DNA from: Fibrobacter sp. UWR4
Lineage (GTDB): Bacteria > Fibrobacterota > Fibrobacteria > Fibrobacterales > Fibrobacteraceae
Assembly (NCBI RefSeq): GCF_003149045.1
Contig: NZ_QGDU01000002.1
Coordinates: 62,001-126,000, forward strand
DNA length: 64,000 nucleotides
Direction of reading: 5' to 3'
Numbering within the stretch: position 1 is the first letter of the stretch; every line of letters starts with the position of its first letter. Shown piece by piece: positions 1 to 64,000 of the stretch. The notes beneath the pieces were generated by a model. The model saw nothing but the letters and a program-made list of their open reading frames with translations. It had not been told where the DNA came from and ran no database searches. The position numbers and the translations under genes were made by a program.

Positions 1-2
1 GT

Positions 3-302
3 CCCAACGACATCTTCCATAAGGGAAAGGCAATTTACAGGTTCCAGAATCGCGAAGACTCTGACCCAAATATTCTGTTGGATGACCTCTGCTATAAAAA
101 TTTCTATATATTTAAGAAGTACTCCGAAATGGACGACGATTCCGCTCGTGAGTATATGAAGTATTTTGCTACCAAGAAATGTGAATCCGAAAAGATGAAG
201 CGCATTCACGAATTGGTAAAGGCTTTCCGTGATAAGGGTGTTGCCATGGATATTATCGTTGATTCAACAGGCCTCACCCCCGAGGAAATCAAGGCCCTGT
301 AA
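3..302 (+). CDS. C-terminal part of an Rpn-like PD-(D/E)XK nuclease/transposase family protein (partial)
   Basis: The reading frame is already open at the left edge and ends with TAA at 300-302, so only the last 99 residues are visible. They contain NDIFHKGKAIYRF near the start, then YKNFYIFKKYSEM and YMKYFATKKCESEKMKRIHE, and end in a helical segment with TGLTPEEIKAL. This tail resembles that of the Rpn (recombination-promoting nuclease, PD-(D/E)XK) proteins that are numerous in Fibrobacter-like genomes. The catalytic core lies outside the window, so neither activity nor intactness can be judged. A strong terminator follows directly. Family assignment rests on recalled resemblance. Confidence 0.5.
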   Translation, partial: PNDIFHKGKAIYRFQNREDSDPNILLDDLCYKNFYIFKKYSEMDDDSAREYMKYFATKKCESEKMKRIHELVKAFRDKGVAMDIIVDSTGLTPEEIKAL

Positions 303-333
303 AATAGCCCCCCTTAAAAATTGTACAAACGGA

Positions 334-370
334 AAAACGCCATACGGAATAACCGTACGGCGTTTTGTTT
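334..370 (+). terminator. intrinsic terminator after the partial nuclease gene
   Basis: A 14-bp stem (AAAACGCCATACGG at 334-347 with its near-perfect complement at 353-366, one G-T pair) encloses a 5-nt loop and runs into a T-rich tail. It ends the gene that stops at 302. Confidence 0.85.
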
Positions 371-472
371 ATACATCCCTATCCAATCACAGGAAATTTT
401 GAGGGATTTGCTGTTGTCGAGACAAAATTTTGGATACTCCAAACAGTCTTAATTACAGGGAAACTTACTCTG

Positions 473-807
473 CTAATAGCTAATAGATTCTTCTCCCAAA
501 GGCACGAAAAAGATTCTTCCAACAACCATATAGTAAAAGCTGGAATGAAAACCATCTAAAAAACTTTTGTAATACCCCACATCATATTTAACAAATCCAA
601 TTATACCATCAATTCCATAAAAGTCAGTTTTCAATTGAAGAGTGTCTTTATACATTTTTCTTTGTTGATTTTCAAGGAACAAAGAATCACTATATGTAAA
701 GCAGCATGTAGAAGATGGAGTTATTGAAATAAAAAAACTCTCTAAACCATAAGCACTTTTTATTGGAGCTTCTTCATATTTTATAAAAAAAATGAGAAAA
801 ACACCAT
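473..807 (-). pseudogene. probable broken or slippage-controlled small hypothetical gene
   Basis: An open frame on the minus strand runs from a stop at 809-811 down to TAA at 473 without any ATG in frame. It encodes a protein-like, Tyr/Phe-rich sequence (for example KTDFYGIDGIIGFVKYDVGY). An ATG at 807 lies in the neighbouring frame and reaches a stop after eight codons, just past a run of eight T (minus strand; A8 at 785-792). One extra T in this run would join the ATG to the long frame. A TTG at 682 would give a 69-residue product instead. It may be a frameshifted remnant, a phase-variable gene, or chance. No family is recognised. Base composition is AT-rich like its two neighbours. Confidence 0.3.
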
Positions 808-908
808 TTTAAGCTGTAAGCTTCCCCGTAACTAGAGGTTTATTGAGAATGATCATAATTGATATGATGAAGGATATCATTTTTCAATTTTCTTAGGGAC
901 GACAACTA

Positions 909-1337
909 TTATTCTATTAAATGCTGTAATTGTGGATAGTCTGCATCAGAAATAAATGTAAATCGTCCACGCAAAAATAAAATAGCATACCACCCATCCG
1001 CATCAATATCCCTTTGCAAGATACGGATACCCTCTTTTTTGACCTTAACTTTATTTCTAAAAAGATACACGAATTCAAATTTTTCTCCAGACTCAATTAT
1101 CCTAACAGGACACATATTGAGTAACCAAAAAAGAATTACACCTGTAAAAGATAAAAGAACAAACAACTCAGCCACCGTTACCGACCAATCCGTTTGAACG
1201 CAATTAAGTCGAGACATAATTATTGCATAACAACAGCTGACATCCGTGTACGCAATAAAAAGTGCCGGCAATAGAAAAAATATAATCGCAAACATTCCCT
1301 TTGCCTTGTACACTTTCTTCTTAGCGTGCATCATCAT
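909..1337 (-). CDS. small two-helix membrane protein, hypothetical
   Basis: 142 residues, not recognised. There are two hydrophobic segments, roughly residues 14-36 and 54-76, separated by a short Cys-containing loop (DVSCCYAIIMSRLNC). A soluble C-terminal region of about 65 residues (GEKFEFVYLFRNKVKVKKEGIRI) has the short beta-strand look of membrane-attached PH-like domains, which is only an impression. Three ATG codons in a row begin the gene; AGGGG lies about 10 nt upstream of the first. The gene sits in an AT-rich stretch unlike the rest of the window, next to another unknown membrane-anchored protein, which suggests acquired or fast-evolving DNA. Confidence 0.6.
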   Translation of the reverse strand: MMMHAKKKVYKAKGMFAIIFFLLPALFIAYTDVSCCYAIIMSRLNCVQTDWSVTVAELFVLLSFTGVILFWLLNMCPVRIIESGEKFEFVYLFRNKVKVKKEGIRILQRDIDADGWYAILFLRGRFTFISDADYPQLQHLIE

Positions 1338-1421
1338 TAGTGTAACCCCTGTTCAAAACCTAATCCACCTCTCCAATCATAGGAAATTTTGAGGTTCTGG
1401 AATTATTTGTTGATTACGCTC

Positions 1422-2018
1422 TTAATCCAATTTAAGATTTTCAAGAACTTCCGTTTTTGGTATGACTTTTCCATTTTTCAACGGAATGTTATAATCGGTT
1501 CCTAAGCCTCCATCCACCTTACACTTGGGGATAAATTCCTGAATCCTACGCCAGGCTTTGGGCATGTCAAGTTTGTGCATTGGGTATATTTCCATCACAA
1601 TATTTTTGCAATACACGATTACTGGATACTCAATAAGATCCGAGGAATAATAAGCATAAATATGTCTATCATTAATCGAGTCGTTTAGCAGAACGGAGAA
1701 TTTACTTAAATCGTATTGATTAAAGGTATAATCATGCTCAACAGGCTTTTTTATGAACCATAAGTTAAATACATAATCATCAACACTAGCTCCGAGAAAA
1801 TGATAACCAATATCCGTCACATATGAGCTTCCAAAACCAAACCCATAATGACGGATCAAATCTGTATAGTCATGTCGATTGATTTCATTGGAAATTTTCA
1901 ACTTAAAAACAAAGGTGTACAAAGATGTTTTGGCGTTAAAAAAAAGGAAATAGACTAATACAATAAGCGCAACTACAATAGTCACAACAATCTTTATTTT
2001 TTTTCTTAGACGCCCCAT
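1422..2018 (-). CDS. membrane-anchored hypothetical protein
   Basis: 198 residues from the ATG at 2018, which has AGGGGA just upstream; the frame also extends 4 codons to a TTG at 2030. A basic N-terminus (MGRLRKKIK) is followed by one hydrophobic helix (about residues 8-26), and the remaining ~170 residues should lie outside the cytoplasm. The soluble part is rich in Tyr and Asp and holds no motif I recognise. It ends in GKVIPKTEVLENLKLD. It lies in the same orientation as the membrane protein at 909-1337 and shares its AT-rich composition. Function unknown. Confidence 0.6.
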   Translation of the reverse strand: MGRLRKKIKIVVTIVVALIVLVYFLFFNAKTSLYTFVFKLKISNEINRHDYTDLIRHYGFGFGSSYVTDIGYHFLGASVDDYVFNLWFIKKPVEHDYTFNQYDLSKFSVLLNDSINDRHIYAYYSSDLIEYPVIVYCKNIVMEIYPMHKLDMPKAWRRIQEFIPKCKVDGGLGTDYNIPLKNGKVIPKTEVLENLKLD

Positions 2019-2098
2019 TTCCCCTACCAAAATTGTAGTCAGTTTTATCTACACCCCAAAGTTACAAATTTTATAAAGCCGACATTTTTCTTTATTTC

Positions 2099-2104
2099 TA
2101 AATT
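2099..2104 (+). promoter_or_regulatory. -10 element (TAAATT) of the DUF5662 gene, leaderless type
   Basis: TAAATT follows a T-rich tract ending in C and ends 6 nt before the ATG at 2111. No Shine-Dalgarno is present, so the transcript probably starts at or beside the start codon. Confidence 0.5.
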
Positions 2105-2110
2105 TACATC

Positions 2111-2647
2111 ATGTTTCACCCGATCCGACATTTTATTACCATCACCAAGCACAGAAACGAAGTGATTCGTTTATGTTTCAAGGCAGGCATCGGATTCCAG
2201 GGCTTGTTCCACGATCTTTCCAAGTACAGCCCCACGGAATTCATTCCCGGCGCAAAGTACTACACCGGCACGGAATCCCCAAACAACGGGGAACGCCGCG
2301 ACACAGGCTATAGCCTGGCGTGGATGCATCACAAGGGCAGAAACAAGCATCATTTTGAATTCTGGTACGACTACGAAATGGCTACCAAAAAAATCGTGCC
2401 CATGCCTATGCCGGACCGTTACATCAAGGAAATGTTCTGCGACCGCGTAGCCGCCTCCAAGACCTATGGCGGCAAGGATTACGACCGCACAAGCCCTCTG
2501 CTTTACCTGACAAAAAGTACCGCCCACGAAAAAATGGCGGAAGTCACCTACAAAAAGCTTCTTTACCTTTTAACCATGCTTGCGGAAAACGGAGAAAAGG
2601 AGACCTTACGTTTTATTCGCAACTGTAAAGAACTCCCTACGGAATAA
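2111..2647 (+). CDS. DUF5662 family protein, HD-like phosphohydrolase candidate
   Basis: 178 residues. Near residues 35-45 it has FHDLSKYSPTEF and near residue 75 WMHHKGRNKHHFEFWYDY, the His/Asp pattern that marks the DUF5662 family, which is believed to have an HD-phosphohydrolase-like fold. A conserved-looking MPMPDRYIKEMFCDRVAASK segment follows. Substrate unknown. The ATG at 2111 lacks a Shine-Dalgarno and sits 6 nt after a TAAATT box. The next gene starts 3 nt after the stop, so the two are probably co-transcribed. Confidence 0.8.
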   Translation: MFHPIRHFITITKHRNEVIRLCFKAGIGFQGLFHDLSKYSPTEFIPGAKYYTGTESPNNGERRDTGYSLAWMHHKGRNKHHFEFWYDYEMATKKIVPMPMPDRYIKEMFCDRVAASKTYGGKDYDRTSPLLYLTKSTAHEKMAEVTYKKLLYLLTMLAENGEKETLRFIRNCKELPTE

Positions 2648-2650
2648 ATT

Positions 2651-3598
2651 ATGAAAGAAAAAATTGCAAAGATTGCCTTCGTGGCACTAATCCTGGTCGC
2701 CTGCTGCCCATACGTTGCTTCCTGGATGGCACTTTTGGCAGGCATCGTTTATGCGTTCGCCTTCGGCGGCCCCGCATTCCCCAAGTTCGCCAAGAAGACC
2801 CAGAAGTACTTGCTCCAGGGCTGCGTGGTGGGCCTCGGTTTCGGCATGAACTTGCAGGCAGCACTTGCCAGCGGTAAGGACGGCATGATGTTCACCATCG
2901 TTTCCGTGGTTTCCGTCATGGTGCTTGGTTTCATCATCGGCAAGGTCATCAAGGTGGACACCAAGACTTCCTACCTGATTTCCAGCGGCACCGCAATTTG
3001 CGGCGGTTCCGCCATTGCAGCAGTGGCTCCCGTTGTGGACGCCGACGACAAGCAGATGAGCGTTTCATTGGGAACGGTCTTCGTGCTGAACGCTCTTGCC
3101 CTCCTGATTTTCCCGCCCCTTGGCCATTACTTCGGCCTCACCAACCAGCAGTTCGGTGAATGGGCGGCCATCGCCATCCACGATACCAGTTCCGTGGTAG
3201 GTGCCGCAGCAGCCTACAGCGACGAATCCCTCCAGGTGGCCGCCATGGTGAAGTGCACCCGAGCCCTCTGGATTCTGCCTCTCGCCCTCATCACCATGGT
3301 GTTCTTCCGCAAGAATTCCGGCAAGGGCAAATTCGATGTGATTCCCTGGTTCATTTTCCTCTTCGCCATCGCCATGGTCATCAACACCTACCTGTTCCCC
3401 GCCATCGGCGTTCCTGCTGAAGTGGGCAAGTACATCGTGATGGTCGCCAAGCGCGGTTTCGCCATTACTTTGTTCCTCATCGGTACAGGCCTTTCCAAGG
3501 ATGCCCTCAAGAAGTGCGGTGCCAAACCCTTCATTCAGGGCGTTGTCCTTTGGGCAGTCATCGGCGTGGGAAGCCTCCTGGTCATCAAGGGTTTCTAA
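2651..3598 (+). CDS. YeiH/UPF0324 family membrane protein (putative sulfate exporter)
   Basis: 315 residues and about ten hydrophobic helices, the usual size for the YeiH/UPF0324 family, often annotated as putative sulfate exporters. Family-like segments are GCVVGLGFGMNL (near residue 57), SSGTAICGGSAIAAVAP (near 111), AIAIHDTSSVVGAAAAYSD (near 174) and the late LFLIGTGLSKDALKK. The family's substrate is not firmly established. The start lies 3 nt after the DUF5662 stop without a clear ribosome site, which suggests translational coupling. It ends before a terminator shared with the opposite gene. Confidence 0.85.
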   Translation: MKEKIAKIAFVALILVACCPYVASWMALLAGIVYAFAFGGPAFPKFAKKTQKYLLQGCVVGLGFGMNLQAALASGKDGMMFTIVSVVSVMVLGFIIGKVIKVDTKTSYLISSGTAICGGSAIAAVAPVVDADDKQMSVSLGTVFVLNALALLIFPPLGHYFGLTNQQFGEWAAIAIHDTSSVVGAAAAYSDESLQVAAMVKCTRALWILPLALITMVFFRKNSGKGKFDVIPWFIFLFAIAMVINTYLFPAIGVPAEVGKYIVMVAKRGFAITLFLIGTGLSKDALKKCGAKPFIQGVVLWAVIGVGSLLVIKGF

Positions 3599-3621
3599 TT
3601 CCAGAACTCAAAATTTCAAAA

Positions 3622-3656
3622 CAAAAAGAGCCCGGTTTCAACCGAGCTTTTTTTAT
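3622..3656 (+). terminator. intrinsic terminator, probably bidirectional, between yeiH-like and SAP-domain genes
   Basis: AGCCCGGTT (3629-3637) pairs with AACCGAGCT (3640-3648) with one mismatch. A-rich 5' and T-rich 3' flanks serve the two convergent genes; it overlaps the last codons of the minus-strand gene. Confidence 0.8.
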
Positions 3657-4222
3657 TTCTTCAAGGCTACCAAGTCCGTCTTTTCGTAACGGTTGTGGCC
3701 AATCAATGATTTCTTGTACTTCCAGCATTTGATGGCTTCGTCCAGGGAATGTCCCTTGTTGTCGGCGAAGAAATCACGGATGTAGGCATTGTACTCGAAC
3801 TGAGCTCCAATCTCAGACTTGGTTTCCTTTTTTTCCTTCTGGATTCTGCCATAGGCTTCAATCGCCTCCTGGTAGGTGCGACCAGCGTTGGTTTTGAGCC
3901 ATGTCTGGAATTGCACATTGAAAGAGAAGGTATTTCCCAAATGCTTTTTGAAAAACGCACGGTGTTGTTCAGAACAAATGAAATTTTGTTCGATAATGGT
4001 CTGCAAATCGACGACTCGGTTTGCTTCCTTGGTAGACTGTATATGGACGGGAGCAGAGCTGGTTTTGGTCACCTTGCCTGTTTCAAGGAAGAACTTGATT
4101 CTTTTGGTCAGTTCTTCTTTTCCACCAGCCGTAGGCAAACCATGGTCCCTACAGAACTGGACCAGTTCCTCCTTCAAAAAGTAAAAGGACTTAATTGAAA
4201 CCAAATCGATGCTAACGCCCAT
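3653..4222 (-). CDS. SAP domain-containing protein (DUF6434-like)
   Basis: 189 residues from the ATG at 4222, chosen over a TTG at 4249 because AGGAGT lies upstream of it. An N-terminal SAP helix-extension-helix (about residues 14-48, LKEELVQFCRDHGLPTAGGK) is a small nucleic-acid-binding fold. The middle region (EQHRAFFKKHLGNTFSFNV, then FQTWLKTNAGRTYQEAIEAY) matches the DUF6434 type found in similar stand-alone SAP proteins. A third segment resembles a repeat of that pattern. Role unknown; DNA or RNA binding is an inference from the SAP part. It is transcribed divergently from the S1-domain gene at 4297. Confidence 0.75.
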   Translation of the reverse strand: MGVSIDLVSIKSFYFLKEELVQFCRDHGLPTAGGKEELTKRIKFFLETGKVTKTSSAPVHIQSTKEANRVVDLQTIIEQNFICSEQHRAFFKKHLGNTFSFNVQFQTWLKTNAGRTYQEAIEAYGRIQKEKKETKSEIGAQFEYNAYIRDFFADNKGHSLDEAIKCWKYKKSLIGHNRYEKTDLVALKK

Positions 4223-4248
4223 TTTTCTAGTACTCCTACGGATGGCCA

Positions 4249-4261
4249 AATATACTATATT
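4249..4261. promoter_or_regulatory. back-to-back divergent -10 boxes between SAP-domain and cvfB-like genes
   Basis: AATATA-C-TATATT is a perfect palindrome around one base. Read leftward it gives TATATT for the SAP gene (27 nt before its ATG at 4222). Read rightward it gives TATATT for the S1 gene (ATG at 4297). Both genes keep Shine-Dalgarno-like sites after these boxes. Confidence 0.5.
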
Positions 4262-4296
4262 ATGGAGAACAAATCACTTGGACGGAAAGGCTTATT

Positions 4297-5130
4297 ATGG
4301 ATCTTGGACGATACAATCGTGGCCGCGTGGAAGAAATTACCCCGCAAGGCTATTATCTGGAACTGGAAAGTGGCGAACGGGTACTGCTTCCGGGCAATAA
4401 GGAACAGTTTACCCTCGAAGAAGGCGAAGTCGTCGACGTATTTGTCTATACCGATAGTGAAGACCGTCCTATCGCCACTTTGAACCAGCCCTACGCTCAG
4501 GTTGGCGAATTCGCTGTTCTTGAAGTGAAGGACGTAAACCGTTTTGGCGCATTCCTGAACTGGGGGCTGAACAAGGATTTGTTCCTCCCCTTCAAGCAGC
4601 AGCTGGGCGAACTTCAGCGCGGCGACCGCTGTGTGGTTTTCATCCTGGTGGACGACAAGAGCAACCGCATTGTGGCAACCGAAAAGATCAAGAGTTTTTT
4701 GGATATGGACACCAGCGAACTGCATGTGGGCCAGCGAGTGGAACTTGCCGCCTACGAAGTCACCCAGGATTATGTTGACTTCCTAGTAGACTATCGCTAC
4801 ACTGGTCGTCTGATGCTCACTCCGGGCATGGAACGAATCTACATCGGCGACACCATGCCGGGCTTTATCCAGCGTTTTACCGCTGACGGTAAAATCACCC
4901 TGAATCTGGCACCTGTAGGATACAAGGGACTCATGAAGAGCGACAGCCCCAACGCAATCCTCCGCAAGCTGGAAGAAGCAGGAGGCAGTCTCCCCTATGG
5001 AGACCACTCCGATCCGGAAATTATCCGTCAGGAGTTCGGCATGTCCAAGAAGACCTTCAAGAAACTTCTGGGCACTCTGTTCCGTGAAGGAAAAATCGTC
5101 ATCGAAGAAGACGGAATAAGACTTCCGTAA
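4297..5130 (+). CDS. CvfB/YitL-like S1 RNA-binding protein
   Basis: 277 residues. The protein has successive OB/S1-like repeats (about residues 1-60, 68-130 and 145-205; for example VLEVKDVNRFGAFLNWGLNKDLFLP) and a C-terminal winged-helix segment (about 220-277, FGMSKKTFKKLLGTLFREGKI). This order and length fit the CvfB family, RNA-binding proteins linked to virulence-factor or stress regulation in Firmicutes; the role here is unknown. The start has AAAGG 8 nt upstream. A hairpin terminator follows the stop. Confidence 0.85.
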   Translation: MDLGRYNRGRVEEITPQGYYLELESGERVLLPGNKEQFTLEEGEVVDVFVYTDSEDRPIATLNQPYAQVGEFAVLEVKDVNRFGAFLNWGLNKDLFLPFKQQLGELQRGDRCVVFILVDDKSNRIVATEKIKSFLDMDTSELHVGQRVELAAYEVTQDYVDFLVDYRYTGRLMLTPGMERIYIGDTMPGFIQRFTADGKITLNLAPVGYKGLMKSDSPNAILRKLEEAGGSLPYGDHSDPEIIRQEFGMSKKTFKKLLGTLFREGKIVIEEDGIRLP

Positions 5131-5153
5131 TTACAAGGGCGAAGCCCCGTGCG

Positions 5154-6110
5154 TTATTGAAAGATCCTGCAGATTTCTGCAGGGTCTTTCGTCTTTGTGA
5201 GGGCTAGTCGCAACAGGACTGCCGCCTTCTGCGGGGGAAGTTCTCCCGCGGGAATCCCCCGAGGGGCAAGGTTCTTATTTAAGGTTACAAGACCTTGGCC
5301 AATGCGGGAAGCGATTACCACGGGAATGGATACGCGGGAAAGAGCGTCCGCATAACCCAGACTGAATTCTCCTGCGCCCGCCCCGGCAATCACGAGACCG
5401 TCGGACAAGCTTGCGGCATATTCCAGAAGACGCGGATCAGAATCCACGGCAAAATAAAGTACGTTCACCTTCGGCAAAGCTGACAGGGACGAAACATCAA
5501 AACGCAAACCCGCGGAACGTACTGACCCAAAGATAACCTGGTTACATTCAAAGACAGCACCTTCCCCTGCATAATGAACGCCCATGGGATTTAAGGCGCT
5601 GGCATTCAACTTCTGCACCTTGGATGCTTCATAAATGCAGCCACCAAAACAAACCAGGACGCACCTTCCTAATTCGCTTAAAGAACATGCCGCCTTAATG
5701 GAATCTGCCAGATTCTTAGGACCGTCCGGTTCCTTTGCTGTAGCGGGTCTCATGGATCCTGTAAAAATCACAGGCTTATTCCCATCCATCGTCAAATCCA
5801 CAAAGAACGCGGTTTCGTCCATGGTGTCCGTACCGTGTGTCACCACTATTCCATTAACCGAAGGATCCTTCTGCAATTCATTGATTCGGCGAACCAGGGA
5901 TAGCCAGAGTACATCCGTCATGTCATCGGAATTCACGTTGCAAACTTGTTCCGCCTGCAACTCAACATCTATTCCGTCCAGCAGATTTTCCATGGACGCA
6001 ACAAGATATTCCACAGAAAGCTGTCCTGAGCGGTACCCCAGGTTTTTACCGGCCTCACCAACACCGGCGATGGTACCACCTGTGGCCAGCACAACGATTC
6101 TTTTCTTCAT
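5154..6110 (-). CDS. ansA: L-asparaginase
   Basis: 318 residues. Hydrolyses L-asparagine to aspartate and ammonia. Both catalytic threonine motifs are present: ATGGTIAG at residues 9-16 and THGTDT at 91-96. No signal peptide is seen, so the enzyme is probably cytoplasmic (type I-like). FTGSMRPATAKEPDGPKNL is the usual substrate-pocket strand. The gene begins immediately after the stop of the upstream TPR/protease gene (TAGATG, no gap), so the two form a translationally coupled operon. Length is normal. The choice between symbols ansA and ansB cannot be settled from sequence alone. Confidence 0.9.
   Translation of the reverse strand: MKKRIVVLATGGTIAGVGEAGKNLGYRSGQLSVEYLVASMENLLDGIDVELQAEQVCNVNSDDMTDVLWLSLVRRINELQKDPSVNGIVVTHGTDTMDETAFFVDLTMDGNKPVIFTGSMRPATAKEPDGPKNLADSIKAACSLSELGRCVLVCFGGCIYEASKVQKLNASALNPMGVHYAGEGAVFECNQVIFGSVRSAGLRFDVSSLSALPKVNVLYFAVDSDPRLLEYAASLSDGLVIAGAGAGEFSLGYADALSRVSIPVVIASRIGQGLVTLNKNLAPRGIPAGELPPQKAAVLLRLALTKTKDPAEICRIFQ
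5160..5196 (+). terminator. intrinsic terminator after the cvfB-like gene
   Basis: AAAGATCCTGCAG (5160-5172) pairs with CTGCAGGGTCTTT (5177-5189), one mismatch, followed by a T-rich tail. It overlaps the last codons of the convergent asparaginase gene. Confidence 0.7.
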
Positions 6111-7097
6111 CTAGCGCACCTCTTCCAGCAACTGTTCCGCCGTTACGTCATAATACTGCTTCAAGGCCTTTTCCGTTCCCAATTTTTTCAGGTCCTGAAT
6201 AAAGTTTCTAAAGTGAACAAAGCTTCCATTTCGAGCAAGCATGCCTTCCACCATTTTCTGGGAATACCAGTAAAGTTTTTCAGCCACCTCACGACTATCA
6301 TGCTGAACAAAAGCCCCTTCCAGATCATTGATAGAAGGTTTTTCACCGGCAGGCTTTTCCACATGGTTTCGGGAAGCATCCACCACCTGGGCGATTCCTT
6401 CATTCACCCAGAAAGGAATCTGCACATGGGTCATTCCCCGCAAGAAACAATGGGTCAATTCATGGAACAGCATAGGCCTATAGACCCCCGTATAGTCCAT
6501 CACGTTCTCCGGAACACGAAGCTTTCCGTCAAAGATCGCCCCCACCCAATCCGGACGAGGACCAATACCAGTATGACTCGCGGCCTGGTACAACACAAGA
6601 CCAATCTTATTTTCCAATTTAAAGTCAAACAAGGTGCTTAAGGAATCATAGGCAACTTCAAGAACAGCCAAGGCTTCCATCACATTGGATCGAGAAGGAT
6701 TGCCATCGTATTCCAGCCGGAAATGCGTAGACTTTTCCAGGTGAAGTTCTTCCATTTCCTGTTTCAAAAGTTCAGCCTTCTGCTGGAACGTCTCAATGTG
6801 TTCGTTACGGAATTTCAAGCTGGCAATGTAAGCAAGACATTCGTCGTAACGACCTTGCTCTAGGAGAATCAAGGCCAAGTTGGTTTGCAGGATTTCGTCA
6901 TTGGGATCTTCCTCGAGCATGGCTCGGGTAACACGTTCCGCACATTTCCAGTCATAAGCGGCCAGGCATTCATTCATTTCTTCCACCAGGCAATTATGAC
7001 TTTCTATTTCTGCTGCTAATTTGCGATAACCCACATAGTGATACAGGATATATCCTGCAAGCACAACCAAAGCGACAATGACCACATTCCTCTTCAT
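6111..7097 (-). CDS. membrane-anchored TPR protein with gluzincin (peptidase MA-like) domain
   Basis: 328 residues. An N-terminal hydrophobic anchor (about residues 4-20) is followed by TPR-like helices (about 45-115, DPNDEILQTNLALILLEQGRYDE). A zinc-protease domain comes next: HELTH at 212-216 and the downstream glutamate in WVNEGIAQ (E233), the HExxH...E arrangement of gluzincins such as the Peptidase_MA group. The domain should be extracytoplasmic. Substrate unknown. It lies upstream of and is coupled to asparaginase, and is divergent from another HExxH membrane protein at 7139. Confidence 0.75.
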   Translation of the reverse strand: MKRNVVIVALVVLAGYILYHYVGYRKLAAEIESHNCLVEEMNECLAAYDWKCAERVTRAMLEEDPNDEILQTNLALILLEQGRYDECLAYIASLKFRNEHIETFQQKAELLKQEMEELHLEKSTHFRLEYDGNPSRSNVMEALAVLEVAYDSLSTLFDFKLENKIGLVLYQAASHTGIGPRPDWVGAIFDGKLRVPENVMDYTGVYRPMLFHELTHCFLRGMTHVQIPFWVNEGIAQVVDASRNHVEKPAGEKPSINDLEGAFVQHDSREVAEKLYWYSQKMVEGMLARNGSFVHFRNFIQDLKKLGTEKALKQYYDVTAEQLLEEVR

Positions 7098-7138
7098 TGA
7101 AAAGAAGTTAGAATTTTTTTATAAATGGTTTTAGGAAA

Positions 7139-7747
7139 ATGATTGGACTACTCTATTACAACATATTGAGTCTTATACAGATGGGTCATGGTCCCAAGGG
7201 CGCGGCCATCACCAGCCTCATCTGTACTGCCATCATGATTTTTTTCTTGTTGCTGGTAGGCGCCATTATGAATGGTTTGCAACGTCTACAAATCAACCTG
7301 CTGGAAAAAGCCTTTGGACAAAAGGCGGCCCTTTTCATTTGTAATTACATCACCATTCCAGGAACCATTCTTCACGAAAGCGCCCATGCCCTTTTCGGTC
7401 TATGCACAGGCGCAAAAGTCACGGAAATCAGCTACCTGGATACTAAAGGAGATTCTTTAGGGCATATCAGCTACATTCCTCGTGGCAATCCTTTTTTCAA
7501 GGCTATTCAGCACACCATGATTGCCTGCGCCCCGGTATTTGCGGGTTTCATTGCAGAATACTTCCTTATCCGCGGAATTTTCTACGGAGGCTTCTCCATC
7601 TGGGCCGATATTGGCCTTTGGTATCTTGTGGTTTCCGTAGCGGATCACATGTCCATGAGTTCCATCGACATCAAGCATTACTTCCAGGGCATGTGGGCCG
7701 TAGCCCCCCTGGTGTTCACGGCCTTCTTCCTTTACGGATTTATTTAG
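7139..7747 (+). CDS. membrane metalloprotease-like protein with HESAH motif (M50-like)
   Basis: 202 residues with at least four hydrophobic segments. HESAH (79-83) lies at the end of a hydrophobic stretch (ITIPGTILHESAHALFG), as in membrane-embedded M50 site-2-protease relatives. No clear NPDG-type second motif is visible, so the zinc ligand set is incomplete by eye and it could be a non-proteolytic relative. AGGA lies upstream of the ATG. It is divergent from the peptidase-MA protein; the shared 41-bp gap has a symmetric TTTATAAA. Confidence 0.6.
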   Translation: MIGLLYYNILSLIQMGHGPKGAAITSLICTAIMIFFLLLVGAIMNGLQRLQINLLEKAFGQKAALFICNYITIPGTILHESAHALFGLCTGAKVTEISYLDTKGDSLGHISYIPRGNPFFKAIQHTMIACAPVFAGFIAEYFLIRGIFYGGFSIWADIGLWYLVVSVADHMSMSSIDIKHYFQGMWAVAPLVFTAFFLYGFI

Positions 7748-7772
7748 GCTGGATTTTCAAATACGGGCTTAT

Positions 7773-8318
7773 TTATTTTGCAGGTTTCCCAGCGCCCGCT
7801 TTTTTATAGCGTTCACGAATAAGCTGCAGATCATGCAGGTAGGGATTTCTGACGAAATCCTCAAACGCCCATGCCGTAGGATGGAAAACGCCCTTGGCAT
7901 AGGTCAGGAGCATATCCAGCCAGACACCGTTTCCCGCATAAAGTTTAAAGGGGCCTCGCTTATAGCTGGGCAACACCACCTTGTCCATATCCATGTAGCC
8001 GATGTCAATATTCACATGACGGTGGTCCGGATTTTCACTGCTGGCGGTAGTCAATTCAAGGGCGTTACTGCGAGCCTTCTCTTCCGCAATGGTTTCAGGC
8101 GGTATCGTCTTCTCGAAGGAAACCACACCGCGATAAAGTCCATCGCCCATTTCCGGCTCATAATAGGGAGTCTTGTCAAAGGCAAATAGCTTGCCCTTAT
8201 GGCGGATCTTTCCCCAGGTTTTCTCCAGAAGTTCGATTACCGCCGGGTCCCATTCCGCACCCTTCTGCAGTACAAACGCAATCAGCTGAGCCTGTTCACT
8301 AAAATTTGAAGCCTTCAT
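7773..8318 (-). CDS. DUF4416 family protein
   Basis: 181 residues. The order of motifs fits DUF4416: AFDKTPYYEPEMGDGLYRG (about 49-67), FEKTIPPETIAEEKARSNALE, a central RHVNIDIGYMDMDKVVLPSYK and the late FEDFVRN...ERYKK. Length is typical for the family. No enzymatic role is established. It is convergent with the HESAH protein at 7139-7747 (25-bp gap) and lies downstream of the metzincin lipoprotein. Confidence 0.8.
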   Translation of the reverse strand: MKASNFSEQAQLIAFVLQKGAEWDPAVIELLEKTWGKIRHKGKLFAFDKTPYYEPEMGDGLYRGVVSFEKTIPPETIAEEKARSNALELTTASSENPDHRHVNIDIGYMDMDKVVLPSYKRGPFKLYAGNGVWLDMLLTYAKGVFHPTAWAFEDFVRNPYLHDLQLIRERYKKAGAGKPAK

Positions 8319-8343
8319 GAGAAAATCCTAAAATCAAAATCCA

Positions 8344-9639
8344 TTAGTGGGGGTAAATCATCAAAGTCTTGCGGACCATTTCCTGCTGCTGCGGGGTAAG
8401 TCCCGCATATTCCGTTTCTGTTTCCACAGGGAACATCAGGTTGTCCACATCCGGGCAAGTATTGATGTCAAAAAGACCTGCAGTAGACAGCATCACCTTA
8501 CCATAAAGACCACGATGACCGTGTCGAATTTTCATATCAGAACCGGAAGAGGATTTCTCCTTCACCAGGCCGCTGCTCAACAAGCCCTTGCAATAGGGGG
8601 TATCGGTAAAGCCGTCTTCAACCACGGAGTAATCCCCAATGACATAAAGATCTGCTGTAGTGGAAGAAGTATGTCGTAGTCCCAGGAAGTGTCCCGATTC
8701 ATGAACTGCAGTTTCAATGATATCGTTCATGGAATTCGACAATGAACCATTAGCAGTCTTCACATGTGCACCAAGCACAACCGTACTCGCTTCGCCACGT
8801 CCCAGATTTCCACTGAAGAGGTATGAATAACCCATCAGTCCTTCTTCATCAATGTAATGAGTCAGCACCAAGTCCAAGGCGTTTTCAGCACCAGGCCAAC
8901 CGCCACCGAGACTCTGCATCATTGTATCATCGTCGGAGCGCCCTGCTACCCAAGGCTGATTTGCAGGGTAATGATCTCCTACGACAGGATGATTTTCCGC
9001 ATGGTTCACATAAAGGGTATCAATCACAATTCCCGTGTAGAACTTCCTAAAGTTGGCGAGCATGGCCGTAGCAAGTTCCTCTTCAGTAAAGCCATCCAAC
9101 TTTTGCGCTACGTTACCCACCAGGACCAGGTTCAGGGATAAATGGTCGGAATAAGCCCCGTCACCCGTAAGGCGAACATTTTTTGTGGAACCTTTATAGA
9201 AATCCTTGCCCTTTTCCAGTGTCACAGCCCATTCAGCAGCATCGTTTTCTTCGCAAAGGAAACGATACACGTAGCGTCCCTCTTCCAAGGAGGCTTCCAA
9301 AAGTCGCACAGGATGAACAAAAGAGGAACCTTGCTTGTTCTTGCCAATACGGAACAAATGCATCTTGGGAGCACCTGCAACCGTATCCGCATCAAAGGAG
9401 AGAGTATACGTGGCATTGGGATGGACTTCAAGAATTACACCACGAGCCAAATTTGCATCCACAGAGTCGCTGATTGCAGCGTCGTTAGGATACATCCAGT
9501 ACTGCAGATAGTGATCCTTGGGAGGATAGAGAACAAAGTCGGTATCTTCGGATTCCGCACAACCCGACATCAAAAAAGTCAAGCCCACCGCCAAAAGAGC
9601 CGAGGCAATCTTCAACATTTTTTTACAAAGAAACTTCAT
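8344..9639 (-). CDS. lipoprotein with metzincin-type zinc protease domain
   Basis: 431 residues. A signal peptide ends in a lipobox (LMSGC, Cys27), so the mature protein should be lipid-anchored. The zinc motif HESGHFLGLRH (313-323) is the complete HExxHxxGxxH of metzincins, and DNLMFPVE further on supplies the Met-turn. The preceding ~280 residues include beta-rich sequence and a conserved-looking VLTHYIDEEGLMGYSYLFSG. Closest in feel to pappalysin-like or uncharacterised bacterial metzincins. Substrate unknown. It is divergent from comEC (60-bp gap). Confidence 0.75.
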   Translation of the reverse strand: MKFLCKKMLKIASALLAVGLTFLMSGCAESEDTDFVLYPPKDHYLQYWMYPNDAAISDSVDANLARGVILEVHPNATYTLSFDADTVAGAPKMHLFRIGKNKQGSSFVHPVRLLEASLEEGRYVYRFLCEENDAAEWAVTLEKGKDFYKGSTKNVRLTGDGAYSDHLSLNLVLVGNVAQKLDGFTEEELATAMLANFRKFYTGIVIDTLYVNHAENHPVVGDHYPANQPWVAGRSDDDTMMQSLGGGWPGAENALDLVLTHYIDEEGLMGYSYLFSGNLGRGEASTVVLGAHVKTANGSLSNSMNDIIETAVHESGHFLGLRHTSSTTADLYVIGDYSVVEDGFTDTPYCKGLLSSGLVKEKSSSGSDMKIRHGHRGLYGKVMLSTAGLFDINTCPDVDNLMFPVETETEYAGLTPQQQEMVRKTLMIYPH

Positions 9640-9698
9640 TCAAACCTAACCTTAAATACGTGTATAAAGTATTTGCACCTAATATAGGTTTTTCGAGA

Positions 9699-12071
9699 AT
9701 GAAAAAAAAGTTCCTAGAGCCAATCCAAAGGGATATAAAAAAATTACTTCAACCCCTGATGGGAAAACCAGCCCTATTGAGCGCCCTGGTTTTAACCACC
9801 ACCATCGCAAGCATTCAGGAGCCTACTTATGCTCCAGTGTTTCTACTAGCTATTGCGATACTCACCCACTTCTTTTCCCGACGGCTCCAATGGGCTATTT
9901 TTGTGACTTTGTCCGCAGGAATACTATCGCTTGAGTTTTTTTCACAGCAGACGGATTCCGTACAAATTTTCCATCCCGAAGCTTGCGGGACCGTAGAAGC
10001 CTCACAGCCTAGGGCAAATGGATATGCCATCCTGGTAAACGTCTCGGAAGATTCTACCCAAAAATCCTACCGAGTCCGTCTGACAGAAAAACGGGATTTG
10101 TCCATCATTCCCCTGCCAGGAGACTCCATCTGCTACGAAGCTAGTTGGTATCCCGTAACACCTCCTACAGTACCAGGAGCCTTCGATACGGAAGGCTGGC
10201 TTCGATCCCAACATTTAGCAGCTTACGGAAAATTCAAACATTGGACAGTCCATGGTCATCAATGGATTCCCGAAAGGAGTTTCTTTGAATTCCGCCAGTG
10301 GATCAAGACCCGTTTCAGGAAATACCTGGACGATTCAGAAACAGGCCTTCTCCTGGGGTTATTAGCCGGAGACCGATCCGGAATTCCAGACGCACTCCGC
10401 AGTGATTTTCAGAGGTCAGGATTAGTCCACGTTCTTGCCATTAGCGGGTTCCATGTAGTCCTTCTTGCGGGAATGCTCATGATATTCCTGAAAGCCACCC
10501 GCCTCCCTCACCGCATGGTAAGAATTCTAGCGGTTATTCTCCTACTGGTATACATTCCCGTCACAGGAGGTTCCCCAGCCGTTCGCCGCGCAGTCATCAT
10601 GTTCGCGGTCCCGCAAATAGGCGCCATATTCCAGAGAACCTCCAACACCCTAAACAGTTTGGGAGTGGCTCTTATCCTATTGATTCTTCCGGAACCAAAC
10701 GTCATCTGGAACCCAGGTTTTCAGCTTTCCGTTGCGGCAACCGCAGGAATTCTCATTAGCGGGCCCATGAATCCCTTGAAGAATCTACCATCCAGATTCA
10801 AGAGAAATAAACTCTGGCAGAAATTCCAGGAATTCGTGGTGGAGCCAACTTACGTCACCTTGTGTGCCACCTTATCTACAGCCCCATTCCTCATCCATCA
10901 TTTCAAGACATTGTCCCCCTTCGCCTGGCTAGGAAACATTGTAGTCGTCCCCTCCATTTCCATGGGAATGCAAGCGGGGCTTTTCGGGCTGTTGTGCCCC
11001 ATAGACGAAATCCGCCAGTATTTCTGCTATGCAGCCCGTTTCTTTCTAAGACTCGCCTCCCTTCTCACCAAGTTCCTTTCAGATTCATCGCAGGCAGCCA
11101 CAACAGTCGGCCCCTTCGGTCCATCCATTCTATTGTTGTGCGGATTCCTCATCCTCCTTATTCCAGCTTACCGAAACAATCCTCTGGCAAGAAAACTAGC
11201 CTTAGGGAGCCTTCTTTTTTTTAGCGTCCATTTCCTTTGTGTCGGTTACCAGCGGGCAATAGTCCCCACCTGGTCCTTGACCACAGTGGATGTGGGGCAG
11301 GGCGATTCCCATCTTATTACCACCCCCTCCCAAAAACATATTCTGGTGGATTCAGGGGACGCCCCCGACCCTTTGGATAAACACAGCAAGTCCACTCCCG
11401 ACGCAGGAAAAAACATTCTCGTTCCTTATCTTCATCACATTGGCGTTTCCACTCTGGACGCCCTCATCATTACTCATGCGGACAAGGACCACTTCGGCGG
11501 ATCCTTATCCCTCATCAGGACTTTTCCCGTAAAGGAAATCTGGATGTCCCGCTGCTCCCGCGAGGAAACCAAGCCCCTATGGAAGCAGGTCATCCGTGAG
11601 GCCAATCGCCGACACATCCCCATCAGGGATATCCACCGTGGAATCCTCTGGAAAGAAAACCTTTTCCAGCTATGGGTTCTTCATCCGGACACATCGGGCT
11701 GCACCGACGAGAACACCCAGAGCATCACCCTCAGGGCCAAAGGACTTGGTCACTCCGCAATCCTCACAGGCGACCTGACCGTCGCAGGAGAAAAACAGAT
11801 TCTCCGCTCCGGGATTTACTTAAAAAGTGACGTCCTGAAATTGGGACACCACGGGTCAAAAACTTCCAGCAGCAGGCCTTTTCTGGAGCAGGTACAGCCT
11901 CAAGTCGCCATCATTTCCAGCGGAAGGCGCAACAGATTTCGCCATCCCCACAAGCAGGTCATCCAGCGACTGGATTCACTCTCCATTCCCTATTTGAACA
12001 CCGCAGAAAAGGGAACCATTAAAATGACCTTCAGCAAAGATTCACTGAAGGTTCACACCATGCTGGAATAA
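9699..12071 (+). CDS. comEC: ComEC/Rec2 DNA-uptake channel protein
   Basis: 790 residues from the ATG at 9699 (the frame also opens at a GTG at 9660). Inner-membrane channel for DNA uptake during transformation. The layout is classic: N-terminal helices and a DUF4131-like OB region (about 1-200), the Competence core (LLAGDRSGIPDALRSDFQRSGLVHVLAISGFHV, about 220-480) and a C-terminal metallo-beta-lactamase-like domain (THADKDHFGG about 592, LGHHGSKTSSS about 720). The catalytic-type His/Asp motifs are kept. Other competence genes are not adjacent, but a GspE/PilB-type ATPase lies at 49771. Confidence 0.93.
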   Translation: MKKKFLEPIQRDIKKLLQPLMGKPALLSALVLTTTIASIQEPTYAPVFLLAIAILTHFFSRRLQWAIFVTLSAGILSLEFFSQQTDSVQIFHPEACGTVEASQPRANGYAILVNVSEDSTQKSYRVRLTEKRDLSIIPLPGDSICYEASWYPVTPPTVPGAFDTEGWLRSQHLAAYGKFKHWTVHGHQWIPERSFFEFRQWIKTRFRKYLDDSETGLLLGLLAGDRSGIPDALRSDFQRSGLVHVLAISGFHVVLLAGMLMIFLKATRLPHRMVRILAVILLLVYIPVTGGSPAVRRAVIMFAVPQIGAIFQRTSNTLNSLGVALILLILPEPNVIWNPGFQLSVAATAGILISGPMNPLKNLPSRFKRNKLWQKFQEFVVEPTYVTLCATLSTAPFLIHHFKTLSPFAWLGNIVVVPSISMGMQAGLFGLLCPIDEIRQYFCYAARFFLRLASLLTKFLSDSSQAATTVGPFGPSILLLCGFLILLIPAYRNNPLARKLALGSLLFFSVHFLCVGYQRAIVPTWSLTTVDVGQGDSHLITTPSQKHILVDSGDAPDPLDKHSKSTPDAGKNILVPYLHHIGVSTLDALIITHADKDHFGGSLSLIRTFPVKEIWMSRCSREETKPLWKQVIREANRRHIPIRDIHRGILWKENLFQLWVLHPDTSGCTDENTQSITLRAKGLGHSAILTGDLTVAGEKQILRSGIYLKSDVLKLGHHGSKTSSSRPFLEQVQPQVAIISSGRRNRFRHPHKQVIQRLDSLSIPYLNTAEKGTIKMTFSKDSLKVHTMLE

Positions 12072-12080
12072 CGACGGGAT

Positions 12081-12845
12081 TTAATTTTCCGAAGCGGCCG
12101 CGTTGCGGCGTTTCAGCTCGTTATTCAGCGGAACATAGATAAAACTAAAAAGTATATAACCGCAGAGCAGAACAATCCAGTGATTCCAATGCAGTCGAGT
12201 TTCAATGAAATGCATTTCCACAAACATGAAGGGACCTGCAATCAGGAACAACGGCAGTTGCCTGCACTGATCCGCCAGCGAAAAACGACTTTCGTAGCTG
12301 ACAATGGAATTCATCATGGGGAAACTGGTACAAAAGCCCCCCATCAACCGCTTAATGAACATCAATCCGCTCACCACGCAAGCAATGGCAGGAGCCTTGA
12401 TATATATAGGCAGCGGAGTCTTGTAGCGTATTCCAGCACTATACTTCTGCTTCTGGAACATAATGGTGCCTACAACAAAATCGAAGGCACAGACCCCCAG
12501 GAAAAAGCCCTCGCCTTCAGGAATTCGCGGCATCAGAAAAGTACCCAGCAGGACAAAGCAGGCCAGTCCAATAATGATGGAAGGAACAATGGGAATTCTT
12601 GCCTTATAATGAAGGATTCGAACAATGTTTGCATACAGCATACACATGAATCCAGAGATGGCGTTGGCGGCTCCAATAGGAAGACCAACCGCGATATAGG
12701 CAAAACCAAAGGGAATAGGAATAGTAGCCGTCACCGCCTTCAACTGAGGGTCCTTCAAGTACGCACTCAAAGTTCCCAGGGCGGTAACCATGACCACCAG
12801 GAGCCAATCATAAAAAGTAAAGTTAAAATTCAGCGATTCCAGCAT
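12081..12845 (-). CDS. multi-helix membrane protein, hypothetical
   Basis: 254 residues with about seven hydrophobic segments (for example FGFAYIAVGLPIGAANAISG, IVPSIIIGLACFVLLGTFLMP). No soluble domain or catalytic motif is recognised. The gene is convergent with comEC, with stops 9 bp apart. TATCTT on the minus strand (12856-12861) lies 10 nt before the ATG and there is no clear Shine-Dalgarno, so the leader is very short at best. Function unknown. Confidence 0.6.
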   Translation of the reverse strand: MLESLNFNFTFYDWLLVVMVTALGTLSAYLKDPQLKAVTATIPIPFGFAYIAVGLPIGAANAISGFMCMLYANIVRILHYKARIPIVPSIIIGLACFVLLGTFLMPRIPEGEGFFLGVCAFDFVVGTIMFQKQKYSAGIRYKTPLPIYIKAPAIACVVSGLMFIKRLMGGFCTSFPMMNSIVSYESRFSLADQCRQLPLFLIAGPFMFVEMHFIETRLHWNHWIVLLCGYILFSFIYVPLNNELKRRNAAASEN

Positions 12846-12891
12846 GACGGGCCCAAAGATAGCTAAGTCATTAGCAGCCCGCTAGGGAACT

Positions 12892-14586
12892 TTAGGATTC
12901 CATACTTCTATAGTATTCTTCAAGGCGAGGACGAGCCCTATCAAAGTACACCCTCAGGGAAGGATCGAACTGAGTGCCCATGCCTTCAATGATGATATCA
13001 TAAGCCTTTTCAAAGGAGAACTTGTCCTTATAGCAACGCTTACTGACCAATGCGTCATAGACGTCGGCAACAGCCATCACGCGTGCTTCAAAAGGAATCT
13101 CCGCACCCTTCAAGCCGTTGGGATAGCCCTTACCATTGAAATGCTCATGATGGAACCAGGCCACATTTCTTGCAATCTGAACGAAGGACGGTTCCTCGAT
13201 CTGAGACAGGAGGTTTTCCACAATGGCAGCCCCCTGAGACGGATGAGTCTTCATGACTTCGTATTCTTCCGGAGTGAATCGACCCGGCTTACGCAAGATA
13301 GCGTCATCAATGGCAATCTTACCCAGGTCGTGCATAGGCGCACTCTTGATCAAGGCGTCATAGAACTTATCGCTGTAGTTGGAATCAGGATCCTTTCGCA
13401 GTTCTTCCACCAGGATCGCAACCACCTGGCTCGTACGTTTGATATGGCCCCCGGTATTGCTGTCACGGCTTTCGACCATGTTCGCCATGCCCACCACCAT
13501 CTGTTCCTGAATAGCGTGAATCTGGGAAGCATTTGTCTTAGCCAGACTTTCCAAGCGGCTGTTGCTGTTGCCCAGCATGCGTACGTAGTTATGGATTTCA
13601 GTATCGTCTTCGACTTTGAACAGGTTGGCGGCCTTCTGGGCGGCAAAACGAAGTACCTTTAGGGAAAGCTTGTAATGACGCTTTCCACGACTCACTTCCT
13701 TGAACTCGACCTTCTTACCAGATTCATAATCCTTAACCCAGTTAATGAGCAACAACTCCATTTCAGAATTATTGGACATGATCTTGTCCACACGACAACG
13801 ACGAAGTTCACGGAAGAATCCGTAAGCAATTTTATTGGCACCCAGGAAATGGAAATCCGAGAATACAGAAATGTAACCGTCGGTGTTATTCTCTTCAAGA
13901 GCATTTACCACGTTCTGGGTAATGTCATAATATCGGACACGGTAACAGATGTAGAGAAGAACAAACTGGTCGAACACATAAACCGCGGGCATGATGACCG
14001 TGTCCGTTTCAAGGAATCGAGCCAGGATGAAAGAAAGAATACTTACAATTTCAATCAAGGAGAGGGCTATAAGACTCTTGTAGGAAACGTTCTTTTTCTT
14101 GGCAAAGGAATAGACGATCAAGCTGATATTCGCAATGACATATCCCACCAACATGACATTGAACAACGTGTGGCCAGGCCCATAAGTAGCCACATAGTTT
14201 CCAACACCATAGGTCTGAACATACTCAATCGAGGTATAATAAATGTCGCTATAGCCAACTGTTGCGGAAAGGCCAAAAACAAGGAACGAAAACAGATAGA
14301 GGAATAGTCTTCCCCATGCCGGGAAAGGAGTTCCACAAACAGCAAGAACGGCATTGAAGGTAAACATGGGCAGGAAGATTGCCGCCACATAGTTCATCTT
14401 ATTCGCTATAATAGCTTCGCCCACGTCCGTGGACAAAGCCAACAGCAAATGACCAACGCAGGCAACAAATGCTGCAAAAAATATGGCGAAATAAGGACCA
14501 CGTTGTCCACCGTGGTTTATTCGCGTAAGCACAACGATGTTGATTGCCGCTATAACGCAAAGCGCAATAAAATATCCAATAACCAT
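12892..14586 (-). CDS. membrane HD-GYP phosphodiesterase (7TM sensor)
   Basis: 564 residues from the ATG at 14586, preferred over a GTG at 14616 because AAGGG lies upstream and the protein then begins with its first helix. About seven membrane helices occupy residues 1-220, of the 7TM sensor kind also seen on histidine kinases. A linker leads to an HD-GYP domain (about 370-564) with HDLGKIAID, then HHEHFNGKGYPNGL and AVADVYDAL. Such domains hydrolyse cyclic di-GMP; all key motifs, including GYP, are present. The ligand sensed by the membrane part is unknown. A TATCTT box on the minus strand precedes the gene by about 33 nt. Confidence 0.9.
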   Translation of the reverse strand: MVIGYFIALCVIAAINIVVLTRINHGGQRGPYFAIFFAAFVACVGHLLLALSTDVGEAIIANKMNYVAAIFLPMFTFNAVLAVCGTPFPAWGRLFLYLFSFLVFGLSATVGYSDIYYTSIEYVQTYGVGNYVATYGPGHTLFNVMLVGYVIANISLIVYSFAKKKNVSYKSLIALSLIEIVSILSFILARFLETDTVIMPAVYVFDQFVLLYICYRVRYYDITQNVVNALEENNTDGYISVFSDFHFLGANKIAYGFFRELRRCRVDKIMSNNSEMELLLINWVKDYESGKKVEFKEVSRGKRHYKLSLKVLRFAAQKAANLFKVEDDTEIHNYVRMLGNSNSRLESLAKTNASQIHAIQEQMVVGMANMVESRDSNTGGHIKRTSQVVAILVEELRKDPDSNYSDKFYDALIKSAPMHDLGKIAIDDAILRKPGRFTPEEYEVMKTHPSQGAAIVENLLSQIEEPSFVQIARNVAWFHHEHFNGKGYPNGLKGAEIPFEARVMAVADVYDALVSKRCYKDKFSFEKAYDIIIEGMGTQFDPSLRVYFDRARPRLEEYYRSMES

Positions 14587-14692
14587 TATAACATGCCCTT
14601 CTTGCACCAAACCCACAAGAAAGATAGTTATTTACAAAAACGCTTCAATTCTGCTACACCAGAAATGTTAAGAAAAATCAACATATATCGTT

Positions 14693-14729
14693 ATAAAAAA
14701 AGACCGCCCTGGTCTAACCCAGAGCGGTC
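14693..14729 (-). terminator. intrinsic terminator of pnp
   Basis: GACCGC-c-CTGG (14702-14712) pairs with CCAG-a-GCGGTC (14719-14729). On the minus strand the stem is followed by seven T. Confidence 0.85.
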
Positions 14730-14752
14730 ATCTTTAAAGTTCGAGCTCGAAA

Positions 14753-17020
14753 TTAAGCTTCGGTTGCGGTCGCTTCTGCAGCAGCGGGTGCTTCAGGAGC
14801 GGCTTCTACTGCGGGAGCAGCTTCAGCAGGTGCTTCGGCCTTCGGGGGGAGCAGAGCCTTCATGGAAAGCTTGACCTTACCCTTCGGGTCAACACCGAGG
14901 CAGAGAACTTCAACTTCGTCACCGACGTGAACAACGTCTTCGACCTTGTCGACGCGATGGTCAGCAAGTTCAGAGATGTGCACGAGACCGTCACGACCCG
15001 GGAGGATTTCAACGAATGCGCCGAACGGCTGGATCGTCTTCACCTTGCCCTTGTACTTGCGGCCCGGTTCCGGTTCTGCAGTGAGTTCTTCGATCATGCG
15101 GCGGCAAACTGCAGCAGCCTTACCAGTCGGAGCAGCGATGTCAACGTTACCGTTGTCGTCGATATTGATGGTGCAGCCAGTCTGAGCCTGCATGCCCTTA
15201 ATGACAGAGCCACCAGAGCCGATCACGTCACGGATCTTGTTGGTGGGCACCTTCATCTTAAGCATGGTCGGAGCCTTTTCGGAAACCTTCGGACGGGGTG
15301 CTGCGAGGCCCAGTTCAGCCATACGGCCGAGAATGTGGAGACGGCCCTGCTTGGCCTGTTCCAAAGCCTGACGCATCAGTTCCGGAGTGATACCACGGAT
15401 CTTGATATCCATCTGGAAGGCAGTGATACCTTCTGCGGTACCAGTCACCTTGAAGTCCATATCGCCGAGGTGGTCTTCAGTGCCAGTAATGTCGGACAAG
15501 ATTTCAATCTTGCCGCCTTCCTTCACGGAACCCTTTTCGGAGATGAGGCCCATTGCGATACCAGCAACCGGAGCCTTGATAGGAACGCCAGCGTCCATCA
15601 AGGAGAGGCAGCCACCGCAAACGGAAGCCATGGAAGAAGAACCGTTGGATTCCTGAATTTCGGAAACCACGCGGATGGTGTACGGGAAATCTTCGGGCAG
15701 CGGAAGAACTGCAGCCAGAGAGCGTTCTGCGAGATGGCCGTGACCAATTTCGCGACGGCTGGTGCCGAGACGCTTGCATTCACCCACGCTGTACGGCGGG
15801 AAGTTGTAATGCAGCATGTAGCTCTTAGCGCCTTCGCCCTGGAGGCTTTCGTAACGCTGTTCGTCAGCCTTAGTACCGAGAGTACATACAACGAAACCCT
15901 GAGTTTCACCGCGCTGGAAAATGGCGGAGCCATGAGCGCTGGGGAGAACACCCATATCAATTTCGATGGGGCGGATTTCGGTAGTGGTACGACCGTCGAG
16001 ACGGACATGTTCGTTGAGGATCATTTCGCGCATTGCGGTGCGTTCCAGATCACCAAAGATTGCCTTGGCATCAGCAAGGAGAGCAGCGTCCTGAGCGTCA
16101 CCTTCGCCGATGATAGCGAGGATGCGAGGATCTTCAGTCATACGCTTGCAGAGATCTGCCATAGCCGGATAGAAGTCGGTCTTGACCATGTTGGAATGAA
16201 CGTCCTTCTGGAGTTCGTCATTCACAACTTCCTTGACTGCAACGAGCAGTTTGTCGTGAGCTTCGCCGAGATCCTTCGGAGCGAGGATCATCTTCGGCAT
16301 CTTGCCACACTGGTCCACAAGCTTCTGCTGAGCAACGCAGAGCTGCTTGATGACTTCGTGACCGGCGAGGATTGCGTTGATCATGGTGTCTTCGGACACT
16401 TCATAAGCGCCACCTTCCACCATGCAGACGGAGTCTTCGGTACCGGCGACCACCATGTCCAGATCGGCGCATGCGATCTGATCATAGGTCGGCATCACAA
16501 CGTTCTGACCGTCAACCACAGCCACACGAACTGCAGCAACCTGCTGTTCGAACGGGAGGTCAGAAAGACCAATGGAGAGAGAAGCAGCGCTCACGCCGAG
16601 AACGTCGGGAGCGAACTTCTTGTCGGCAGACATGACCTGCACGATGACCTGGACTTCACGAGTGAAGTTTTCCGGGAACATGGGGCGGATCGGTCGGTCG
16701 ATAATACGAGCGGACAGGGTTTCTTCGTCAGACGGACGACCGGCTTCACGCTTGGAGTAGCCACCCGGGAGGCGACCAGCAGCGTAGGCCTTTTCGCGGT
16801 ATTCAACCGTCAGGGGGAAGAAGTCACCTTCCTTTTCTTCGCCATAGCAGACAGTGGACAGGACGAATGCGTCACCCATCTTGGCAACAGCAGCGCCACG
16901 AGCCTGCTTAGCAATACGGCCGGTTTCGAAAGAGATGACTCGACCATCGGGAAGTGTTACAGACACTTCCTTCGGGTCCAGCATCTTGCCGTACTTTTCT
17001 TTGTAAGCATCAATAGACAT
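14753..17020 (-). CDS. pnp: polyribonucleotide nucleotidyltransferase (PNPase)
   Basis: 755 residues. Phosphorolytic 3'-5' exoribonuclease of RNA decay. Two RNase PH domains, a KH domain (KIRDVIGSGGSVIKGMQAQTG, about 565-590) and an S1 domain (GKVKTIQPFGAFVEILPGRDGLVHIS, about 637-662) occur in the normal order. The last ~35 residues are an Ala/Glu/Pro-rich tail after the S1 domain. The start has GGAGA 6 nt upstream. It lies 23 bp after rpsO in the same direction, the usual rpsO-pnp operon. Confidence 0.97.
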   Translation of the reverse strand: MSIDAYKEKYGKMLDPKEVSVTLPDGRVISFETGRIAKQARGAAVAKMGDAFVLSTVCYGEEKEGDFFPLTVEYREKAYAAGRLPGGYSKREAGRPSDEETLSARIIDRPIRPMFPENFTREVQVIVQVMSADKKFAPDVLGVSAASLSIGLSDLPFEQQVAAVRVAVVDGQNVVMPTYDQIACADLDMVVAGTEDSVCMVEGGAYEVSEDTMINAILAGHEVIKQLCVAQQKLVDQCGKMPKMILAPKDLGEAHDKLLVAVKEVVNDELQKDVHSNMVKTDFYPAMADLCKRMTEDPRILAIIGEGDAQDAALLADAKAIFGDLERTAMREMILNEHVRLDGRTTTEIRPIEIDMGVLPSAHGSAIFQRGETQGFVVCTLGTKADEQRYESLQGEGAKSYMLHYNFPPYSVGECKRLGTSRREIGHGHLAERSLAAVLPLPEDFPYTIRVVSEIQESNGSSSMASVCGGCLSLMDAGVPIKAPVAGIAMGLISEKGSVKEGGKIEILSDITGTEDHLGDMDFKVTGTAEGITAFQMDIKIRGITPELMRQALEQAKQGRLHILGRMAELGLAAPRPKVSEKAPTMLKMKVPTNKIRDVIGSGGSVIKGMQAQTGCTINIDDNGNVDIAAPTGKAAAVCRRMIEELTAEPEPGRKYKGKVKTIQPFGAFVEILPGRDGLVHISELADHRVDKVEDVVHVGDEVEVLCLGVDPKGKVKLSMKALLPPKAEAPAEAAPAVEAAPEAPAAAEATATEA

Positions 17021-17043
17021 AGATTATCTCCAGTCCACAGAAA

Positions 17044-17316
17044 TTAGCCGCGCAGACCAAGTTCCTTGATGAGAGCACGCTGAGCGATAATATCCTTTTC
17101 GCCGTAGTACTTGAGGAGGTTCTTGCGCTTTGCAACCATCATAGCCAGACCACGCAGAGAGTGGTGGTCCTTCTTGTGCTGCTTGGCATGTTCGGTGAGG
17201 TTCTTGATCTTTTCGGTCAGGAGAGCGATCTGAACGCGGACGTTACCGGTGTCCTTTTCGTTTGCGCCGAACTTAGCGGTGATTTCTGCAGCCTTTTCTT
17301 TAGTAATAGTAGCCAT
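17044..17316 (-). CDS. rpsO: 30S ribosomal protein S15
   Basis: 90 residues, the normal length. Typical segments are TGNVRVQIALLTEKIKNLTEH, KKDHHSLRGLAMMVAKRKNLL and the terminal YYGEKDIIAQRALIKELGLRG. Primary 16S rRNA-binding protein of the small subunit. AAAGGAACAGG precedes the ATG. First gene of the rpsO-pnp pair. Confidence 0.97.
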   Translation of the reverse strand: MATITKEKAAEITAKFGANEKDTGNVRVQIALLTEKIKNLTEHAKQHKKDHHSLRGLAMMVAKRKNLLKYYGEKDIIAQRALIKELGLRG

Positions 17317-17491
17317 TTTACTACCTGTTCCTTTTGGTTTGTTTGTTTTACTGTGTTACACGTTTGCACCCGAGTATTCTACATGCACTCCCAGTGGAAT
17401 TAACTGGTCGGGAATACCAAGGTGAAATGACGTTGGCATAAATATAGGATAGTTGGAAGCAAGAAGTAGGGCGTAAGAAGAAAAAAGATGG

Positions 17492-17530
17492 CAAAAAAAG
17501 GGGTGTTTTCGACGAAAATCGAAAGCACCC
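17492..17530 (-). terminator. intrinsic terminator of the outer-membrane protein gene at 17578
   Basis: GGGTGTTTTCGA (17501-17512) pairs with TCGAAAGCACCC (17519-17530) around 6 nt. On the minus strand the stem is followed by a run of T. Confidence 0.8.
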
Positions 17531-17577
17531 TCGTAATTTTAAACGTTTTTCCGCAAACGCGTCGTATTTTTCGGATT

Positions 17578-18285
17578 TTACAACCCCATGAGGACATACA
17601 GGCCAACAGCCTTCTGGTTATTATTGTTTTCCTGGAGGATGCCGATATCAAAATCCAGACGGACACGGGCACCGCCTATCGCAAATTCCAGCTTGGGGAT
17701 AATATCAAGCATAAAGTCCTCCTTTACGTTTCCGATACTTCCCGATGAGGTAATTTCAATCATGCAAACCACGGCCCTTCCGAAATGGAGCGTAGGGGTC
17801 ATCCCCACCACCAGCTTGGCAATGCCGTCTTCTCCCGTGGCCCCGTCCAGGAAACCGCTACGTAATTCATAGGCGTTCGAGAAGTTCTTGGCGATATAGT
17901 GTTCCATTCCGTAGGTAAACACAAGGGCGCTTTTATCATTGCGATTTAGACCAAAGTAACCATCCAGTTCGATGTAGGAACCGGGTTTATAACGGTAACG
18001 GCCACCAAAATCCACAGAGGCCACTACATTTTCCAGTCTATTGTAGGCGTACACATCAACCTTCACGCCCACATCCCATTCCTTGGCCAACGTACCCATC
18101 AGGTTCACGGGAATGACCACATTGTCGCTAAAATCAGAACGAAGACCAACGCCAGCCGCAAATTTAGGAGCCGGTTTCGAGTCCGGACCATAGGTATAGC
18201 GCATATCCCAAATGCGATCCAGGGCAAAGGAGTTTGCAGAAAGCAAGGTTGCAAAAGCTAAAATCAAAATACGGGTAAACTTCAT
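17578..18285 (-). CDS. predicted outer-membrane beta-barrel protein, hypothetical
   Basis: 235 residues. A signal peptide (MKFTRILILAFATLLSANSFA) precedes alternating short strands rich in Tyr, Gly and Asp (VDFGGRYRYKPGSYIELDGYFGL), ending in YVLMGL with a hydrophobic final residue, as in outer-membrane barrels. No named family recognised. No Shine-Dalgarno; a TAAATT -10 box ends 7 nt before the ATG, so the mRNA is probably leaderless. It is divergent from hisC through a shared palindromic promoter. Confidence 0.6.
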   Translation of the reverse strand: MKFTRILILAFATLLSANSFALDRIWDMRYTYGPDSKPAPKFAAGVGLRSDFSDNVVIPVNLMGTLAKEWDVGVKVDVYAYNRLENVVASVDFGGRYRYKPGSYIELDGYFGLNRNDKSALVFTYGMEHYIAKNFSNAYELRSGFLDGATGEDGIAKLVVGMTPTLHFGRAVVCMIEITSSGSIGNVKEDFMLDIIPKLEFAIGGARVRLDFDIGILQENNNNQKAVGLYVLMGL

Positions 18286-18292
18286 ACCAATA

Positions 18293-18306
18293 AATTTAGC
18301 TAAATT
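18293..18306. promoter_or_regulatory. palindromic back-to-back -10 boxes for hisC and the divergent outer-membrane gene
   Basis: AATTTAGCTAAATT is a perfect 14-bp palindrome. The right half gives TAAATT for hisC (27 nt before its ATG, which has AGAGG). The left half read on the minus strand gives TAAATT ending exactly 7 nt before the ATG at 18285. Both halves cannot be melted independently, so one polymerase probably excludes the other. Confidence 0.55.
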
Positions 18307-18333
18307 TGCGCCGTTAAGAATAAGAGGTTTAAA

Positions 18334-19419
18334 ATGATCGAACCACGTCCGGAATTATCCAAGCTTTCTGACTACGTCCCTGGCAAGTCCATGGACGAAA
18401 TTCGTGCGAAATACGGCCTTACCGATGTAGTGAAGTTGGCCTCCAACGAAAATCCCCTCGGTCCCTCCCCCAAGGCCAAGGAAGCCTACCTGAAGATTGT
18501 GGACACATTGCACCTCTACCCCCGCGGCGATGCTCCCACCCTGATTAACGCGTTGGCAGAATTCTACGGCGTTAAGACCAGCCAGCTGGTGCTGGGCAAC
18601 GGTTCAGACGAAATCATCGACATGGTGGGTAAGGCATTCATCCGCCAGGGCGACAACTGCGTGGGCATTACCCCCACCTTCAGCGTCTACAAGTTCACCA
18701 CCCTCTCCAACGGTGCCGATTTCATTGGCGTTGGGGTCGGTGACCAAAAGACCGACTTGAATAATTTGGCCGCCGCCATCAACGACAAGACCCGCGTAGC
18801 CTTTATCTGCAGTCCCAACAACCCCACGGGCGTTTACTACACCGGTGCAGAACTTGAAGAATTTTTGAGCAAGGTTCCTTCCAACGTGATGGTGTTCCTG
18901 GACGAAGCCTACGCAGAATTTGCAACTGCGGAAGACTATCCCCGCATGTTCGAGATGATTGCGAAATACCCCAATTTGCTCATCAACCGTACCTTCAGCA
19001 AGATCTACGGTCTGGCAGGCATCCGTCTGGGTTACGCCATTTCCAGCGAGCAGATCATCAAGGCCATGTGGAAGATCAAGCCGCCTTTCGACATCAACCT
19101 GGCAGCACAGGCCGCAGCTATCGCCGCCCTCTCCGACAAGGGCCACGTAGAAAGTACCCGCCAGCTGAATGCCGACGGAATCAAGGTGCTGAAGCCCTTC
19201 TTTGAAGGTCTGGGTTTCAAGGTTCTCCCCACCCAGGGAAACTTCATCTGCGTACATATCGGTCCGAAAGCCAAGGAAATGGTCCAGTTCCTGGAAGAAA
19301 ACGGTATGATCATCCGCGGTCTTACCAGCTTCGGTCTCCCCGAACATGTCCGTATCACCTTGGGTAAGCCTGAAGAAAATAAGTTCTTGATGGAACTGGT
19401 CAGCAAGTGGGTAAAGTAG
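18334..19419 (+). CDS. hisC: histidinol-phosphate aminotransferase
   Basis: 361 residues. PLP-dependent transamination of imidazole-acetol phosphate in histidine synthesis. The class I/II fold is recognisable: LASNENPLGPSPKA (about 34-47), SPNNPTGVY, LDEAYAEFA and the Schiff-base lysine in TFSKIYGLAGIRLGYA (about 218-233). Length is typical. AGAGG precedes the start. The inositol-monophosphatase-family gene next in line suggests the pair supplies two consecutive histidine steps. Confidence 0.95.
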   Translation: MIEPRPELSKLSDYVPGKSMDEIRAKYGLTDVVKLASNENPLGPSPKAKEAYLKIVDTLHLYPRGDAPTLINALAEFYGVKTSQLVLGNGSDEIIDMVGKAFIRQGDNCVGITPTFSVYKFTTLSNGADFIGVGVGDQKTDLNNLAAAINDKTRVAFICSPNNPTGVYYTGAELEEFLSKVPSNVMVFLDEAYAEFATAEDYPRMFEMIAKYPNLLINRTFSKIYGLAGIRLGYAISSEQIIKAMWKIKPPFDINLAAQAAAIAALSDKGHVESTRQLNADGIKVLKPFFEGLGFKVLPTQGNFICVHIGPKAKEMVQFLEENGMIIRGLTSFGLPEHVRITLGKPEENKFLMELVSKWVK

Positions 19420-19659
19420 AGAAATTAGGGGCTAGAATCTAGGTTCTAGGGGCTAGGGCCGCAGGATGCAAGCGCTTGTGATTTTGAGAAAGTTTCGTCT
19501 TTAAATAGCCCGATGGAGTATTCTTAATATCCCTAATCACTATCCCCTGAACCCTATACCCTAAAATCTCTAGATTCTAATCTCTACCCCTATACCCTGC
19601 ACCCTGTCCCCTTAAACCTCCAATCTCTAGTTTCTAGTCTCTAATTTCTAATCTCTATT
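19420..19659. repeat. degenerate CTAG/TCTAAT-type repeats between hisC and the hisN-like gene
   Basis: The left block (19430-19460) has CTAGAATCTAGG, TTCTAGGGGCTAGGG. The right block (19540-19657) has many variants of CTCTAGATTCTAAT, CCCCTATACCCT and TTTCTAGTCTCTAA. The blocks are roughly inverse complements of each other around about 80 bp of unrelated sequence. The right block is almost free of G and reaches the start codon at 19660 with no Shine-Dalgarno. No coding potential. Confidence 0.6.
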
Positions 19660-20463
19660 ATGGCTACATCCGAAAACATTGATTTATTGAATATCGCCTT
19701 AAAGGCAGCTGATCTTGCCCAGGGCAACATCCTGAAGTATTTCCAGAACGACGTCGGAGTGGAATGGAAGGCTGACAAGACCCCCGTGACCATCGCTGAC
19801 AAGAAGACCGAAGAACTTTGCCGCGAATTCTGGGCAAAGGAAACTCCCGGCTTTGGCGTCATTGGCGAAGAGTTCGGAATCGAAAGTCCCGACGCAGAAT
19901 ACCAGTGGGTCATCGACCCCATTGACGGCACCAAGGCTTTCATTCACGGAGTCCCGCTGTTTGGCACTTTGATTGCACTGTACCGCCGTGGCGAAGCCAT
20001 CGCAAGCCTTATCCGCATTCCTGCCATGAACACCGCCGTATGGGCCGTGAAGGATGGTGGCGCATTCCTGGACGGACGCCCGGTGAAATGTTCCAAGGTG
20101 GAAACGCTCTCTGAATCCCTCGTCCTGAGTGGAACGGTCAACACGATGGAAACCGCGGGCTATGGCGAGGCCTACGCCGCCGTACGTCGCGCCGCACGCC
20201 TCCACCGCGGTTGGGGCGACTGCTACGGATATTACCTGGTGGCCGCGGGACGCGCCGAACTGATGTTAGACCCCATTGTTTCCCTCTGGGATATCGCACC
20301 GTACCCGCTGCTCTTCTCCGAAGCGGGAGGCAAGTTCAGCACCATCGACGGCAAGACGGAACTGTTTGACGCCAACGGCAAGCCGGTTTCTTCCATCTAC
20401 GAAGGCTATACCAGCTGCGCCTCCAACGGGCTCATCCACAACGAAGTGCTGAGCAAGTTCTAA
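19660..20463 (+). CDS. hisN: inositol monophosphatase family protein, probable histidinol-phosphatase
   Basis: 267 residues. Mg-dependent phosphatase with the family motifs GEEFG (about 68-72), VIDPIDGTKAFIHG (about 86-99) and the second metal site WDIAPYPLLFSEAGG (about 211-225). HisN-type enzymes of this family remove phosphate from histidinol phosphate, and the position directly after hisC supports that role; a general inositol or sugar phosphatase is the alternative. The start codon lacks a Shine-Dalgarno and follows a G-poor repeat tract. Confidence 0.8.
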   Translation: MATSENIDLLNIALKAADLAQGNILKYFQNDVGVEWKADKTPVTIADKKTEELCREFWAKETPGFGVIGEEFGIESPDAEYQWVIDPIDGTKAFIHGVPLFGTLIALYRRGEAIASLIRIPAMNTAVWAVKDGGAFLDGRPVKCSKVETLSESLVLSGTVNTMETAGYGEAYAAVRRAARLHRGWGDCYGYYLVAAGRAELMLDPIVSLWDIAPYPLLFSEAGGKFSTIDGKTELFDANGKPVSSIYEGYTSCASNGLIHNEVLSKF

Positions 20464-20488
20464 CGGATTCTAAAAATTCCAAGCTTAG

Positions 20489-20517
20489 AGCCCCGGACTT
20501 TTTAGTCCGGGGCTTTC
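20489..20517 (+). terminator. intrinsic terminator after hisN-like gene
   Basis: AGCCCCGGACT (20489-20499) and AGTCCGGGGCT (20504-20514) form a perfect 11-bp stem with a 4-nt loop, followed by TTT. Confidence 0.85.
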
Positions 20518-20605
20518 TGCGTCGTACATCCCCCACTCCCAAATTTTATTTACAACCTTTATGAACTTCAATAAATTATATTACAGGAATAAATTTGAGG
20601 ATTTT

Positions 20606-21694
20606 ATGAAGACAAAACTGTTTACGAAAGCCCCAATCCTGCTGGCAGCACTTCTCGCCGCAGCAATGAGTTTTACCGCTTGCGGCGACGATTCCGGAAG
20701 CGGCACCCCCAACGCTCCCGTTGTAGATCCAGGCCAGCAGCCTACTGGTCCGTCTGTAGATCCGCAGAATCCCAGCAACACCGACACTCCGGTTGTCCCG
20801 GCTAGTTCCACCAGCGAAAACGTTCCTGTCGTTCAATCTTCCAGTTCCATGGTTCCGTCTGGTCCCTCCGAAACTCCCGTTGCAGAAGCAGGTTGCGCTG
20901 CAGGCGAAGTTCCCAACCCGGTAATCTTCCCCCAGGACGACTTTACCGACATTGGGGATGTCTACAAGAACATCCAGTGTAACGAAAAAGTGGTTTTCAT
21001 CGTCCGCCACGCCGAACGCGACGCAAGCACCAGTAAGGAATCCCCCCTCACCTTGGACGGCGTAGAAGCAGCTGTTGCCGCAGGCCAGAAATTGGCAGGT
21101 CCTGGTGAATTCAAGTTCGTGAACTCCGGATTCCTTAGAACCTTCCAGACCGTTTACTATATGGCTATTGGTCGTGGTCAGTACCCGGCTAATCCTGGTT
21201 TCCAGGATTCCCTTGCTGCGTGGACCGTGGTTACCGATCTCGAAGAAGGTTTCGTAGTCCCCGCCAACTTCCCCACCGACACCATCACCCAGATTACCGA
21301 TGGCTGGTACCTAAAGGACAAGGAACTTCGTGAAGTCTACAAGACTCGCGACTCCATCAGCAACGTCAACCAGATGTATTCCCTCTGGATTTACGAAGAC
21401 ATGTATCAGGACGTCTACTACGATCTTGAAGAACGTAGCAAGGAAGTGCTCAACACCTACCTGATCAAGGATTACAGCCAGATGCCCAAGTACACCCTTA
21501 TGGGCTCCCATGACCAGTTCCTGATGCCCCTCCTCAGCTGGGCAACCAACAAGGCCATCAACTTGATTTTCCTGGATGAAAACAAGCAGTGGAAGTGGGT
21601 GGGATTCCTTTCCGGCATTGCCATCATCATCAATGACAAGAACGAAGTCCGCTACGCCCCCATCAAGGGAATGGAAAAGGGTTACGGAAGGTGA
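20606..21694 (+). CDS. lipoprotein with histidine phosphatase (phosphoglycerate mutase-like) domain
   Basis: 362 residues from the ATG at 20606 with TTGAGG 6 nt upstream; the longer frame from 20561 is not needed. A signal peptide ends at a lipobox (FTAC, Cys26). A Pro/Ser/Thr-rich spacer with SSSS follows to about residue 95. The catalytic domain begins with IVRHAERDAS, the RHxE-type phosphohistidine motif, and the second His lies in MGSHDQFLMPLL (about 310). The domain should be at the cell surface or periplasmic. Substrate unknown; phytase or acid phosphatase relatives are possible. Confidence 0.75.
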   Translation: MKTKLFTKAPILLAALLAAAMSFTACGDDSGSGTPNAPVVDPGQQPTGPSVDPQNPSNTDTPVVPASSTSENVPVVQSSSSMVPSGPSETPVAEAGCAAGEVPNPVIFPQDDFTDIGDVYKNIQCNEKVVFIVRHAERDASTSKESPLTLDGVEAAVAAGQKLAGPGEFKFVNSGFLRTFQTVYYMAIGRGQYPANPGFQDSLAAWTVVTDLEEGFVVPANFPTDTITQITDGWYLKDKELREVYKTRDSISNVNQMYSLWIYEDMYQDVYYDLEERSKEVLNTYLIKDYSQMPKYTLMGSHDQFLMPLLSWATNKAINLIFLDENKQWKWVGFLSGIAIIINDKNEVRYAPIKGMEKGYGR

Positions 21695-21745
21695 TTTTCA
21701 TCAAATTTTCTTAACATTCGTTGAGAAAACATAAACGTTTTATAG

Positions 21746-21773
21746 AAGGATAACCTGTCTGGTTATCCTTTTT
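21746..21773 (+). terminator. intrinsic terminator after the phosphatase lipoprotein gene
   Basis: AAGGATAACC and GGTTATCCTT (21746-21755, 21761-21770) form a perfect stem with a 5-nt loop and a T tail. Confidence 0.85.
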
Positions 21774-21835
21774 CCGTTTTTTGGAGGTACTTTATAACTT
21801 GGATTGTTATAAATATTTGGTTAACAGAGAGGAAT

Positions 21836-24439
21836 ATGATGTTTGGTAAAATTAAGACCATCGGTATTATGGCTGCCGTTATCGCCACCGGCGTAACCCA
21901 GTCCAATGCAGAAGCCTACGACTGGGGAAACGTCCGCTTTGATGGCGGTGGTTTCATGAGCGCAATTTTGCCCAGCCCGTACCAAAAAGACTTGATTTAT
22001 GCCCGCACAGACGTGGGCGGCATTTACCGTTGGGATGTGACCAAATCCACCTGGGTCCCCCTAATGGACTTCCTCAGCGAAAACGACAAAGGTCTCTACG
22101 GTACCGAGGCATTCGCCCTTGACCCCAATGATCCCGCACGTATTTACGTTCTTGGCGGCACAGGTTACTTCAGCAGAGGCCGCACAGCAGTGTTCAGCAG
22201 TAAGGACTACGGAGCCTCCTGGGATACAAGCTACGTAGAAATGCTGGCCCACGGTAACGGCATGGGCCGCCAGACCGGCGAAAAGCTGGCAGTGGACCCC
22301 AATATGGGCAACATCGTCCTTTGCGGTAGCCGTACCAAGGGTCTTTTCAAGAGCGAAGACTACGGCAAAACCTGGAAGAACATTTACGAAGTGGCCCTCA
22401 GTTCCGCCACCGAATCTAGCCTCAACGGCGTTAACGGCATCGCTTTCGTCATGTTTGACGAATCCCAGGGCAAGCTTGCCGACGGTAGCACCGCAACCAT
22501 CTACATCGGCATTTCCGACACCAAGGACAACCTGCAGGTTTCCAAGGATGGCGGCAAGACCTGGAAAGTCATCTCCGGAGGTCCTTCCAAGTATATGCCC
22601 CATCGCGCAAAGATTGTAGACGGCGACATGTTCATCACTTATGCCGATGGTCCCGGTCCCCACACCATCAATAGTGGCGCCGTCATGAAGCTGAACCTCA
22701 AGACCGGCGAATGGACCGACATTACGCCTTACGATGACGAGGAAGACGAAAACGGCAAGGTGCAGCACAAGAAGAACGAAAGTTCCTACGGCGGTATCGC
22801 TATCGACCCGGAAGACAAGAACCACATTGTCGTTTCTACTCTGGGTAAATATACCGGCCGTCATGTCACCATTGACGAAAAGGACAACTACGGCGACCGC
22901 ATTTACGTCTCTACCGACGGTGGCAAGAACTGGACTCACGGCCAGCATTATGGCGATATCCCCAACATCGACGCCAACGGTACCAACTGGATTCCGGGAA
23001 ACGCCATCCACTGGGCAGGCTCCCTGGAATTCGATCCCTTCAATAACAAAAAAGTCTGGGTCACCAGCGGCAACGGCATCTTCACTACGGACGACATTAC
23101 CGCCAAGGTTCCCGTCTGGAAATTTGAATCCAAGGGCGTGGAAGAAACCGTTCCCCTGGACATTGTAAGCATTCCTGGCGGCCCGCTGGTCACTGCAATT
23201 GGCGACTACGACGGCGGCGTCTACACCGACATTAACGCACCTGTAAAGCGCCACTTCCCCATCGTAGGCTCTACGGAAAGCATCGGCTACGCACCTCTAA
23301 CCGGCTCCCTGGTCCGTACGGGCGTGATTACCAAGTATTACACCTACGAGTCCAAGAACTACAAGAAGATGTACCGTTCCGACGACATGGGCGCCACCTG
23401 GGACGAACTCCCTCAGGACACCGTGGGAGAAATGGCAAACAAGATCAAGGGTTACCTGACCATGTCCGCAGACGGAAAGGTAATCATGCACCGTCCTGAA
23501 CAATCTTCTGCACTCTATCGTTCTACCGACAACGGCAAGACCTGGACCGAAGTGAAGGCCGGAGAAGGCACCGGAACCGCACGCCTTGCAGCAGACCCCG
23601 TAAACCCCGACAAGTTCTACATGATCGGCTCCCAGGGCCAGGTGGTCGTTTCCAACGATGGCGGAAAGACCTTCGAAAAGATAGGCACCCTCAACACCAA
23701 CGAAAACTTCAACGGCGAAGGCAATCCCATCCGTACCGTTCCCGGTCGTGAAGGCCATATCTGGGTTGCCCGTGACCAGAACCAGCTTTGGCAGGCAGAT
23801 GGCTATACCCATTACGGTCTGAGCTACTCCGAAGACGGAGGCAAGACCTGGAATGATTGCGAAACCGTCGGTGCTGCCGTTGCTGTGGGTATCGGTAAAG
23901 CCAAGGAAGGCGCCGATTACGAAACCATCTTTATCTGGGGCGGCACCAAGGAATACGTCGGTGAAGGCCAGTGGGGCCAGAAGGAATACAAGTATTCCGA
24001 CGTCGGAATCTACCGCAGTACCGACAAGTGCAAGACCTTTGAACGAATCAACGATGACAAGCACCAGTACGGCGGTCCGGGTAACGGAAAGTTCGTCCAG
24101 GGCGACATGAACAACTTCGGCGTCGTGTACATGAGTACCGTCGGCCGCGGCTTGATTGTAGGCGCACCGGAAGGAACTGAATTCGTCCTGAACAACCCCA
24201 GAGTCATCAACATCAGCCGTTCCGCAAGCATGATCCAGCAAGGCCGTAGCCTGCAGATCAGTGCGCCCGCCGGTGGCAAGGTCATGATTTACTCCGCAAA
24301 CGGAAAGCTTGCAATGAGTCAAATCGTCGGCGTCAACGCAAGCGTCGACCTGAACAAGCTTCCGGTTGGCAAGTACATCGTCCGTCTCGTTTCCACCAAC
24401 GGTTCCAAGCTCACCACTCAGAACATCTTGGTGAAATAA
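21836..24439 (+). CDS. secreted GH74 xyloglucanase with T9SS-type C-terminal domain
   Basis: 867 residues; a second ATG follows directly and GAGAGG lies upstream. Signal peptide to about residue 25. The rest is a GH74 double beta-propeller with many BNR-like SxDGGKTW repeats (SKDGGKTWK, STDGGKNWT, SNDGGKTFE). The catalytic aspartates fit ARTDVGGIYRW near the N-terminus and GDYDGGVYTDI in the second half. GH74 enzymes cut xyloglucan backbones. The last ~70 residues (AGGKVMIYSANGKL, LPVGKYIVRL, ending ILVK) resemble a type IX secretion sorting domain. Alone between terminators; TATAAATATTTGG upstream is a promoter candidate. Confidence 0.9.
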   Translation: MMFGKIKTIGIMAAVIATGVTQSNAEAYDWGNVRFDGGGFMSAILPSPYQKDLIYARTDVGGIYRWDVTKSTWVPLMDFLSENDKGLYGTEAFALDPNDPARIYVLGGTGYFSRGRTAVFSSKDYGASWDTSYVEMLAHGNGMGRQTGEKLAVDPNMGNIVLCGSRTKGLFKSEDYGKTWKNIYEVALSSATESSLNGVNGIAFVMFDESQGKLADGSTATIYIGISDTKDNLQVSKDGGKTWKVISGGPSKYMPHRAKIVDGDMFITYADGPGPHTINSGAVMKLNLKTGEWTDITPYDDEEDENGKVQHKKNESSYGGIAIDPEDKNHIVVSTLGKYTGRHVTIDEKDNYGDRIYVSTDGGKNWTHGQHYGDIPNIDANGTNWIPGNAIHWAGSLEFDPFNNKKVWVTSGNGIFTTDDITAKVPVWKFESKGVEETVPLDIVSIPGGPLVTAIGDYDGGVYTDINAPVKRHFPIVGSTESIGYAPLTGSLVRTGVITKYYTYESKNYKKMYRSDDMGATWDELPQDTVGEMANKIKGYLTMSADGKVIMHRPEQSSALYRSTDNGKTWTEVKAGEGTGTARLAADPVNPDKFYMIGSQGQVVVSNDGGKTFEKIGTLNTNENFNGEGNPIRTVPGREGHIWVARDQNQLWQADGYTHYGLSYSEDGGKTWNDCETVGAAVAVGIGKAKEGADYETIFIWGGTKEYVGEGQWGQKEYKYSDVGIYRSTDKCKTFERINDDKHQYGGPGNGKFVQGDMNNFGVVYMSTVGRGLIVGAPEGTEFVLNNPRVINISRSASMIQQGRSLQISAPAGGKVMIYSANGKLAMSQIVGVNASVDLNKLPVGKYIVRLVSTNGSKLTTQNILVK

Positions 24440-24489
24440 TCTAGAAGCCAAGCCGACAAAAGTCGGCATCCTCTAAAGATCATTATAAA

Positions 24490-24524
24490 AACAGCCTCGG
24501 ATTTTACTCCGGGGCTGTTCTTGT
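24490..24524 (+). terminator. intrinsic terminator between GH74 and clpB (probably bidirectional)
   Basis: AACAGCCTCGG (24490-24500) pairs with CCGGGGCTGTT (24509-24519), one G-T pair. A-rich flank on the left and TC/T-rich on the right. Confidence 0.8.
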
Positions 24525-24584
24525 TTCTGACGATTGTCCGAATTTGAGGGTTAGGAGGAACTTTTTGCAACGTTCCGCAACGCA

Positions 24585-27080
24585 TCACTTCACGGTAAAG
24601 GCACCACCTTCGTAGTCGATCACAGCAGGCTTTGCCGCAGACACCGCACCACTCAAAATGGCGTGGCTCAGCACACGTTCCACGTTACGTTCCAAGAAAC
24701 GCTGAATAGGACGGGCACCGAATTCCGGCTGGTAGGAGCCTTCAGCGATAGCGTCGAGAGCGGCGTCGGACAAGGAAAGTTCCAAGCCCTGACGAGCAGC
24801 ACGCTTTGCAAGGCCCGCAAACTTCAGCTTTACGATGTCTCGGATCTGAGGCTTGGTGAGGCTCTGGAATACCAGTGTTTCATCCAGACGGTTCAGGAAT
24901 TCCGGACGGAAGAATCCGCGCAGGTCCCCCTCTTGAAGATTAGAAGTCATCAAGATCAGGGTGTTCTTGAAATTCACCGTGCGGCCCTTGCCATCGGTCA
25001 AACGGCCGTCGTCAAGAACCTGGAGCAAGGTGTTGAACACATCGGGATGAGCCTTTTCGATTTCATCCAGCAAGATGACGCAATAAGGCTTGGTGCGAAC
25101 GGCTTCCGTCAGCTGGCCGCCTTCTTCGTAACCCACGTATCCCGGAGGCGCACCAATCAAACGGCTAACCGCATGCTTTTCCATGTATTCGCTCATATCG
25201 ATACGGACCAGCGCATTTTCGCTATCGAAAAGTTCCACCGCCAAGGCCTTGGCCAGCTCCGTCTTGCCCACGCCTGTAGGGCCCAGGAACAGGAAACTTC
25301 CGATGGGAGCGTTTTCACGGCTCAAACCACTACGGTTACGGAGGATTGCTTCGGAAACAGCTTCCACAGCATCGTCCTGACCAATAACGCGAGCGTGCAG
25401 GCGTTCATCCAAATGCAGGAGCTTCGCCTTTTCCCCTTCGCAAAGTTTCGTCACCGGGACGCCGGTCCAACGGCTTACCACCATGGCGATGGTATCCTCG
25501 GTCACTTCCTCGCTCAGGTCATCTGCACCTGAGGAAGCTGCAACTGCCGCAGTCTTCTCGGCGATTTCCTTTTCAAGATTCACGATCTTGTTGTACTTCA
25601 ATTCTGCAGCACGGTTCAAGTCGTAACGGGCTTCTGCCTGTTCCATTTCCGTCTTGGCATCTGCCAGAGATTTCTTCAAGTCGCGGATTTCAGCAAAGGC
25701 GGCACGACGATCCTGCCAGCGTTCCTGCATAGCCTTCACGGCGGCTGCAGTCAGCGCAAGTTCCTCACGCAACGCGGTCAAACGTTTAACAGAACTTTCA
25801 TCCGTTTCCTTTGCCAGAGCCTGCTCCTCGATCTTCATCTGCAGTTCCTTACGCTGCAAGGTATCCAGAGCTTCCGGCACCGTATCCATCTGGGTCTTCA
25901 CAAGGCTTGCGGCCTCGTCAATCAAGTCGATAGCCTTATCCGGAAGGAATCGGTCACTGATGTAGCGGTTGGAAAGTTTCACTGCGGCCACCAAGGCATT
26001 GTCATGCAAGCGCACGCCGTGGTGAGCGTCAAAACCGTCCTTAATGCCACGGAGAATGGAGATTGCCTCTTCTTCGGTAGGTTCCTCCACCTGCACCGGC
26101 TGGAAACGACGTTCCAATGCGGAATCCTTTTCGATGTACTTACGGTATTCCTGGGTGGTGGTTGCGCCAATGCAGTGCAGTTCACCACGGGCCAGTTTCG
26201 GTTTCAGCATATTGCCCAAGTCCATGGAACCTTCGGTCTTGCCGGCACCCACGATGGTGTGGATTTCATCAATGAACAGAAGAGTATTTCCGTCTTCTTC
26301 AAGGGCGTCCAACACAGACTTCAGACGTTCCTCAAAGTCGCCGCGGTACTTTGCACCAGCCATCATGGCGGACAAATCCAAAGCGAACAATTTCTTGCCC
26401 TTCAAAGCGTCAGGCACATCGCCGCGATAAATTCGCTCGGCGAGCCCTTCGACGATAGCGGTCTTACCCACGCCAGGTTCACCAACGAGGCAGGGGTTGT
26501 TTTTCGTCTTTCGGCTAAGGATCAAGATTACACGACGGATTTCCTCTTCACGGCCAATCACAGGAGCAAGCTTGCCATCGGCAGCCATTTCCACCAGTTC
26601 ACGGCCATACAATTTCAGCGGGGACTGTTCTTCCGCATTGGCGGCACCAGCGAAAGGATCGGAGAGCCAAGTCTCCACCACTTCCACAGAACCCAGGGCG
26701 TCCTCGAACACCTTGGCAATACCGCGGTCCCCAGCGAACTTCATCAAGGCCACCAGCAAGTCACCGGGGGTCACCATACGGTTCACCTGACGGGCAGACT
26801 GCACGGCGGCACGCAAGACACGGTTCAAGTCGTTATCCGGAGCCACATCGGGATTGGCGCCCTCTGTACGGGGCACCTTCTGCACGAAAGGCTCCAGGCG
26901 ACCACGCAATTCATTTCCCTTCACACCCTTACTCTTGTACAGCTTTTTCAGGGTTGCGTCAGGGCCTTCCACAAGACCCACGGCCAAATGGGCACATCCC
27001 AAGTAGGAGTGGGAATTACGGTCCATCAAACTCTGGGCCTTAGCCAATACCTTTTCTGCATCATTATTAAAATCAGACAT
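24585..27080 (-). CDS. clpB: ATP-dependent disaggregase ClpB
   Basis: 831 residues from the ATG at 27080 (AGAGG 7 nt upstream; a TTG two codons earlier is less likely). Clp N-domain, then AAA1 with GEPGVGKT and [12 protein letters not shown], a long coiled-coil middle domain (about 400-520) and AAA2 with GPTGVGKT and LLDEIEKAH. The middle domain and absence of an obvious ClpP-binding IGF loop mark it as ClpB rather than ClpA/C. It rescues aggregated protein with DnaK. No CIRCE operator is visible upstream; a small GGCGC/GCGCC hairpin lies in the 5' leader. Confidence 0.94.
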
Positions 27081-27106
27081 TTTCAACCTCTTTGGCGCTA
27101 GGCGCC

Positions 27107-27300
27107 CTTTTATCTCGCTCTCCTATATGCAAACCCCGTGCCAACCATGCTTTTTATCGAAAAAACAGCCCGTTTTGTTAAAACCAGCGTTTTTGGGGCG
27201 GATTTCAGCATTTTATCGATGAAAATTGAATCGTTCCGCATTTCAAAACGATCCATTTTCAGCCTCATTTTGAGACATCTAACCGAGGCACAAGTGTGGC
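27107..27300. other. intergenic stretch without recognisable gene
   Basis: AT-rich leader region of clpB on the minus strand. It has several GATTTT/ATCGAT-like words and T-tracts but no open frame with protein-like composition, no terminator and no structured RNA that I recognise. Promoter(s) of clpB should lie here. Confidence 0.4.
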
Positions 27301-27345
27301 GAAGCGCTTTAGGTGTTGTAAAACCGTACAACACTATGTTGTGTC

Positions 27346-27448
27346 GGAGTATTCCACTTTGGATATAACAAATCTATCTTATGGATACAAAACCAAACAT
27401 CCCATACACCAAATAATGACGCTCCTTGGGGGGCGTCATTATTTTTTG
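27346..27448 (+). ncRNA. candidate small transcript with promoter motif and strong terminator
   Basis: GGAGTATTC (27346-27354) is followed after 9 nt by TATAAC (27364-27369). About 40 nt downstream a perfect 11-bp stem, AATAATGACGC (27412-27422) with GCGTCATTATT (27433-27443), runs into T6. This would make an RNA of about 70 nt starting near 27376. It contains an 11-codon frame, ATG at 27381 to TAA at 27414 (MDTKPNIPYTK), that ends on the terminator stem, but no ribosome site. No annotated neighbour needs this terminator on this strand. Evidence is positional only. Confidence 0.4.
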
Positions 27449-27497
27449 CATCATAAGCACTTTTTTTAACTTTTTTCACTTTTTTCGCCAAACACCC

Positions 27498-27526
27498 TTT
27501 ACAAGACCAAAGGTTTAATCTATCTT
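27498..27526 (+). promoter_or_regulatory. promoter of tRNA-Leu
   Basis: TTTACA (27498-27503), 17 nt spacer, TATCTT (27521-27526). This is the clearest two-box promoter in the window; transcription should begin near 27533, 18 nt before the tRNA. Confidence 0.65.
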
Positions 27527-27550
27527 TGTGCTCGTTCCGATAAGGACCAA

Positions 27551-27634
27551 GCGGTCGTGGTGGAATTGGTAGACACGCTAGCTTGAGGTGCTAGTGGGAG
27601 CGATCCCATGACAGTTCAAGTCTGTCCGACCGCA
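27551..27634 (+). tRNA. tRNA-Leu (anticodon GAG)
   Basis: Acceptor GCGGTCG pairs with CGACCGC. The D arm is of the TGGTAGAC type, and the anticodon stem CTAGC/GCTAG encloses TTGAGGT, giving GAG (reads CUC/CUU). A long variable arm (GTGGGAGCGATCCCAT) is typical of class II tRNAs, and GTTCAAGTC forms the T loop. The 3' CCA is not encoded. Confidence 0.97.
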
Positions 27635-27638
27635 GTAG

Positions 27639-27672
27639 AAAAGGCTCAGTGAAAACTGAGCCTTTTCTTTTT
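27639..27672 (+). terminator. intrinsic terminator of tRNA-Leu
   Basis: AAAAGGCTCAGT and ACTGAGCCTTTT (27639-27650, 27655-27666) form a perfect 12-bp stem with GAAA loop and T-rich tail. Confidence 0.9.
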
Positions 27673-27712
27673 GTATTCCAAGACGAACTCCGCCTGCTTC
27701 AGCAATTGAAGT

Positions 27713-27752
27713 TTCTCAAAAAAGATAACCTCCCGACGTTTCCATCGGGAGG
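27713..27752 (-). terminator. intrinsic terminator of the GH43 gene
   Basis: CCTCCCGA (27729-27736) and TCGGGAGG (27745-27752) form a perfect stem. On the minus strand it is followed by TTATCTTTTTT. Confidence 0.85.
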
Positions 27753-27798
27753 CACTTTGCTTCATCTCAGGGCTAAGCCCCAAACGTTTGGTTGGAAA

Positions 27799-30057
27799 TT
27801 ACTTTGCAGAATTCACCATCATCTTCTTGGCACCACCTACCTGCACGAGCATGTACACGCCCTTGGCAAAGCCGGCTTCGTTCAGAGCCTTAACGGTATT
27901 CTTGCCGAAGATATCCACCTGACCCAGCTTCTTGCCGCGTAGGTCGAAGACGTTGAATACATTCTTGCCTTCCATCTGAAGATTCATCTTCTGGGCAATC
28001 GCATCCGTACCAAGCGGATTCTTGTCAGGAGCATTTTCGCCAGATTCGAAGTTGACGTAGTCAATATCGAACCAGTCTGCAGTTGCGGTAAAGCGAAGAA
28101 TGTGTTCACCCTTGGTCAGGTTCACGTTGGCGCTCACCTTGGCATAATCGTCAAAGTTCTGCTCTTCACCTTCTTCCTTCTTTGCTGCAGGAACCTTAAC
28201 GTCCTCGGTGATGTCCTTGCCATCCATAGAAAGCTTGAAGGAGGAACCACCATCAGAAGCGACTGCGGCATACATGGTATAAGTTCCCGTTTCAGCCACA
28301 TTCACCGTGTATTCCAGCCATTCATCCTTCTGGATGTAGCCCACCACAATGCGGTCACCAGACTTCTTGTAGAGATCTACAGAAGGAGCGTCATCCTTGC
28401 GGTAATCGCTATTGCCGTGATTTTCAGAATCGTTATCCTGGAAGGACTTGAGATCGCCACCGCGGCCGACGCCCGGAACGTCAAAATCTTCCATCTGGAT
28501 TACGCCCGGAATTGCCCACGGGGTATTGGTTGCGTTATAGGCCTTCTGCGGTTCCGGAGGAGTGGTACCGCTACCCTGGAAGCCCCAGGCCTTGATAGCC
28601 ATGGTAGAGTCCTGTGAACCCTTGAACACCATGAACACATAATCCACAATACCCTTAAGGCCTTCCATATCGCAGGAGGTTTCAGCAAAGGTGCTCTTGG
28701 AACCAGTATTCTTGAGAGCGCAAGTACCAGCCAGGGCACCAGTCGGAGAACCGGTATGGATTTCAATCTTGTTGCCATCAGCAATGCTTGCAGCTTCCAC
28801 AGTGAAACCTGTTGCAGCAGTACCGAAGTCCACGCCAGAAACGCGAATCCAGGATTCCTTGGTAGAAAGAGGAAGCAGGTAAGATTCTGCAACTCTGCCC
28901 GGAGCCCAATTGGAACGGCTACGGATACCCTTCTGCTTGGAACTGGTGAGAGCCGGATACCAATCATACGGATCAAAGTTTTCAATCTGATCCGGGCCTT
29001 CCTTGGTGAAGGTCAAGGATTTCATGGTACCATCAGCATTGTAGTAAAATTCATCCACGCTGACGCTACGGTGATATGCTGCATTCGGATTAGCCTTGCC
29101 ATCTTCTGCAGGAATCTTTTCCAAGCCATCATAGCCATTGGCAATACGACGATCATGGTAAGCAACGTACCAGTGGCCCTTGAATTCAGCAATGCCATGA
29201 TGGTTGTTGTTGTTTGCGTTAATATTCTGGCCATCAATATTCGGGTTACCCATGAAGATACCCTTATAGGTATAGGGACCCATAGGGCTTGTAGCCATAC
29301 CATAAGCAATACGCAAGTCTGCAGTACTGTAAGACAGGTAATAGTTACCCTTGTACTTGTGGATATAGGAAGCTTCCATAGCCTTGGGGCCACCAATCTT
29401 CAGATGGGTCTTAGAGCTTGTATCAAAGCCCTTCATATCCTTGCTCAACTTGTAGATATTGAAAATATCGTTATTGTCGTTGTTTGCAGGACGCTGATCG
29501 CTGCTACCGCCACCGAAGGTAAAGTAGCCCTGTCCATCGTCATCAAAGAAGATTGCCGGGTCAAAGCACCAACCGATATTGTCGCAGTTATCAATACCGC
29601 CACCCCAGTTGTTGATCAGCTTCTTTCCACCAGAAACCGGGTTGGTCCAGGGACCGGCAATGCTGTCGGCACCAATAAGACCGATACCGCCGCCACCACC
29701 ATCAGGGAACACGATATAGAGTCGACCATCGTTAGGATTCTTGGCAATACCGGATGCCCAGATATCGCCAATACCATCTACCTTGCGGGCGTCGTAAATG
29801 ATACCGAAGTCGGTCCAGTTCTGCATATCCCTGGTACGGAAACCATAGAGAGCCTTAATCTGGTAACCATCGGAATTATAGGGAGCCGGGTCATCCGAGT
29901 CCGTAATCACATAGAAATAATCATCATCGGCAGCCGCACCCGGGTCAGCCAGATAATGGTAAGTAGAAATAGGATTGTAAGCAAAAGCAGGCGGAGCAAT
30001 GACACCAAACCCACAAATAGCGGCCAAAGCCAACTTTTTTGCCTTAGAAATCTTCAT
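27799..30057 (-). CDS. secreted GH43 hemicellulase/arabinanase-type enzyme with CBM6
   Basis: 752 residues from the ATG at 30057, with AAGGAG 6 nt upstream; the longer frame to 30180 reads through the promoter. Signal peptide to about residue 26 (PPAFA). The GH43 five-bladed propeller (about 27-330) has the N-terminal YHYLADPGAA Asp motif, GWCFDPAIFFDDDGQGY and AMEASYIHKYKGNYYLSYS with the expected catalytic Glu. A beta-sandwich region follows, then a CBM6 (IQMEDFDVPG, about 535-680) and a lysine-ending secretion-type domain (NVFDLRGKKLGQV). Exact substrate (xylan, arabinan or arabinoxylan side chains) cannot be decided. Confidence 0.88.
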   Translation of the reverse strand: MKISKAKKLALAAICGFGVIAPPAFAYNPISTYHYLADPGAAADDDYFYVITDSDDPAPYNSDGYQIKALYGFRTRDMQNWTDFGIIYDARKVDGIGDIWASGIAKNPNDGRLYIVFPDGGGGGIGLIGADSIAGPWTNPVSGGKKLINNWGGGIDNCDNIGWCFDPAIFFDDDGQGYFTFGGGSSDQRPANNDNNDIFNIYKLSKDMKGFDTSSKTHLKIGGPKAMEASYIHKYKGNYYLSYSTADLRIAYGMATSPMGPYTYKGIFMGNPNIDGQNINANNNNHHGIAEFKGHWYVAYHDRRIANGYDGLEKIPAEDGKANPNAAYHRSVSVDEFYYNADGTMKSLTFTKEGPDQIENFDPYDWYPALTSSKQKGIRSRSNWAPGRVAESYLLPLSTKESWIRVSGVDFGTAATGFTVEAASIADGNKIEIHTGSPTGALAGTCALKNTGSKSTFAETSCDMEGLKGIVDYVFMVFKGSQDSTMAIKAWGFQGSGTTPPEPQKAYNATNTPWAIPGVIQMEDFDVPGVGRGGDLKSFQDNDSENHGNSDYRKDDAPSVDLYKKSGDRIVVGYIQKDEWLEYTVNVAETGTYTMYAAVASDGGSSFKLSMDGKDITEDVKVPAAKKEEGEEQNFDDYAKVSANVNLTKGEHILRFTATADWFDIDYVNFESGENAPDKNPLGTDAIAQKMNLQMEGKNVFNVFDLRGKKLGQVDIFGKNTVKALNEAGFAKGVYMLVQVGGAKKMMVNSAK

Positions 30058-30108
30058 ATGAACTCCTTTTTGCCCAAAAGGCACATTTTCACACTTATAA
30101 ATTACCCT

Positions 30109-30132
30109 ATAATACAGAAAAGCGAATACTCC
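30109..30132 (-). promoter_or_regulatory. putative GH43 promoter with GGAGTATTC element
   Basis: On the minus strand GGAGTATTC (30132-30124), 9 nt, then TATTAT (30114-30109). The 9-mer and spacing match the element before the candidate small transcript at 27346. Confidence 0.4.
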
Positions 30133-30183
30133 AAGTTGGACATCCCGTGGACAAATTGACAATGAAACAGACCTGTTCATCTC

Positions 30184-30220
30184 GTAAAAAAAGAAGATCC
30201 CAAATACGGAATCTTCTTTT
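30184..30220 (-). terminator. intrinsic terminator of the outer-membrane protein gene at 30264
   Basis: AAAAGAAGAT (30189-30198) pairs with ATCTTCTTTT (30211-30220), with CC/GG inside. On the minus strand it is followed by T-rich sequence. Confidence 0.75.
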
Positions 30221-30263
30221 CATAGAGAGGAAATATCGCGATTTTACGCAAATTCTAAAGGTT

Positions 30264-31037
30264 TTAGAATTTATAGGAAATTCCTACTCCAGCCTTGTAA
30301 TCGGGTTCATAAAAATCATACCCATTCCACTGGGTCTGAATTGCCGCAAATACATCCAAAGAGAAATTAGGCGTAAGATTGATGTACGAGCCCACAGTAG
30401 CCATACTAACAAAATGCCCTGTATGAGAGCGTGTATAATTACCATCTTTCCCCGTATATGTCCCTAATTCCATAGCGAAATCAATTCCTACATAAGGCAC
30501 AAACATTTCGTTTACCAGAAAATCAGCCTCAGCAGCGGCATTTAAATGCCAAGGAGGAGTAACATCGTCATTTCCATATGTTTCAAGAGCAAAACCCAAT
30601 TCAGATCCGAAATTTATCATCCCAAATTTTTGGGAATATTGGGCACCAAAATGGAACCGAAAAGCCTCATCATAGCCTACAACGGTTTCATTTCCCACAG
30701 GGAACGTTACATCCAGAAAACCATTGAAATTGGGCAAAAATTGATATCTGGCCATCACCGTAAGGTCTCCCACCCCATCCGCGAAACTATGAAAATTGCC
30801 CTCACTATCAAATTCGTAAGGAAGATACGGAAGATAGAGAGCCAATTCCAGATTATTCACCACCGTATAGCGGACACCAGCAGCAACCAATCCATAACCG
30901 CCAACATCGTCTAACCATGTGTTGGAATAAACAATTTTAGCTTCGCCCTTACCTGCTTCCTGAACAGGGAAAAGATCCCAGGAAGCAAAAGATGCGGAAA
31001 CAGCACAAACAGCGGCCAAAGCAGCTTTTTTAATCAT
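30264..31037 (-). CDS. predicted outer-membrane beta-barrel protein
   Basis: 257 residues. Signal peptide MIKKAALAAVCAVSASFA. The mature part has repeated strands with aromatic girdles (GLVAAGVRYTVVNNLELALYLPYLPY, YQFLPNFNGFLDVTFPVG) and ends in VGISYKF with a C-terminal Phe, the outer-membrane barrel signature. It resembles transporter-like barrels in general shape; no family name is certain. GGAGG precedes the ATG. TATATT on the minus strand about 55 nt upstream is a promoter candidate. Downstream of it lies GH43, but a terminator separates them. Confidence 0.65.
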   Translation of the reverse strand: MIKKAALAAVCAVSASFASWDLFPVQEAGKGEAKIVYSNTWLDDVGGYGLVAAGVRYTVVNNLELALYLPYLPYEFDSEGNFHSFADGVGDLTVMARYQFLPNFNGFLDVTFPVGNETVVGYDEAFRFHFGAQYSQKFGMINFGSELGFALETYGNDDVTPPWHLNAAAEADFLVNEMFVPYVGIDFAMELGTYTGKDGNYTRSHTGHFVSMATVGSYINLTPNFSLDVFAAIQTQWNGYDFYEPDYKAGVGISYKF

Positions 31038-31141
31038 ATCCTAACCTCCAAAGTGTTAATTCGTGGACTAGTCGTCCAACCGTTTGCGGAGCGCAATATA
31101 CAAAACACGAAAATAAAAAACTAGCAACACAGGACTTTTGC

Positions 31142-31147
31142 TATCTT
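31142..31147 (+). promoter_or_regulatory. -10 element (TATCTT) of tgt, leaderless type
   Basis: CTTTTGC-TATCTT-TG ends 8 nt before the ATG at 31156. AAGG close to the ATG is too near to act with a transcript starting there. Confidence 0.5.
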
Positions 31148-31152
31148 TGTAA

Positions 31153-32292
<1,140 letters not shown>

Positions 32293-32331
32293 AATCACAA
32301 GCTTATTTAGCCAGTTTTTCTAGAACAACTT

Positions 32332-32366
32332 AAAGGAACCACTATTTAAAGTGGTTCCTTTTTTTC
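32332..32366 (+). terminator. intrinsic terminator of tgt
   Basis: AAAGGAACCACT and AGTGGTTCCTTT (32332-32343, 32350-32361) form a perfect 12-bp stem, then T-rich sequence that continues into the next promoter. Confidence 0.9.
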
Positions 32367-32372
32367 TATATT
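32367..32372 (+). promoter_or_regulatory. -10 element (TATATT) of the glutamate synthase gene
   Basis: TTTTTTTC-TATATT-G directly follows the tgt terminator T-tract. Predicted leader of about 50 nt before the ATG at 32431. Confidence 0.5.
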
Positions 32373-32430
32373 GCCCCGCGAAAAACTAATCATTCACCGG
32401 CAAATTTTTGCCGACGGACACTGGTAAACT

Positions 32431-33891
32431 ATGCAAGACAATACCGCAGCAGATCAGGCAGCAAAGGCCGAACTGGAACGCATCGCAGCCCTCCCCACCC
32501 TGGGTTTGAAGGACAAGATGAGCATTGAACCTCAGCGTGGCGCAGAACTCCCCCATCGTGAATATCGCACCACCATGGACGAAAGTACCGGCACCCTGAC
32601 TCTCGCTCAGGCCCGCGTGGAAGCATCCCGTTGCATGAACTGCAAGAAGCCGTTCTGCACCGCAGCTTGCCCCATCAGCATGCCTATCCCCCAGTATCTT
32701 GAACTGCTGGCCGGCGGCAACGTGGAAGGCGCCGTGAAGATGATCCGTCAGACTTCCCTGCTCCCCGCGATCTGCAGCCGCGTCTGCCCCCACGAAAAGC
32801 AGTGCCAGTCCAACTGCGCCATGGGCAAGTGCCTGAAGGACCCGAAGAAGGGCATCCATATGGGCGAAACCGAACGTTTCTGCATCGACTACGAACGCGA
32901 ACACATGGGCGGTAAGCCGGTTCCCGAAATCGCAGCATCTACCGGCAAGAAGATTGCAGTCGTCGGTTCCGGTCCTTCCGGTTTTGCTGCAGCAGTTGAT
33001 CTCCGCACCCTGGGTCACGACGTTACCATTTTCGAAGCATACGACCTGCTGGGTGGCGTGCTCCGTTACGGCATTCCTCAGTTCCGTCTCCCCAAGGACA
33101 TCGTGGATTACGAATACTCCATCCTTCCCAAGATGGGCATCGAAATCAAGACCGGCGTAACCGTCGGTAAGGACGTCACCATCGAAGAACTGTTCAAGCA
33201 GGGCTTTGACGCAGTATTCATGGGCAACGGCGCAGGCCAGGCCCTGAAGACCGGCACCAAGGGCGAAGACCTGAAGTGCGTGTACACCGCAGAAGAATAC
33301 CTGAAGAAGGGCAACCGTGGTATCGCCATCGAATCCGGCAAGAACGTTGTAGTCGTGGGCGGCGGTAACGTCGCCATGGATGCATGCCGAATGGCATTCC
33401 GCCTGGGTGCAGAAAGCGTTCACTGCATCTACCGTCGTACGATTAACGAAATGCCCGCCTGCAAGGCAGAACTTCGCGAAATTCTGAACGAAGGCGTTCT
33501 TATCAAGGAACTGCGCAACCCCGCTGAATTCATCGCCGATGAAAACGGCCGCGTCTGCAAGGCTATCCTCGACAAGTTCCAGCTGGGTGAACCGGATGAA
33601 AAGGGTCGCCCCCGTCCGGTCAAGATCGAAGGTGAATCCGAAGAAATCAGCTGCGACACCGTGATTCTCGCTATCGGCAGCCGCGTCTCTGACGAAATCA
33701 AGGACACCACCGCAGGTCTGGAAACCAACCGCAACGGCACCTACATCGTCAAGGCAGAAGATTCCTTCGAAACCACCGTCAAGAACGTTTACACCGCAGG
33801 CGACGCTAAGCACGGCCCTCTTACCGTAGTTATGGCTATGAAGACCGGCCGCGATGCAGCTGTTGAAATCCACAAGGCACTGATGGGCTAA
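32431..33891 (+). CDS. gltA: NADPH-dependent glutamate synthase (GltA/GltD-like)
   Basis: 486 residues. The N-terminal region has two cysteine clusters for iron-sulfur centres (SRCMNCKKPFCTAACPISMPIP about 69-90; CSRVCPHEKQCQSNCAMGKC about 112-131). It is followed by FAD-binding (VVGSGPSGFAAAVDLR about 175) and NADPH-binding (VVVGGGNVAMDACR about 308) Rossmann folds and AGDAKHGP. This is the GltD-like NADPH:acceptor oxidoreductase family. The stand-alone gene without a large subunit nearby fits the homotetrameric GltA type; NfnB/SudA-like electron transfer is an alternative. Confidence 0.85.
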   Translation: MQDNTAADQAAKAELERIAALPTLGLKDKMSIEPQRGAELPHREYRTTMDESTGTLTLAQARVEASRCMNCKKPFCTAACPISMPIPQYLELLAGGNVEGAVKMIRQTSLLPAICSRVCPHEKQCQSNCAMGKCLKDPKKGIHMGETERFCIDYEREHMGGKPVPEIAASTGKKIAVVGSGPSGFAAAVDLRTLGHDVTIFEAYDLLGGVLRYGIPQFRLPKDIVDYEYSILPKMGIEIKTGVTVGKDVTIEELFKQGFDAVFMGNGAGQALKTGTKGEDLKCVYTAEEYLKKGNRGIAIESGKNVVVVGGGNVAMDACRMAFRLGAESVHCIYRRTINEMPACKAELREILNEGVLIKELRNPAEFIADENGRVCKAILDKFQLGEPDEKGRPRPVKIEGESEEISCDTVILAIGSRVSDEIKDTTAGLETNRNGTYIVKAEDSFETTVKNVYTAGDAKHGPLTVVMAMKTGRDAAVEIHKALMG

Positions 33892-33910
33892 ACCCCTTTA
33901 GAGAACAAGA

Positions 33911-33943
33911 AAAGCCCCGAGGCAACCGCCTCGGGGCTTTTTC
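33911..33943 (+). terminator. intrinsic terminator of gltA
   Basis: AAAGCCCCGAGGC and GCCTCGGGGCTTT (33911-33923, 33928-33940) form a perfect 13-bp stem with AACC loop and T tail. Confidence 0.9.
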
Positions 33944-33970
33944 ATTTTCATTCTGTAACCGGCAACAAGA

Positions 33971-34009
33971 TTAAAAAAAATACCCCACGAGTCTAACTCG
34001 CAGGGTATT
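33971..34009 (-). terminator. intrinsic terminator of the GH5 gene
   Basis: AATACCC and CGAG pair with CTCG and GGGTATT (33979-34009). On the minus strand the stem is followed by eight T. Confidence 0.8.
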
Positions 34010-34033
34010 CTTCAAATCTATTTGCGCAGTGGA

Positions 34034-36832
34034 TTACTTGATAGCAATACGTGCGGACTTCATGTCGCTACCGTTCTGGACGCGAACCACATAGTTACCG
34101 CGAGTCAGGCCTTCAAGAGAAACCTGATGGTTACCGGCAGTCATGTTATCGCGAGAAGACATAACCATGTTGCCCATCATGTCGAACACAGAAACCTTCA
34201 CCATGCCGCTGCGAGCAACAGACACATTCAGGTTCATGCCCACAACAGACATCTTGATACCAGACTGAGCAATACGAGCCGGCTTAATAGCTGTATTATT
34301 GGGATCGTAGACCATGCAGGTCAGGTCATCCACATAAAGGGAGGGAATTTCCGGCTGGTCGTCAAAGCCCTTGTAACCGATTACTTCCCAAGCGAACTTC
34401 TTGATGTTGGCCTGGTTCAGAACCTTCGGGTCCTTGGTCCAGACGGGCTGTTCCAGCTTTTCCCAAGGAACGATTACCTGAGTCCAGTCTGCGGCGTCGG
34501 TAAGCTTATATTCGTGGTAAGCATAGTCTACAACCTGACCATCCTGAACCTTGAACTTATGAGCTGCACCCTTATAGCGATAAGCAATAGCTTCGCAGAT
34601 ATGCAGGTCAAAGCCCTTAGAGGTATCGGCCACCAGGTTCAAGCCAAGAGCGACGAACGGAGCTTCCTCGTATTCAGCCTGGTTCCATACAATGCCGGTG
34701 AGACCCACGAAGCCAGCAGTACCATTGGTCGGATCAGTTGCACCCGGGAAAGTCACAACATAACCCGGAAGATTTGGATCGTAAGTATTGGTAATGGAAG
34801 ACTGACCACCCGGTTCCTTATCGGTATATGCGTACCAGGTACCAGTGGAATTAGCAACTTCGTTGACATCTTCAACATCATCCAGGACAACAAGAACAGT
34901 ATTGGGAGTCTTGTTCACGGAAGAAGAAGAAGCCGGAATTACTGCTGCGTTAGAAGAGCTAGAGTTGCCACCAATCACTACAGTAGAAGAACTGGACTTG
35001 CCACCAATTACAGCATTAGAAGAGCTAGACTTGTCACCCACGACAGTGCCGCTAGAAGAAGCCGGAGTAGAGCCAGCATTTACAATAGCCTTGATGGAAA
35101 CACCGTTACAGCGGACATCATCCACATAGAGGTAAGGATGTGTAGTCTTCTGCTTGCTATCAGGAACATCCAGAGCGCCCTTGACCTGCCAACCGAAGGC
35201 AGTCACACCACCCATGCCCTTGTCCAAGCTGAAGTGAGTAGCAACATCGCCCCAGTCTTCCTGAATGAACTGATCCCAGGAAAGTTCAACTTCCTTCCAG
35301 TCGTCGGAGCCATCCTTAGTCACATAGTGGAAGTTCCAGTTGGTCACCTTGGAGGTTTCCACACGGAAGTTGTGGCTAGCACCCTTGAACTTATAGCTAA
35401 TGTTCTTACAGGCGCTCAGGTCATAGGACTTCTTAGGATCATTGTTCAGATTCAGACCAATAGTCACATAAGGAGCATACTTGTATTGACCCTGGGAAAG
35501 CTTGATATCGGTAATACCGGCAACATACTTGGAGGTATTCTTGTCACCACCAGGTGCGGGCATCAGCACGTCATAAACTTCCTTGCCCTTGCCATCGGTC
35601 CACTTCTTGTTGGAAATGGAGGTGTTGCCCTTTCCGTCAGTATCATCGTCGGAATCAGCAAAAGCAGACCACCAACCACCAGTATAGGAGAAGCGGTCAC
35701 CATCTTCCAAGTCATCAATAAGATCTGTAGAAGCGCCATTTGCAACACCGGTGGAGAAACCTGCATTGCCGCTACTGCCGTTACCATTCTGGAGGCCGCA
35801 GTCCTTATAGTTCTTGCCGTTCATCCAACCCTTAACCATGTTACCAGATTCGGAATAAGTCAAGCCGTTATCGATAGCAAGATTGGTGAATGCTGCGGAG
35901 CCTTCCTTAATAGCAGATGCAGACCAGTTAGCCCAGGAAACCTTGTTGGTGTTCATCCAGCTGATCCAAGCCTCACTTGCAGACCGGTTCGCACCGCCGT
36001 TACCATCAGCGGAAACAGTACCCCATTCAGAGGCAAAAACAGGCACGCCATTGTTCATAGCGGCTTCAGCCTTAGAGTTGTAGCCACCATTGCCTACGCC
36101 ATGAGTTGCAGCATAGAAATGGAGAGTACATGCATAGTTATTCTTGGAGTCCTGAATGCCAGACTTAGAGCATTCATCCGGTGCGCTGGACCAGCCAGGG
36201 CTACCCACCAGCACCAGGTTATCGGAATACTGTCGGATTACCGGGATGATAGCATTAGCATGAGAAGCAACGGTAGACATGGAAGCACCATTAGGTTCAT
36301 TCCACACTTCGAAAATCACGTTGTTGTAGGAACCATATTCCTTAGCAGCATATTCGAAGAATTCCTTAGCTTCGGAAGTGTTACCATTGGCACTTTCGAT
36401 GTGCCAGTCGATAATGACATAAATATCGTTTTCAACAGCGGCGTTCACCACATTCTTCAGCATACCCAGCTGAAGGGTCTTACCTTCAGCACTGCTCAAG
36501 TAGCCACGGCCCTTGTCATCAAACTTTTCCTTGGTCACACCCATGGCGAAACGAATCACTTCGATGTTCATTTCGGAAACCATGCGGTTCACGGCTTTTT
36601 CGGTATAGAAGGTGGTTGCACTATCTGCAGCGGAGCTCCAGAAAAGGCTCATGCCCTTCACCTGCACAGGAGTGCTCGCATAGGACGGGCAGGAACCAAC
36701 CAGCTGGCCCTTGTTATTGATCTTGGCAGCCTTCAGTTCACCATAGGTACTGACAGGGCCAACACGGCTTGCGCTTACTGCCATTGCAGATGTTGCTGCG
36801 GCGAGAAGAGCGGCGGCGACGACTTTCTTCAT
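34034..36832 (-). CDS. secreted GH5 endoglucanase with two CBM11-like modules
   Basis: 932 residues. Signal peptide to about residue 20. The GH5 catalytic barrel (about 50-345) has the acid/base glutamate in VWNEPNG (E179) and the nucleophile in FASEWGT (E269). A first CBM11-like module (about 365-590, DLEDGDRF...YLYVDDVRC) is followed by a Ser-rich linker with five SSSS tracts (about 605-655). A second module of the same type follows (about 660-850, DDVEDVNEV...SLYVDDLTC), then a secretion-type C-terminal domain ending IAIK. Role: cellulose or beta-glucan cleavage. GAGGA precedes the ATG. Own terminator; probably monocistronic. Confidence 0.9.
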   Translation of the reverse strand: MKKVVAAALLAAATSAMAVSASRVGPVSTYGELKAAKINNKGQLVGSCPSYASTPVQVKGMSLFWSSAADSATTFYTEKAVNRMVSEMNIEVIRFAMGVTKEKFDDKGRGYLSSAEGKTLQLGMLKNVVNAAVENDIYVIIDWHIESANGNTSEAKEFFEYAAKEYGSYNNVIFEVWNEPNGASMSTVASHANAIIPVIRQYSDNLVLVGSPGWSSAPDECSKSGIQDSKNNYACTLHFYAATHGVGNGGYNSKAEAAMNNGVPVFASEWGTVSADGNGGANRSASEAWISWMNTNKVSWANWSASAIKEGSAAFTNLAIDNGLTYSESGNMVKGWMNGKNYKDCGLQNGNGSSGNAGFSTGVANGASTDLIDDLEDGDRFSYTGGWWSAFADSDDDTDGKGNTSISNKKWTDGKGKEVYDVLMPAPGGDKNTSKYVAGITDIKLSQGQYKYAPYVTIGLNLNNDPKKSYDLSACKNISYKFKGASHNFRVETSKVTNWNFHYVTKDGSDDWKEVELSWDQFIQEDWGDVATHFSLDKGMGGVTAFGWQVKGALDVPDSKQKTTHPYLYVDDVRCNGVSIKAIVNAGSTPASSSGTVVGDKSSSSNAVIGGKSSSSTVVIGGNSSSSNAAVIPASSSSVNKTPNTVLVVLDDVEDVNEVANSTGTWYAYTDKEPGGQSSITNTYDPNLPGYVVTFPGATDPTNGTAGFVGLTGIVWNQAEYEEAPFVALGLNLVADTSKGFDLHICEAIAYRYKGAAHKFKVQDGQVVDYAYHEYKLTDAADWTQVIVPWEKLEQPVWTKDPKVLNQANIKKFAWEVIGYKGFDDQPEIPSLYVDDLTCMVYDPNNTAIKPARIAQSGIKMSVVGMNLNVSVARSGMVKVSVFDMMGNMVMSSRDNMTAGNHQVSLEGLTRGNYVVRVQNGSDMKSARIAIK

Positions 36833-37022
36833 TTACATCCTCATTAATTGGTGTTTATCCAATCCCAATTTTCCAAAAACCCAAAATACCGATATAAAAG
36901 ATAGAATTGCATTATAATGATGGATGTAATTATTTAGAAAGATTAAAAATTCAGCCTAAAAACGTAACTTCACTAACGAAAATTTACAGAGTGGGAACAA
37001 TCATCCCGAATTAAAAACACAA

Positions 37023-37053
37023 TAGAAAATGGCTCCGGAAAAACCGGAGCCAT
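37023..37053 (-). terminator. intrinsic terminator of the pectate lyase gene
   Basis: ATGGCTCCGG and CCGGAGCCAT (37029-37038, 37044-37053) form a perfect stem with a 5-nt A loop. On the minus strand it is followed by TTTTCTATT. Confidence 0.85.
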
Positions 37054-37062
37054 CTCTCTATG

Positions 37063-37100
37063 AAGGCGCCCACACATCCCTAAGGACGCCCACACATCCC
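37063..37100. repeat. short tandem duplication before the PL1 terminator
   Basis: AAGGCGCCCACACATCCC (37063-37080) recurs as AAGGACGCCCACACATCCC (37082-37100), one inserted base apart. It lies between the PL1 stop codon and its terminator hairpin. Confidence 0.6.
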
Positions 37101-37107
37101 AAAACTT

Positions 37108-39567
37108 TTATTTCTTGAGAATTTTCTGCTGGAATACCCTTCCATCAGCAATCCCGCGAACCAGGTAGACTCCAGGACGCAGGGAGGAAAGATCCACAAT
37201 GTTACCCGCGCCAAGCCCATACACGGAGGCCACAGCCTTGCGGCCATCCATGCGGACTATATCCAGACGACGAACATCATCGGCAAACACTTCCAGGCGA
37301 CATTCGCCAGCATTGTAGAACAGCGGATTGGCGTTGGCAACCACAGTTCCCACGAAGGCTAACGTACCTTCCCCACCTTCCGATTCAGAAGAAGACTTTT
37401 CCAGAGTAATAACAATCAGGTAGAGGTTAGCTACATCCCCCTTGGTAATGGTATGGGCGCCCTTAGCCAGTTCCACTTCAACAATACCGTTGCTTGCAGC
37501 GACCTTTTCGCCGTCGATTTTTACGTTCTTAGCGAAATCGGAATTGAAGACCAAGGTCATCTTGCCGGCGGATTCCAGAGTGAACTCAATGCTGGTAGCA
37601 GATTCCATCTTGAGGCAGCGGGTAAGAGTTTCACCGGCGTATTCTACGGCGCCCTTGCTAGTGGATAGTGTTCCCATGAATTCAAACACTTCGCTGGAGG
37701 TTGCGTCTTCGGTGAAGTTGTGAACGATATCGCCCTTGATGGAGCCGATAGAACCTTCGGAGTCGCCAACGGAACTGGAGCTTGCAGGATTGACGCTGGA
37801 GGAACTATTCACGGAGCTGCTGGAGCTTGCAGGATTGACGGAACTAGAGCTAGCCGGAATCTGGCTAGAGGAGCTCGCCGGCACCACGGAGCTGCTGGAG
37901 GTTACGGGAGTTTCAATGGGAGCCATGCTGCCTTCGCCCTGGACAGCCTTCAGGGAAGTCTTGTAGGCGACGAGAGCGTTCTTCAGCGGCTGATTAACTT
38001 CATAGAGTTCATCGTCGGCAGCGGTAAAGGTCCACTTGAAATCGCCACCCTGGACACGGCCCGCATACTTGGTGACGTTAGCCTTGGCATCGGCCGGAGC
38101 GTCCGCCGTATACTTGTACATGGAGCTTGCCAAGTCGAAGTTGTTGTACTTGTTTCCGCCTACAAAAGAAGTGACGGTCGAAGGCATTTCCTGAGTGCGG
38201 CTGGTAATGACGTAGGCGTCAAAATCCTGCTTGGAATCGATGGATCCGATGGCAGTTTCAGCCCCCTTCAGGGTGTACTTGCTAGCACCGTACGGAATAA
38301 AGGTACCACCTTCGATGTAGTTGTTGAAAGCCTTGATGGATCCGCCGGCTTCCTTGCTGAAGGTGGCGTAGTTGGTCGGATCGCGCTTTTCAGTACCGGC
38401 ATAGACGTCGGAACCCTGCATGGAAGTCATCATGGGATACTTGCAGTTACGGAAGTAGTTTGCTTCAGCAAAGACAGAGGAACCCAAGGTGGAACCGATA
38501 CCGTACTTGGCATTGCCATCGTAGTAGTTGTTGTAAACGTGGGCGCTGTAGAAGCGTACGCGAGGATGACGGCTATCGGAATGGTCGTACCAGTTGTGGT
38601 GATAAGTAATGTAGAGGCCTTCGGTGGTGCCTTCGGAAAGGCCCAGCAAATTGGACTTGCCGTTATCCCAGAAATGGTTATAGCTGAAGGTGATGTAGGT
38701 GGACTTCTTGCAGTCCAGGGCGCCATCACCCTTCACCTGGTCCTTGTCGGAACCGGTATCGCCGTAGAAGAAGTCATTGTTGTGAACCCAGACATACTGG
38801 TTGTTCTGCTGGAGGCCGATGTTGTCGCCCTCGGAGCTGTTCACGTTCATGATACCCATGTTGCGGACTTCAACGTTCTGGGCGCTCTTGAGGCGGATGC
38901 CCCAGCCGTTTGCGGTAGCGTCGTTACCCACCCCTTCCACAGTGACGTAGGAGTTTTCGGAGCTACCGGTTTCAATCACCATGTCCCCTGCGACGAGGGA
39001 GTCGGAGTCCGTCACAGTACCGATGAAGCGGAAGTCCACCGGACGGGTTTCGTAACCCTTCTTCATGCAGTTGAGAATACCCTGGAAGCTCTTGCAAGTA
39101 GACTTCGTTCCCTTGGAACTCATGGTCACATCCATGGTCACGTCATTCTTGGTCTTTTCCGTAACGTAGATGATTACGGCACCGCTCTTAAGAGTACCGT
39201 CGGCATTGTAGGCCCCGGGAACGCGACCATCGCTGAAACCGAAACCCGCACGGTCATGAGCCTTCACGGTTACGGTCTTTTCTGCGGAAGCGTCTCCATT
39301 GTCGGACTTCACCTGAAGGGTATGGGAGCCCGCCTTGAGGCCAAGGACATCGGCACGCATGTAGGAACCGTAGTTACGGATTAGCTGGTTATCGATCGCC
39401 TTACCGTCGGCAAGGACGGTATAGCTGGAGGCGCCACTGACGGGAGCCCATTCCACGAAAGCGGATTCCAGCCAGCCTTCGGCGGAATTCACGGTAATTG
39501 CAGCAGAGGCTGCGGAAGCGATGCCGAAAACCGCGGCAGCAGAAAGAGAAAGAGTCTTGAATTTCAT
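37108..39567 (-). CDS. secreted pectate lyase, PL1 family
   Basis: 819 residues from the ATG at 39567 (signal peptide MKFKTLSLSAAAVFGIASAASA); a longer frame to 39651 lacks support. An N-terminal fibronectin-like domain (about 22-105) precedes the PL1 right-handed beta-helix (about 110-480): VEVRNMGIMNVNSSEGDNIG, calcium-site GDGALDCKKSTYITFSYNHF and the catalytic arginine region RHPRVRF. A Ser-rich linker of PASSSS units follows (about 545-610), then a beta-sandwich module and a secretion-type C-terminal domain (LRPGVYLVRGIADGRV, ending ILKK). Cleaves polygalacturonate by beta-elimination. Confidence 0.9.
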   Translation of the reverse strand: MKFKTLSLSAAAVFGIASAASAAITVNSAEGWLESAFVEWAPVSGASSYTVLADGKAIDNQLIRNYGSYMRADVLGLKAGSHTLQVKSDNGDASAEKTVTVKAHDRAGFGFSDGRVPGAYNADGTLKSGAVIIYVTEKTKNDVTMDVTMSSKGTKSTCKSFQGILNCMKKGYETRPVDFRFIGTVTDSDSLVAGDMVIETGSSENSYVTVEGVGNDATANGWGIRLKSAQNVEVRNMGIMNVNSSEGDNIGLQQNNQYVWVHNNDFFYGDTGSDKDQVKGDGALDCKKSTYITFSYNHFWDNGKSNLLGLSEGTTEGLYITYHHNWYDHSDSRHPRVRFYSAHVYNNYYDGNAKYGIGSTLGSSVFAEANYFRNCKYPMMTSMQGSDVYAGTEKRDPTNYATFSKEAGGSIKAFNNYIEGGTFIPYGASKYTLKGAETAIGSIDSKQDFDAYVITSRTQEMPSTVTSFVGGNKYNNFDLASSMYKYTADAPADAKANVTKYAGRVQGGDFKWTFTAADDELYEVNQPLKNALVAYKTSLKAVQGEGSMAPIETPVTSSSSVVPASSSSQIPASSSSVNPASSSSSVNSSSSVNPASSSSVGDSEGSIGSIKGDIVHNFTEDATSSEVFEFMGTLSTSKGAVEYAGETLTRCLKMESATSIEFTLESAGKMTLVFNSDFAKNVKIDGEKVAASNGIVEVELAKGAHTITKGDVANLYLIVITLEKSSSESEGGEGTLAFVGTVVANANPLFYNAGECRLEVFADDVRRLDIVRMDGRKAVASVYGLGAGNIVDLSSLRPGVYLVRGIADGRVFQQKILKK

Positions 39568-39774
39568 ACACACATCCCATTGTTTTTGTTTTGTTCTCAA
39601 AATATAATCAAAGAAATTCAGAAAAGCAACAAAAATTTTATAAAATTTCAACGTTTTAAGGAATTTTCGTTCTCATTTTTATCAAAAATCCGTTTTTTAA
39701 CTATTTTTCAGCCGATTCCACCCATTTAAAGGTATCTTATTAGTACCACAGGCCCCAAAACAAGCGAGTCTAAA

Positions 39775-41547
39775 ATGGAACCCCTTCAGTTTTTCTCCCT
39801 AGCCCAGATGTTTTTCGCAAACTGCGAAAGAGAGGACTTCGGCGGTTGGTACCACCGAAAGGGGGCCCGTTGGGTCCATTTTTCCAGACAAGACCTGAGA
39901 ATCAAGACTCTACAGCTGGCGCTTGCGTTCCGAGATATAGGTATCCGCCCAGGACAGAGCGTCGGCATCGTAGCAAACAGCTGCCCCCAGTGGTTAATGG
40001 TGGACGTAGCGGCACAGCTGAATCACGCAATCACTGTCCCCCTGTTCCCAAACATCTCTACCGAAAATTTCAATTTTCAATGCGACGATTCAGACATCCA
40101 GATTCTGGTCGTAAGCGACTTAGAAGAGCTGGATCCGGGCATCCAGAATTGCCTGAACCGATTCAAGGCAGTCATCAGCATTGATTCAAATTCCAAGCTA
40201 GCCCCTAACGGCATTTATCTCGACGAACTGTTCAAGGACGGCGTAGAACAGGCCAAGCTTCCGGAATCCTCACACTGGCTAGAAGAACAGTTGCTAAACA
40301 TCCACCCCGACAACACGTTCTCCATTATCTACACCAGCGGATCCACCGGCAAGCCCAAAGGAGCGGAACTAACCCACAGGAACATCCTGTGCCAAGTCCG
40401 CATTTTGCGCAAAGACTACATCGCCCTCCACAAGAAGACCGACGTCTGTCTTGTAGTCCTTCCTGTCGCCCACGTTTTCGAAAGAATGGCAACTTACTTT
40501 TACATCTATAGCGGCACAACCGTCTATTTTGCAGACAACCCCAAAAACGCTCCAGCCCTGATTAAGGAAGTACGTCCAACATTCATGACCGTAGTTCCCC
40601 GCATCCTGGAACGTATTTACGAAAGCATGACTGCTGCAGGCGAACACAGCACAGGCTTCAAGAAATTCCTTATCAATCAAGCCATACGTACCGCAAAGAC
40701 AGAAGATCCGGAAAAGAAGCCCAGCATCAGAAAGCGCATTTTCAACAAGTTGGTCTACAGTAAGATGCGAGACGCCATCGGTGGACGCTTCCGCATTATC
40801 GTCTCTGGTGGCGGAGCCCTGAACAAGTCCATTTGCAAGTTCCTTTTGAACGTCGGCATTACCGTATGCGAGGGATACGGACTGACGGAATGCTCCCCCG
40901 TCGTCAGCGCCAACAAGCCCGGTAAGGTACGCCCCGGCAGCGTAGGCATTCCCCTGCCCTTCCTTGACGTCAAAATAGGCGAAAACAACGAAGTTCTCGT
41001 CAAGGGCGACAGTGTATTTAAGGGCTACCATAACAGGCCCGACCTGAATCCGGAAATTTTTACCGACGACGGTTATTTCCGCACGGGAGACCAGGGCTCT
41101 TTCGACACCGATGGATACCTTTTCCTGACAGGTCGTATCAAGGAACTTCTGAAAACCAGCACAGGCAAGTACGTGAGCCCCGTACCCATCGAACTGGAAA
41201 TCAGCAGGCATCCCGTAATCGAACAGGCCTTAGTCATCGCCAACGACCGCAAGTTCGCTTCCGCCCTCATTTTCCTCAATCCGGTCAACTGCAGACGACT
41301 TCTGAACGAACATTCCAAGGACTTCGACATCAAGCTAGCCCTGGAATCAAACAGACTCCAGACGGCCATCAGCCGCCATATAGAGCGCGTCAATAAAAAG
41401 CTAAACCACTGGGAACAGATCCGCAAATGGACCCTTTTGACAGACGAGCTGACCGTTGAATCCGGTCTACTGACACCCACCCTCAAAATCCGCAGAAAAG
41501 CGACCGAAGAGAAATACGCAAACCAGATTGAGGGCATGTACAAGTAG
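39775..41547 (+). CDS. long-chain fatty acid-CoA ligase (AMP-forming)
   Basis: 590 residues. ANL superfamily adenylating enzyme: P-loop IYTSGSTGKPKGAELTHRN (about 184-202), EGYGLTECSPVVSANKPGKV (about 364-383), GYFRTGDQGSFDTDGYLFLTGR (about 434-455) and the C-terminal lysine region. Length and motif spacing fit the FadD15/FAA1-type long-chain acyl-CoA synthetases. It activates fatty acids for phospholipid synthesis or turnover. A TATCTTATT box about 30 nt upstream is a promoter candidate. It lies 42 bp ahead of dnaX, which has its own -10 box. Confidence 0.9.
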   Translation: MEPLQFFSLAQMFFANCEREDFGGWYHRKGARWVHFSRQDLRIKTLQLALAFRDIGIRPGQSVGIVANSCPQWLMVDVAAQLNHAITVPLFPNISTENFNFQCDDSDIQILVVSDLEELDPGIQNCLNRFKAVISIDSNSKLAPNGIYLDELFKDGVEQAKLPESSHWLEEQLLNIHPDNTFSIIYTSGSTGKPKGAELTHRNILCQVRILRKDYIALHKKTDVCLVVLPVAHVFERMATYFYIYSGTTVYFADNPKNAPALIKEVRPTFMTVVPRILERIYESMTAAGEHSTGFKKFLINQAIRTAKTEDPEKKPSIRKRIFNKLVYSKMRDAIGGRFRIIVSGGGALNKSICKFLLNVGITVCEGYGLTECSPVVSANKPGKVRPGSVGIPLPFLDVKIGENNEVLVKGDSVFKGYHNRPDLNPEIFTDDGYFRTGDQGSFDTDGYLFLTGRIKELLKTSTGKYVSPVPIELEISRHPVIEQALVIANDRKFASALIFLNPVNCRRLLNEHSKDFDIKLALESNRLQTAISRHIERVNKKLNHWEQIRKWTLLTDELTVESGLLTPTLKIRRKATEEKYANQIEGMYK

Positions 41548-41576
41548 ACCCTCAAAACTTTTCTTTTTCGTTTTAC

Positions 41577-41582
41577 TATACT
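41577..41582 (+). promoter_or_regulatory. -10 element (TATACT) of dnaX, leaderless type
   Basis: TTTTAC-TATACT ends 7 nt before the ATG at 41590. AGGCC is the only purine-rich word and lies too close to be a ribosome site. Confidence 0.5.
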
Positions 41583-41589
41583 TTAGGCC

Positions 41590-43344
41590 ATGGCATACGT
41601 AGCAATGGCCCGAAAGTGGCGCCCTCAGTCTTTTTCCGACATGGTCGGACAGGAACACATCGCAAAAACCCTCCAGAACGCAATTGAAGGAGGTCGCCTC
41701 CATCATGCATTCCTGTTTACGGGAACCCGCGGTGTAGGTAAGACTACCAGTGCCCGTATCCTCGCAAGAACACTGAACTGCACCGGAGGCGATCCGCTGC
41801 ACCCCTGCGGCGAATGCGAAAGTTGCAAGAGCATCCTTTCCGGAAGCTCCATGGACGTTTTCGAAATAGACGCTGCTTCCAACACCGGCGTAGACAACAT
41901 CCGCGAAGTGATTGAAAAGGTTCAGTATCCTCCCGTTCTTGGCAAATACAAAATTTTCATCATTGACGAAGTCCACATGTTGTCTACCGCAGCCTTCAAT
42001 GCACTGCTGAAGACCCTGGAAGAACCTCCTGAACATGTAATTTTCATCTTCGCCACAACCGAAGTCAACAAGGTGCTCCCCACCATCCTCAGCCGCGTGC
42101 AGAGGTTCGACTTCAAGCGTCTGTCCGTAGAACAGGTTCGTAGCCGTCTACGTTACATCTGCGAACAGGAAGGCATCACCGCCACCGACGAAACATTGGA
42201 CATCTTCGCAGAAAAAGCCGATGGTTCCATGCGAGACGGCCTGACCTTCTTCGACCAGGCATTCGCCTTTACCGGCAACAACATGGACCCGGATTCCGTA
42301 CGTAACGTGCTCGGAATTCCCCCGGTCGAACTGTTCTTTACGCTAATCAACGCCATTGAAAGCCACGATCTGAAGACCTGTTTCAAGATGGTGGACGAAG
42401 CCTGCAAACGCGGTATCGAGTTCATGCCCTTACTGGACGGCTTCGGTAAGTTCCTGCGCAACTTGCTTTACACCCGTCTGGACGCGTTCACTGCAGATGC
42501 TCTGAACCTGACGGACGAGCTTTATTCCAAGTACAAGAGCGCAACTCCTAGTCTCAAGAACGGCGACATTCTGCGAATTTCCAAGATGCTTACCGACCTG
42601 CAGGGTTCTTTGCGTTACAGCACCAACCCAAGACTTATGGTGGAAACCACATTCGCTAGAATGGCATGGCTGGACCACTTGGCAGACTTAAGACGAGCTC
42701 TGGCAGCCATTAACGACCCCTCCAAAGCCTCAGGTTCCGCCGACCACGAGGCGTTAAAAAAAAAAGTAGCGGAAGTTAGTCAAATGCTGGACGCTTCCGA
42801 GGGAGCAGCAAGCGTCCCACAAGAAGCAAATCCCTTTGACGCCATCCAGAATGTTTTCTCCGGAAGTGGAGCCACTTATTCCCGATACGACATCGTATCC
42901 GCCTGGGGCTCCATCCGCGCCCGTATTGCTGACGAGGACATCATGTTCTCCGCCACATTAAACGACACACTTCTTGAGGTCGGGAACCTTCAGGAAACGC
43001 CGTTTCCCATCTCCCTCACCTACATCGGCGATAACATACAGGATTCCTGGAATTACAAGCAGATGGTGGAAAATCCGGACTACCTGGACCGAGTCAAGCA
43101 AATCCTCGAAGACAAACTCCAGACTCCTGTGGCGATTTCTGTCAAGACCCGTACTTACAACGACGAAGAAAGACAGCAAAGGTATCAAGCCACCCTTTCC
43201 CCGTTGGAACTGGACCTGCAAAAAGAGCCTGGTTTCCAGAAATTCATGCAGACTTTCAATTGCGAGCTGATTTTTTCCATCAAACCCAAGAAGAAAGTGG
43301 AACAGATCCAGGAATCCGAAACGGATTCGGAAATTTCAGACTAG
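41590..43344 (+). CDS. dnaX: DNA polymerase III subunits gamma and tau
   Basis: 584 residues. Clamp-loader ATPase: Walker A in GTRGVGKTTSAR (about 42-53), zinc-binding cysteines in LNCTGGDPLHPCGECESC (about 60-77), Walker B EVHML and the sensor SRVQRFDFK. Domains I-III end near residue 370; the following tau-specific part is 190 residues. At 42756-42765 codons 389-392 (Leu-Lys-Lys-Lys) contain ten consecutive A. One base more gives a stop after four further codons; one base fewer gives a stop at once. Shortened gamma-like products of 396 or 392 residues are therefore predicted. ybaB follows, as in many bacteria. Confidence 0.95.
   Translation: MAYVAMARKWRPQSFSDMVGQEHIAKTLQNAIEGGRLHHAFLFTGTRGVGKTTSARILARTLNCTGGDPLHPCGECESCKSILSGSSMDVFEIDAASNTGVDNIREVIEKVQYPPVLGKYKIFIIDEVHMLSTAAFNALLKTLEEPPEHVIFIFATTEVNKVLPTILSRVQRFDFKRLSVEQVRSRLRYICEQEGITATDETLDIFAEKADGSMRDGLTFFDQAFAFTGNNMDPDSVRNVLGIPPVELFFTLINAIESHDLKTCFKMVDEACKRGIEFMPLLDGFGKFLRNLLYTRLDAFTADALNLTDELYSKYKSATPSLKNGDILRISKMLTDLQGSLRYSTNPRLMVETTFARMAWLDHLADLRRALAAINDPSKASGSADHEALKKKVAEVSQMLDASEGAASVPQEANPFDAIQNVFSGSGATYSRYDIVSAWGSIRARIADEDIMFSATLNDTLLEVGNLQETPFPISLTYIGDNIQDSWNYKQMVENPDYLDRVKQILEDKLQTPVAISVKTRTYNDEERQQRYQATLSPLELDLQKEPGFQKFMQTFNCELIFSIKPKKKVEQIQESETDSEISD
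42748..42799 (+). promoter_or_regulatory. candidate dnaX frameshift/slippage signal
   Basis: SD-like GAGG (42748-42751), A10 run (42756-42765), then CGGAAG (42770-42775) that can pair with CTTCCG (42794-42799). The three parts have the same order as the E. coli dnaX -1 frameshift signal; the A10 run alone could also act by polymerase slippage as in Thermus. Confidence 0.6.
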
Positions 43345-43351
43345 TTTTTTC

Positions 43352-43357
43352 TACATT
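43352..43357 (+). promoter_or_regulatory. -10 element (TACATT) of ybaB
   Basis: TTTTTTC-TACATT at 43352 directly after the dnaX stop. The ATG at 43384 is 26 nt away and has AGAGG, so ybaB can be transcribed alone. Confidence 0.4.
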
Positions 43358-43383
43358 ACGTTTAAAAAAAAGAGGTTATCACT

Positions 43384-43692
43384 ATGGATATGAGCAAAAT
43401 GCTGAAAGATCTTCAGAAAATGCAGAGCAAGATGATGAAAGCTCAGAGCGATCTGAAGGCACAGAGTTTCGAAGCTGAAGCCGGCGGCGGCATGGTCAAG
43501 GTCGCCATGAACGGTAAGGGCGTGGTCACCATGATCAAGATTAACCCGGACGCAGTGGACAAGGACGACGTGGAAGCTCTGGAAGACCTGATTATGGCCG
43601 CCATCAACTCCGCGGTGAAGAAGAAGGACGAAGCAACCCAGTCCAGCATTTCCGACATCACTGGCGGCATGAAAATTCCCGGTCTGATGTAA
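43384..43692 (+). CDS. ybaB: YbaB/EbfC family nucleoid-associated protein
   Basis: 102 residues, normal size. N-terminal helix with repeated MLKDLQKMQSKMMKAQSDL, then the conserved GGGMVKVAMNGKGVVTMIKINPDAV and a C-terminal helical, Met-rich end (GGMKIPGLM). Small dimeric DNA-binding protein usually encoded next to dnaX and recR; recR does not follow here. AGAGG lies upstream of the ATG. Confidence 0.93.
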   Translation: MDMSKMLKDLQKMQSKMMKAQSDLKAQSFEAEAGGGMVKVAMNGKGVVTMIKINPDAVDKDDVEALEDLIMAAINSAVKKKDEATQSSISDITGGMKIPGLM

Positions 43693-43750
43693 TCAAATTC
43701 TTCATTTTTTTGAAAAAAACGGCCATTCCAGGTCTGTTTAAATTTTTGAG

Positions 43751-43775
43751 GACGCCCCATGGGGCGTCTTTTTTT
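43751..43775 (+). terminator. intrinsic terminator of dnaX-ybaB
   Basis: GACGCCCC and GGGGCGTC (43751-43758, 43761-43768) with a 2-nt AT between and TTTTTTT after. Confidence 0.85.
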
Positions 43776-43848
43776 CATTTCATCCAACAAAAATGAGGGT
43801 TCGTCCAATAACCCATCAAAAACCCTTTTAGGAATATGCCATTTTTTC

Positions 43849-43854
43849 TAAATT
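43849..43854 (+). promoter_or_regulatory. -10 element (TAAATT) of the efflux operon
   Basis: TTTTTTC-TAAATT-TGGG about 27 nt before the ATG at 43882, which has AGGAG. Confidence 0.5.
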
Positions 43855-43881
43855 TGGGCCGTAAAATTAATTAGGAGTATT

Positions 43882-45312
43882 ATGTTCAGGCAAAAAGCCC
43901 TTTCGGCCGTATTGGCCGCAACATTGGCCCTCGGAATGGCCACCCAGACGTTTGCGGGTCAGACATACACCCGTGAAGAGGCCATTAAGGTGGCTCTCGA
44001 AAATTCTTCCGACGTCAAATCCGCAGAGGAAGCCTTAACCAAGACCAACGCCCAGGTGGACGAAGGTTACGGCAATGCATACCCCAGCATCGACTTGAGT
44101 GCAACTGTCACCCGTATTTTCGGACTCAAGGACGTGAAAAAGTCCTCCGACTTGACCAAAGCAGCCCAGCAAATGGCTATGGGCCAGGACGCAGACGGTC
44201 ACCCCATGGCAAACGCCTACGACCAGCAGGTGATTGGTCCCGCCCTGGATGGTTTGATTTACGGTATGAAGTCTCAGGGTTATCGCTGGCAGTCTAGCAT
44301 CGGCCTTACCGCAACACAGGTTCTCTATGCCGGTGGTAAGGTGGGTACAGGTATCGAAATTGCAAAGACCGCCAAGCTCACCAGCGAAATTGCCTTGGAA
44401 AACACCAAGAACAAGGTTCGTTACGATGTGGAAGAAGCTTTTGACAACGTAATCATCCTCGACAGTTCCGTTGTCATTACCGAAGAAAGCATCGCTCTTC
44501 TCCAGACAGCAGTTGATCTTGCTACCCAATCCTTCCAAAGCGGGTTGGGCAAGGAACTGGATGTGGTCCGCGCCCAGCTGGAACTGGACAACCTGAAGTC
44601 CACCCTGGAAGACCTGAAAAAGAAGCAGGTTCTTGCACGTAACGCCATTCTGAATACCATGGGCCTGCCTTTTGACGCAGAAGTCAAGTTTATTGGTGAT
44701 TTCCGCAATCCGGAAAACGCAACCATGCCGGATACCGCCATGGCAAACGTCCTGAAGCGCCGTAAGGAAATTGCCCAGTTGAAGGCTGCCGAAGAAATCA
44801 ATTCCAAATTGGTAGAAATCGAAGAAGGCGACTACAAGCCCACTGTGGCTCTGGTCGCAGGTCTCAAGTACTCTAACAACAAGAACGAATTTTTAGACTG
44901 GGATGCACCGGACTGGGACGAAAACATCAATAAGTACATCGCCCTCAGCGTCACCATGAACCTCTTCAACGGAAACAAGACCAAGTCTGGCGTAGCACAG
45001 GCCAAGTCTGACCTCCGCACTATCCAGCTGAAGCGTGAAACCGCAGAACGCGGATTCCGCCTGCAGATCGAATCCTGCGTAAGCGCCCTGGAAAACGCAA
45101 CCCAGCAGATTGAAATGAAGAAGCGTTCCCTGGAACTTTCCCAGAAGAACTACGATCTGACCGAAGCTGCATACAAGGTAGGGCGTGAAACCCAGATCAA
45201 CTACCTGACCGCAAACAACAGCCTCCGTCAGGCAAAGCTGGCCTACACACAAGCAATTAAGGAATGGAATACTGCATACAACGCACTGCTCCAGGCCACC
45301 GGTGAATATTAA
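43882..45312 (+). CDS. TolC family outer-membrane efflux protein
   Basis: 476 residues. Signal peptide to about residue 26 (QTFAG). The body is long amphipathic helices in two repeats with strand segments between (TVTRIFGLKDVK; ALSVTMNLFNGNKTKSGVAQAKSDL), the OEP/TolC layout. First gene of a complete tripartite pump; the adaptor begins 16 bp after the stop. Exports substrate across the outer membrane. Confidence 0.92.
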   Translation: MFRQKALSAVLAATLALGMATQTFAGQTYTREEAIKVALENSSDVKSAEEALTKTNAQVDEGYGNAYPSIDLSATVTRIFGLKDVKKSSDLTKAAQQMAMGQDADGHPMANAYDQQVIGPALDGLIYGMKSQGYRWQSSIGLTATQVLYAGGKVGTGIEIAKTAKLTSEIALENTKNKVRYDVEEAFDNVIILDSSVVITEESIALLQTAVDLATQSFQSGLGKELDVVRAQLELDNLKSTLEDLKKKQVLARNAILNTMGLPFDAEVKFIGDFRNPENATMPDTAMANVLKRRKEIAQLKAAEEINSKLVEIEEGDYKPTVALVAGLKYSNNKNEFLDWDAPDWDENINKYIALSVTMNLFNGNKTKSGVAQAKSDLRTIQLKRETAERGFRLQIESCVSALENATQQIEMKKRSLELSQKNYDLTEAAYKVGRETQINYLTANNSLRQAKLAYTQAIKEWNTAYNALLQATGEY

Positions 45313-45328
45313 GAGAAAGAGGAAGAAA

Positions 45329-46378
45329 ATGAATAAGAACGTAACAAAACTCCTTACCATTGCAACAGCAGCACTCCTTCTCGCTGGTTGCGACCTTAAG
45401 AAGGACGAAAAAGCTCAGGAAGAAAAGAGCGTAACCACCATCGAAGAAATCCAGAAGCAGAACGGCAAGCCCGCTCGCGTCATTAAGGCGGCCCAGACAA
45501 AGCTTACCGATGTTCGAAAGTTCAGCGGCACTATCGAAGGCATGCAGCAGACTTACGCCATTTCCAAGATGAACGATCCTCTCGCAAAGATTAATGTACG
45601 AGTAGGAAGCTCCGTCAAGAAGGACCAGGTTCTTGCTGAATACGTTCGTTCTGCAGATAACACCCAGCTGGAACAGACTCAGGAACAGATTGCACTTCTG
45701 GAAAAAGCAACCGAGCGTATGCGCGAAGTTTATCAGAAGGGAGGCATCAGCCAGCAGGACATGGATTCCCAGGAACTGCAGCTGAAGATTGCCAAGATGA
45801 ACCTGGAAACTCTGGAACGTGCAAATAAGATTCTGGCACCTTCTTCCGGTGTTGTCACCGAAATGAAGTTCCAAGTGGGTCAGGTTCCGGGCCAGGGTCC
45901 GTTCTGCACCATCGCAAAGCTGGATCAGGTCATCCTGAAGCTGAACATTACCAGCCAGGACATCGGCCTTTTCAAGAAAGGCGCCCAGGCAACCGTATCT
46001 GTCAATGGAGAAAAGCTGAAGGGTAAGGTTACCACAATTCCTCTGGCAGCAAATCCCCAGACTCGTTTCTTCCCGGTCGAAGTTACCTTCAACAACAAGG
46101 GAAAGAAGCTTCTTCCCGGCATGTACATTACCGCAGACATGGACATGCAGCAGGTCAGTGGCGTAGTCGTCCCGGTTGAAGCAATCGTTTACCGCAATGG
46201 CCTTAACACCGTTTGGACCGTGGATGCAGAAGGCAATGCCAAACGTAAAATCGTCCAGGTGGGCGTCCAGAGCAACGGCGAAATCATGATTACGGAAGGC
46301 ATCCAGGATGGCGAAACAGTCATTGTGGAAGGCCAGTCCAAGATGAACGACGGCGACAAGGTTCTCATCGTAGAATAA
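45329..46378 (+). CDS. RND efflux periplasmic adaptor lipoprotein
   Basis: 349 residues from the ATG at 45329 (AGAGGAAG upstream); the frame also opens at a GTG inside the tolC end. Lipobox LLAGC (about residue 21). A lipoyl half-motif (INVRVGSSVKKDQVLAEY), coiled-coil hairpin with a conserved GGISQQDMDSQELQL turn, second lipoyl half (LAPSSGVVTEMKFQVGQVPG), beta-barrel and membrane-proximal domains follow in MFP order. Links the RND pump and TolC. Confidence 0.92.
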   Translation: MNKNVTKLLTIATAALLLAGCDLKKDEKAQEEKSVTTIEEIQKQNGKPARVIKAAQTKLTDVRKFSGTIEGMQQTYAISKMNDPLAKINVRVGSSVKKDQVLAEYVRSADNTQLEQTQEQIALLEKATERMREVYQKGGISQQDMDSQELQLKIAKMNLETLERANKILAPSSGVVTEMKFQVGQVPGQGPFCTIAKLDQVILKLNITSQDIGLFKKGAQATVSVNGEKLKGKVTTIPLAANPQTRFFPVEVTFNNKGKKLLPGMYITADMDMQQVSGVVVPVEAIVYRNGLNTVWTVDAEGNAKRKIVQVGVQSNGEIMITEGIQDGETVIVEGQSKMNDGDKVLIVE

Positions 46379-46395
46379 TCCGGGAGAATTTCTGA

Positions 46396-49300
46396 ATGAT
46401 TAAGGCAAGTATTTACAAACCAATCACCATGCTCATGGTCATCTTGACCATCGTGGTGTTCGGTATCTACACCTACCGTATGATGGTGGTGGACCTGATG
46501 CCGAAATTCGATATTCCCGTTGTGACCGCCGTGGTTGTTTACCCCGGTGCAAGCCCCGAAGAAATCGAATCTACAATCGTGAAGCCCGCCGAAGAACAGG
46601 TGGAACTGGTGGACGGTATCGACTACGTGCAGTCCATCTGTATGGAAAACTACGGTATTATTGTTGCCATGTTCAACATGGGCATCAACGTTGACGTGGC
46701 TGCAAACGACGTTCGCGCCAAGGTGGAAACGGCTGCAGCAGACTTCCCCGACGCAGCCCAGGCTCCGATTATTTCCAAGGTGGACATTAACGCCTCCGCA
46801 ATCATGTCCATTTCCTTCACCGGTCCTGCAAACTCTACCGAACTCCGCCAGAAAGTGGAAGACGACATCGAACCTCTCTTCACTTCTGTTCCCGGCGTCG
46901 CAAGCGTAGATATCTTCGGTGGTACTACCCGCCAGATTTCTGTGGAACTGGACAAGGATATGCTCAAGAACCGTGGCGTAGACATTGCCACCATGATGGG
47001 CATGTACGGCGCATCCAACTTGAACAACCCCGTGGGTGAAGTGATTGGCAAGCGCAAGAATACATCCGTCCGTACTTCCGGTAAGTTCCAGAGCCTAGAC
47101 GAAATCCGCAATCTTGACCTCCCCACCGCAAGCGGCATTATTAAGCTTGGCGAAGTGGCCAAGGTCAAGGATACCGTCAAGACCATCACATCCGCATCTC
47201 GTTTCAACGGCGAAAACTCAGTTTCTCTCGACATTAAGAAGCGTTCCGACGCAAACGTAGTGGAAGTGGCTCAGGGCGTGATCAAGCGCATGAATGAAAT
47301 CAACAAGACCCTTCCTAAGGGCTTTGAACTTCACCTGGTGTATGACAAGTCTGAAGCTGTTAGCGAATCCATCGACAACGTGATTCAAAACATCATCGTT
47401 GCAATTCTCTTGACCTCCGTGCTGTTGCTCCTGTTCCTGGGTAAACTTTCAACCATGTTGATTGCGGCTCTTACCATGCCTATTTCCGTGGTGGGTTCTT
47501 TCACCCTCATGTACTTCGCCGGTTTCGGTATCAACATGATGAGCTTGATGGCACTTTCTTCTGCTGTGGGTCTGTTGGTGACCAACTCCATCGTGGTGCT
47601 TGAAAACATCAATGCGAAATTGGCTGAAGGTCTTGATCCTAAGGAAGCCGCCTACAAGGGAACTTCCGAAATCATGGTGGCCATTATGGCATCCACCCTT
47701 ACCAACGTCTGCGTGTTCGTGCCAATCGCCTTCATGAAGTCCATCGTGGGTATTTTCTTCAAGACCTACGGTATGACCATGGTTTTCGCAACGGTCGTGT
47801 CCCTCATCATCACCTTCACCCTTACCCCGCTCATGGCAGCCTATCTGTTCAAGGGCAAGAAGCGTGACGAAAACGGCAACATCATCGAAGAAAAGCCAGG
47901 CTTCATCGCTCGCTTCTTTGGCGCAATCATGGGAATCTTCCCCGCCATCATGAACGCCGTTCGCTTTATCTACCTCAAGACACTTAGCTTTGCCCTTTCC
48001 ATTTTCGGTGTGATCTTCCAGGTGGGCGCCCTTGTGGCCATGGTGATGTTCGTAGGCTACATGGCAAAGAATCACATGACCGTGGAACTTTCTCCCCGTC
48101 AGGACCAGGGCATGATGGCCGTAACTCTGGAAATGCCTGTGGGTACAAACATCGAAACTACCGACAGCGTAACCAGAATCATTGAAGCCCGTCTGAAGGA
48201 CATTCCCGAAATCAAGCAGTACAGTGTGACGGTGGGTGGTGAAAACGGCTTTACCTCCGTGAACCAGACCAAGATGCGCTACAAGTTGAAAAAGCGCTGG
48301 GAAGGCCGTACTCGTAGTACCGATGAAATCGTGGACTCCATCCGTCCCTACCTGGCAGACATTCCTGACGCCTACATTTCCATCAAGAGTACCTCCGCTT
48401 CCGAAATGAGCAACAACTCCGCAGGTGACGTAGTGCTGGAAGTCAGCGGTCTCCATAAGGACTCCGTCATTAAGGCAGCAGACCTTCTCAAGGCAGCCGT
48501 TGCCGACAAGATTGAAGGCGTTGTGGAAATCAAGTCCAGCTACGAAGCCGGTAAGCCGGAAATCCGTATGATTCCGAACCGCCAGGCCATGGCAGACTAC
48601 GGTACAACCGTCCAGCAGATGGCAACCTACAACTACATCGCAGTAAGCGGTTACGAAGCAGGCACCTATACCGAAAACGGTGAAGAATACGACGTCTACT
48701 TCCGTATGCAGGAAAAGGACCGAGCATCCCACGCCGACATCGAAGACCTCCCCATGCTCACTCCTAAGGGTTACGTTTCCGCAAAGGAACTCTTCTTCAT
48801 CGAAGATGGTGCAGGTCCTACCAAGATCGAACGTAAGCGTAAGCGTACTCGAATTGACGTTTCCATGAACTTGCTCCCGGGTCATACTACTGGTGAAATC
48901 ATGGGCAAGGTTGGCGCTCTCGCTGCAGAAATGAAGGATCAGCTTCCTGAAGGTGTTACCACGGGCTTCGGCGGTAACGCAGACATGCAGAACGACATGG
49001 TGGAAGAATTCATTGCAGCAATCATCATGGCAATCCTCATGACCTACATCTTGCTGGTTGCCTTGCTGGAAAGCTTCGCTCAGCCCTTCATCATCATGAC
49101 CACCATTCCTATGGGTGCAATCGGCGTGTTCCTGGGCCTTATCTTCACCGGCAAGGCACTGTCCATGATCGCCCTTATGGCAATCGTGATGCTTATCGGT
49201 GTGGTGGTGAACAACGCAATTCTTTTGCTTGACGAAGCAAACCGACTGCTGCGTACAGGAGCCATGGGTAGACGCTCCGCCGTGATGACGGCAGCCAAGT

Positions 49301-49551
49301 CCAAGTTCCAGGCAATCGTGCTTGCAACACTTGCTTCCGTTGTGGCACAGCTCCCGCTGGCATTTGCAATGGGTGGTGACGTGGCTGCCATGACCCAGCC
49401 CATGGGTATCGCTTCTGTGGGTGGTTTGATTGTGTCCGCAATCCTTACCATGTACTTGATCCCCACCTTCTTCTGGCTTCCCAATGCTCTCTTTAGCAAG
49501 GCTAAGAAGGGTGTCAAGAAAGTGGCAAACAAGGTAAAGCGCAGCAAGTAA
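46396..49551 (+). CDS. RND family efflux permease (HAE1/AcrB-like)
   Basis: 1051 residues with the AcrB layout: helix 1, a large periplasmic loop, helices 2-7 (about 330-500), a second loop and helices 8-12. Conserved parts are VYPGASPEEIESTIVKPAEE and PISVVGSFTLMYFAGFGINMMSLMAL. In helix 4, where AcrB has the paired proton-relay aspartates, this protein reads GLLVTNSIVVLEN with Thr396-Asn397. The second half has GVVVNNAILLLDEANRLL, which carries an Asp. This marks a subgroup of the family; substrate unknown. Last gene of the three-gene operon. Confidence 0.92.
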   Translation: MIKASIYKPITMLMVILTIVVFGIYTYRMMVVDLMPKFDIPVVTAVVVYPGASPEEIESTIVKPAEEQVELVDGIDYVQSICMENYGIIVAMFNMGINVDVAANDVRAKVETAAADFPDAAQAPIISKVDINASAIMSISFTGPANSTELRQKVEDDIEPLFTSVPGVASVDIFGGTTRQISVELDKDMLKNRGVDIATMMGMYGASNLNNPVGEVIGKRKNTSVRTSGKFQSLDEIRNLDLPTASGIIKLGEVAKVKDTVKTITSASRFNGENSVSLDIKKRSDANVVEVAQGVIKRMNEINKTLPKGFELHLVYDKSEAVSESIDNVIQNIIVAILLTSVLLLLFLGKLSTMLIAALTMPISVVGSFTLMYFAGFGINMMSLMALSSAVGLLVTNSIVVLENINAKLAEGLDPKEAAYKGTSEIMVAIMASTLTNVCVFVPIAFMKSIVGIFFKTYGMTMVFATVVSLIITFTLTPLMAAYLFKGKKRDENGNIIEEKPGFIARFFGAIMGIFPAIMNAVRFIYLKTLSFALSIFGVIFQVGALVAMVMFVGYMAKNHMTVELSPRQDQGMMAVTLEMPVGTNIETTDSVTRIIEARLKDIPEIKQYSVTVGGENGFTSVNQTKMRYKLKKRWEGRTRSTDEIVDSIRPYLADIPDAYISIKSTSASEMSNNSAGDVVLEVSGLHKDSVIKAADLLKAAVADKIEGVVEIKSSYEAGKPEIRMIPNRQAMADYGTTVQQMATYNYIAVSGYEAGTYTENGEEYDVYFRMQEKDRASHADIEDLPMLTPKGYVSAKELFFIEDGAGPTKIERKRKRTRIDVSMNLLPGHTTGEIMGKVGALAAEMKDQLPEGVTTGFGGNADMQNDMVEEFIAAIIMAILMTYILLVALLESFAQPFIIMTTIPMGAIGVFLGLIFTGKALSMIALMAIVMLIGVVVNNAILLLDEANRLLRTGAMGRRSAVMTAAKSKFQAIVLATLASVVAQLPLAFAMGGDVAAMTQPMGIASVGGLIVSAILTMYLIPTFFWLPNALFSKAKKGVKKVANKVKRSK

Positions 49552-49579
49552 CCTAAAGCTTTAGTACATTAGAGAGAGA

Positions 49580-49615
49580 TAAGCCCGCAGGAGAAATCCT
49601 GCGGGCTTTTTTGTT
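49580..49615 (+). terminator. intrinsic terminator of the efflux operon
   Basis: AAGCCCGCAGGA and TCCTGCGGGCTT (49581-49592, 49597-49608) form a perfect 12-bp stem with GAAA loop and T6 tail. Confidence 0.92.
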
Positions 49616-49616
49616 T

Positions 49617-49731
49617 CCGAGGCGTAGGCTGTTGCATTTTGCAAACAGCCCGAAGCCGAGCGCTGCAGCATGCAAAAGTCTTTGCATGTTATAACCGAGG
49701 CGCAGTCTGTTGCATTTTGCAAACAACTTTT
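49617..49731. repeat. three tandem palindrome-bearing repeats upstream of the GspE/PilB-like gene
   Basis: Copies begin CCGAGGCG or CCGAAGCC at 49617, 49650 and 49695. Copies 1 and 3 are 32-bp near-identical and contain TTGCA-TTT-TGCAA (49632-49644 and 49710-49722). The middle copy has a perfect CATGCAAA-AGTC-TTTGCATG (49669-49688). The palindrome centres are about 40 and 38 bp apart. They lie between a terminator and a promoter, the position of an operator array. Confidence 0.65.
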
Positions 49732-49756
49732 GTCACGCAAGGAAAATCTTCCTTAC

Positions 49757-49762
49757 TAGCTT
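49757..49762 (+). promoter_or_regulatory. -10 element (TAGCTT) of the GspE/PilB-like gene, leaderless type
   Basis: CTTAC-TAGCTT ends 8 nt before the ATG at 49771; no Shine-Dalgarno is present. Confidence 0.4.
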
Positions 49763-49770
49763 TGCGCACT

Positions 49771-51009
49771 ATGGACAAATTATGCAACAACATTTTTATA
49801 CAGCAGGAAAATGGATTCTGCAAGGTTTTTCTGGAAAACGAATTTGACGAATTTCTTCTGGAAAAAATCCGACACGAATACAATCAGAGGGTGATTCCCG
49901 TTAAAGCAAGTAAAGCAGAGATTAGCCGTTTGAATCGAGCCCGAAACAAGGAAAATGACCAAGAAATCATCAGACAATTGGAACCAGGAAAAAAAGATTC
50001 CTCCTGGGAATCGGCTCCCATTATCAACCTGGTAGATAACCTGCTGGAGAACGCACTGGACGCAGGTGCATCCGACATCCACATTGAGCCACAGGAAAAC
50101 GCACTCAGAATCCGTCTGAGACAGGATGGAATGTTAAAGGATTTCAAGACGTTGCCTTCATGGCTAGCAGAGCCCATCTTGATTCGTCTGAAAATTCTTG
50201 CCGAGGTAGACATTACCGACAGGCGTATTCCTCACGACGGAAGCTTCACCTTCGCAAGTACCTACGGTCCCGTCAACATCAGGTTAAGCACCCTGCCCAT
50301 ACAGGATGGCGAAAAATGCGTTCTAAGGTTGTTACCTCGGCAAGACGCCACCAAGGAACTTCTGCTAGAAGATCTTATCAAGAGCAAGCCCCAAGTAGAT
50401 TTTCTCCGGAAGGTATTCCATAGTCCTCAAGGTCTATTTCTCATTACAGGTCCCACGGGCAGCGGGAAGACAACCACCCTACATACCGGACTGCGAGAAA
50501 TAATCCACCAGCAAATCAATGTTACTACCATCGAAGATCCAGTGGAGTATGTGCTAGAAGGCGCTAACCAGGTGCAGGTAAATGAGAAATGTGGTTTTAC
50601 CTTCCCTACCGCCCTGCGTTCCATTCTAAGACAGGATCCAGACGTCATCCTCGTTGGCGAAATTAGGGACCAGGAAACCGCCCAGATTGCCATGCGGGCA
50701 GCCCAGACAGGTCACTTGGTACTTTCCACACTCCACACAAACAGCGCAGAAGCAGCATTCACCCGGCTTCAGGATCTTGGAGTAGATTCATCTTGCATCA
50801 AGGACGCTCTACTAGGCGTCATGTCGCAACGTCTGGTACGAAAATCATCTGCAATACCCGGCGTATATTCGGGACGATTGGCCCTGACGGAAATCATCCG
50901 CGGGGACGGAACCCTTATAGACGGATGCCTAAAGGACTGCGCCAGCAAGGCAATTGAACAAGGTTTTACGGACTCTCAGGAAATAGAGCACATATTAGGC
51001 TCTGTTTAG
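49771..51009 (+). CDS. GspE/PilB family secretion or pilus assembly ATPase
   Basis: 412 residues from the ATG at 49771; the frame extends upstream through the repeat region but that part is not protein-like. Short N-terminal domain, then SDIHIEPQENALRIRLRQDG (about 106-125), Walker A GPTGSGKTTTLH (about 227-238), the Asp box, Walker B VILVGEIRDQETAQIAMRAAQTGH and the His box. The C-terminal zinc tetracysteine common in GspE/PilB is absent and the protein is short, so it may serve a reduced type II/IV pilus-like or DNA-uptake machine. No partner genes adjoin. Confidence 0.88.
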   Translation: MDKLCNNIFIQQENGFCKVFLENEFDEFLLEKIRHEYNQRVIPVKASKAEISRLNRARNKENDQEIIRQLEPGKKDSSWESAPIINLVDNLLENALDAGASDIHIEPQENALRIRLRQDGMLKDFKTLPSWLAEPILIRLKILAEVDITDRRIPHDGSFTFASTYGPVNIRLSTLPIQDGEKCVLRLLPRQDATKELLLEDLIKSKPQVDFLRKVFHSPQGLFLITGPTGSGKTTTLHTGLREIIHQQINVTTIEDPVEYVLEGANQVQVNEKCGFTFPTALRSILRQDPDVILVGEIRDQETAQIAMRAAQTGHLVLSTLHTNSAEAAFTRLQDLGVDSSCIKDALLGVMSQRLVRKSSAIPGVYSGRLALTEIIRGDGTLIDGCLKDCASKAIEQGFTDSQEIEHILGSV

Positions 51010-51053
51010 AACACTCGACTATACATCCTGACGATTTTTTTACAAACCTTTTC

Positions 51054-51059
51054 TATATT
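51054..51059 (+). promoter_or_regulatory. -10 element (TATATT) of the MlaD-like gene, leaderless type
   Basis: CTTTTC-TATATT-G ends 7 nt before the ATG at 51067; no Shine-Dalgarno. Confidence 0.5.
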
Positions 51060-51066
51060 GCTCGGT

Positions 51067-52065
51067 ATGAAATTATCCGATAGGACATTAGGCTATCTTT
51101 CGCTCATTGCATTGATATTCATCTTTGCCTTTGTAGCGTTGGAAATGCTTGAGGCGCACCAGAAATCCACCTCCACAATCCTGGTGGATTTTGACGAACT
51201 GGGATCGCTCCAGCCCGAAGACTTGGTGGTTGTCCGCGGATTTACAGTAGGAACCGTAGGCAAGGTTGAATGGCTTGGAGACCGGGCCCGAATCCAGATC
51301 AATTTTGACGAACCCGTCATTCTTCGCGAAGGTACCCGCATCGTCAACGTAAACTACGCCATTATGGGCCAGCGCCGCGTGGAAATTTTCCCGTCCAAGG
51401 AAGGCAATCGTTATCCCGACGATTATATCTATACGGGAACTTTTGAGCCGGGCATTGCCGAAGTCCTCCGCTACATCGAGGATGTGAACCAGCAGCTGAC
51501 CGCAGTCCGCGAAATGGTCCACCTGGTAGTCGACGGAGACTCCACACATCCTTCAGCACAGCAAGTCTTCGAAAACATCATGGGCACCGTTGACGGAACC
51601 CTGGAAAGCGCAGACAAGTTGATCACTTCCATGCAGCCCACCATCAATCATCTGTTCAAGCAAGTCAATACAGCAAGCAGTGAATTGATTGAAGTCGCCA
51701 ACCAGGCAGATACAGCAGTGCAAGTCGCAACTCAGGCCGTCAACGCAAAACTGCAGGTTGCAGAAGACGCCATCAAGACCATTTCCGAAGGCGCACAAAA
51801 GACCAACCAGTTAATGATTGACATCGAGAACGATTCCACCTTCAACAAATTTTTCAAGTCCACGGAAACCATGGAACGAATTACCGACATGGTTGCCAAG
51901 GCAAGAGACCTTATTGCGGCCATCGACTCCAAGAATATTTCAGTTCGTGATGAAAACGGCAATCCAGTCACCCTCCTTACCTGGAAGGGGATTAACCTAA
52001 TCGGAGAAACCGCACGCGAAAAAGCCCGAAAGCGCGCCGAAAAGGGCGAGAGCCTTCCCGAATAG
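51067..52065 (+). CDS. MlaD family (MCE domain) lipid-transport protein
   Basis: 332 residues from the ATG at 51067 (the frame begins 3 codons earlier at a TTG inside the -10 box). One N-terminal membrane helix (about 10-28), an MCE domain (about 35-115, VDFDELGSLQPEDLVVVRGFTVGTVGKVEW) and a long helical C-terminal part (about 130-290) rich in Gln/Thr heptads. MCE proteins carry lipids between membranes, normally with MlaE/MlaF partners, which are not adjacent. recG starts 18 bp after the stop and is probably co-transcribed. Confidence 0.88.
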   Translation: MKLSDRTLGYLSLIALIFIFAFVALEMLEAHQKSTSTILVDFDELGSLQPEDLVVVRGFTVGTVGKVEWLGDRARIQINFDEPVILREGTRIVNVNYAIMGQRRVEIFPSKEGNRYPDDYIYTGTFEPGIAEVLRYIEDVNQQLTAVREMVHLVVDGDSTHPSAQQVFENIMGTVDGTLESADKLITSMQPTINHLFKQVNTASSELIEVANQADTAVQVATQAVNAKLQVAEDAIKTISEGAQKTNQLMIDIENDSTFNKFFKSTETMERITDMVAKARDLIAAIDSKNISVRDENGNPVTLLTWKGINLIGETAREKARKRAEKGESLPE

Positions 52066-52083
52066 CAAGGAAATCGGTTCTAG

Positions 52084-54144
52084 ATGGATCTTTCCAACCT
52101 ACCCAAAATGGGTCCGAAAAGTCTGGACGCCCTTAGAGCCGCAGGCATTGTATCCCTGTCGGATTTTCTCTACAACATTCCCCGCACCTACCTGGACCAG
52201 ACCAAGGTTTCCAAGATTGGAAATCTTCATGCGGGAGAGCGCGTCGTACTGATCGGAAAGATTATCCGTGCGGGAATTATCCGTGGCCGCTCCAGCAGGT
52301 TCGTTGCCACACTTGCGGACGGGACAGGCGAAATTTCCCTTACATTTTTTCAGGGATACAGCTACCACAGTCGACGGATCCAACCAGGCACACACTGGCT
52401 AGTATCCGGCATTGTCGGGGAATACCGCGGTTTCCAGATGACCCATCCGGACATGCAGCGATTTGACGAGGACGAACAGTTCTCTGGACAAATCCTACCG
52501 GTCTACCCCATGACAGAAGCCATGGTCAAAAGCCGTATTTCCCAGAAGGCTCTGCGAAACTGGTACAAGCTGGTATTCAACTTTCCATCCCTTACATTAC
52601 CAGGACTTTGCCCCAAGGCATTGACGGATTACCTTCATTTCAATTCTGTCCTTACGAACTTGAAATCGCTGCACCTGCCGGTGGACTTCAATCAGATACG
52701 CAACGCAAAACAGCAACTAAAAATTCTGGAGTTACTTCCCTTCTGCCTCCGCATGGTGAAACGTCGTGAAAGCCAGATGCTCCGCGGACATGAACGCCAG
52801 GTGGATTTAGGTCTTGTAATGAAGGCGAAGTCCGAGCTTCCCTTCAGCCTTACCGATGGTCAGGAACGAGCACTAGATCAGATCGTTGCAGGACTAAACG
52901 GCAAGAGACAATTCCACGCCCTGCTACAGGGGGACGTTGGCTGCGGAAAAACCGTCGTAGCCATGCTCTCCATGCTAGCCGTCTGTGGCTCCGGAGAGCA
53001 AAGCGCTCTTATGGTTCCGACAGACATTCTGGCCAGACAGCACTACAAACAAATGAAGTCAGTCTTTGAAGCCGCAGGCATGCGCGTAGAACTGTTAGTA
53101 GGCGCCACACCCGCAACAGAACGTAGGGCTATTCTAGGAGAACTCCAGATGGGGCTCTGCCAGGCGGTCATTGGTACCCACGCCTTATTTTCCAGGGACG
53201 TTGAATTTGCAAAACTCGGTTTCGTGATTATCGATGAACAGCATCGCTTTGGCGTCGGCCAGCGAGAAGCGTTACTTGCCAAGGGCGAATACCCCGACAT
53301 GCTGGTCATGAGTGCAACACCCATTCCAAGAAGCCTGGCAAAGACCATGTATGGGGACCTGAAGGTCATCTCTATCAAGGAAAAACCTGCAGGACGAAAA
53401 CCGATCAAGACGCGCCTTGTTCCTGCAGACAAACGTAACGACATGAAGAAATTTATCGCCAACGAAGCGAAGAACGGGAACCTGTGTTACTGGATCGTGA
53501 GCAAGGTGAATAATTCCGAAAAGGATACAGAGGGAGTGCCCGCCCGTAGCGTGGACGACGTCGTCCATGAACTTCGTGCATTCGACAAGACTTTGGTAGT
53601 GGAAGGCATCCATGGGCAAATGGACGAAGCTGTTCGTGACGAAACCTTAAAGCGCTTCGCTGCAGGACAAGTTCACATTCTTGTAGCCACGACCGTCATT
53701 GAAGTTGGCGTGAACGTACCTCAGGCAAACGTAATGGCCATCGATTCACCGGACCGTTTCGGGCTTGCGCAGCTCCATCAGCTTCGAGGTCGTGTTGGTC
53801 GCGGCGATGTCCAGGCTTGGTGCTTCCTCATGATGCCCGAAGGAGATGCGGCTGAAAACTCCGTGGAACGCCTGACCCAATTCAGTCATACAGATGATGG
53901 ATTTGAAATCGCAGAGTTGGACCTCGCCACCCGTGGTGCAGGCAATCTGGAAGGTAACGAACAAAGTGGCAGCTGGGTGTTCCGCTGGTTTGACTGGATT
54001 CACGACCAGGAACTCATTTCCCAGACATTGGAAATGGCGGATCACATCTTGAAAGATGGGGAAAGCTTTAACGATGACGCCCGGGAAAAGATTCAGCTCT
54101 GGTACCAAGAGAAGCCTTCCGCCAACGAAGACGGAATTCACTAA
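52084..54144 (+). CDS. recG: ATP-dependent DNA helicase RecG
   Basis: 686 residues. Branch-migration helicase for stalled forks. N-terminal HhH-like and OB wedge domain (about 60-150, GKIIRAGIIRGRSSRFVATLADG), then SF2 motifs: Walker A LLQGDVGCGKTVVAML (about 278-293), DEQHRFGVGQR (about 383-393), SATPIPRSLA and the C-terminal QLHQLRGRVGRG. Length normal. Follows the mlaD-like gene at 18 bp. Confidence 0.95.
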   Translation: MDLSNLPKMGPKSLDALRAAGIVSLSDFLYNIPRTYLDQTKVSKIGNLHAGERVVLIGKIIRAGIIRGRSSRFVATLADGTGEISLTFFQGYSYHSRRIQPGTHWLVSGIVGEYRGFQMTHPDMQRFDEDEQFSGQILPVYPMTEAMVKSRISQKALRNWYKLVFNFPSLTLPGLCPKALTDYLHFNSVLTNLKSLHLPVDFNQIRNAKQQLKILELLPFCLRMVKRRESQMLRGHERQVDLGLVMKAKSELPFSLTDGQERALDQIVAGLNGKRQFHALLQGDVGCGKTVVAMLSMLAVCGSGEQSALMVPTDILARQHYKQMKSVFEAAGMRVELLVGATPATERRAILGELQMGLCQAVIGTHALFSRDVEFAKLGFVIIDEQHRFGVGQREALLAKGEYPDMLVMSATPIPRSLAKTMYGDLKVISIKEKPAGRKPIKTRLVPADKRNDMKKFIANEAKNGNLCYWIVSKVNNSEKDTEGVPARSVDDVVHELRAFDKTLVVEGIHGQMDEAVRDETLKRFAAGQVHILVATTVIEVGVNVPQANVMAIDSPDRFGLAQLHQLRGRVGRGDVQAWCFLMMPEGDAAENSVERLTQFSHTDDGFEIAELDLATRGAGNLEGNEQSGSWVFRWFDWIHDQELISQTLEMADHILKDGESFNDDAREKIQLWYQEKPSANEDGIH

Positions 54145-54160
54145 AAAACTCCCGTGTTTT

Positions 54161-54466
54161 TTAGATCAACTGGGTCATAGTGCCAATTACAAGGGCACAT
54201 AGCACGACATTCAAAAAGAAGAACGTACGGCGGACAATAATGTAGAACAGGGGTAGCCACTGGAGCATATTGTCCATAGGGGCGACCAGTTCCTTAATTC
54301 CCAGAAAGACGCTAATCAGTCCTGTAATGATCAACATCATTGCGCCAATATAATAGCCTTCACTCCATACCATAATGGTCAGGGCCACTCCAAAAATCAT
54401 GGCGATAATGCCAATGATGATTTCAATGCGCAGGATGATGTTTTTCCATTCTTTTTTAGCGATCAT
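54161..54466 (-). CDS. small three-helix membrane protein, hypothetical
   Basis: 101 residues when started at the ATG at 54466. The longer frame begins at 54505 (114 residues). The shorter start is preferred because a TAAATT box on the minus strand (54474-54479) ends exactly 7 nt before it, the spacing seen at other leaderless genes here, and neither ATG has a Shine-Dalgarno. Three or four hydrophobic segments (IIIGIIAMIFGVALTIMVW; YYIGAMMLIITGLISVFLGI; FFFLNVVLCALVIGTM). No family recognised. It is convergent with recG. Confidence 0.6.
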   Translation of the reverse strand: MIAKKEWKNIILRIEIIIGIIAMIFGVALTIMVWSEGYYIGAMMLIITGLISVFLGIKELVAPMDNMLQWLPLFYIIVRRTFFFLNVVLCALVIGTMTQLI

Positions 54467-54628
54467 AGGATGGAATTTAGCAAATACCGACAACGCAATC
54501 CCCATACAAAATTCATATTCGAGATAAAAAGGCTTCTTCCGATTTGTAATAAAAATGTAAGTTTTATGAAAGTTTTTTATCTAAGAAAAGAATTAATTTT
54601 GTTAAAAATTGCTTACAAAGGAGTATGT

Positions 54629-56095
54629 ATGGTTACAAATTGGGTAAAAACGGCCGCCTTAGTCGGTCTTACCGCATCCAGCCTTTTTGCAGGCGGTGCA
54701 ACAACCAATAACAACCACTCCGCCGCCTTCCTCCGCAGCGTTGCAAGAAACGCAACTCTGGAAAACGACGCCCCCTACTATAACCCCGCAGGAACCGCCT
54801 TCATGAAAGACGGTTTCCATCTTTCCCTTTCCAACCAGACCTTCTGGCAGGGCCGCACCATCACCACCGAATCGCCCCTTTTCAATGATGGCGAAAAGAA
54901 ATACAAGGGCAACACCTTTGCGCCCTTCATGCCAGGCGTTCACGCCACATGGCACTACGGCAACCTTGCCCTTTCTGCAACCGTCGGTATTATCGGTGGC
55001 GGAGGATCGTTGAATTTCAAGGACGGCATTCCCTCCTTCGATACCCAGCTGGCCGCTCTCCCCATGATGCTTACCCAGGCAGGACTTCCCACCACTTCTT
55101 ACGAAGCTGATATCAAGCTGGAAGCAGAATCCTACCAGGTGGGTGTGACCTTGGGCGCAGCCTACCAGTTTGCAAACATGTTCAGCATCTACGCCGGTGG
55201 CCGCCTTACCTACTCCTACAACAATTACCAGGCAAGCCTCTCCAACGTAAAGTTCAATCCAAAGGTCGACGAACTGGGACTTGACGGCAAGATGGTCGAA
55301 GCCGCAGCAACCTTCAACAAGCTTTCCGAAGCTTTAGGCGAAAAAGCCGAACAAGCCAATTCTGCAGCCGAACAGTACGAAAAGGCTGGTGACAAGGCCA
55401 CCGCAGCAGGCTACGCAGCAGTCGCAGAAGAACTCGCTGCAAAGGCCGAAGCCATGGCAGGCTACGCCTACGCCGTCGGCGACAAGGAACTGGATGTGGA
55501 ACAGGAAGGTTTCGGTTTCGCCCCGATCTTTGGTGCAGCCTTCAAGTACAAGCGCCTGACCATTGGCGTCAAGTACGAAATGAAGACCGATATCGAAATG
55601 GAAAACGACACCAAGAAAAACGAAGTGGGCATGTCCGACTTTGATGACGGCAAGAAGGATCATGCAGATGTTCCCGCGGTCCTGGCCCTCGGTTTGACTT
55701 ACTCCATTTTGGATAACGCCCGAATTTCCTTCGGTTACAACCTGTGGTTCGATGAAGACGCCGACCTTACCGGAAATTCCGAGGATTTCCTTGGAAACAG
55801 CCATGAATTCATGTATGGTGTCGAAATCGACTTCTTCAAGCGCTGGACCATTAGCGGTGGCCTCAACATATTCCGTTGCGACCGTACCGACGATTACGTC
55901 AGCGACTTGAGCCAGTTGCTGAACACGACTACTTTCGGTCTCGGTTTCGCATACCGCGTCAACGACCATATCAGAATCGATGTCGGTTACTACCACACCA
56001 TCTACAACGACGATACGGATAAGGAATCCTACGGTCTTAACACCTACGAACGCACCAGCCGTGGTTTCGGCATCGGTGTAGACCTGGACTTCTAA
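54629..56095 (+). CDS. FadL/OmpP1-type outer-membrane transporter
   Basis: 488 residues from the ATG at 54629 with AAAGGAG 7 nt upstream; the longer frame from 54470 overlaps the opposite gene's promoter. Signal peptide to about residue 22 (ASSLFAGG). The mature N-terminus (AAFLRSVARNATLENDAPYYNPAGTAFMKDG) matches the FadL plug/hatch pattern, and the rest alternates beta strands ending in GVDLDF with a terminal Phe. An Ala/Glu-rich helical insertion (about 215-285) is unusual and could be a periplasmic or extracellular coiled-coil. Role: uptake of hydrophobic compounds. Confidence 0.85.
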   Translation: MVTNWVKTAALVGLTASSLFAGGATTNNNHSAAFLRSVARNATLENDAPYYNPAGTAFMKDGFHLSLSNQTFWQGRTITTESPLFNDGEKKYKGNTFAPFMPGVHATWHYGNLALSATVGIIGGGGSLNFKDGIPSFDTQLAALPMMLTQAGLPTTSYEADIKLEAESYQVGVTLGAAYQFANMFSIYAGGRLTYSYNNYQASLSNVKFNPKVDELGLDGKMVEAAATFNKLSEALGEKAEQANSAAEQYEKAGDKATAAGYAAVAEELAAKAEAMAGYAYAVGDKELDVEQEGFGFAPIFGAAFKYKRLTIGVKYEMKTDIEMENDTKKNEVGMSDFDDGKKDHADVPAVLALGLTYSILDNARISFGYNLWFDEDADLTGNSEDFLGNSHEFMYGVEIDFFKRWTISGGLNIFRCDRTDDYVSDLSQLLNTTTFGLGFAYRVNDHIRIDVGYYHTIYNDDTDKESYGLNTYERTSRGFGIGVDLDF

Positions 56096-56116
56096 GCCGT
56101 CACGATCAGACGTCCA

Positions 56117-56153
56117 TAAAAAAACCTCCGACCCGGAAGTCGGAGGCTTTTTA
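56117..56153. terminator. bidirectional terminator between FadL-like gene and rnpB
   Basis: CCTCCGAC (56125-56132) and GTCGGAGG (56139-56146) form a perfect stem flanked by A-tracts on one side and T-tracts on the other, so it can stop both convergent transcripts. Confidence 0.88.
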
Positions 56154-56158
56154 AATTC

Positions 56159-56526
56159 AAGGGGCAGTTATAAGCCGGGTTTTGTACCTCTTGCGAGGCG
56201 ATGACCATCTCTCTGGACGAACTGTTACCAGCCGCCTCAAGCGACCTACCCGGATATCCAACAGGCACGAGCCGCACCTGGTCCTTTCGGACGGATTCCT
56301 GCTTGGTCTTGCACCGGATGAGGTTTACATTGCCACCCCTGTCACCAGGAATGCGGTGAGCTCTTACCTCGCCATTTCACCCTTACCCGCTTGCGCGGGC
56401 GGTATAATTTCTGCTGCACTTTCTGTCGCGTTACCGCGCCTGGACGTTATCCAGCATCCTGCCCTACGGTGCCCGGACTTTCCTCCAGTCTGAATTTCTT
56501 CTCGCCGGCGGCCATCCGCTGCCCAC
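56159..56526 (-). ncRNA. rnpB: RNase P RNA (bacterial class A)
   Basis: On the minus strand the 5' part has GGAGGAAAGTCCGGGC (P4/J region), followed by ACAGAAA, GGTAAGGGTGAAATGG, and near the 3' end ACAAAACCCGGCTTATA, all hallmarks of class A RNase P RNA. The ends pair: GGGCAG near the 5' end with CTGCCC at the 3' end (P1). The 5' end is set by a TATATT box (56531-56536, minus strand) after TTGTTTC. About 368 nt. Processes tRNA 5' ends. Confidence 0.95.
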
Positions 56527-56530
56527 TTCA

Positions 56531-56536
56531 AATATA
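56531..56536 (-). promoter_or_regulatory. -10 element (TATATT) of rnpB
   Basis: Minus-strand TTGTTTC-TATATT. The RNA's expected 5' end lies 5-7 nt downstream, which independently fixes the box-to-start distance used for the leaderless genes. Confidence 0.6.
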
Positions 56537-56580
56537 GAAACAACAGGCGTTCATTGCAATTCTCTTAAAAGCCATTTTTC

Positions 56581-56586
56581 TATATT
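56581..56586 (+). promoter_or_regulatory. -10 element (TATATT) of the BamA/TamA-like gene
   Basis: CATTTTTC-TATATT-GGAG, 22 nt before the ATG at 56609, which has TTAGGA upstream. Confidence 0.5.
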
Positions 56587-56608
56587 GGAGCCCTAGTTAG
56601 GATTCTTT

Positions 56609-58360
56609 ATGCGTCATTTATCACTTGGAATACTCTTGGCTTCTGTAGCAATCGCCTTCGCACAGGACGATTCAACGTCCAACACAACCGAAAGTATTGG
56701 CACAGCCAAAATTGACGACATCCAGTTTGAAATCGGAGACGCCTTCGACGATTCCAAATACCATACCAAGTATGATAAATGGGTTTACGACATCCTGAAT
56801 GTCCTCCATATCGAATCCCAGGAATCCACCATCCGCAAGTTGCTGCTCTTTGATCCGGGCGACACCATCGACAGCCTCAAGATTATTGAAGCGGAACGAT
56901 TCCTGCGAGCCCAAAAGTTCCTCTCAGACGCAAGCATTACAGTCGTAAACGAAAACGGCAGGAACATTGCCAAGGTCAAAACCAGCGACAACTGGACCCT
57001 TACCCCTCTCATCGGGCTAAATCATCCCGGAAACGAATGGACCTACGGCATTGGCGTTCAGGAAAGCAACTTTCTTGGTTTAGGCAACAAGATCGGTTTC
57101 TACTACGGCCATGACGAGTTGCGAGACATGTACCAGTTGGAATACGGAGCACCCCATTTCCTATTCCGCTACAACCAGCTGGACATGCTTTATAGCTACA
57201 ACACGGACGGATACCTCATCAGCGGCATGATGAACATGCCGTTCCTGAGCCGAAGCAAGAATCAATGGGCATATACTGTTGCTGGTCTCAAGAGCTTGAG
57301 TTTTGCACACGTTTACGGAAGTGGCGACATGCCCATGGGCGCGGTCCCCTACCAAATCAAGGCTCCCGCCGATTCCCTTTCGAAATACCTCAAGAAATAC
57401 AAGCGTTACAACGGAAAAGAAACCGTCGAACTGATGAAGGTCGAAGACTTTAGGGACGACTCCCTAAGCATCCATCTAGCACGTTCCTTTGGAGGAGCCC
57501 ATCGCAAGCTCTATCTAGGCGCCACCTATGACTACAGGCGCACCACTGCCGTAGACGGCAAGATGTTCCGTTACATCTTTAGGGACGGAAATCAGACTTA
57601 CGCGCTGGACTCAGCAACAGCCTGGAACGAATGGCTTCCCGACGTCAAGGATTCACGACCGGGTTTCTACCTAATGATCAACAACTTCCGTTACGAAAAA
57701 ATCAAGAATTTCCATAACGTCAAGTGGACAGAAGATATCCAGAAAGGCTACAGTTTAAAGTTCCAATTATCCAAGAACTACGAACAGCTAGCATCCAACA
57801 ACAACGACATCCGCATGGATTTCTGGGGAGACATGTACCTGGGAACAGGTATGCATCACCTGACCCTGCAGTCCAATGCACGTTTCTATCTGGACCACGG
57901 CAAGCAACACGACTTTTACGGAAAACTGAACGGAGAATACATCTTTCATCCCACCAACGCTTTGTCAACAGCAATCAAGGGAGTCATCGACTTCTATGAA
58001 GACACTCCCTATGGCATTCAGCTTTCTTTAGGCGGAGCCGATGGATTCACTGGTTTCCCCGTCTGTTACTATACAGGACAGGCTCGTGTGTACGGATCCA
58101 TTGAGCAACGTTGGTTCCCCAATTTCGAAGTGGCCACACTTGTACCCGTATTCACGCTATACGGAAGCGTCGGTGAAACCGCCTGGGACTTTGACGATAT
58201 CAATCGCAAGGATTTGATTTACGTTCTTGGCATCGGCGCACGCTTTGTCCAGACAAAGTCCATTAGCCGTATTATCAACAAGGCGGACGTAAGCGTACCC
58301 CTAAACGGAGCTCGTAAGGGAGACATCCACTACTCCATCACGACCGCTTACACCCTCTAG
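56609..58360 (+). CDS. BamA/TamA-like outer-membrane protein (POTRA plus barrel)
   Basis: 583 residues. Signal peptide to about residue 18 (VAIAFAQ). One POTRA-like domain (about 60-130) has ESTIRKLLLFDPGDTIDSLKIIEAERFLRAQKFLSDASI, the strand-helix-helix-strand pattern in which these proteins start with a high-P-D-type loop. The rest is a beta barrel (YGIGVQESNFLGLGNKIGFYYGHDE, GFTGFPVCYYTGQARVYGSIEQRWF near the end). Too short and single-POTRA for the main BamA, so an accessory Omp85-family protein. Substrate unknown. Confidence 0.75.
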   Translation: MRHLSLGILLASVAIAFAQDDSTSNTTESIGTAKIDDIQFEIGDAFDDSKYHTKYDKWVYDILNVLHIESQESTIRKLLLFDPGDTIDSLKIIEAERFLRAQKFLSDASITVVNENGRNIAKVKTSDNWTLTPLIGLNHPGNEWTYGIGVQESNFLGLGNKIGFYYGHDELRDMYQLEYGAPHFLFRYNQLDMLYSYNTDGYLISGMMNMPFLSRSKNQWAYTVAGLKSLSFAHVYGSGDMPMGAVPYQIKAPADSLSKYLKKYKRYNGKETVELMKVEDFRDDSLSIHLARSFGGAHRKLYLGATYDYRRTTAVDGKMFRYIFRDGNQTYALDSATAWNEWLPDVKDSRPGFYLMINNFRYEKIKNFHNVKWTEDIQKGYSLKFQLSKNYEQLASNNNDIRMDFWGDMYLGTGMHHLTLQSNARFYLDHGKQHDFYGKLNGEYIFHPTNALSTAIKGVIDFYEDTPYGIQLSLGGADGFTGFPVCYYTGQARVYGSIEQRWFPNFEVATLVPVFTLYGSVGETAWDFDDINRKDLIYVLGIGARFVQTKSISRIINKADVSVPLNGARKGDIHYSITTAYTL

Positions 58361-58514
58361 CATCCGTAGGGAAATGTGATTTGTTGAACAATCGGGGCAC
58401 TTTCCCAATATTTTTTTACAAAACTTGCACGTTCATTGTAACATTTTGCCCATTTTTTCATATTTTATGAAAAAAAAAATCAAGATTTTGTCCCTTTAAG
58501 GATTATTCGACATC

Positions 58515-59072
58515 ATGCGTATTTTTACAAAGTTGATCAGTTTTGCCGCATTTGTTGCAATCGCCGCAGGCGTGTCCAACGCACAGCTCGCAGTCGAACA
58601 GCCTGCAGTTGACGTAAAGTTGATGCAGGATTCCACAACGAATCAGCCTATGAAGATGGACTTTTCCAAGCCTCTTACCGGCATTAGCGATCCAGGCATC
58701 CTGTTCAGCCACTTTTCCAACCGTCCCCTGCTGATCTACTATTTCAGCCCAAAGTGTCCCCACTGCCAGCGCCATATGCCGGAAATCCAGGACCTGATGA
58801 AGGAATATGAAAAGGACGGCCTGACCGGCATCGCCATCGGTCTCGGCGGAGGCATCAAGAAGAACGACATTAGGCTGTTCATCGACCAGTACAAGGTGGT
58901 CATTCCCGTTTTCCAGGACGCAGACTATAAGTTCGCTCCCGTATACGGCACCGGCTATATTCCCGTTGTCTATCTGGTCAACAAGGATGGCACCTTCTAC
59001 CGCTATGAAACAGTCAATGACGCAAACATCAAGGACATGCGCAGGAAGATTTCTACCATGCTGAAGAAGTAG
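58515..59072 (+). CDS. exported thioredoxin-like (TlpA/AhpC-TSA type) protein
   Basis: 185 residues. Signal peptide to about residue 23 (GVSNAQ). A thioredoxin fold starts near residue 60: PLLIYYFSPKCPHCQRHMPEI with the redox pair Cys81/Cys84 (CPHC), and the cis-proline GYIPVVYLVNKDG (about 150). Probably a periplasmic thiol oxidoreductase; the CPHC centre is of the DsbA-like kind. AAGGA lies upstream. Followed by a terminator; alone in its unit. Confidence 0.85.
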   Translation: MRIFTKLISFAAFVAIAAGVSNAQLAVEQPAVDVKLMQDSTTNQPMKMDFSKPLTGISDPGILFSHFSNRPLLIYYFSPKCPHCQRHMPEIQDLMKEYEKDGLTGIAIGLGGGIKKNDIRLFIDQYKVVIPVFQDADYKFAPVYGTGYIPVVYLVNKDGTFYRYETVNDANIKDMRRKISTMLKK

Positions 59073-59099
59073 GCTAAATAAGCCCGGATTATTTTCGAG

Positions 59100-59125
59100 G
59101 GAGCGCTTTCGCGCTCCTTTTTCTT
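59100..59125 (+). terminator. intrinsic terminator of the thioredoxin-like gene
   Basis: GGAGCGC and GCGCTCC (59100-59106, 59111-59117) around TTTC, followed by TTTTTC. Confidence 0.85.
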
Positions 59126-59143
59126 TTTGGGCAAGCTTGATTT

Positions 59144-59276
59144 TCCGCATCCCTTCGGGGAACCTAACGGGATTCTGCCAGCCTATAAGGCTGGCAGCAG
59201 TTTCTACGGCTCGGCAATGCGAACACAAGTGTTCGCGCTGCACTCGCCTTACGTAACTGTCGAACCTGTGGGTTCT
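59144..59276. repeat. cluster of palindromes in non-coding DNA
   Basis: CTGCCAGCCT-ATA-AGGCTGGCAG (59175-59197, perfect 10-bp arms), GCGAACAC-AA-GTGTTCGC (59219-59236, perfect 8-bp arms) and GAACC-TGTG-GGTTC (59262-59275) follow one another between two genes. None has a T tail. No open frame of protein-like composition. Confidence 0.6.
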
Positions 59277-59288
59277 TTCAACACCTGA

Positions 59289-59331
59289 GAGTACGAAAAA
59301 GGCCACCCCTTAGGGCGGCCTTTTCGTACTC
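59289..59331 (-). terminator. terminator hairpin overlapping the 3' end of tRNA-Arg
   Basis: GAGTACGAAAA (59289-59299) is the exact complement of TTTTCGTACTC (59321-59331), with GGCC/GGCC pairing inside. The right arm includes the tRNA's discriminator base and four acceptor bases. Confidence 0.65.
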
Positions 59332-59400
59332 GAGGCGGGATTCGAACCCACGACCCTCTGCTTAGAAGGCAGATGCTCTATCCAACTGAGCTACTCGAGC
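59327..59400 (-). tRNA. tRNA-Arg (anticodon TCT)
   Basis: On the minus strand: acceptor GCTCGAG/CTCGAGT (one G-U), D arm TAGCTCAGTTGGATAGAGC, anticodon stem-loop TCTGC-CTTCTAA-GCAGA giving TCT (reads AGA), and T arm GTGGGTTCGAATCCCGC. CCA not encoded. Confidence 0.97.
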
Positions 59401-59539
59401 CTATACTTCCAGTAGAAGTTGGGCTACAATATAGTAAAACTTTAAACAAACTTCAACTCGCTTTATCAAGTCTATTATAGCTAAAAACTATCACTAGCCA
59501 TACGGATTTTCGTACTACACAGAACCCGTCACATTTTCC

Positions 59540-59545
59540 TATATT
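59540..59545 (+). promoter_or_regulatory. -10 element (TATATT) of metF, leaderless type
   Basis: ATTTTCC-TATATT ends 7 nt before the ATG at 59553; the 7 nt (ACGCGCC) hold no ribosome site. Confidence 0.5.
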
Positions 59546-59552
59546 ACGCGCC

Positions 59553-60443
59553 ATGAAAATCGTTGATATTCTCAAGCAAGATAAAATGAGCCTCTCCTTC
59601 GAAGTGTTCCCTCCCAAGAAGGAAACCAGCTTCGAAAGCGTTAAGAACGCCACCGAATCCATCGCAGCCCTCGGCCCCGCTTTTATGAGCGTCACCTATG
59701 GTGCCGGCGGCGGCGTCAGCCAGTACACACTTGAAATCGCCAAGAACATCAAGCAGAAATTCAATGTTCCTATGCTGGCCCATCTGACTTGTGTCTCCAG
59801 CAGCAAGGAAACCGTAAAGCAGCGCATTGACGATATGAAGGCAGCAGGCATCACCAACGTGATGGCCCTCCGCGGCGACCTCACTCCGGAATTGATCGCC
59901 AACGGTCGAACCGACTGCGATTATCAACACGCCATTGAGCTGGTCCGCGAACTGAAGGAAAGCGACGGAGACTTCTGCATCGGAGCAGCCTGCTATCCGG
60001 AAAAGCATCCCGAAAGCGCAAACCAGCGTGAAGATATCCAACATCTTAAGGAAAAGGTGGACGCCGGAGCCGACTTCCTCACCACCCAGATGGTATTCGA
60101 CAACAACCTGTTCTTCAACTTTCTATACAAGTTACGTGAAGCAGGCGTCACCTGCCCGGTTCTCCCCGGCATTATGCCCATTACCAATGCCAACCAGGTG
60201 GAACGAGCCATCAAGCTTTCCGGCTCCTTCATGCCCCAGCGTTTCAAGTCCCTGGTGGACAAGTTCGGAAGCGATCCTGAAGCCATGAAGCAGGCCGGCA
60301 TCATTTACGCCAGTGACCAAATTATCGACCTGTACGCCAACGGCATCACCAACGTTCACGTCTACTCCATGAACAAGCCGGACGTGGCCGAAGGCATCTT
60401 ACGCAACGTTTCCGCCATTCTCGGCAGGAACTTTATCGCATAA
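59553..60443 (+). CDS. metF: 5,10-methylenetetrahydrofolate reductase
   Basis: 296 residues, normal length. FAD-dependent reduction of methylene-THF to methyl-THF for methionine synthesis. MetF pattern: SLSFEVFPPKKE with the catalytic Glu (about 13-24), FMSVTYGAGGG, HLTCVSSSKE, ALRGD, a CIGAACYPEKHPES segment and the late TTQMVFDN, LPGIMPITN. Predicted leaderless start. Single gene with its own terminator. Confidence 0.95.
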   Translation: MKIVDILKQDKMSLSFEVFPPKKETSFESVKNATESIAALGPAFMSVTYGAGGGVSQYTLEIAKNIKQKFNVPMLAHLTCVSSSKETVKQRIDDMKAAGITNVMALRGDLTPELIANGRTDCDYQHAIELVRELKESDGDFCIGAACYPEKHPESANQREDIQHLKEKVDAGADFLTTQMVFDNNLFFNFLYKLREAGVTCPVLPGIMPITNANQVERAIKLSGSFMPQRFKSLVDKFGSDPEAMKQAGIIYASDQIIDLYANGITNVHVYSMNKPDVAEGILRNVSAILGRNFIA

Positions 60444-60470
60444 AAGTTCGATTACAGCCTGATTTTCATG

Positions 60471-60510
60471 AAAATCCCCCCATTATTCCAATTTGGGGGG
60501 ATTTATTTTA
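60471..60510 (+). terminator. intrinsic terminator of metF
   Basis: AAATCCCCCC (60472-60481) and GGGGGGATTT (60495-60504) form a perfect 10-bp stem, then a T-rich tail. Confidence 0.85.
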
Positions 60511-60601
60511 CTTTATAGGCAAAATAAAAGTTTGTTTTTTCCAAATTCAAATTATATATATTGTCAATGAAACCGCCCCTAACGGGCGAAAAAGGATGAA
60601 T

Positions 60602-61126
60602 ATGATCTCTTATACCGACGCTTACAAGATTGCAGCCGAAATTCACAAGGACCAGGTGGACAAGGCTGGCGGCCCCTACATTGATTTTCTTCAGAATGTT
60701 GTAGACAACCTTAAGGCAAAGGGCGAAACCGAGGAAGTGCAAATCCTTGCACTGCTTCAGGATACCACAACCGCTTCTGCCAAGAAGACCGCAGCAGACC
60801 TTGTCCAGATGGGTGTTCCCGCCGACATAGTGGCAAAGATCGAAAAAATGACTTATCGCAAGAACCAGAGCTGGATCGACGAATACAGCTGCAAGCTGAT
60901 GGCCCAGGGCGTCCCCGCTGAAGAAGCCACCTACGAAGCCCGCGAAAAGGAATTCGTAAAGTTCGCCGAAAGCCTGAAGGACGACCCCATCATGGCAAAG
61001 GCCAAGGCAGCCATCCTTACCACCCTTCTGGAAGACAAATATATCCGTCGTAATGAACGTCGTGAGCTTAAGACCAAGTTCCGCCTGAAGAAGTATCAGG
61101 CTGCAATCGAAGCTCTGAACACTTAA
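60602..61126 (+). CDS. degenerate HD-domain protein related to the RelA/SpoT hydrolase fold
   Basis: 174 residues from the ATG at 60602, chosen because AAGGA lies 5 nt upstream; the ATG at 60596 overlaps that site. The first ~75 residues follow the pattern of ppGpp-hydrolase-like HD domains: YTDAYKIAAEIHKDQVDKAGGPYIDFLQNV and ILALLQDTTTASAKKTAADL. At the positions of the metal ligands this protein has Asp-Phe for His-Pro and Gln-Asp for His-Asp, and no later KxxD motif. The fold is probably kept but not catalysis. The helical C-terminus is basic (RRNERRELKTKFRLKK). Perhaps a binding or regulatory protein. Confidence 0.6.
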   Translation: MISYTDAYKIAAEIHKDQVDKAGGPYIDFLQNVVDNLKAKGETEEVQILALLQDTTTASAKKTAADLVQMGVPADIVAKIEKMTYRKNQSWIDEYSCKLMAQGVPAEEATYEAREKEFVKFAESLKDDPIMAKAKAAILTTLLEDKYIRRNERRELKTKFRLKKYQAAIEALNT

Positions 61127-61154
61127 TTCAGCTAAAATACGGATTTTATCCTAT

Positions 61155-61188
61155 AAACGAGAGTCGAGGCAATCGCTCTCGTTTTTTT
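61155..61188 (+). terminator. intrinsic terminator after the degenerate HD gene
   Basis: AAACGAGAG (61155-61163) and CTCTCGTTT (61176-61184) form a perfect stem, then T4. Confidence 0.85.
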
Positions 61189-61275
61189 ATCCGGAAATCC
61201 TATAATTTTTGTGTGAATTGCACGGCTTTTTGATTAAAACACACAAAAATAACTTTCCAAAAACGTAGCTTTTGC

Positions 61276-61281
61276 TAAATT
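61276..61281 (+). promoter_or_regulatory. -10 element (TAAATT) of serC
   Basis: CTTTTGC-TAAATT-TACC. Predicted leader of about 46 nt; the ATG at 61334 has AAGGA. Confidence 0.5.
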
Positions 61282-61333
61282 TACCCCGTCAAAACCAGAT
61301 GGTTTTGCAAAACTATATATAAGGAACATTATC

Positions 61334-62452
61334 ATGGCTAATAAGGTCTATAACTTTAGCGCAGGCCCCTCTGTCCTGCCCGAACAAGCACTCAAGGAAG
61401 CTTCTGAAGCATGCATCGACTATGCAAACTCCGGCATCAGTATTCTCTCCATGAGTCACCGTTCAAAGCCCATCGAGAACATGTTCCTCGAAACTGAACA
61501 GCTTCTCCGCGACCTCATGGGTATCCCCGCCAACTACGATATCATTTTCCTCGGCGGCGGCTGCTCCCTCCTGTTCTGCATGATGCCTATGAACTTCCTC
61601 CCGGCCGACGGCGTTGCCGACTACACCGACACTGGTGTCTGGGCAAACAAGGCTCTCAAGGAAGCTAAGCAGTTCGGTAACGTTAACGTTGCTTGCTCCA
61701 CCAAGGCTGATGTGTACAACCACATCGACAAGAACCTGCAGCTCTCTGACAACGCAACCTACCTCCACGTTACCGCCAACAACACCATTTACGGTACCGA
61801 ATGGCACAACTTCCCGAAGCCCAAGTCCGGCTTCCTCATGGCTGACATGAGCTCCGACTTCCTCGCCCGCAAGGTGAACGTGGAAGACTTCGGCGTGATC
61901 TACGGCGGCGCTCAGAAGAACATCTCCTGCGCAGGCGTTACCGTTTCCATCATCCGTAAGGACTTGCTCGGCAAGGTCGATCGTCAGATCCCCACCATGC
62001 TGAACTTCAAGACTCATCTCGACGAAAAGACCGGCGTGAACTCCATGTTCAACACTCCTCCGGTATTCGCAGTCTACACCATGAACCGCACCCTCAACTG
62101 GCTGAAGCAGATCGGCGGTGTTGACGCTATCGAAAAGATCAACCGCGAAAAGGCTGCTCTCCTTTACAGCGCCATCGACAACTCCAAGGTGTTCGTCGGT
62201 ACCGCTGCTAAGGAAGACCGTTCTCTCATGAACGTTCCCTTCGTATTCAACCGCGAAGTTGTTTCCGAAGAAAAGGATGCAGACATGGCTAAGGACTTCA
62301 TCGAATTCGCAAAGTCCAAGGGTCTCGTCCAGATCAAGGGTCACCGTTCTGTTGGCGGCTTCCGCGCTTCCATCTACAACGCAATGCCCATCGAAGGTGT
62401 CCAGGCTCTCGTTGACTGCATGGGCGACTACGAAAAGAAGATCTTGGGCTAA
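61334..62452 (+). CDS. serC: phosphoserine aminotransferase
   Basis: 372 residues. PLP enzyme of serine (and pyridoxine) synthesis. N-terminus VYNFSAGPSVLPEQAL and SMSHRSKP are diagnostic, GGGCSLLFCMMPMNFL binds the cofactor phosphate, and the Schiff-base lysine lies in YGGAQKNISCAGVT (Lys near 198). HRSVGGFRASIYNAMPIEGVQALV closes the protein as in other SerC. Length normal. Own promoter and terminator. Confidence 0.96.
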   Translation: MANKVYNFSAGPSVLPEQALKEASEACIDYANSGISILSMSHRSKPIENMFLETEQLLRDLMGIPANYDIIFLGGGCSLLFCMMPMNFLPADGVADYTDTGVWANKALKEAKQFGNVNVACSTKADVYNHIDKNLQLSDNATYLHVTANNTIYGTEWHNFPKPKSGFLMADMSSDFLARKVNVEDFGVIYGGAQKNISCAGVTVSIIRKDLLGKVDRQIPTMLNFKTHLDEKTGVNSMFNTPPVFAVYTMNRTLNWLKQIGGVDAIEKINREKAALLYSAIDNSKVFVGTAAKEDRSLMNVPFVFNREVVSEEKDADMAKDFIEFAKSKGLVQIKGHRSVGGFRASIYNAMPIEGVQALVDCMGDYEKKILG

Positions 62453-62501
62453 AGCTAATTAGGCGCGAGGCTCCAGGTTTCTGACTCGAGCCCAAAAGTT
62501 C

Positions 62502-62536
62502 AAAAGGTTAAAGGATTCGTCCTTTAACCTTTTTTT
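62502..62536 (+). terminator. intrinsic terminator of serC
   Basis: AAAAGGTTAAAGGA and TCCTTTAACCTTTT (62502-62515, 62520-62533), a perfect 14-bp stem with TTCG loop and T tail. Confidence 0.92.
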
Positions 62537-62564
62537 CTTTATCCTTTCTACATCCCGCTTCGTC

Positions 62565-62648
62565 CTTCATCCAGCCAACTTCCAACTGTCTACTTCCTAC
62601 TGCCTACCGTCTACTTCCTACTGCCTACCGTTTACTACATTTACTCCT
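62565..62648 (+). repeat. 21-bp tandem repeat in a G-poor leader before psd
   Basis: A 21-bp unit (G + T + CTACTTCCTACTGCCTACC) occurs twice exactly at 62588-62608 and 62609-62629 and continues as a degenerate third copy up to the ATG at 62649. The tract is pyrimidine-rich, nearly G-free, and holds no Shine-Dalgarno. Confidence 0.75.
62636..62641 (+). promoter_or_regulatory. possible -10 element (TACATT) of psd inside the repeat tract
   Basis: TACATT ends 7 nt before the ATG at 62649, the spacing of the other leaderless candidates. Confidence 0.3.
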
Positions 62649-63500
62649 ATGAATACCGCTTTTTATGTTTTTATGAAGTTGCTGCCCAAGAACGCAGCCA
62701 GCCGAGCCTTTGGCGCCCTTACCCGTTTGCGCATTCCTTTCCTTAGCGCGAAGGCTCGAGACCTGTTTTGCAGCTATTACAAGCTGAACATGGAAGAAGC
62801 GGAATATCCTCTGGAACATTACGCAAATATCGGTGAACTTTTCATCCGCCATCTGAAGCCAGGCGCACGTCCCATTGCAGAAACCGAAATTGTAAGCCCT
62901 GTAGATGGCGTACTCTCCCAGACCGCGGTCTTCGATGACAACCCCCAGTTGATCCAGGCCAAGGGTAAGACCTACACCCTGAAGTCCCTCCTTCGCGACG
63001 GGGAATTGGCAAAGAAGTTTGAAGGCGGAGCCTTTGCCACCATCTACCTGGCACCCTTTAACTACCACCGCATTCACTGCCCTGCCAAGGCAGAAGTCAT
63101 CGGCGCAAGCTACTGCCCGGGAACCCTGTGGCCCGTCAACGTAGGCAGCGTGGAACGGGTAGAAGGCCTCTTCAGCATTAACGAACGTCTCACCAGCCAC
63201 CTCCGTCTGGAGGACGGTTCCGAGATGCTAGTCGTCAAGGTGGGCGCCACCAACGTGGGACGTATCGGTGTTTCCTACTCCAAGAACCTGCTGGTGAACG
63301 CCGGCAAGCTCCCCCGCAACAAGAAGCGTCACGACTGGACTCCCAAGAAAAAGATTGAAATCGAGAAGGGTGGCGAACTGGGCCGTTTCGAAATGGGCAG
63401 CACCGTCATTCTCGTGGTGGACAAGAAAATCCGTGAACGCAACCCGGAACTGTTCAAGAACCGCGTGGGCCAGGCCGTCAAGGTGGGCGAAGCCCTCTAG
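62649..63500 (+). CDS. psd: phosphatidylserine decarboxylase proenzyme
   Basis: 283 residues. Converts phosphatidylserine to phosphatidylethanolamine. The family pattern is complete: SPVDGVLSQ (Asp near 86), YLAPFNYHRIHCP (His140, His143) and the self-cleavage motif MGST at 249-252, where the chain should split between Gly250 and Ser251 to make the pyruvoyl group. Most bacteria have LGST; Met replaces Leu. Membrane-associated. No Shine-Dalgarno; preceded by a 21-bp tandem repeat. Confidence 0.93.
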   Translation: MNTAFYVFMKLLPKNAASRAFGALTRLRIPFLSAKARDLFCSYYKLNMEEAEYPLEHYANIGELFIRHLKPGARPIAETEIVSPVDGVLSQTAVFDDNPQLIQAKGKTYTLKSLLRDGELAKKFEGGAFATIYLAPFNYHRIHCPAKAEVIGASYCPGTLWPVNVGSVERVEGLFSINERLTSHLRLEDGSEMLVVKVGATNVGRIGVSYSKNLLVNAGKLPRNKKRHDWTPKKKIEIEKGGELGRFEMGSTVILVVDKKIRERNPELFKNRVGQAVKVGEAL

Positions 63501-63532
63501 CCTTTACAGCAGTTCCTTTCGTCCTGTATTTT

Positions 63533-63538
63533 ATAAAT
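63533..63538 (+). promoter_or_regulatory. -10 element (TATAAA) of the last, partial gene, leaderless type
   Basis: GTATT-TATAAA ends 7 nt before the ATG at 63546; no ribosome site. Confidence 0.45.
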
Positions 63539-63545
63539 CCGTCCC

Positions 63546-64000
63546 ATGATTTCTGCAAAGAGATTCGCCCAAAGCGAGGCCGCCCTTTTCAAGGCCACCC
63601 AGGACTTCGTCCAGTCCTTTGCAGATGTGACGGACCCCATCATCTTCATATCCGGAAAGGCGAAGACGGTCCAGGCCAGAATCGCCTGGACAATCTTGGG
63701 CAGTACCCTCTTTCAGGGAATTTCCTATACGGATATGATGAAGTTGCTAGGCGCCCTCTATAACGCCTTCCCCGAAGAAAAGCTCTGGACCTTACCGGTC
63801 CCGAAAGAAGATCAGCTGATGGCAGTCGCCCACCAGGTTTTACAGGGCAAGTCTTGGACATTGATGGAACACCTGCCTGGCATTTTCTGGAGTGTGGGAA
63901 GTTTCGTACGACACCACCAGAAAGAGGGTAGCGACCTTACCCAGTGGGCCTCCAGCCGAAATGCGGAAGAAATCTGGCGAGACTTAGGCGAAGTCTACTT
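63546..64000 (+). CDS. unidentified protein, 5' part only (runs off the window)
   Basis: The frame from the ATG at 63546 stays open for 151 codons to the right edge. The sequence is soluble and mostly helical: MISAKRFAQSEAALFKATQD, then DPIIFISGKAKTVQARIAWT, LGSTLFQGISYTDMMKLLGAL and late HQKEGSDLTQWASRNAEEIW. No membrane segment or signal peptide. The helical character with Trp-rich loops faintly recalls helix-hairpin-helix DNA glycosylases, but I cannot confirm this and assign no function. Confidence 0.6.
   Translation, partial: MISAKRFAQSEAALFKATQDFVQSFADVTDPIIFISGKAKTVQARIAWTILGSTLFQGISYTDMMKLLGALYNAFPEEKLWTLPVPKEDQLMAVAHQVLQGKSWTLMEHLPGIFWSVGSFVRHHQKEGSDLTQWASSRNAEEIWRDLGEVY

Follow-up and report, generated by a model that had tools for sequence, protein, structure and literature searches.

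The perfect palindrome AATTTAGCTAAATT between the divergent hisC and outer-membrane genes of Fibrobacter sp. UWR4 is probably, with a likelihood that we put at about three in four, a pair of TAnnTTTG-type core promoters in back-to-back order, their TA ends 2 bp apart (Table 1). Directly observed are the boxes and their conservation, the narrow range of distances at which they precede the start codons, and the signal that the box gives in sampled parts of the genome. The first-pass annotation of the window (the whole 64,000-nt stretch of DNA analysed here) had described TAAATT on both strands with GC between, 7 nt to the ATG of the minus-strand gene and 27 nt with a Shine-Dalgarno (SD) sequence to hisC, and all of this is confirmed: the 14-mer has GC at its centre, TAAATT can be read on either strand, the gaps to the ATGs at 18285 and 18334 are 7 and 27 nt, the latter with AAGAGG inside, and the two start codons are 48 bp apart. 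The same annotation took the TAAATT hexamer as the unit, but the conserved unit is instead TAnnTTT(G), at 18291-18298 and 18301-18308, the box of the outer-membrane gene ending in the window in A instead of G. A generic sigma-70 consensus scan of 18100-18500 found no promoter; both boxes follow the TAnnTTTG pattern rather than TATAAT.

Table 1. Features of the hisC/outer-membrane intergenic region and its flanking genes (window positions)
Feature	Position	Strand	Remarks
235-aa outer-membrane beta-barrel gene	17578..18285	-	N-terminal signal-like helix, then 12 predicted strands
Predicted outer-membrane mRNA start	18285..18286	-	at or 1 nt before ATG (leaderless); from box position
Promoter box TAAATTTA, outer-membrane gene	18291..18298	-	1 mismatch to TAnnTTTG; 5 nt before ATG
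Perfect 14-bp palindrome AATTTAGCTAAATT	18293..18306		element named in the first-pass annotation
Spacer GC, 2 bp, between boxes	18299..18300		spacer 2 in 27 back-to-back loci
Promoter box TAAATTTG, hisC	18301..18308	+	exact TAnnTTTG
Predicted hisC transcription start (G)	18313	+	21-nt leader; from box at -12 to -5
hisC Shine-Dalgarno AAGAGG	18322..18327	+	by eye
hisC, histidinol-phosphate transaminase	18334..19419	+	TIGR01141, 335.6 bits over cut-off 276.55

The 235-aa minus-strand protein has no Pfam match. Its AlphaFold model, for which 23 orthologues were aligned, shows 12 strands and a mean pLDDT of 78.4, and the best PDB matches found for it by Foldseek include the outer-membrane barrels NanC, FapF, OmpG and KdgM, so the label 'outer-membrane gene' given earlier appears reasonable for the protein as modelled. 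Downstream of hisC lies an inositol monophosphatase family gene (19660-20463, plus strand, PF00459), possibly a HisN-type histidinol-phosphatase.

Conservation of the two boxes across the genus

Palindromy by itself is weak evidence, as perfect 14-bp palindromes are common in the window (10, about twice the mean of 4.1 in 10 Markov simulations). The exact 14-mer has one copy in its own genome, where one more site matches at 1 mismatch; a search of five further members of the genus gave one exact copy each in G003, G005 and G030, just upstream of the outer-membrane gene, and none in G036 and G091. With the exact 14-mer present in 10 of 79 orthologous intergenic regions, its occurrence at this place is, as judged from sequence, not due to chance. 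That the symmetry is a chance product of AT-rich intergenic DNA, as the number of palindromes in the window might suggest, is highly improbable, since AAnnTAnnTAnnTTT does not vary across 27 loci, in contrast to the nn and flanking positions, and the outer-membrane proteins of these loci share 51-100% identity with that of the window.

The outer-membrane gene was found in 79 of 80 genomes of the genus (the exception, G075, is listed as 71% complete), and hisC is divergent from and adjacent to it in all 79, though only partly on the contig in three (L005, L103 and L124). Boxes were scored by a script that picked the best match to TAnnTTTG at distances of 3-9 nt upstream of the minus-strand ATG and 8-35 nt upstream of hisC. 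For the outer-membrane gene this gave 48 exact matches, 26 with one mismatch and five with two (L108, boxed one base off, among the five), and for hisC 35, 43 and one, respectively, counts that are inflated by the choice of the best of several offsets. At most one mismatch is thus seen in 74 of 79 outer-membrane boxes, and the best-scoring box lies 4-6 nt before the ATG in every genome. A hisC box with at most one mismatch is found at a distance of 19-25 nt from the start in 77 of 79, the exceptions being L103 and L107, in which the back-to-back box is further off. GAGG occurs in the scanned stretch before hisC in all 79 genomes, and none of the SD-like 4-mers AGGA, GGAG, GAGG or AGGT was found before the outer-membrane gene in any of them. 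The signature of a leaderless gene, a box some 10 bp ahead of the start codon in the absence of an SD, is therefore present at the outer-membrane gene throughout (79/79).

The two boxes stand back to back, with a 2-bp spacer, in 27 of the 79 genomes, of which 25 have the usual hisC leader and two (L103, L107) a longer one; these two and L108 were assigned to this class manually. Because the motif itself served to align the 27 rows, the invariance of TA-NN-TA in them is partly by definition, but a MAFFT alignment of 10 diverse loci, made without reference to the motif, recovered AAnnTAnnTAnnTTT as the invariant columns. Conservation of the palindrome in relatives had been proposed as a check, with loss of one half-site as grounds for rejection. 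Both half-sites are kept in the 27 back-to-back genomes, supporting the earlier view of two promoter boxes, one per strand, each before a real gene. The boxes are kept genus-wide; perfect symmetry is not, the 14-bp dyad being perfect in only 13 of the 27 loci; in the other 14 the arms differ from each other at their nn positions. Nor does a perfect palindrome imply two good boxes, as nine of the ten loci with the exact 14-mer have an outer-membrane-side box that lacks the full TTT and reads TAAATTG(A/G/T) (L108 read by hand). On this comparison of sequences the perfect symmetry of the 14-mer appears incidental.

Separation of the boxes in other lineages

The remaining genomes depart from the back-to-back arrangement in two ways. 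In five a second hisC box, 31-34 bp away, accompanies the old site, and in 47 the boxes lie 20-23 bp apart, 18 of the 47 starting hisC with GTG. A plus-strand TAnnTTT exactly 2 bp from the minus-strand box is found in 31 of the 32 loci that are back to back, with either leader, or have a second box (four of the five second-box loci included), and in none of the 47. As these 47 use a separate hisC box and five more have a second one, the back-to-back layout is evidently not needed. The 18 GTG-start genomes (L027, L028, L030-L032, L037 and 12 more) keep TAAATC at the place that a back-to-back hisC box would occupy, with TAAAAC in L143.

These layouts bear on the reading of the palindrome as an operator for a dimeric transcription factor controlling both genes, for which a perfect 14-bp dyad between divergent genes, kept exactly in 10 of 79 loci, would be a natural candidate. 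We consider this quite unlikely. The asymmetry of the arms in 14 of 27 back-to-back loci, the halves set 20-23 bp apart in 47 of 79 genomes, and the lack of any other exact copy in the window's own genome or in G003, G005 and G030, where no regulon is seen, all favour one promoter box per strand over a dimeric operator. They also bear on whether promoter activity is confined to the hisC box, with the outer-membrane half a by-product of AT-rich symmetry and its gene transcribed from elsewhere. It is true that in the window TAAATTTG is exact and TAAATTTA has a mismatch, and that the outer-membrane-side box is weak, TAAATTG(A/G/T), in nine of 79 genomes, but in all 47 separated-box genomes this gene has a TAnnTTT box 5-6 nt before its ATG. 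Since the box persists where the two are apart, symmetry with hisC cannot explain it, and a leadered promoter for the outer-membrane gene would have to sit in the hisC leader or coding region; a promoter for hisC only is unlikely. Two core promoters, one for each gene, remain the preferred reading.

In the tree of the outer-membrane protein, loci of the back-to-back kind fall on either side of the midpoint root and enclose a single clade of the five second-box loci (support 100/100), and the 47 separated-box loci form a clade with moderate support (89/79). Parsimony alone, on this midpoint-rooted tree, favours an ancestor with the back-to-back layout from which a new hisC box arose twice independently, the larger group losing the old box. 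On the hisC tree, which covers 76 of the 79 rows (L005, L103 and L124 left out), the layouts need nine changes rather than five, indicating that hisC has a partly different history. In six loci (L021, L024, L103, L107, L123 and L125) hisC is 93-98.5% identical to that of the window (partial in L103) and the outer-membrane protein only 59-66%. This contrast and the disagreeing gene trees suggest that hisC may have been exchanged between lineages, with a junction near the promoter. The longer hisC leaders of L103 and L107 have about 15 extra bases between box and SD, in which a small inverted repeat can be seen by eye.

A probable Bacteroidetes-type promoter signal in Fibrobacter

The box found at this locus is the 8-bp -7 box, TAnnTTTG, of the sigma-A promoters of Bacteroidetes (Bacteroides, Flavobacterium), here in a Fibrobacter host, matched exactly by hisC and with one mismatch by the outer-membrane gene. 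It was counted before the starts of 671 genes called in 864 kb of the same genome, the calls being crude (longest open frames of at least 100 aa, with scored starts). It occurs 33 times 0-9 nt before the start, 28 of these at 4-7 nt, compared with four for its reverse complement, two for the reversed and none for the reversed-complement control, and is again more frequent 20-39 nt before the start (29 sites). In the samples from G030 and G091, with few sites, the 0-9 nt bin holds five and three (reverse complement none in either, reversed one and none), and no upstream peak was seen in samples from four genomes outside the genus (5 sites, 257 genes; the samples are small and one is 66% GC). 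Counted irrespective of gene calls, TAnnTTTG is followed by ATG after 4, 5 and 6 nt in 16, 14 and 18 cases, and the AT-rich control TTnnATTG in 13, 9 and 14, which is weaker support than the gene-based count. In the same 864 kb, 30 genes have TAnnTTTG 3-8 nt before the start and no SD-like match, although a box so placed itself leaves little room for an SD, and are predicted to be leaderless; they include those at 31156 (plus strand) and 12845 (minus strand) of the window.

A -33 element (TTTG) gave no clear column pattern in 70 aligned TAnnTTTG sites, which suggests that the 8-bp core may suffice. Such an element could not be identified in F. johnsoniae either, according to PMC7366714. None of eight genomes searched, three of them of the genus, has an RpoD match over the cut-off of 354 bits. 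The best RpoD-like sigma factor of the window's own genome (L191:1495-2352, minus strand, G000:C12), of about 286 aa from the chosen ATG, scores 183.5 bits, and those of G030 and G091 score similarly (185 and 189), while the RpoD-like open frames of G044 and G055 have 519 and 518 aa and 317 and 314 bits, also under the cut-off. We infer that the protein of about 286 aa is the main sigma factor; it may resemble the short sigma factor of Bacteroidetes, and its low score would be consistent with an unusual promoter specificity.

Predicted transcription from the two boxes

In Flavobacterium psychrophilum the TAnnTTTG box spans -12 to -5 (PMC9723704), which places the start 5 nt past the box and gives the two start sites that we infer for this locus (Table 1). 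On the outer-membrane side this is predicted to leave room only for a leaderless mRNA or a leader of 1-2 nt. Each box would be a core promoter, and the two fit into 18 bp. Polymerase bound one way would start near 18313 and make a short-leader hisC mRNA with its SD; bound the other way it would start at about 18285-18286 and make an mRNA for the outer-membrane barrel that would be translated without a leader. The predicted bubbles would open outwards from the TA ends, at about 18302 and 18297, adjacent to each other and with no bases in common, and competition, which the first-pass annotation had placed in a shared melted region, would thus be between footprints. The footprint of RNA polymerase is far larger than 18 bp. 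Two footprints could not coexist, only one polymerase would occupy the site at a time, and the two genes should compete at high activity. A strong switch should nevertheless not be assumed, as the basal activity of all five bidirectional promoters tested in E. coli is reported to be too low for competition, which appeared once one direction was strongly activated (PMC12825309).

A wider account is tentative, and we hold it to be possible with the odds against it. The 18-bp two-way promoter, likely ancestral to the genus, would impose on one polymerase an either/or choice between hisC and the outer-membrane barrel, and at least two lineages would independently have eased this conflict by gaining another hisC box, some 20 or 31 bp farther away from the box of the outer-membrane gene, the old hisC box being gone in one and mostly still there in the other; this would work because Fibrobacter promoters need little beyond the 8-bp box and part of the genes are leaderless.

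Relation to known divergent promoters

In overlapping divergent promoters in general, polymerase bound at either promoter covers the core of its partner. The 2-bp spacer places each box within the other's footprint, given the established footprint size. The bidirectional promoters described by Warman, Grainger and colleagues have starts 7-25 bp apart, mostly 18, and reciprocally overlapping -10 elements, and in Salmonella chromosomes they are enriched between divergent genes (PMC10268837 and PMC12825309). Common to those promoters and this one are pseudo-symmetrical promoter DNA, two divergent RNAs (here predicted) and steric exclusion of two polymerases. Unlike theirs, the boxes here do not overlap but are 2 bp apart, and the start distance predicted from box positions is 27-28 bp as against 7-25 bp, which would put the arrangement just outside the definition of a bidirectional promoter and among overlapping divergent promoters.

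Nor is the back-to-back layout a general design in Fibrobacter. Among 138 divergent gene pairs from three genus members the 2-bp spacer occurs once, at this locus, against about 0.2 in shuffled intergenic regions, and spacers of 0-6 occur twice against 1.4. Over 61 genomes, head-to-head matches to CAAANNTAN{0,24}TANNTTTG number 652 and those to the reversed control 485, and in the window's own genome the 2-bp layout with at most one mismatch occurs 21 times compared with 13 for the control; a widespread head-to-head TAnnTTTG design was rejected on this mild excess. Helical phasing of the spacers (2, 20-23 and 31-34) was considered and is not claimed. In the survey of 138 pairs another divergent pair has boxes 3 bp apart (L085:10000-10080), and a spacer of -2, in which two loose TAnnTTTn boxes share one TA, was found in eight box pairs against 1.8 in shuffles, an excess noticed post hoc among 54 spacers and with the loose box; these lie in intergenic regions of L042, L051, L054, L057, L100, L159 and L163. 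This shared-TA layout may be the commoner two-way promoter of the genus, and the start distance of 23 bp predicted for it is among those reported for bidirectional promoters of E. coli (PMC12825309).

Leaderless mRNAs are reported to make up 5.5% in F. psychrophilum; for B. thetaiotaomicron the reported share of 5' UTRs shorter than 10 nt is about 3.7%, and the two figures are not directly comparable. In our sample 94 exact boxes lie no more than 130 nt from a start, and 28 of them sit 4-7 nt before it. The TA-led leaderless genes of Zheng et al. (2011) likewise have their promoter box some 10 bp ahead of the start codon, with the signal TAnnnT where ours is TAnnTTTG, and were found in one of 37 Bacteroidetes/Chlorobi genomes; the main text of that paper yielded no mention of Fibrobacter (PMC3160421). 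A search covering mainly open-access papers found no study of Fibrobacter promoters, transcription starts or leaderless mRNAs among the literature matches listed.

The arrangement at hisC is thus evolutionarily interesting and mechanistically familiar, a variant of overlapping divergent promoters. Its three states in the genus (the back-to-back layout, the same with an additional hisC box, and boxes apart) form a natural series for testing polymerase competition at divergent promoters, and from it a promoter code based on TAnnTTTG, together with leaderless mRNAs, is predicted for Fibrobacter.

Follow-up and report, generated by a model that had tools for sequence, protein, structure and literature searches.

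A conserved A10 run in Fibrobacter dnaX as a candidate programmed slippage site for a second, gamma-like clamp-loader protein

Two kinds of slippage-prone dnaX gene are already known, namely the Thermus gene with its run of nine adenines (A9) and two-ORF genes that carry A7–A10 (PMC1088944, PMC3711429, PMC5009743). Transcriptional slippage in Thermus thermophilus dnaX was reported by Larsen et al. (2000), whose work is described by PMC1088944 and PMC5009743; two-way use and close stops in both frames are the pattern that slippage by RNA polymerase produces. Messages of varying A number and roughly equal amounts of gamma and tau are further marks of the Thermus type. A review (PMC5009743) links the possession of both lysine tRNAs (UUU and CUU anticodons) to polymerase slippage in Thermus, and gives the length of the RNA:DNA hybrid as 9–10 bp. 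The two-ORF dnaX genes with A7–A10 were described by Antonov et al. in 2013 (PMC3711429), and stem-loop-mediated slippage in the IS630 element of Roseiflexus by Penno et al. in 2015, in the account given by PMC5009743. It is difficult to establish through comparison that truncating slippage is functional, since it creates no new coding sequence that can be checked (Baranov et al., PMC1088944).

The window analysed here is a stretch of 64,000 nt from Fibrobacter sp. UWR4, whose genome comprises 3.6 Mb in 93 contigs. It carries a dnaX gene (Table 1) with strong matches to the NCBIfam profiles PRK05563 (5e-141) and TIGR02397 (1e-130). The Pfam domains found in the product, which end at residue 369, are DNA_pol3_delta2, the ATPase lid and gamma3, and the nearest solved structures are those of E. 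coli gamma/tau, with the clamp-loader domains matching E. coli gamma (1jr3, 8val). The gene is a single ORF of 584 codons with the tau tail in frame in the DNA, so that it falls outside the two-ORF kind. At codons 389–393, frame 0 reads TTA AAA AAA AAA GTA; the original prediction had placed the A10 run on codons 389–392 of this gene, and these details were all confirmed from the sequence.

The products can be computed for each number of A in the message. Ten A give 584 residues (65.5 kDa), nine A read AAG TAG and end the protein at 392 residues (43.8 kDa), and 11 A read AGT AGC GGA AGT TAG and end it at 396 residues (44.1 kDa). With 8, 12, 14 or 15 A the product has 393–397 residues, and with 13 A it has 585. 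In the AlphaFold model (mean pLDDT 77.8, with block means of 35–53 over residues 361–430), the slip point falls in a predicted flexible linker that has the clamp-loader domains on one side and a folded C-terminal domain (about residues 435–556) on the other. The predicted short form would therefore be a complete clamp-loader subunit minus the tau part.

Table 1. Features of the dnaX locus (window coordinates)
Feature	Position	Strand	Basis or remark
dnaX, DNA polymerase III gamma/tau subunit	41590..43344	+	NCBIfam, Pfam and structure matches; read in frame 0 as tau (584 aa)
Predicted nascent-RNA hairpin 5' of the run	42727..42752	+	Folding and codon-null tests
A10 slippage run (candidate), made up of the last base of codon 389 and codons 390–392	42756..42765	+	Unbroken across the genus; A8–A12 in 69/73 other Fibrobacterota
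GTA codon, source of the TAR stop after loss of one A	42766..42768	+	Genus alignment; invariant, 76/76
TAG reached when one A is lost (or two gained)	42767..42769	+	Stop at this position in all 82 rows
Stem CGGAAG (42770–42775)/CTTCCG (42794–42799) of the original prediction	42770..42799	+	Present in 2/76 genus genes
TAG reached when one A is gained (or two lost)	42777..42779	+	Genus comparison; replaces the usual genus TGA two codons earlier
Second stem (GACGCTT/AAGCGTC), specific to the genus; begins 24 nt past the run	42790..42816	+	Codon choice
Tau-specific part, residues 393–584: linker and folded C-terminal domain (about 435–556); missing from the short form	42766..43341	+	AlphaFold model

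Long A or T runs are scarce in this genome, with only nine places in 3.6 Mb where at least ten stand together, and this scarcity makes the A10 of dnaX more than a matter of chance. Five further runs of this length were inspected: three fall outside ORFs, and the remaining two, at the edges of genes, consist of T, one of them in a terminator-like context. The sole other A10 within the window is at 58470–58479, where no ORF was found.

We found dnaX in 76 of the 80 genomes of the genus and read all 76; the four genomes without it are 62–88% complete. The run is A10 in 75 of these genes and A11 in one (G036), and no second A run of eight or more is present anywhere in the 131,479 nt of genus dnaX. 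Codon choice at the site is exceptional. In an alignment of 77 genes (the 76 of the genus plus one of a sister genus, with one A of the G036 run omitted from the count), only 8 of 315 degenerate codon columns with a conserved residue are codon-invariant, and five of the eight are 388 (GCG), 390–392 (AAA) and 393 (GTA). Codon 389 may specify L, V, I or T, always with A as its third base. In the rest of the gene, lysine is encoded by AAG in 78% of cases, while GTA accounts for 16% of valine codons and GCG for 14% of alanine codons. The residues flanking the run vary across the genus, and selection at the protein level therefore does not explain the invariant codons.

One might read the site as a neutral poly-lysine stretch, retained for its charge or by chance, since the region is a flexible linker and its lysine residues are conserved. 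However, this leaves unexplained the invariant AAA and GTA in the face of strong AAG, GTC and GTG usage, as well as the fixed third base (NNA) of codon 389, the stops and the tails lying in other frames. The codon columns had already refuted this reading, which we find hardly credible. Almost no credence can be given either to a DNA-level contingency run that produces phase variation by replication slippage; A11 in G036 and G097 and length variation of A8–A12 in the phylum would suit it, but A10 is fixed in 75 of 76 genus genomes and the switching off of dnaX is implausible, the gene being essential in well-studied bacteria.

The stops behind the run are as constant as the run itself. They were counted in 82 rows, made up of the 76 genomes, five duplicate records and one sister-genus record. 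After the loss of one A, the first codon behind the run is a stop in 82/82 rows (TAA in 59, TAG in 23), because the valine is always GTA. After the gain of one A, a stop follows after two codons in 79 of the 82 rows (TGA 78, TAA 1) and after four codons in the remaining three, which include the UWR4 gene. When the downstream sequence is codon-randomised and one averaged p is taken per genus, the stops in both unused frames prove nearer than such sequence gives (Fisher p 7e-13, 32 genera combined), although relatives are non-independent samples and p values here are indicative. The original prediction, which gave a TAG at once with one base less and a TAG after four codons with one extra, is borne out on both counts. 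It had also proposed that the run and the double stops be sought in other Fibrobacter dnaX genes; the run is there in 76/76 and the stops are there in 82/82 rows, and in none of the 76 genus genes (0/76) is the run broken by synonymous changes.

Outside the genus, 69 of 73 other Fibrobacterota dnaX genes have a run of A8–A12 near residue 375–427, which brings the total to 145 of 149 in the phylum (with G036 counted as A11). Among these other genes, the run occupies all three codon phases. Four genes from two genera have no run: L199/L201 (genomes G164/G165), where DnaX is only about 440 aa long, and L260/L262 (G137/G138), where the tail is repetitive. These four may be cases of natural loss of the two-form system.

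The frame of the tau tail also moves. Behind the run it lies in frame 0 in most genes and in −1 or +1 in other lineages, and in the outer families the tail motif EPIIxxxxxxFDGEVL follows the run whichever of the frames 0, −1 or +1 it occupies. In genus g4 (ten genomes) and in a single genome of the sister genus g2, the run is A9 and a sequence-conserved tail exists only in +1; as read from these sequences, tau in this clade would be reachable only via a frame change at the run. A quick dnaX tree of 365 N-terminal residues requires at least ten changes among the states frame 0, −1, +1 and no run (run loss being counted as a state), and the scatter of tau frames over the tree calls for a mechanism that supplies all frames. 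Clade-wide switches are unlikely to be assembly errors, whereas the single-genome switches (A11 in G036 and in G097) could be homopolymer errors of assembly. In G036 (locus L164), the A11 stands at 1255–1265 and frame 0 stops after 390 codons, with the whole tau tail intact in another frame; either the assembly is wrong here or this gene can make tau only by slippage.

The original prediction left open whether the site is of the E. coli or the Thermus type. Transcriptional slippage of the Thermus kind fits better than E. coli-type ribosomal frameshifting, because both frames are closed, the run is at least nine A long and the tau tail of relatives may stand in any of the three frames. If transcripts can carry any number of A, frames closed both ways and shifts needed in either direction are what one would expect, whereas an E. 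coli-like −1 ribosomal shift is served by one stop and ribosomes by A AAA AAG. The genome has lysine tRNAs with UUU and CUU anticodons.

Several features could nonetheless be read as ribosomal frameshifting by −1, programmed as in E. coli dnaX, with A AAA AAA as the slippery site, GAGG as an internal Shine–Dalgarno sequence and a downstream stem. The heptamer is of a legal kind, closure of the −1 frame comes within 2–4 codons in every row, and both of the stimulators named in the original prediction exist in the UWR4 gene: GAGG at 42748–42751, 4 nt before the run, and a stem that begins 4 nt after it. As a conserved E. coli-like stimulator, however, the stem is not supported, and the GAGG is ambiguous at best. 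The GAGG occurs in 58/76 genus genes and is absent from 18/76, and it is mostly the 3' arm of a hairpin that abuts the run on its 5' side. The stem is confined to the window genome and its nearest relative, and no codon-supported structure appears in genus segments that begin directly behind the run or 4 nt further on. The genus is also without A AAA AAG in the frame-0 phase, the frame always being XXA AAA AAA AAA G, and a −1 shift could do without the invariant GTA, which closes the +1 frame, and without as many as 9–10 A in a row; relatives require +1 shifts. We consider ribosomal frameshifting of this kind distinctly unlikely.

Further downstream, at +18 to +60 relative to the run, the codons chosen in the genus favour structure, with a mean of −4.5 kcal/mol. 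The second stem listed in Table 1 takes the form GACGCC/GGCGTC or TGCTGGACGCC/GGCGTTACAGCA in relatives, and it is too distant for a standard frameshift stimulator.

A ribosome can slip on an A10 run, and sliding of ribosomes along consecutive AAA codons, with faithful RNA, would take them through several frames to end at out-of-frame stops, which matches the closure of both frames (PMC4363877). In E. coli extract, however, such sliding is robust at A11 and gives little product at A9 and A10 (PMC4363877), while A10 is the standard in the genus and A9 the standard in the clade whose tau would need slippage. It also does not predict a hairpin adjoining the run. Sliding as the source of the short form is, in our judgement, very unlikely.

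The hairpin that adjoins the run on its 5' side has as its arms, in the UWR4 gene, GCCTC (42727–42731) and GAGGC (42748–42752), with an inner pairing of GGTT (42733–42736) and GACC (42742–42745); an alternative core would pair CGCC (42738–42741) with GGCG (42750–42753). The linker of this gene is four residues longer and the 5' arm GCCTC lies further out, with its pairing to GAGGC retained. In much of the genus the stem reads GCGCCTC-CGAC-GAGGCGT. Genus g14 has GACCTC-TCC-GAGGTC and CTCCCCGG-TTCGC-CCGGGGAG, and elsewhere one finds CCCTG-CCTCC-CAGGG (genus g6) and CCTCT-AAA-AGAGG (genus g4).

Within the genus, covariation by position gives no clean signal, the core being too invariant and the outer pairing too mixed, and an energy profile was used instead. 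The folding energy of a 24-nt segment was compared with that of codon-randomised versions with unchanged peptide, each genus counting once. For the segment touching the run, the difference from the null averages −5.0 kcal/mol in the genus and −3.0 kcal/mol in ten other genera of the family, and over 32 genera it averages −1.85 kcal/mol, being negative in 24 of the 32 (Wilcoxon 1.4e-5). This segment is the only sharp peak, and segments 6–18 nt further upstream are positive. With a 34-nt segment, the genus mean is −4.35 kcal/mol and p < 0.05 is reached in just 45% of distinct sequences, so the hairpin claim holds at the level of the group. Judged by these energies, the predicted hairpin is favoured by codon choice at a single position, adjoining the run, across the phylum. 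The UWR4 hairpin (−11.5 kcal/mol) has a codon-null p of 0.17, which is not significant for one genome alone, and some lineages have a weak stem (e.g., −4.6 kcal/mol in the L119 clade); for these two reasons the hairpin may be a modulator at most, with A10 alone sufficient.

The conservation of run, stops and codons strongly indicates that the A10 run is a programmed slippage site that would yield a second, shorter, gamma-like clamp-loader protein. The full proposal, to which we assign a probability of about 0.83 from sequence comparison, is that RNA polymerase slips on the dnaX A10, that both tau and a gamma-like form result, and that the hairpin probably raises the rate. The core of the original prediction, a slippage or frameshift site giving a gamma-like form that keeps the clamp-loader domains, is thus strongly supported by conservation throughout the phylum.

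In this proposal, RNA polymerase would slip while copying the A10, whose length is that of a complete RNA:DNA hybrid, and part of the transcripts would carry 8, 9, 11, 12 or more A. Messages with 10 or 13 A would yield tau by ordinary translation. Counts other than 10 plus or minus a multiple of three would lead to a stop within 0–4 codons, and to a gamma-like protein of 392–397 residues in which the clamp-loader domains are kept and the tau-specific C-terminal part is lost. At the moment when the hybrid consists wholly of rA:dT, the adjoining hairpin would lie in the RNA exit channel, and it would probably raise the slippage rate. We infer transcription rather than translation as the level of slippage, and likewise its rate, the role of the hairpin and a functional gamma form. 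A bolder version, which we rate at slightly better than an even chance, holds that a selected hairpin set against a hybrid-length A10, in a terminator-like geometry with an A-tract in place of the U-tract, sets the gamma:tau ratio throughout the phylum, and that reliable slippage has let the tau tail shift between all three DNA frames several times.

Runs in dnaX are also found outside the Fibrobacterota. Alistipes and Tidjanibacter genes (L055, L071, L074, L077, L078, L087, L091, L092, L096, L100, L115 and L117) have A10–A11 at residue 360–361; the two other frames are soon closed by stops, an upstream hairpin is lacking, and the run is absent from the Prevotella and Bacteroides relatives examined. 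A Bacteroidales MAG (L067) has a two-ORF dnaX in which a stop at codon 367 directly follows an A10 and a 217-codon tail lies in the −1 frame. Relatives of Geobacter and Desulfuromonas (L046, L048 and L049) carry an A9 near residue 529–541 with close stops in the other frames, which, lying late in the gene as in Thermus, is possibly a separate slippage site. The upstream hairpin is absent from 25 dnaX genes with A9–A11 outside the phylum (Alistipes, Saprospiraceae, Marinimicrobia and others).

A literature search on slippage in Fibrobacter dnaX returned only PMC3711429, in which Fibrobacteres appear within a genome table. As far as the literature searched shows, conservation across the phylum, Fibrobacter included, is new, as are evidence from codons that truncating slippage is under selection, a tau frame that has switched repeatedly in one phylum and a hairpin that touches the run. 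The Fibrobacterota offer strong comparative evidence for such slippage, through codon-level invariance, stops in both frames and sister lineages whose longer protein is unreadable without a frame change. This would extend Thermus-style decoding of dnaX to a whole phylum, supports two DnaX forms being under selection, and suggests a cellular gene that uses a hairpin beside the hybrid to tune polymerase slippage. In automated annotation, one-ORF genes would pass as ordinary, and two-ORF genes are likely to be called frameshifted or broken. Because F. succinogenes can be cultured, direct testing is possible.

Set beside E. coli dnaX, where a −1 frameshift depends on A AAA AAG, an internal Shine–Dalgarno sequence and a 3' stem-loop, the gene is the same and so is the predicted outcome of gamma plus tau; the Fibrobacter site differs in the phase of its slippery codons, in a downstream stem that is not conserved and in stops kept in both frames. 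The Roseiflexus IS630 system, in the description available through PMC5009743, shares an RNA hairpin with a short loop, placed immediately 5' of its slippage motif (GCGGGCgcaaGCCCGC in Roseiflexus, GCGCCTCcgacGAGGCGTT in much of the Fibrobacter genus). Its motif is T5C5, with hairpin-dependent loss of one base only, in an IS element, whereas the Fibrobacter motif is an A10 homopolymer on which slippage would be expected without help, in a host gene.

Thermus dnaX and the UWR4 gene have in common a run of at least nine A, tau in one DNA frame with stops just behind the run in both others, a short product (predicted in UWR4) that retains the clamp-loader part (domains I–III) and two lysine tRNAs in the genome. 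The Fibrobacter run is A10 and about two-thirds into the gene, while that of Thermus is A9 and seven-eighths into it. Fibrobacter also has a predicted, selection-favoured hairpin abutting the run on its 5' side, its run and stops are backed by deep comparison, and some Fibrobacterota relatives have their tau tail out of frame. The two-ORF arrangement, in which slippage is needed for tau, occurs in relatives G036, G097, G151, G111, G125, G128–G130, G120, G134 and G135 and in genera g2 and g4. In contrast to the two-ORF kind of Antonov et al., the UWR4 gene has one ORF; both kinds and both shift directions are found within one phylum, and the open frame differs even inside one Fibrobacterota genus.
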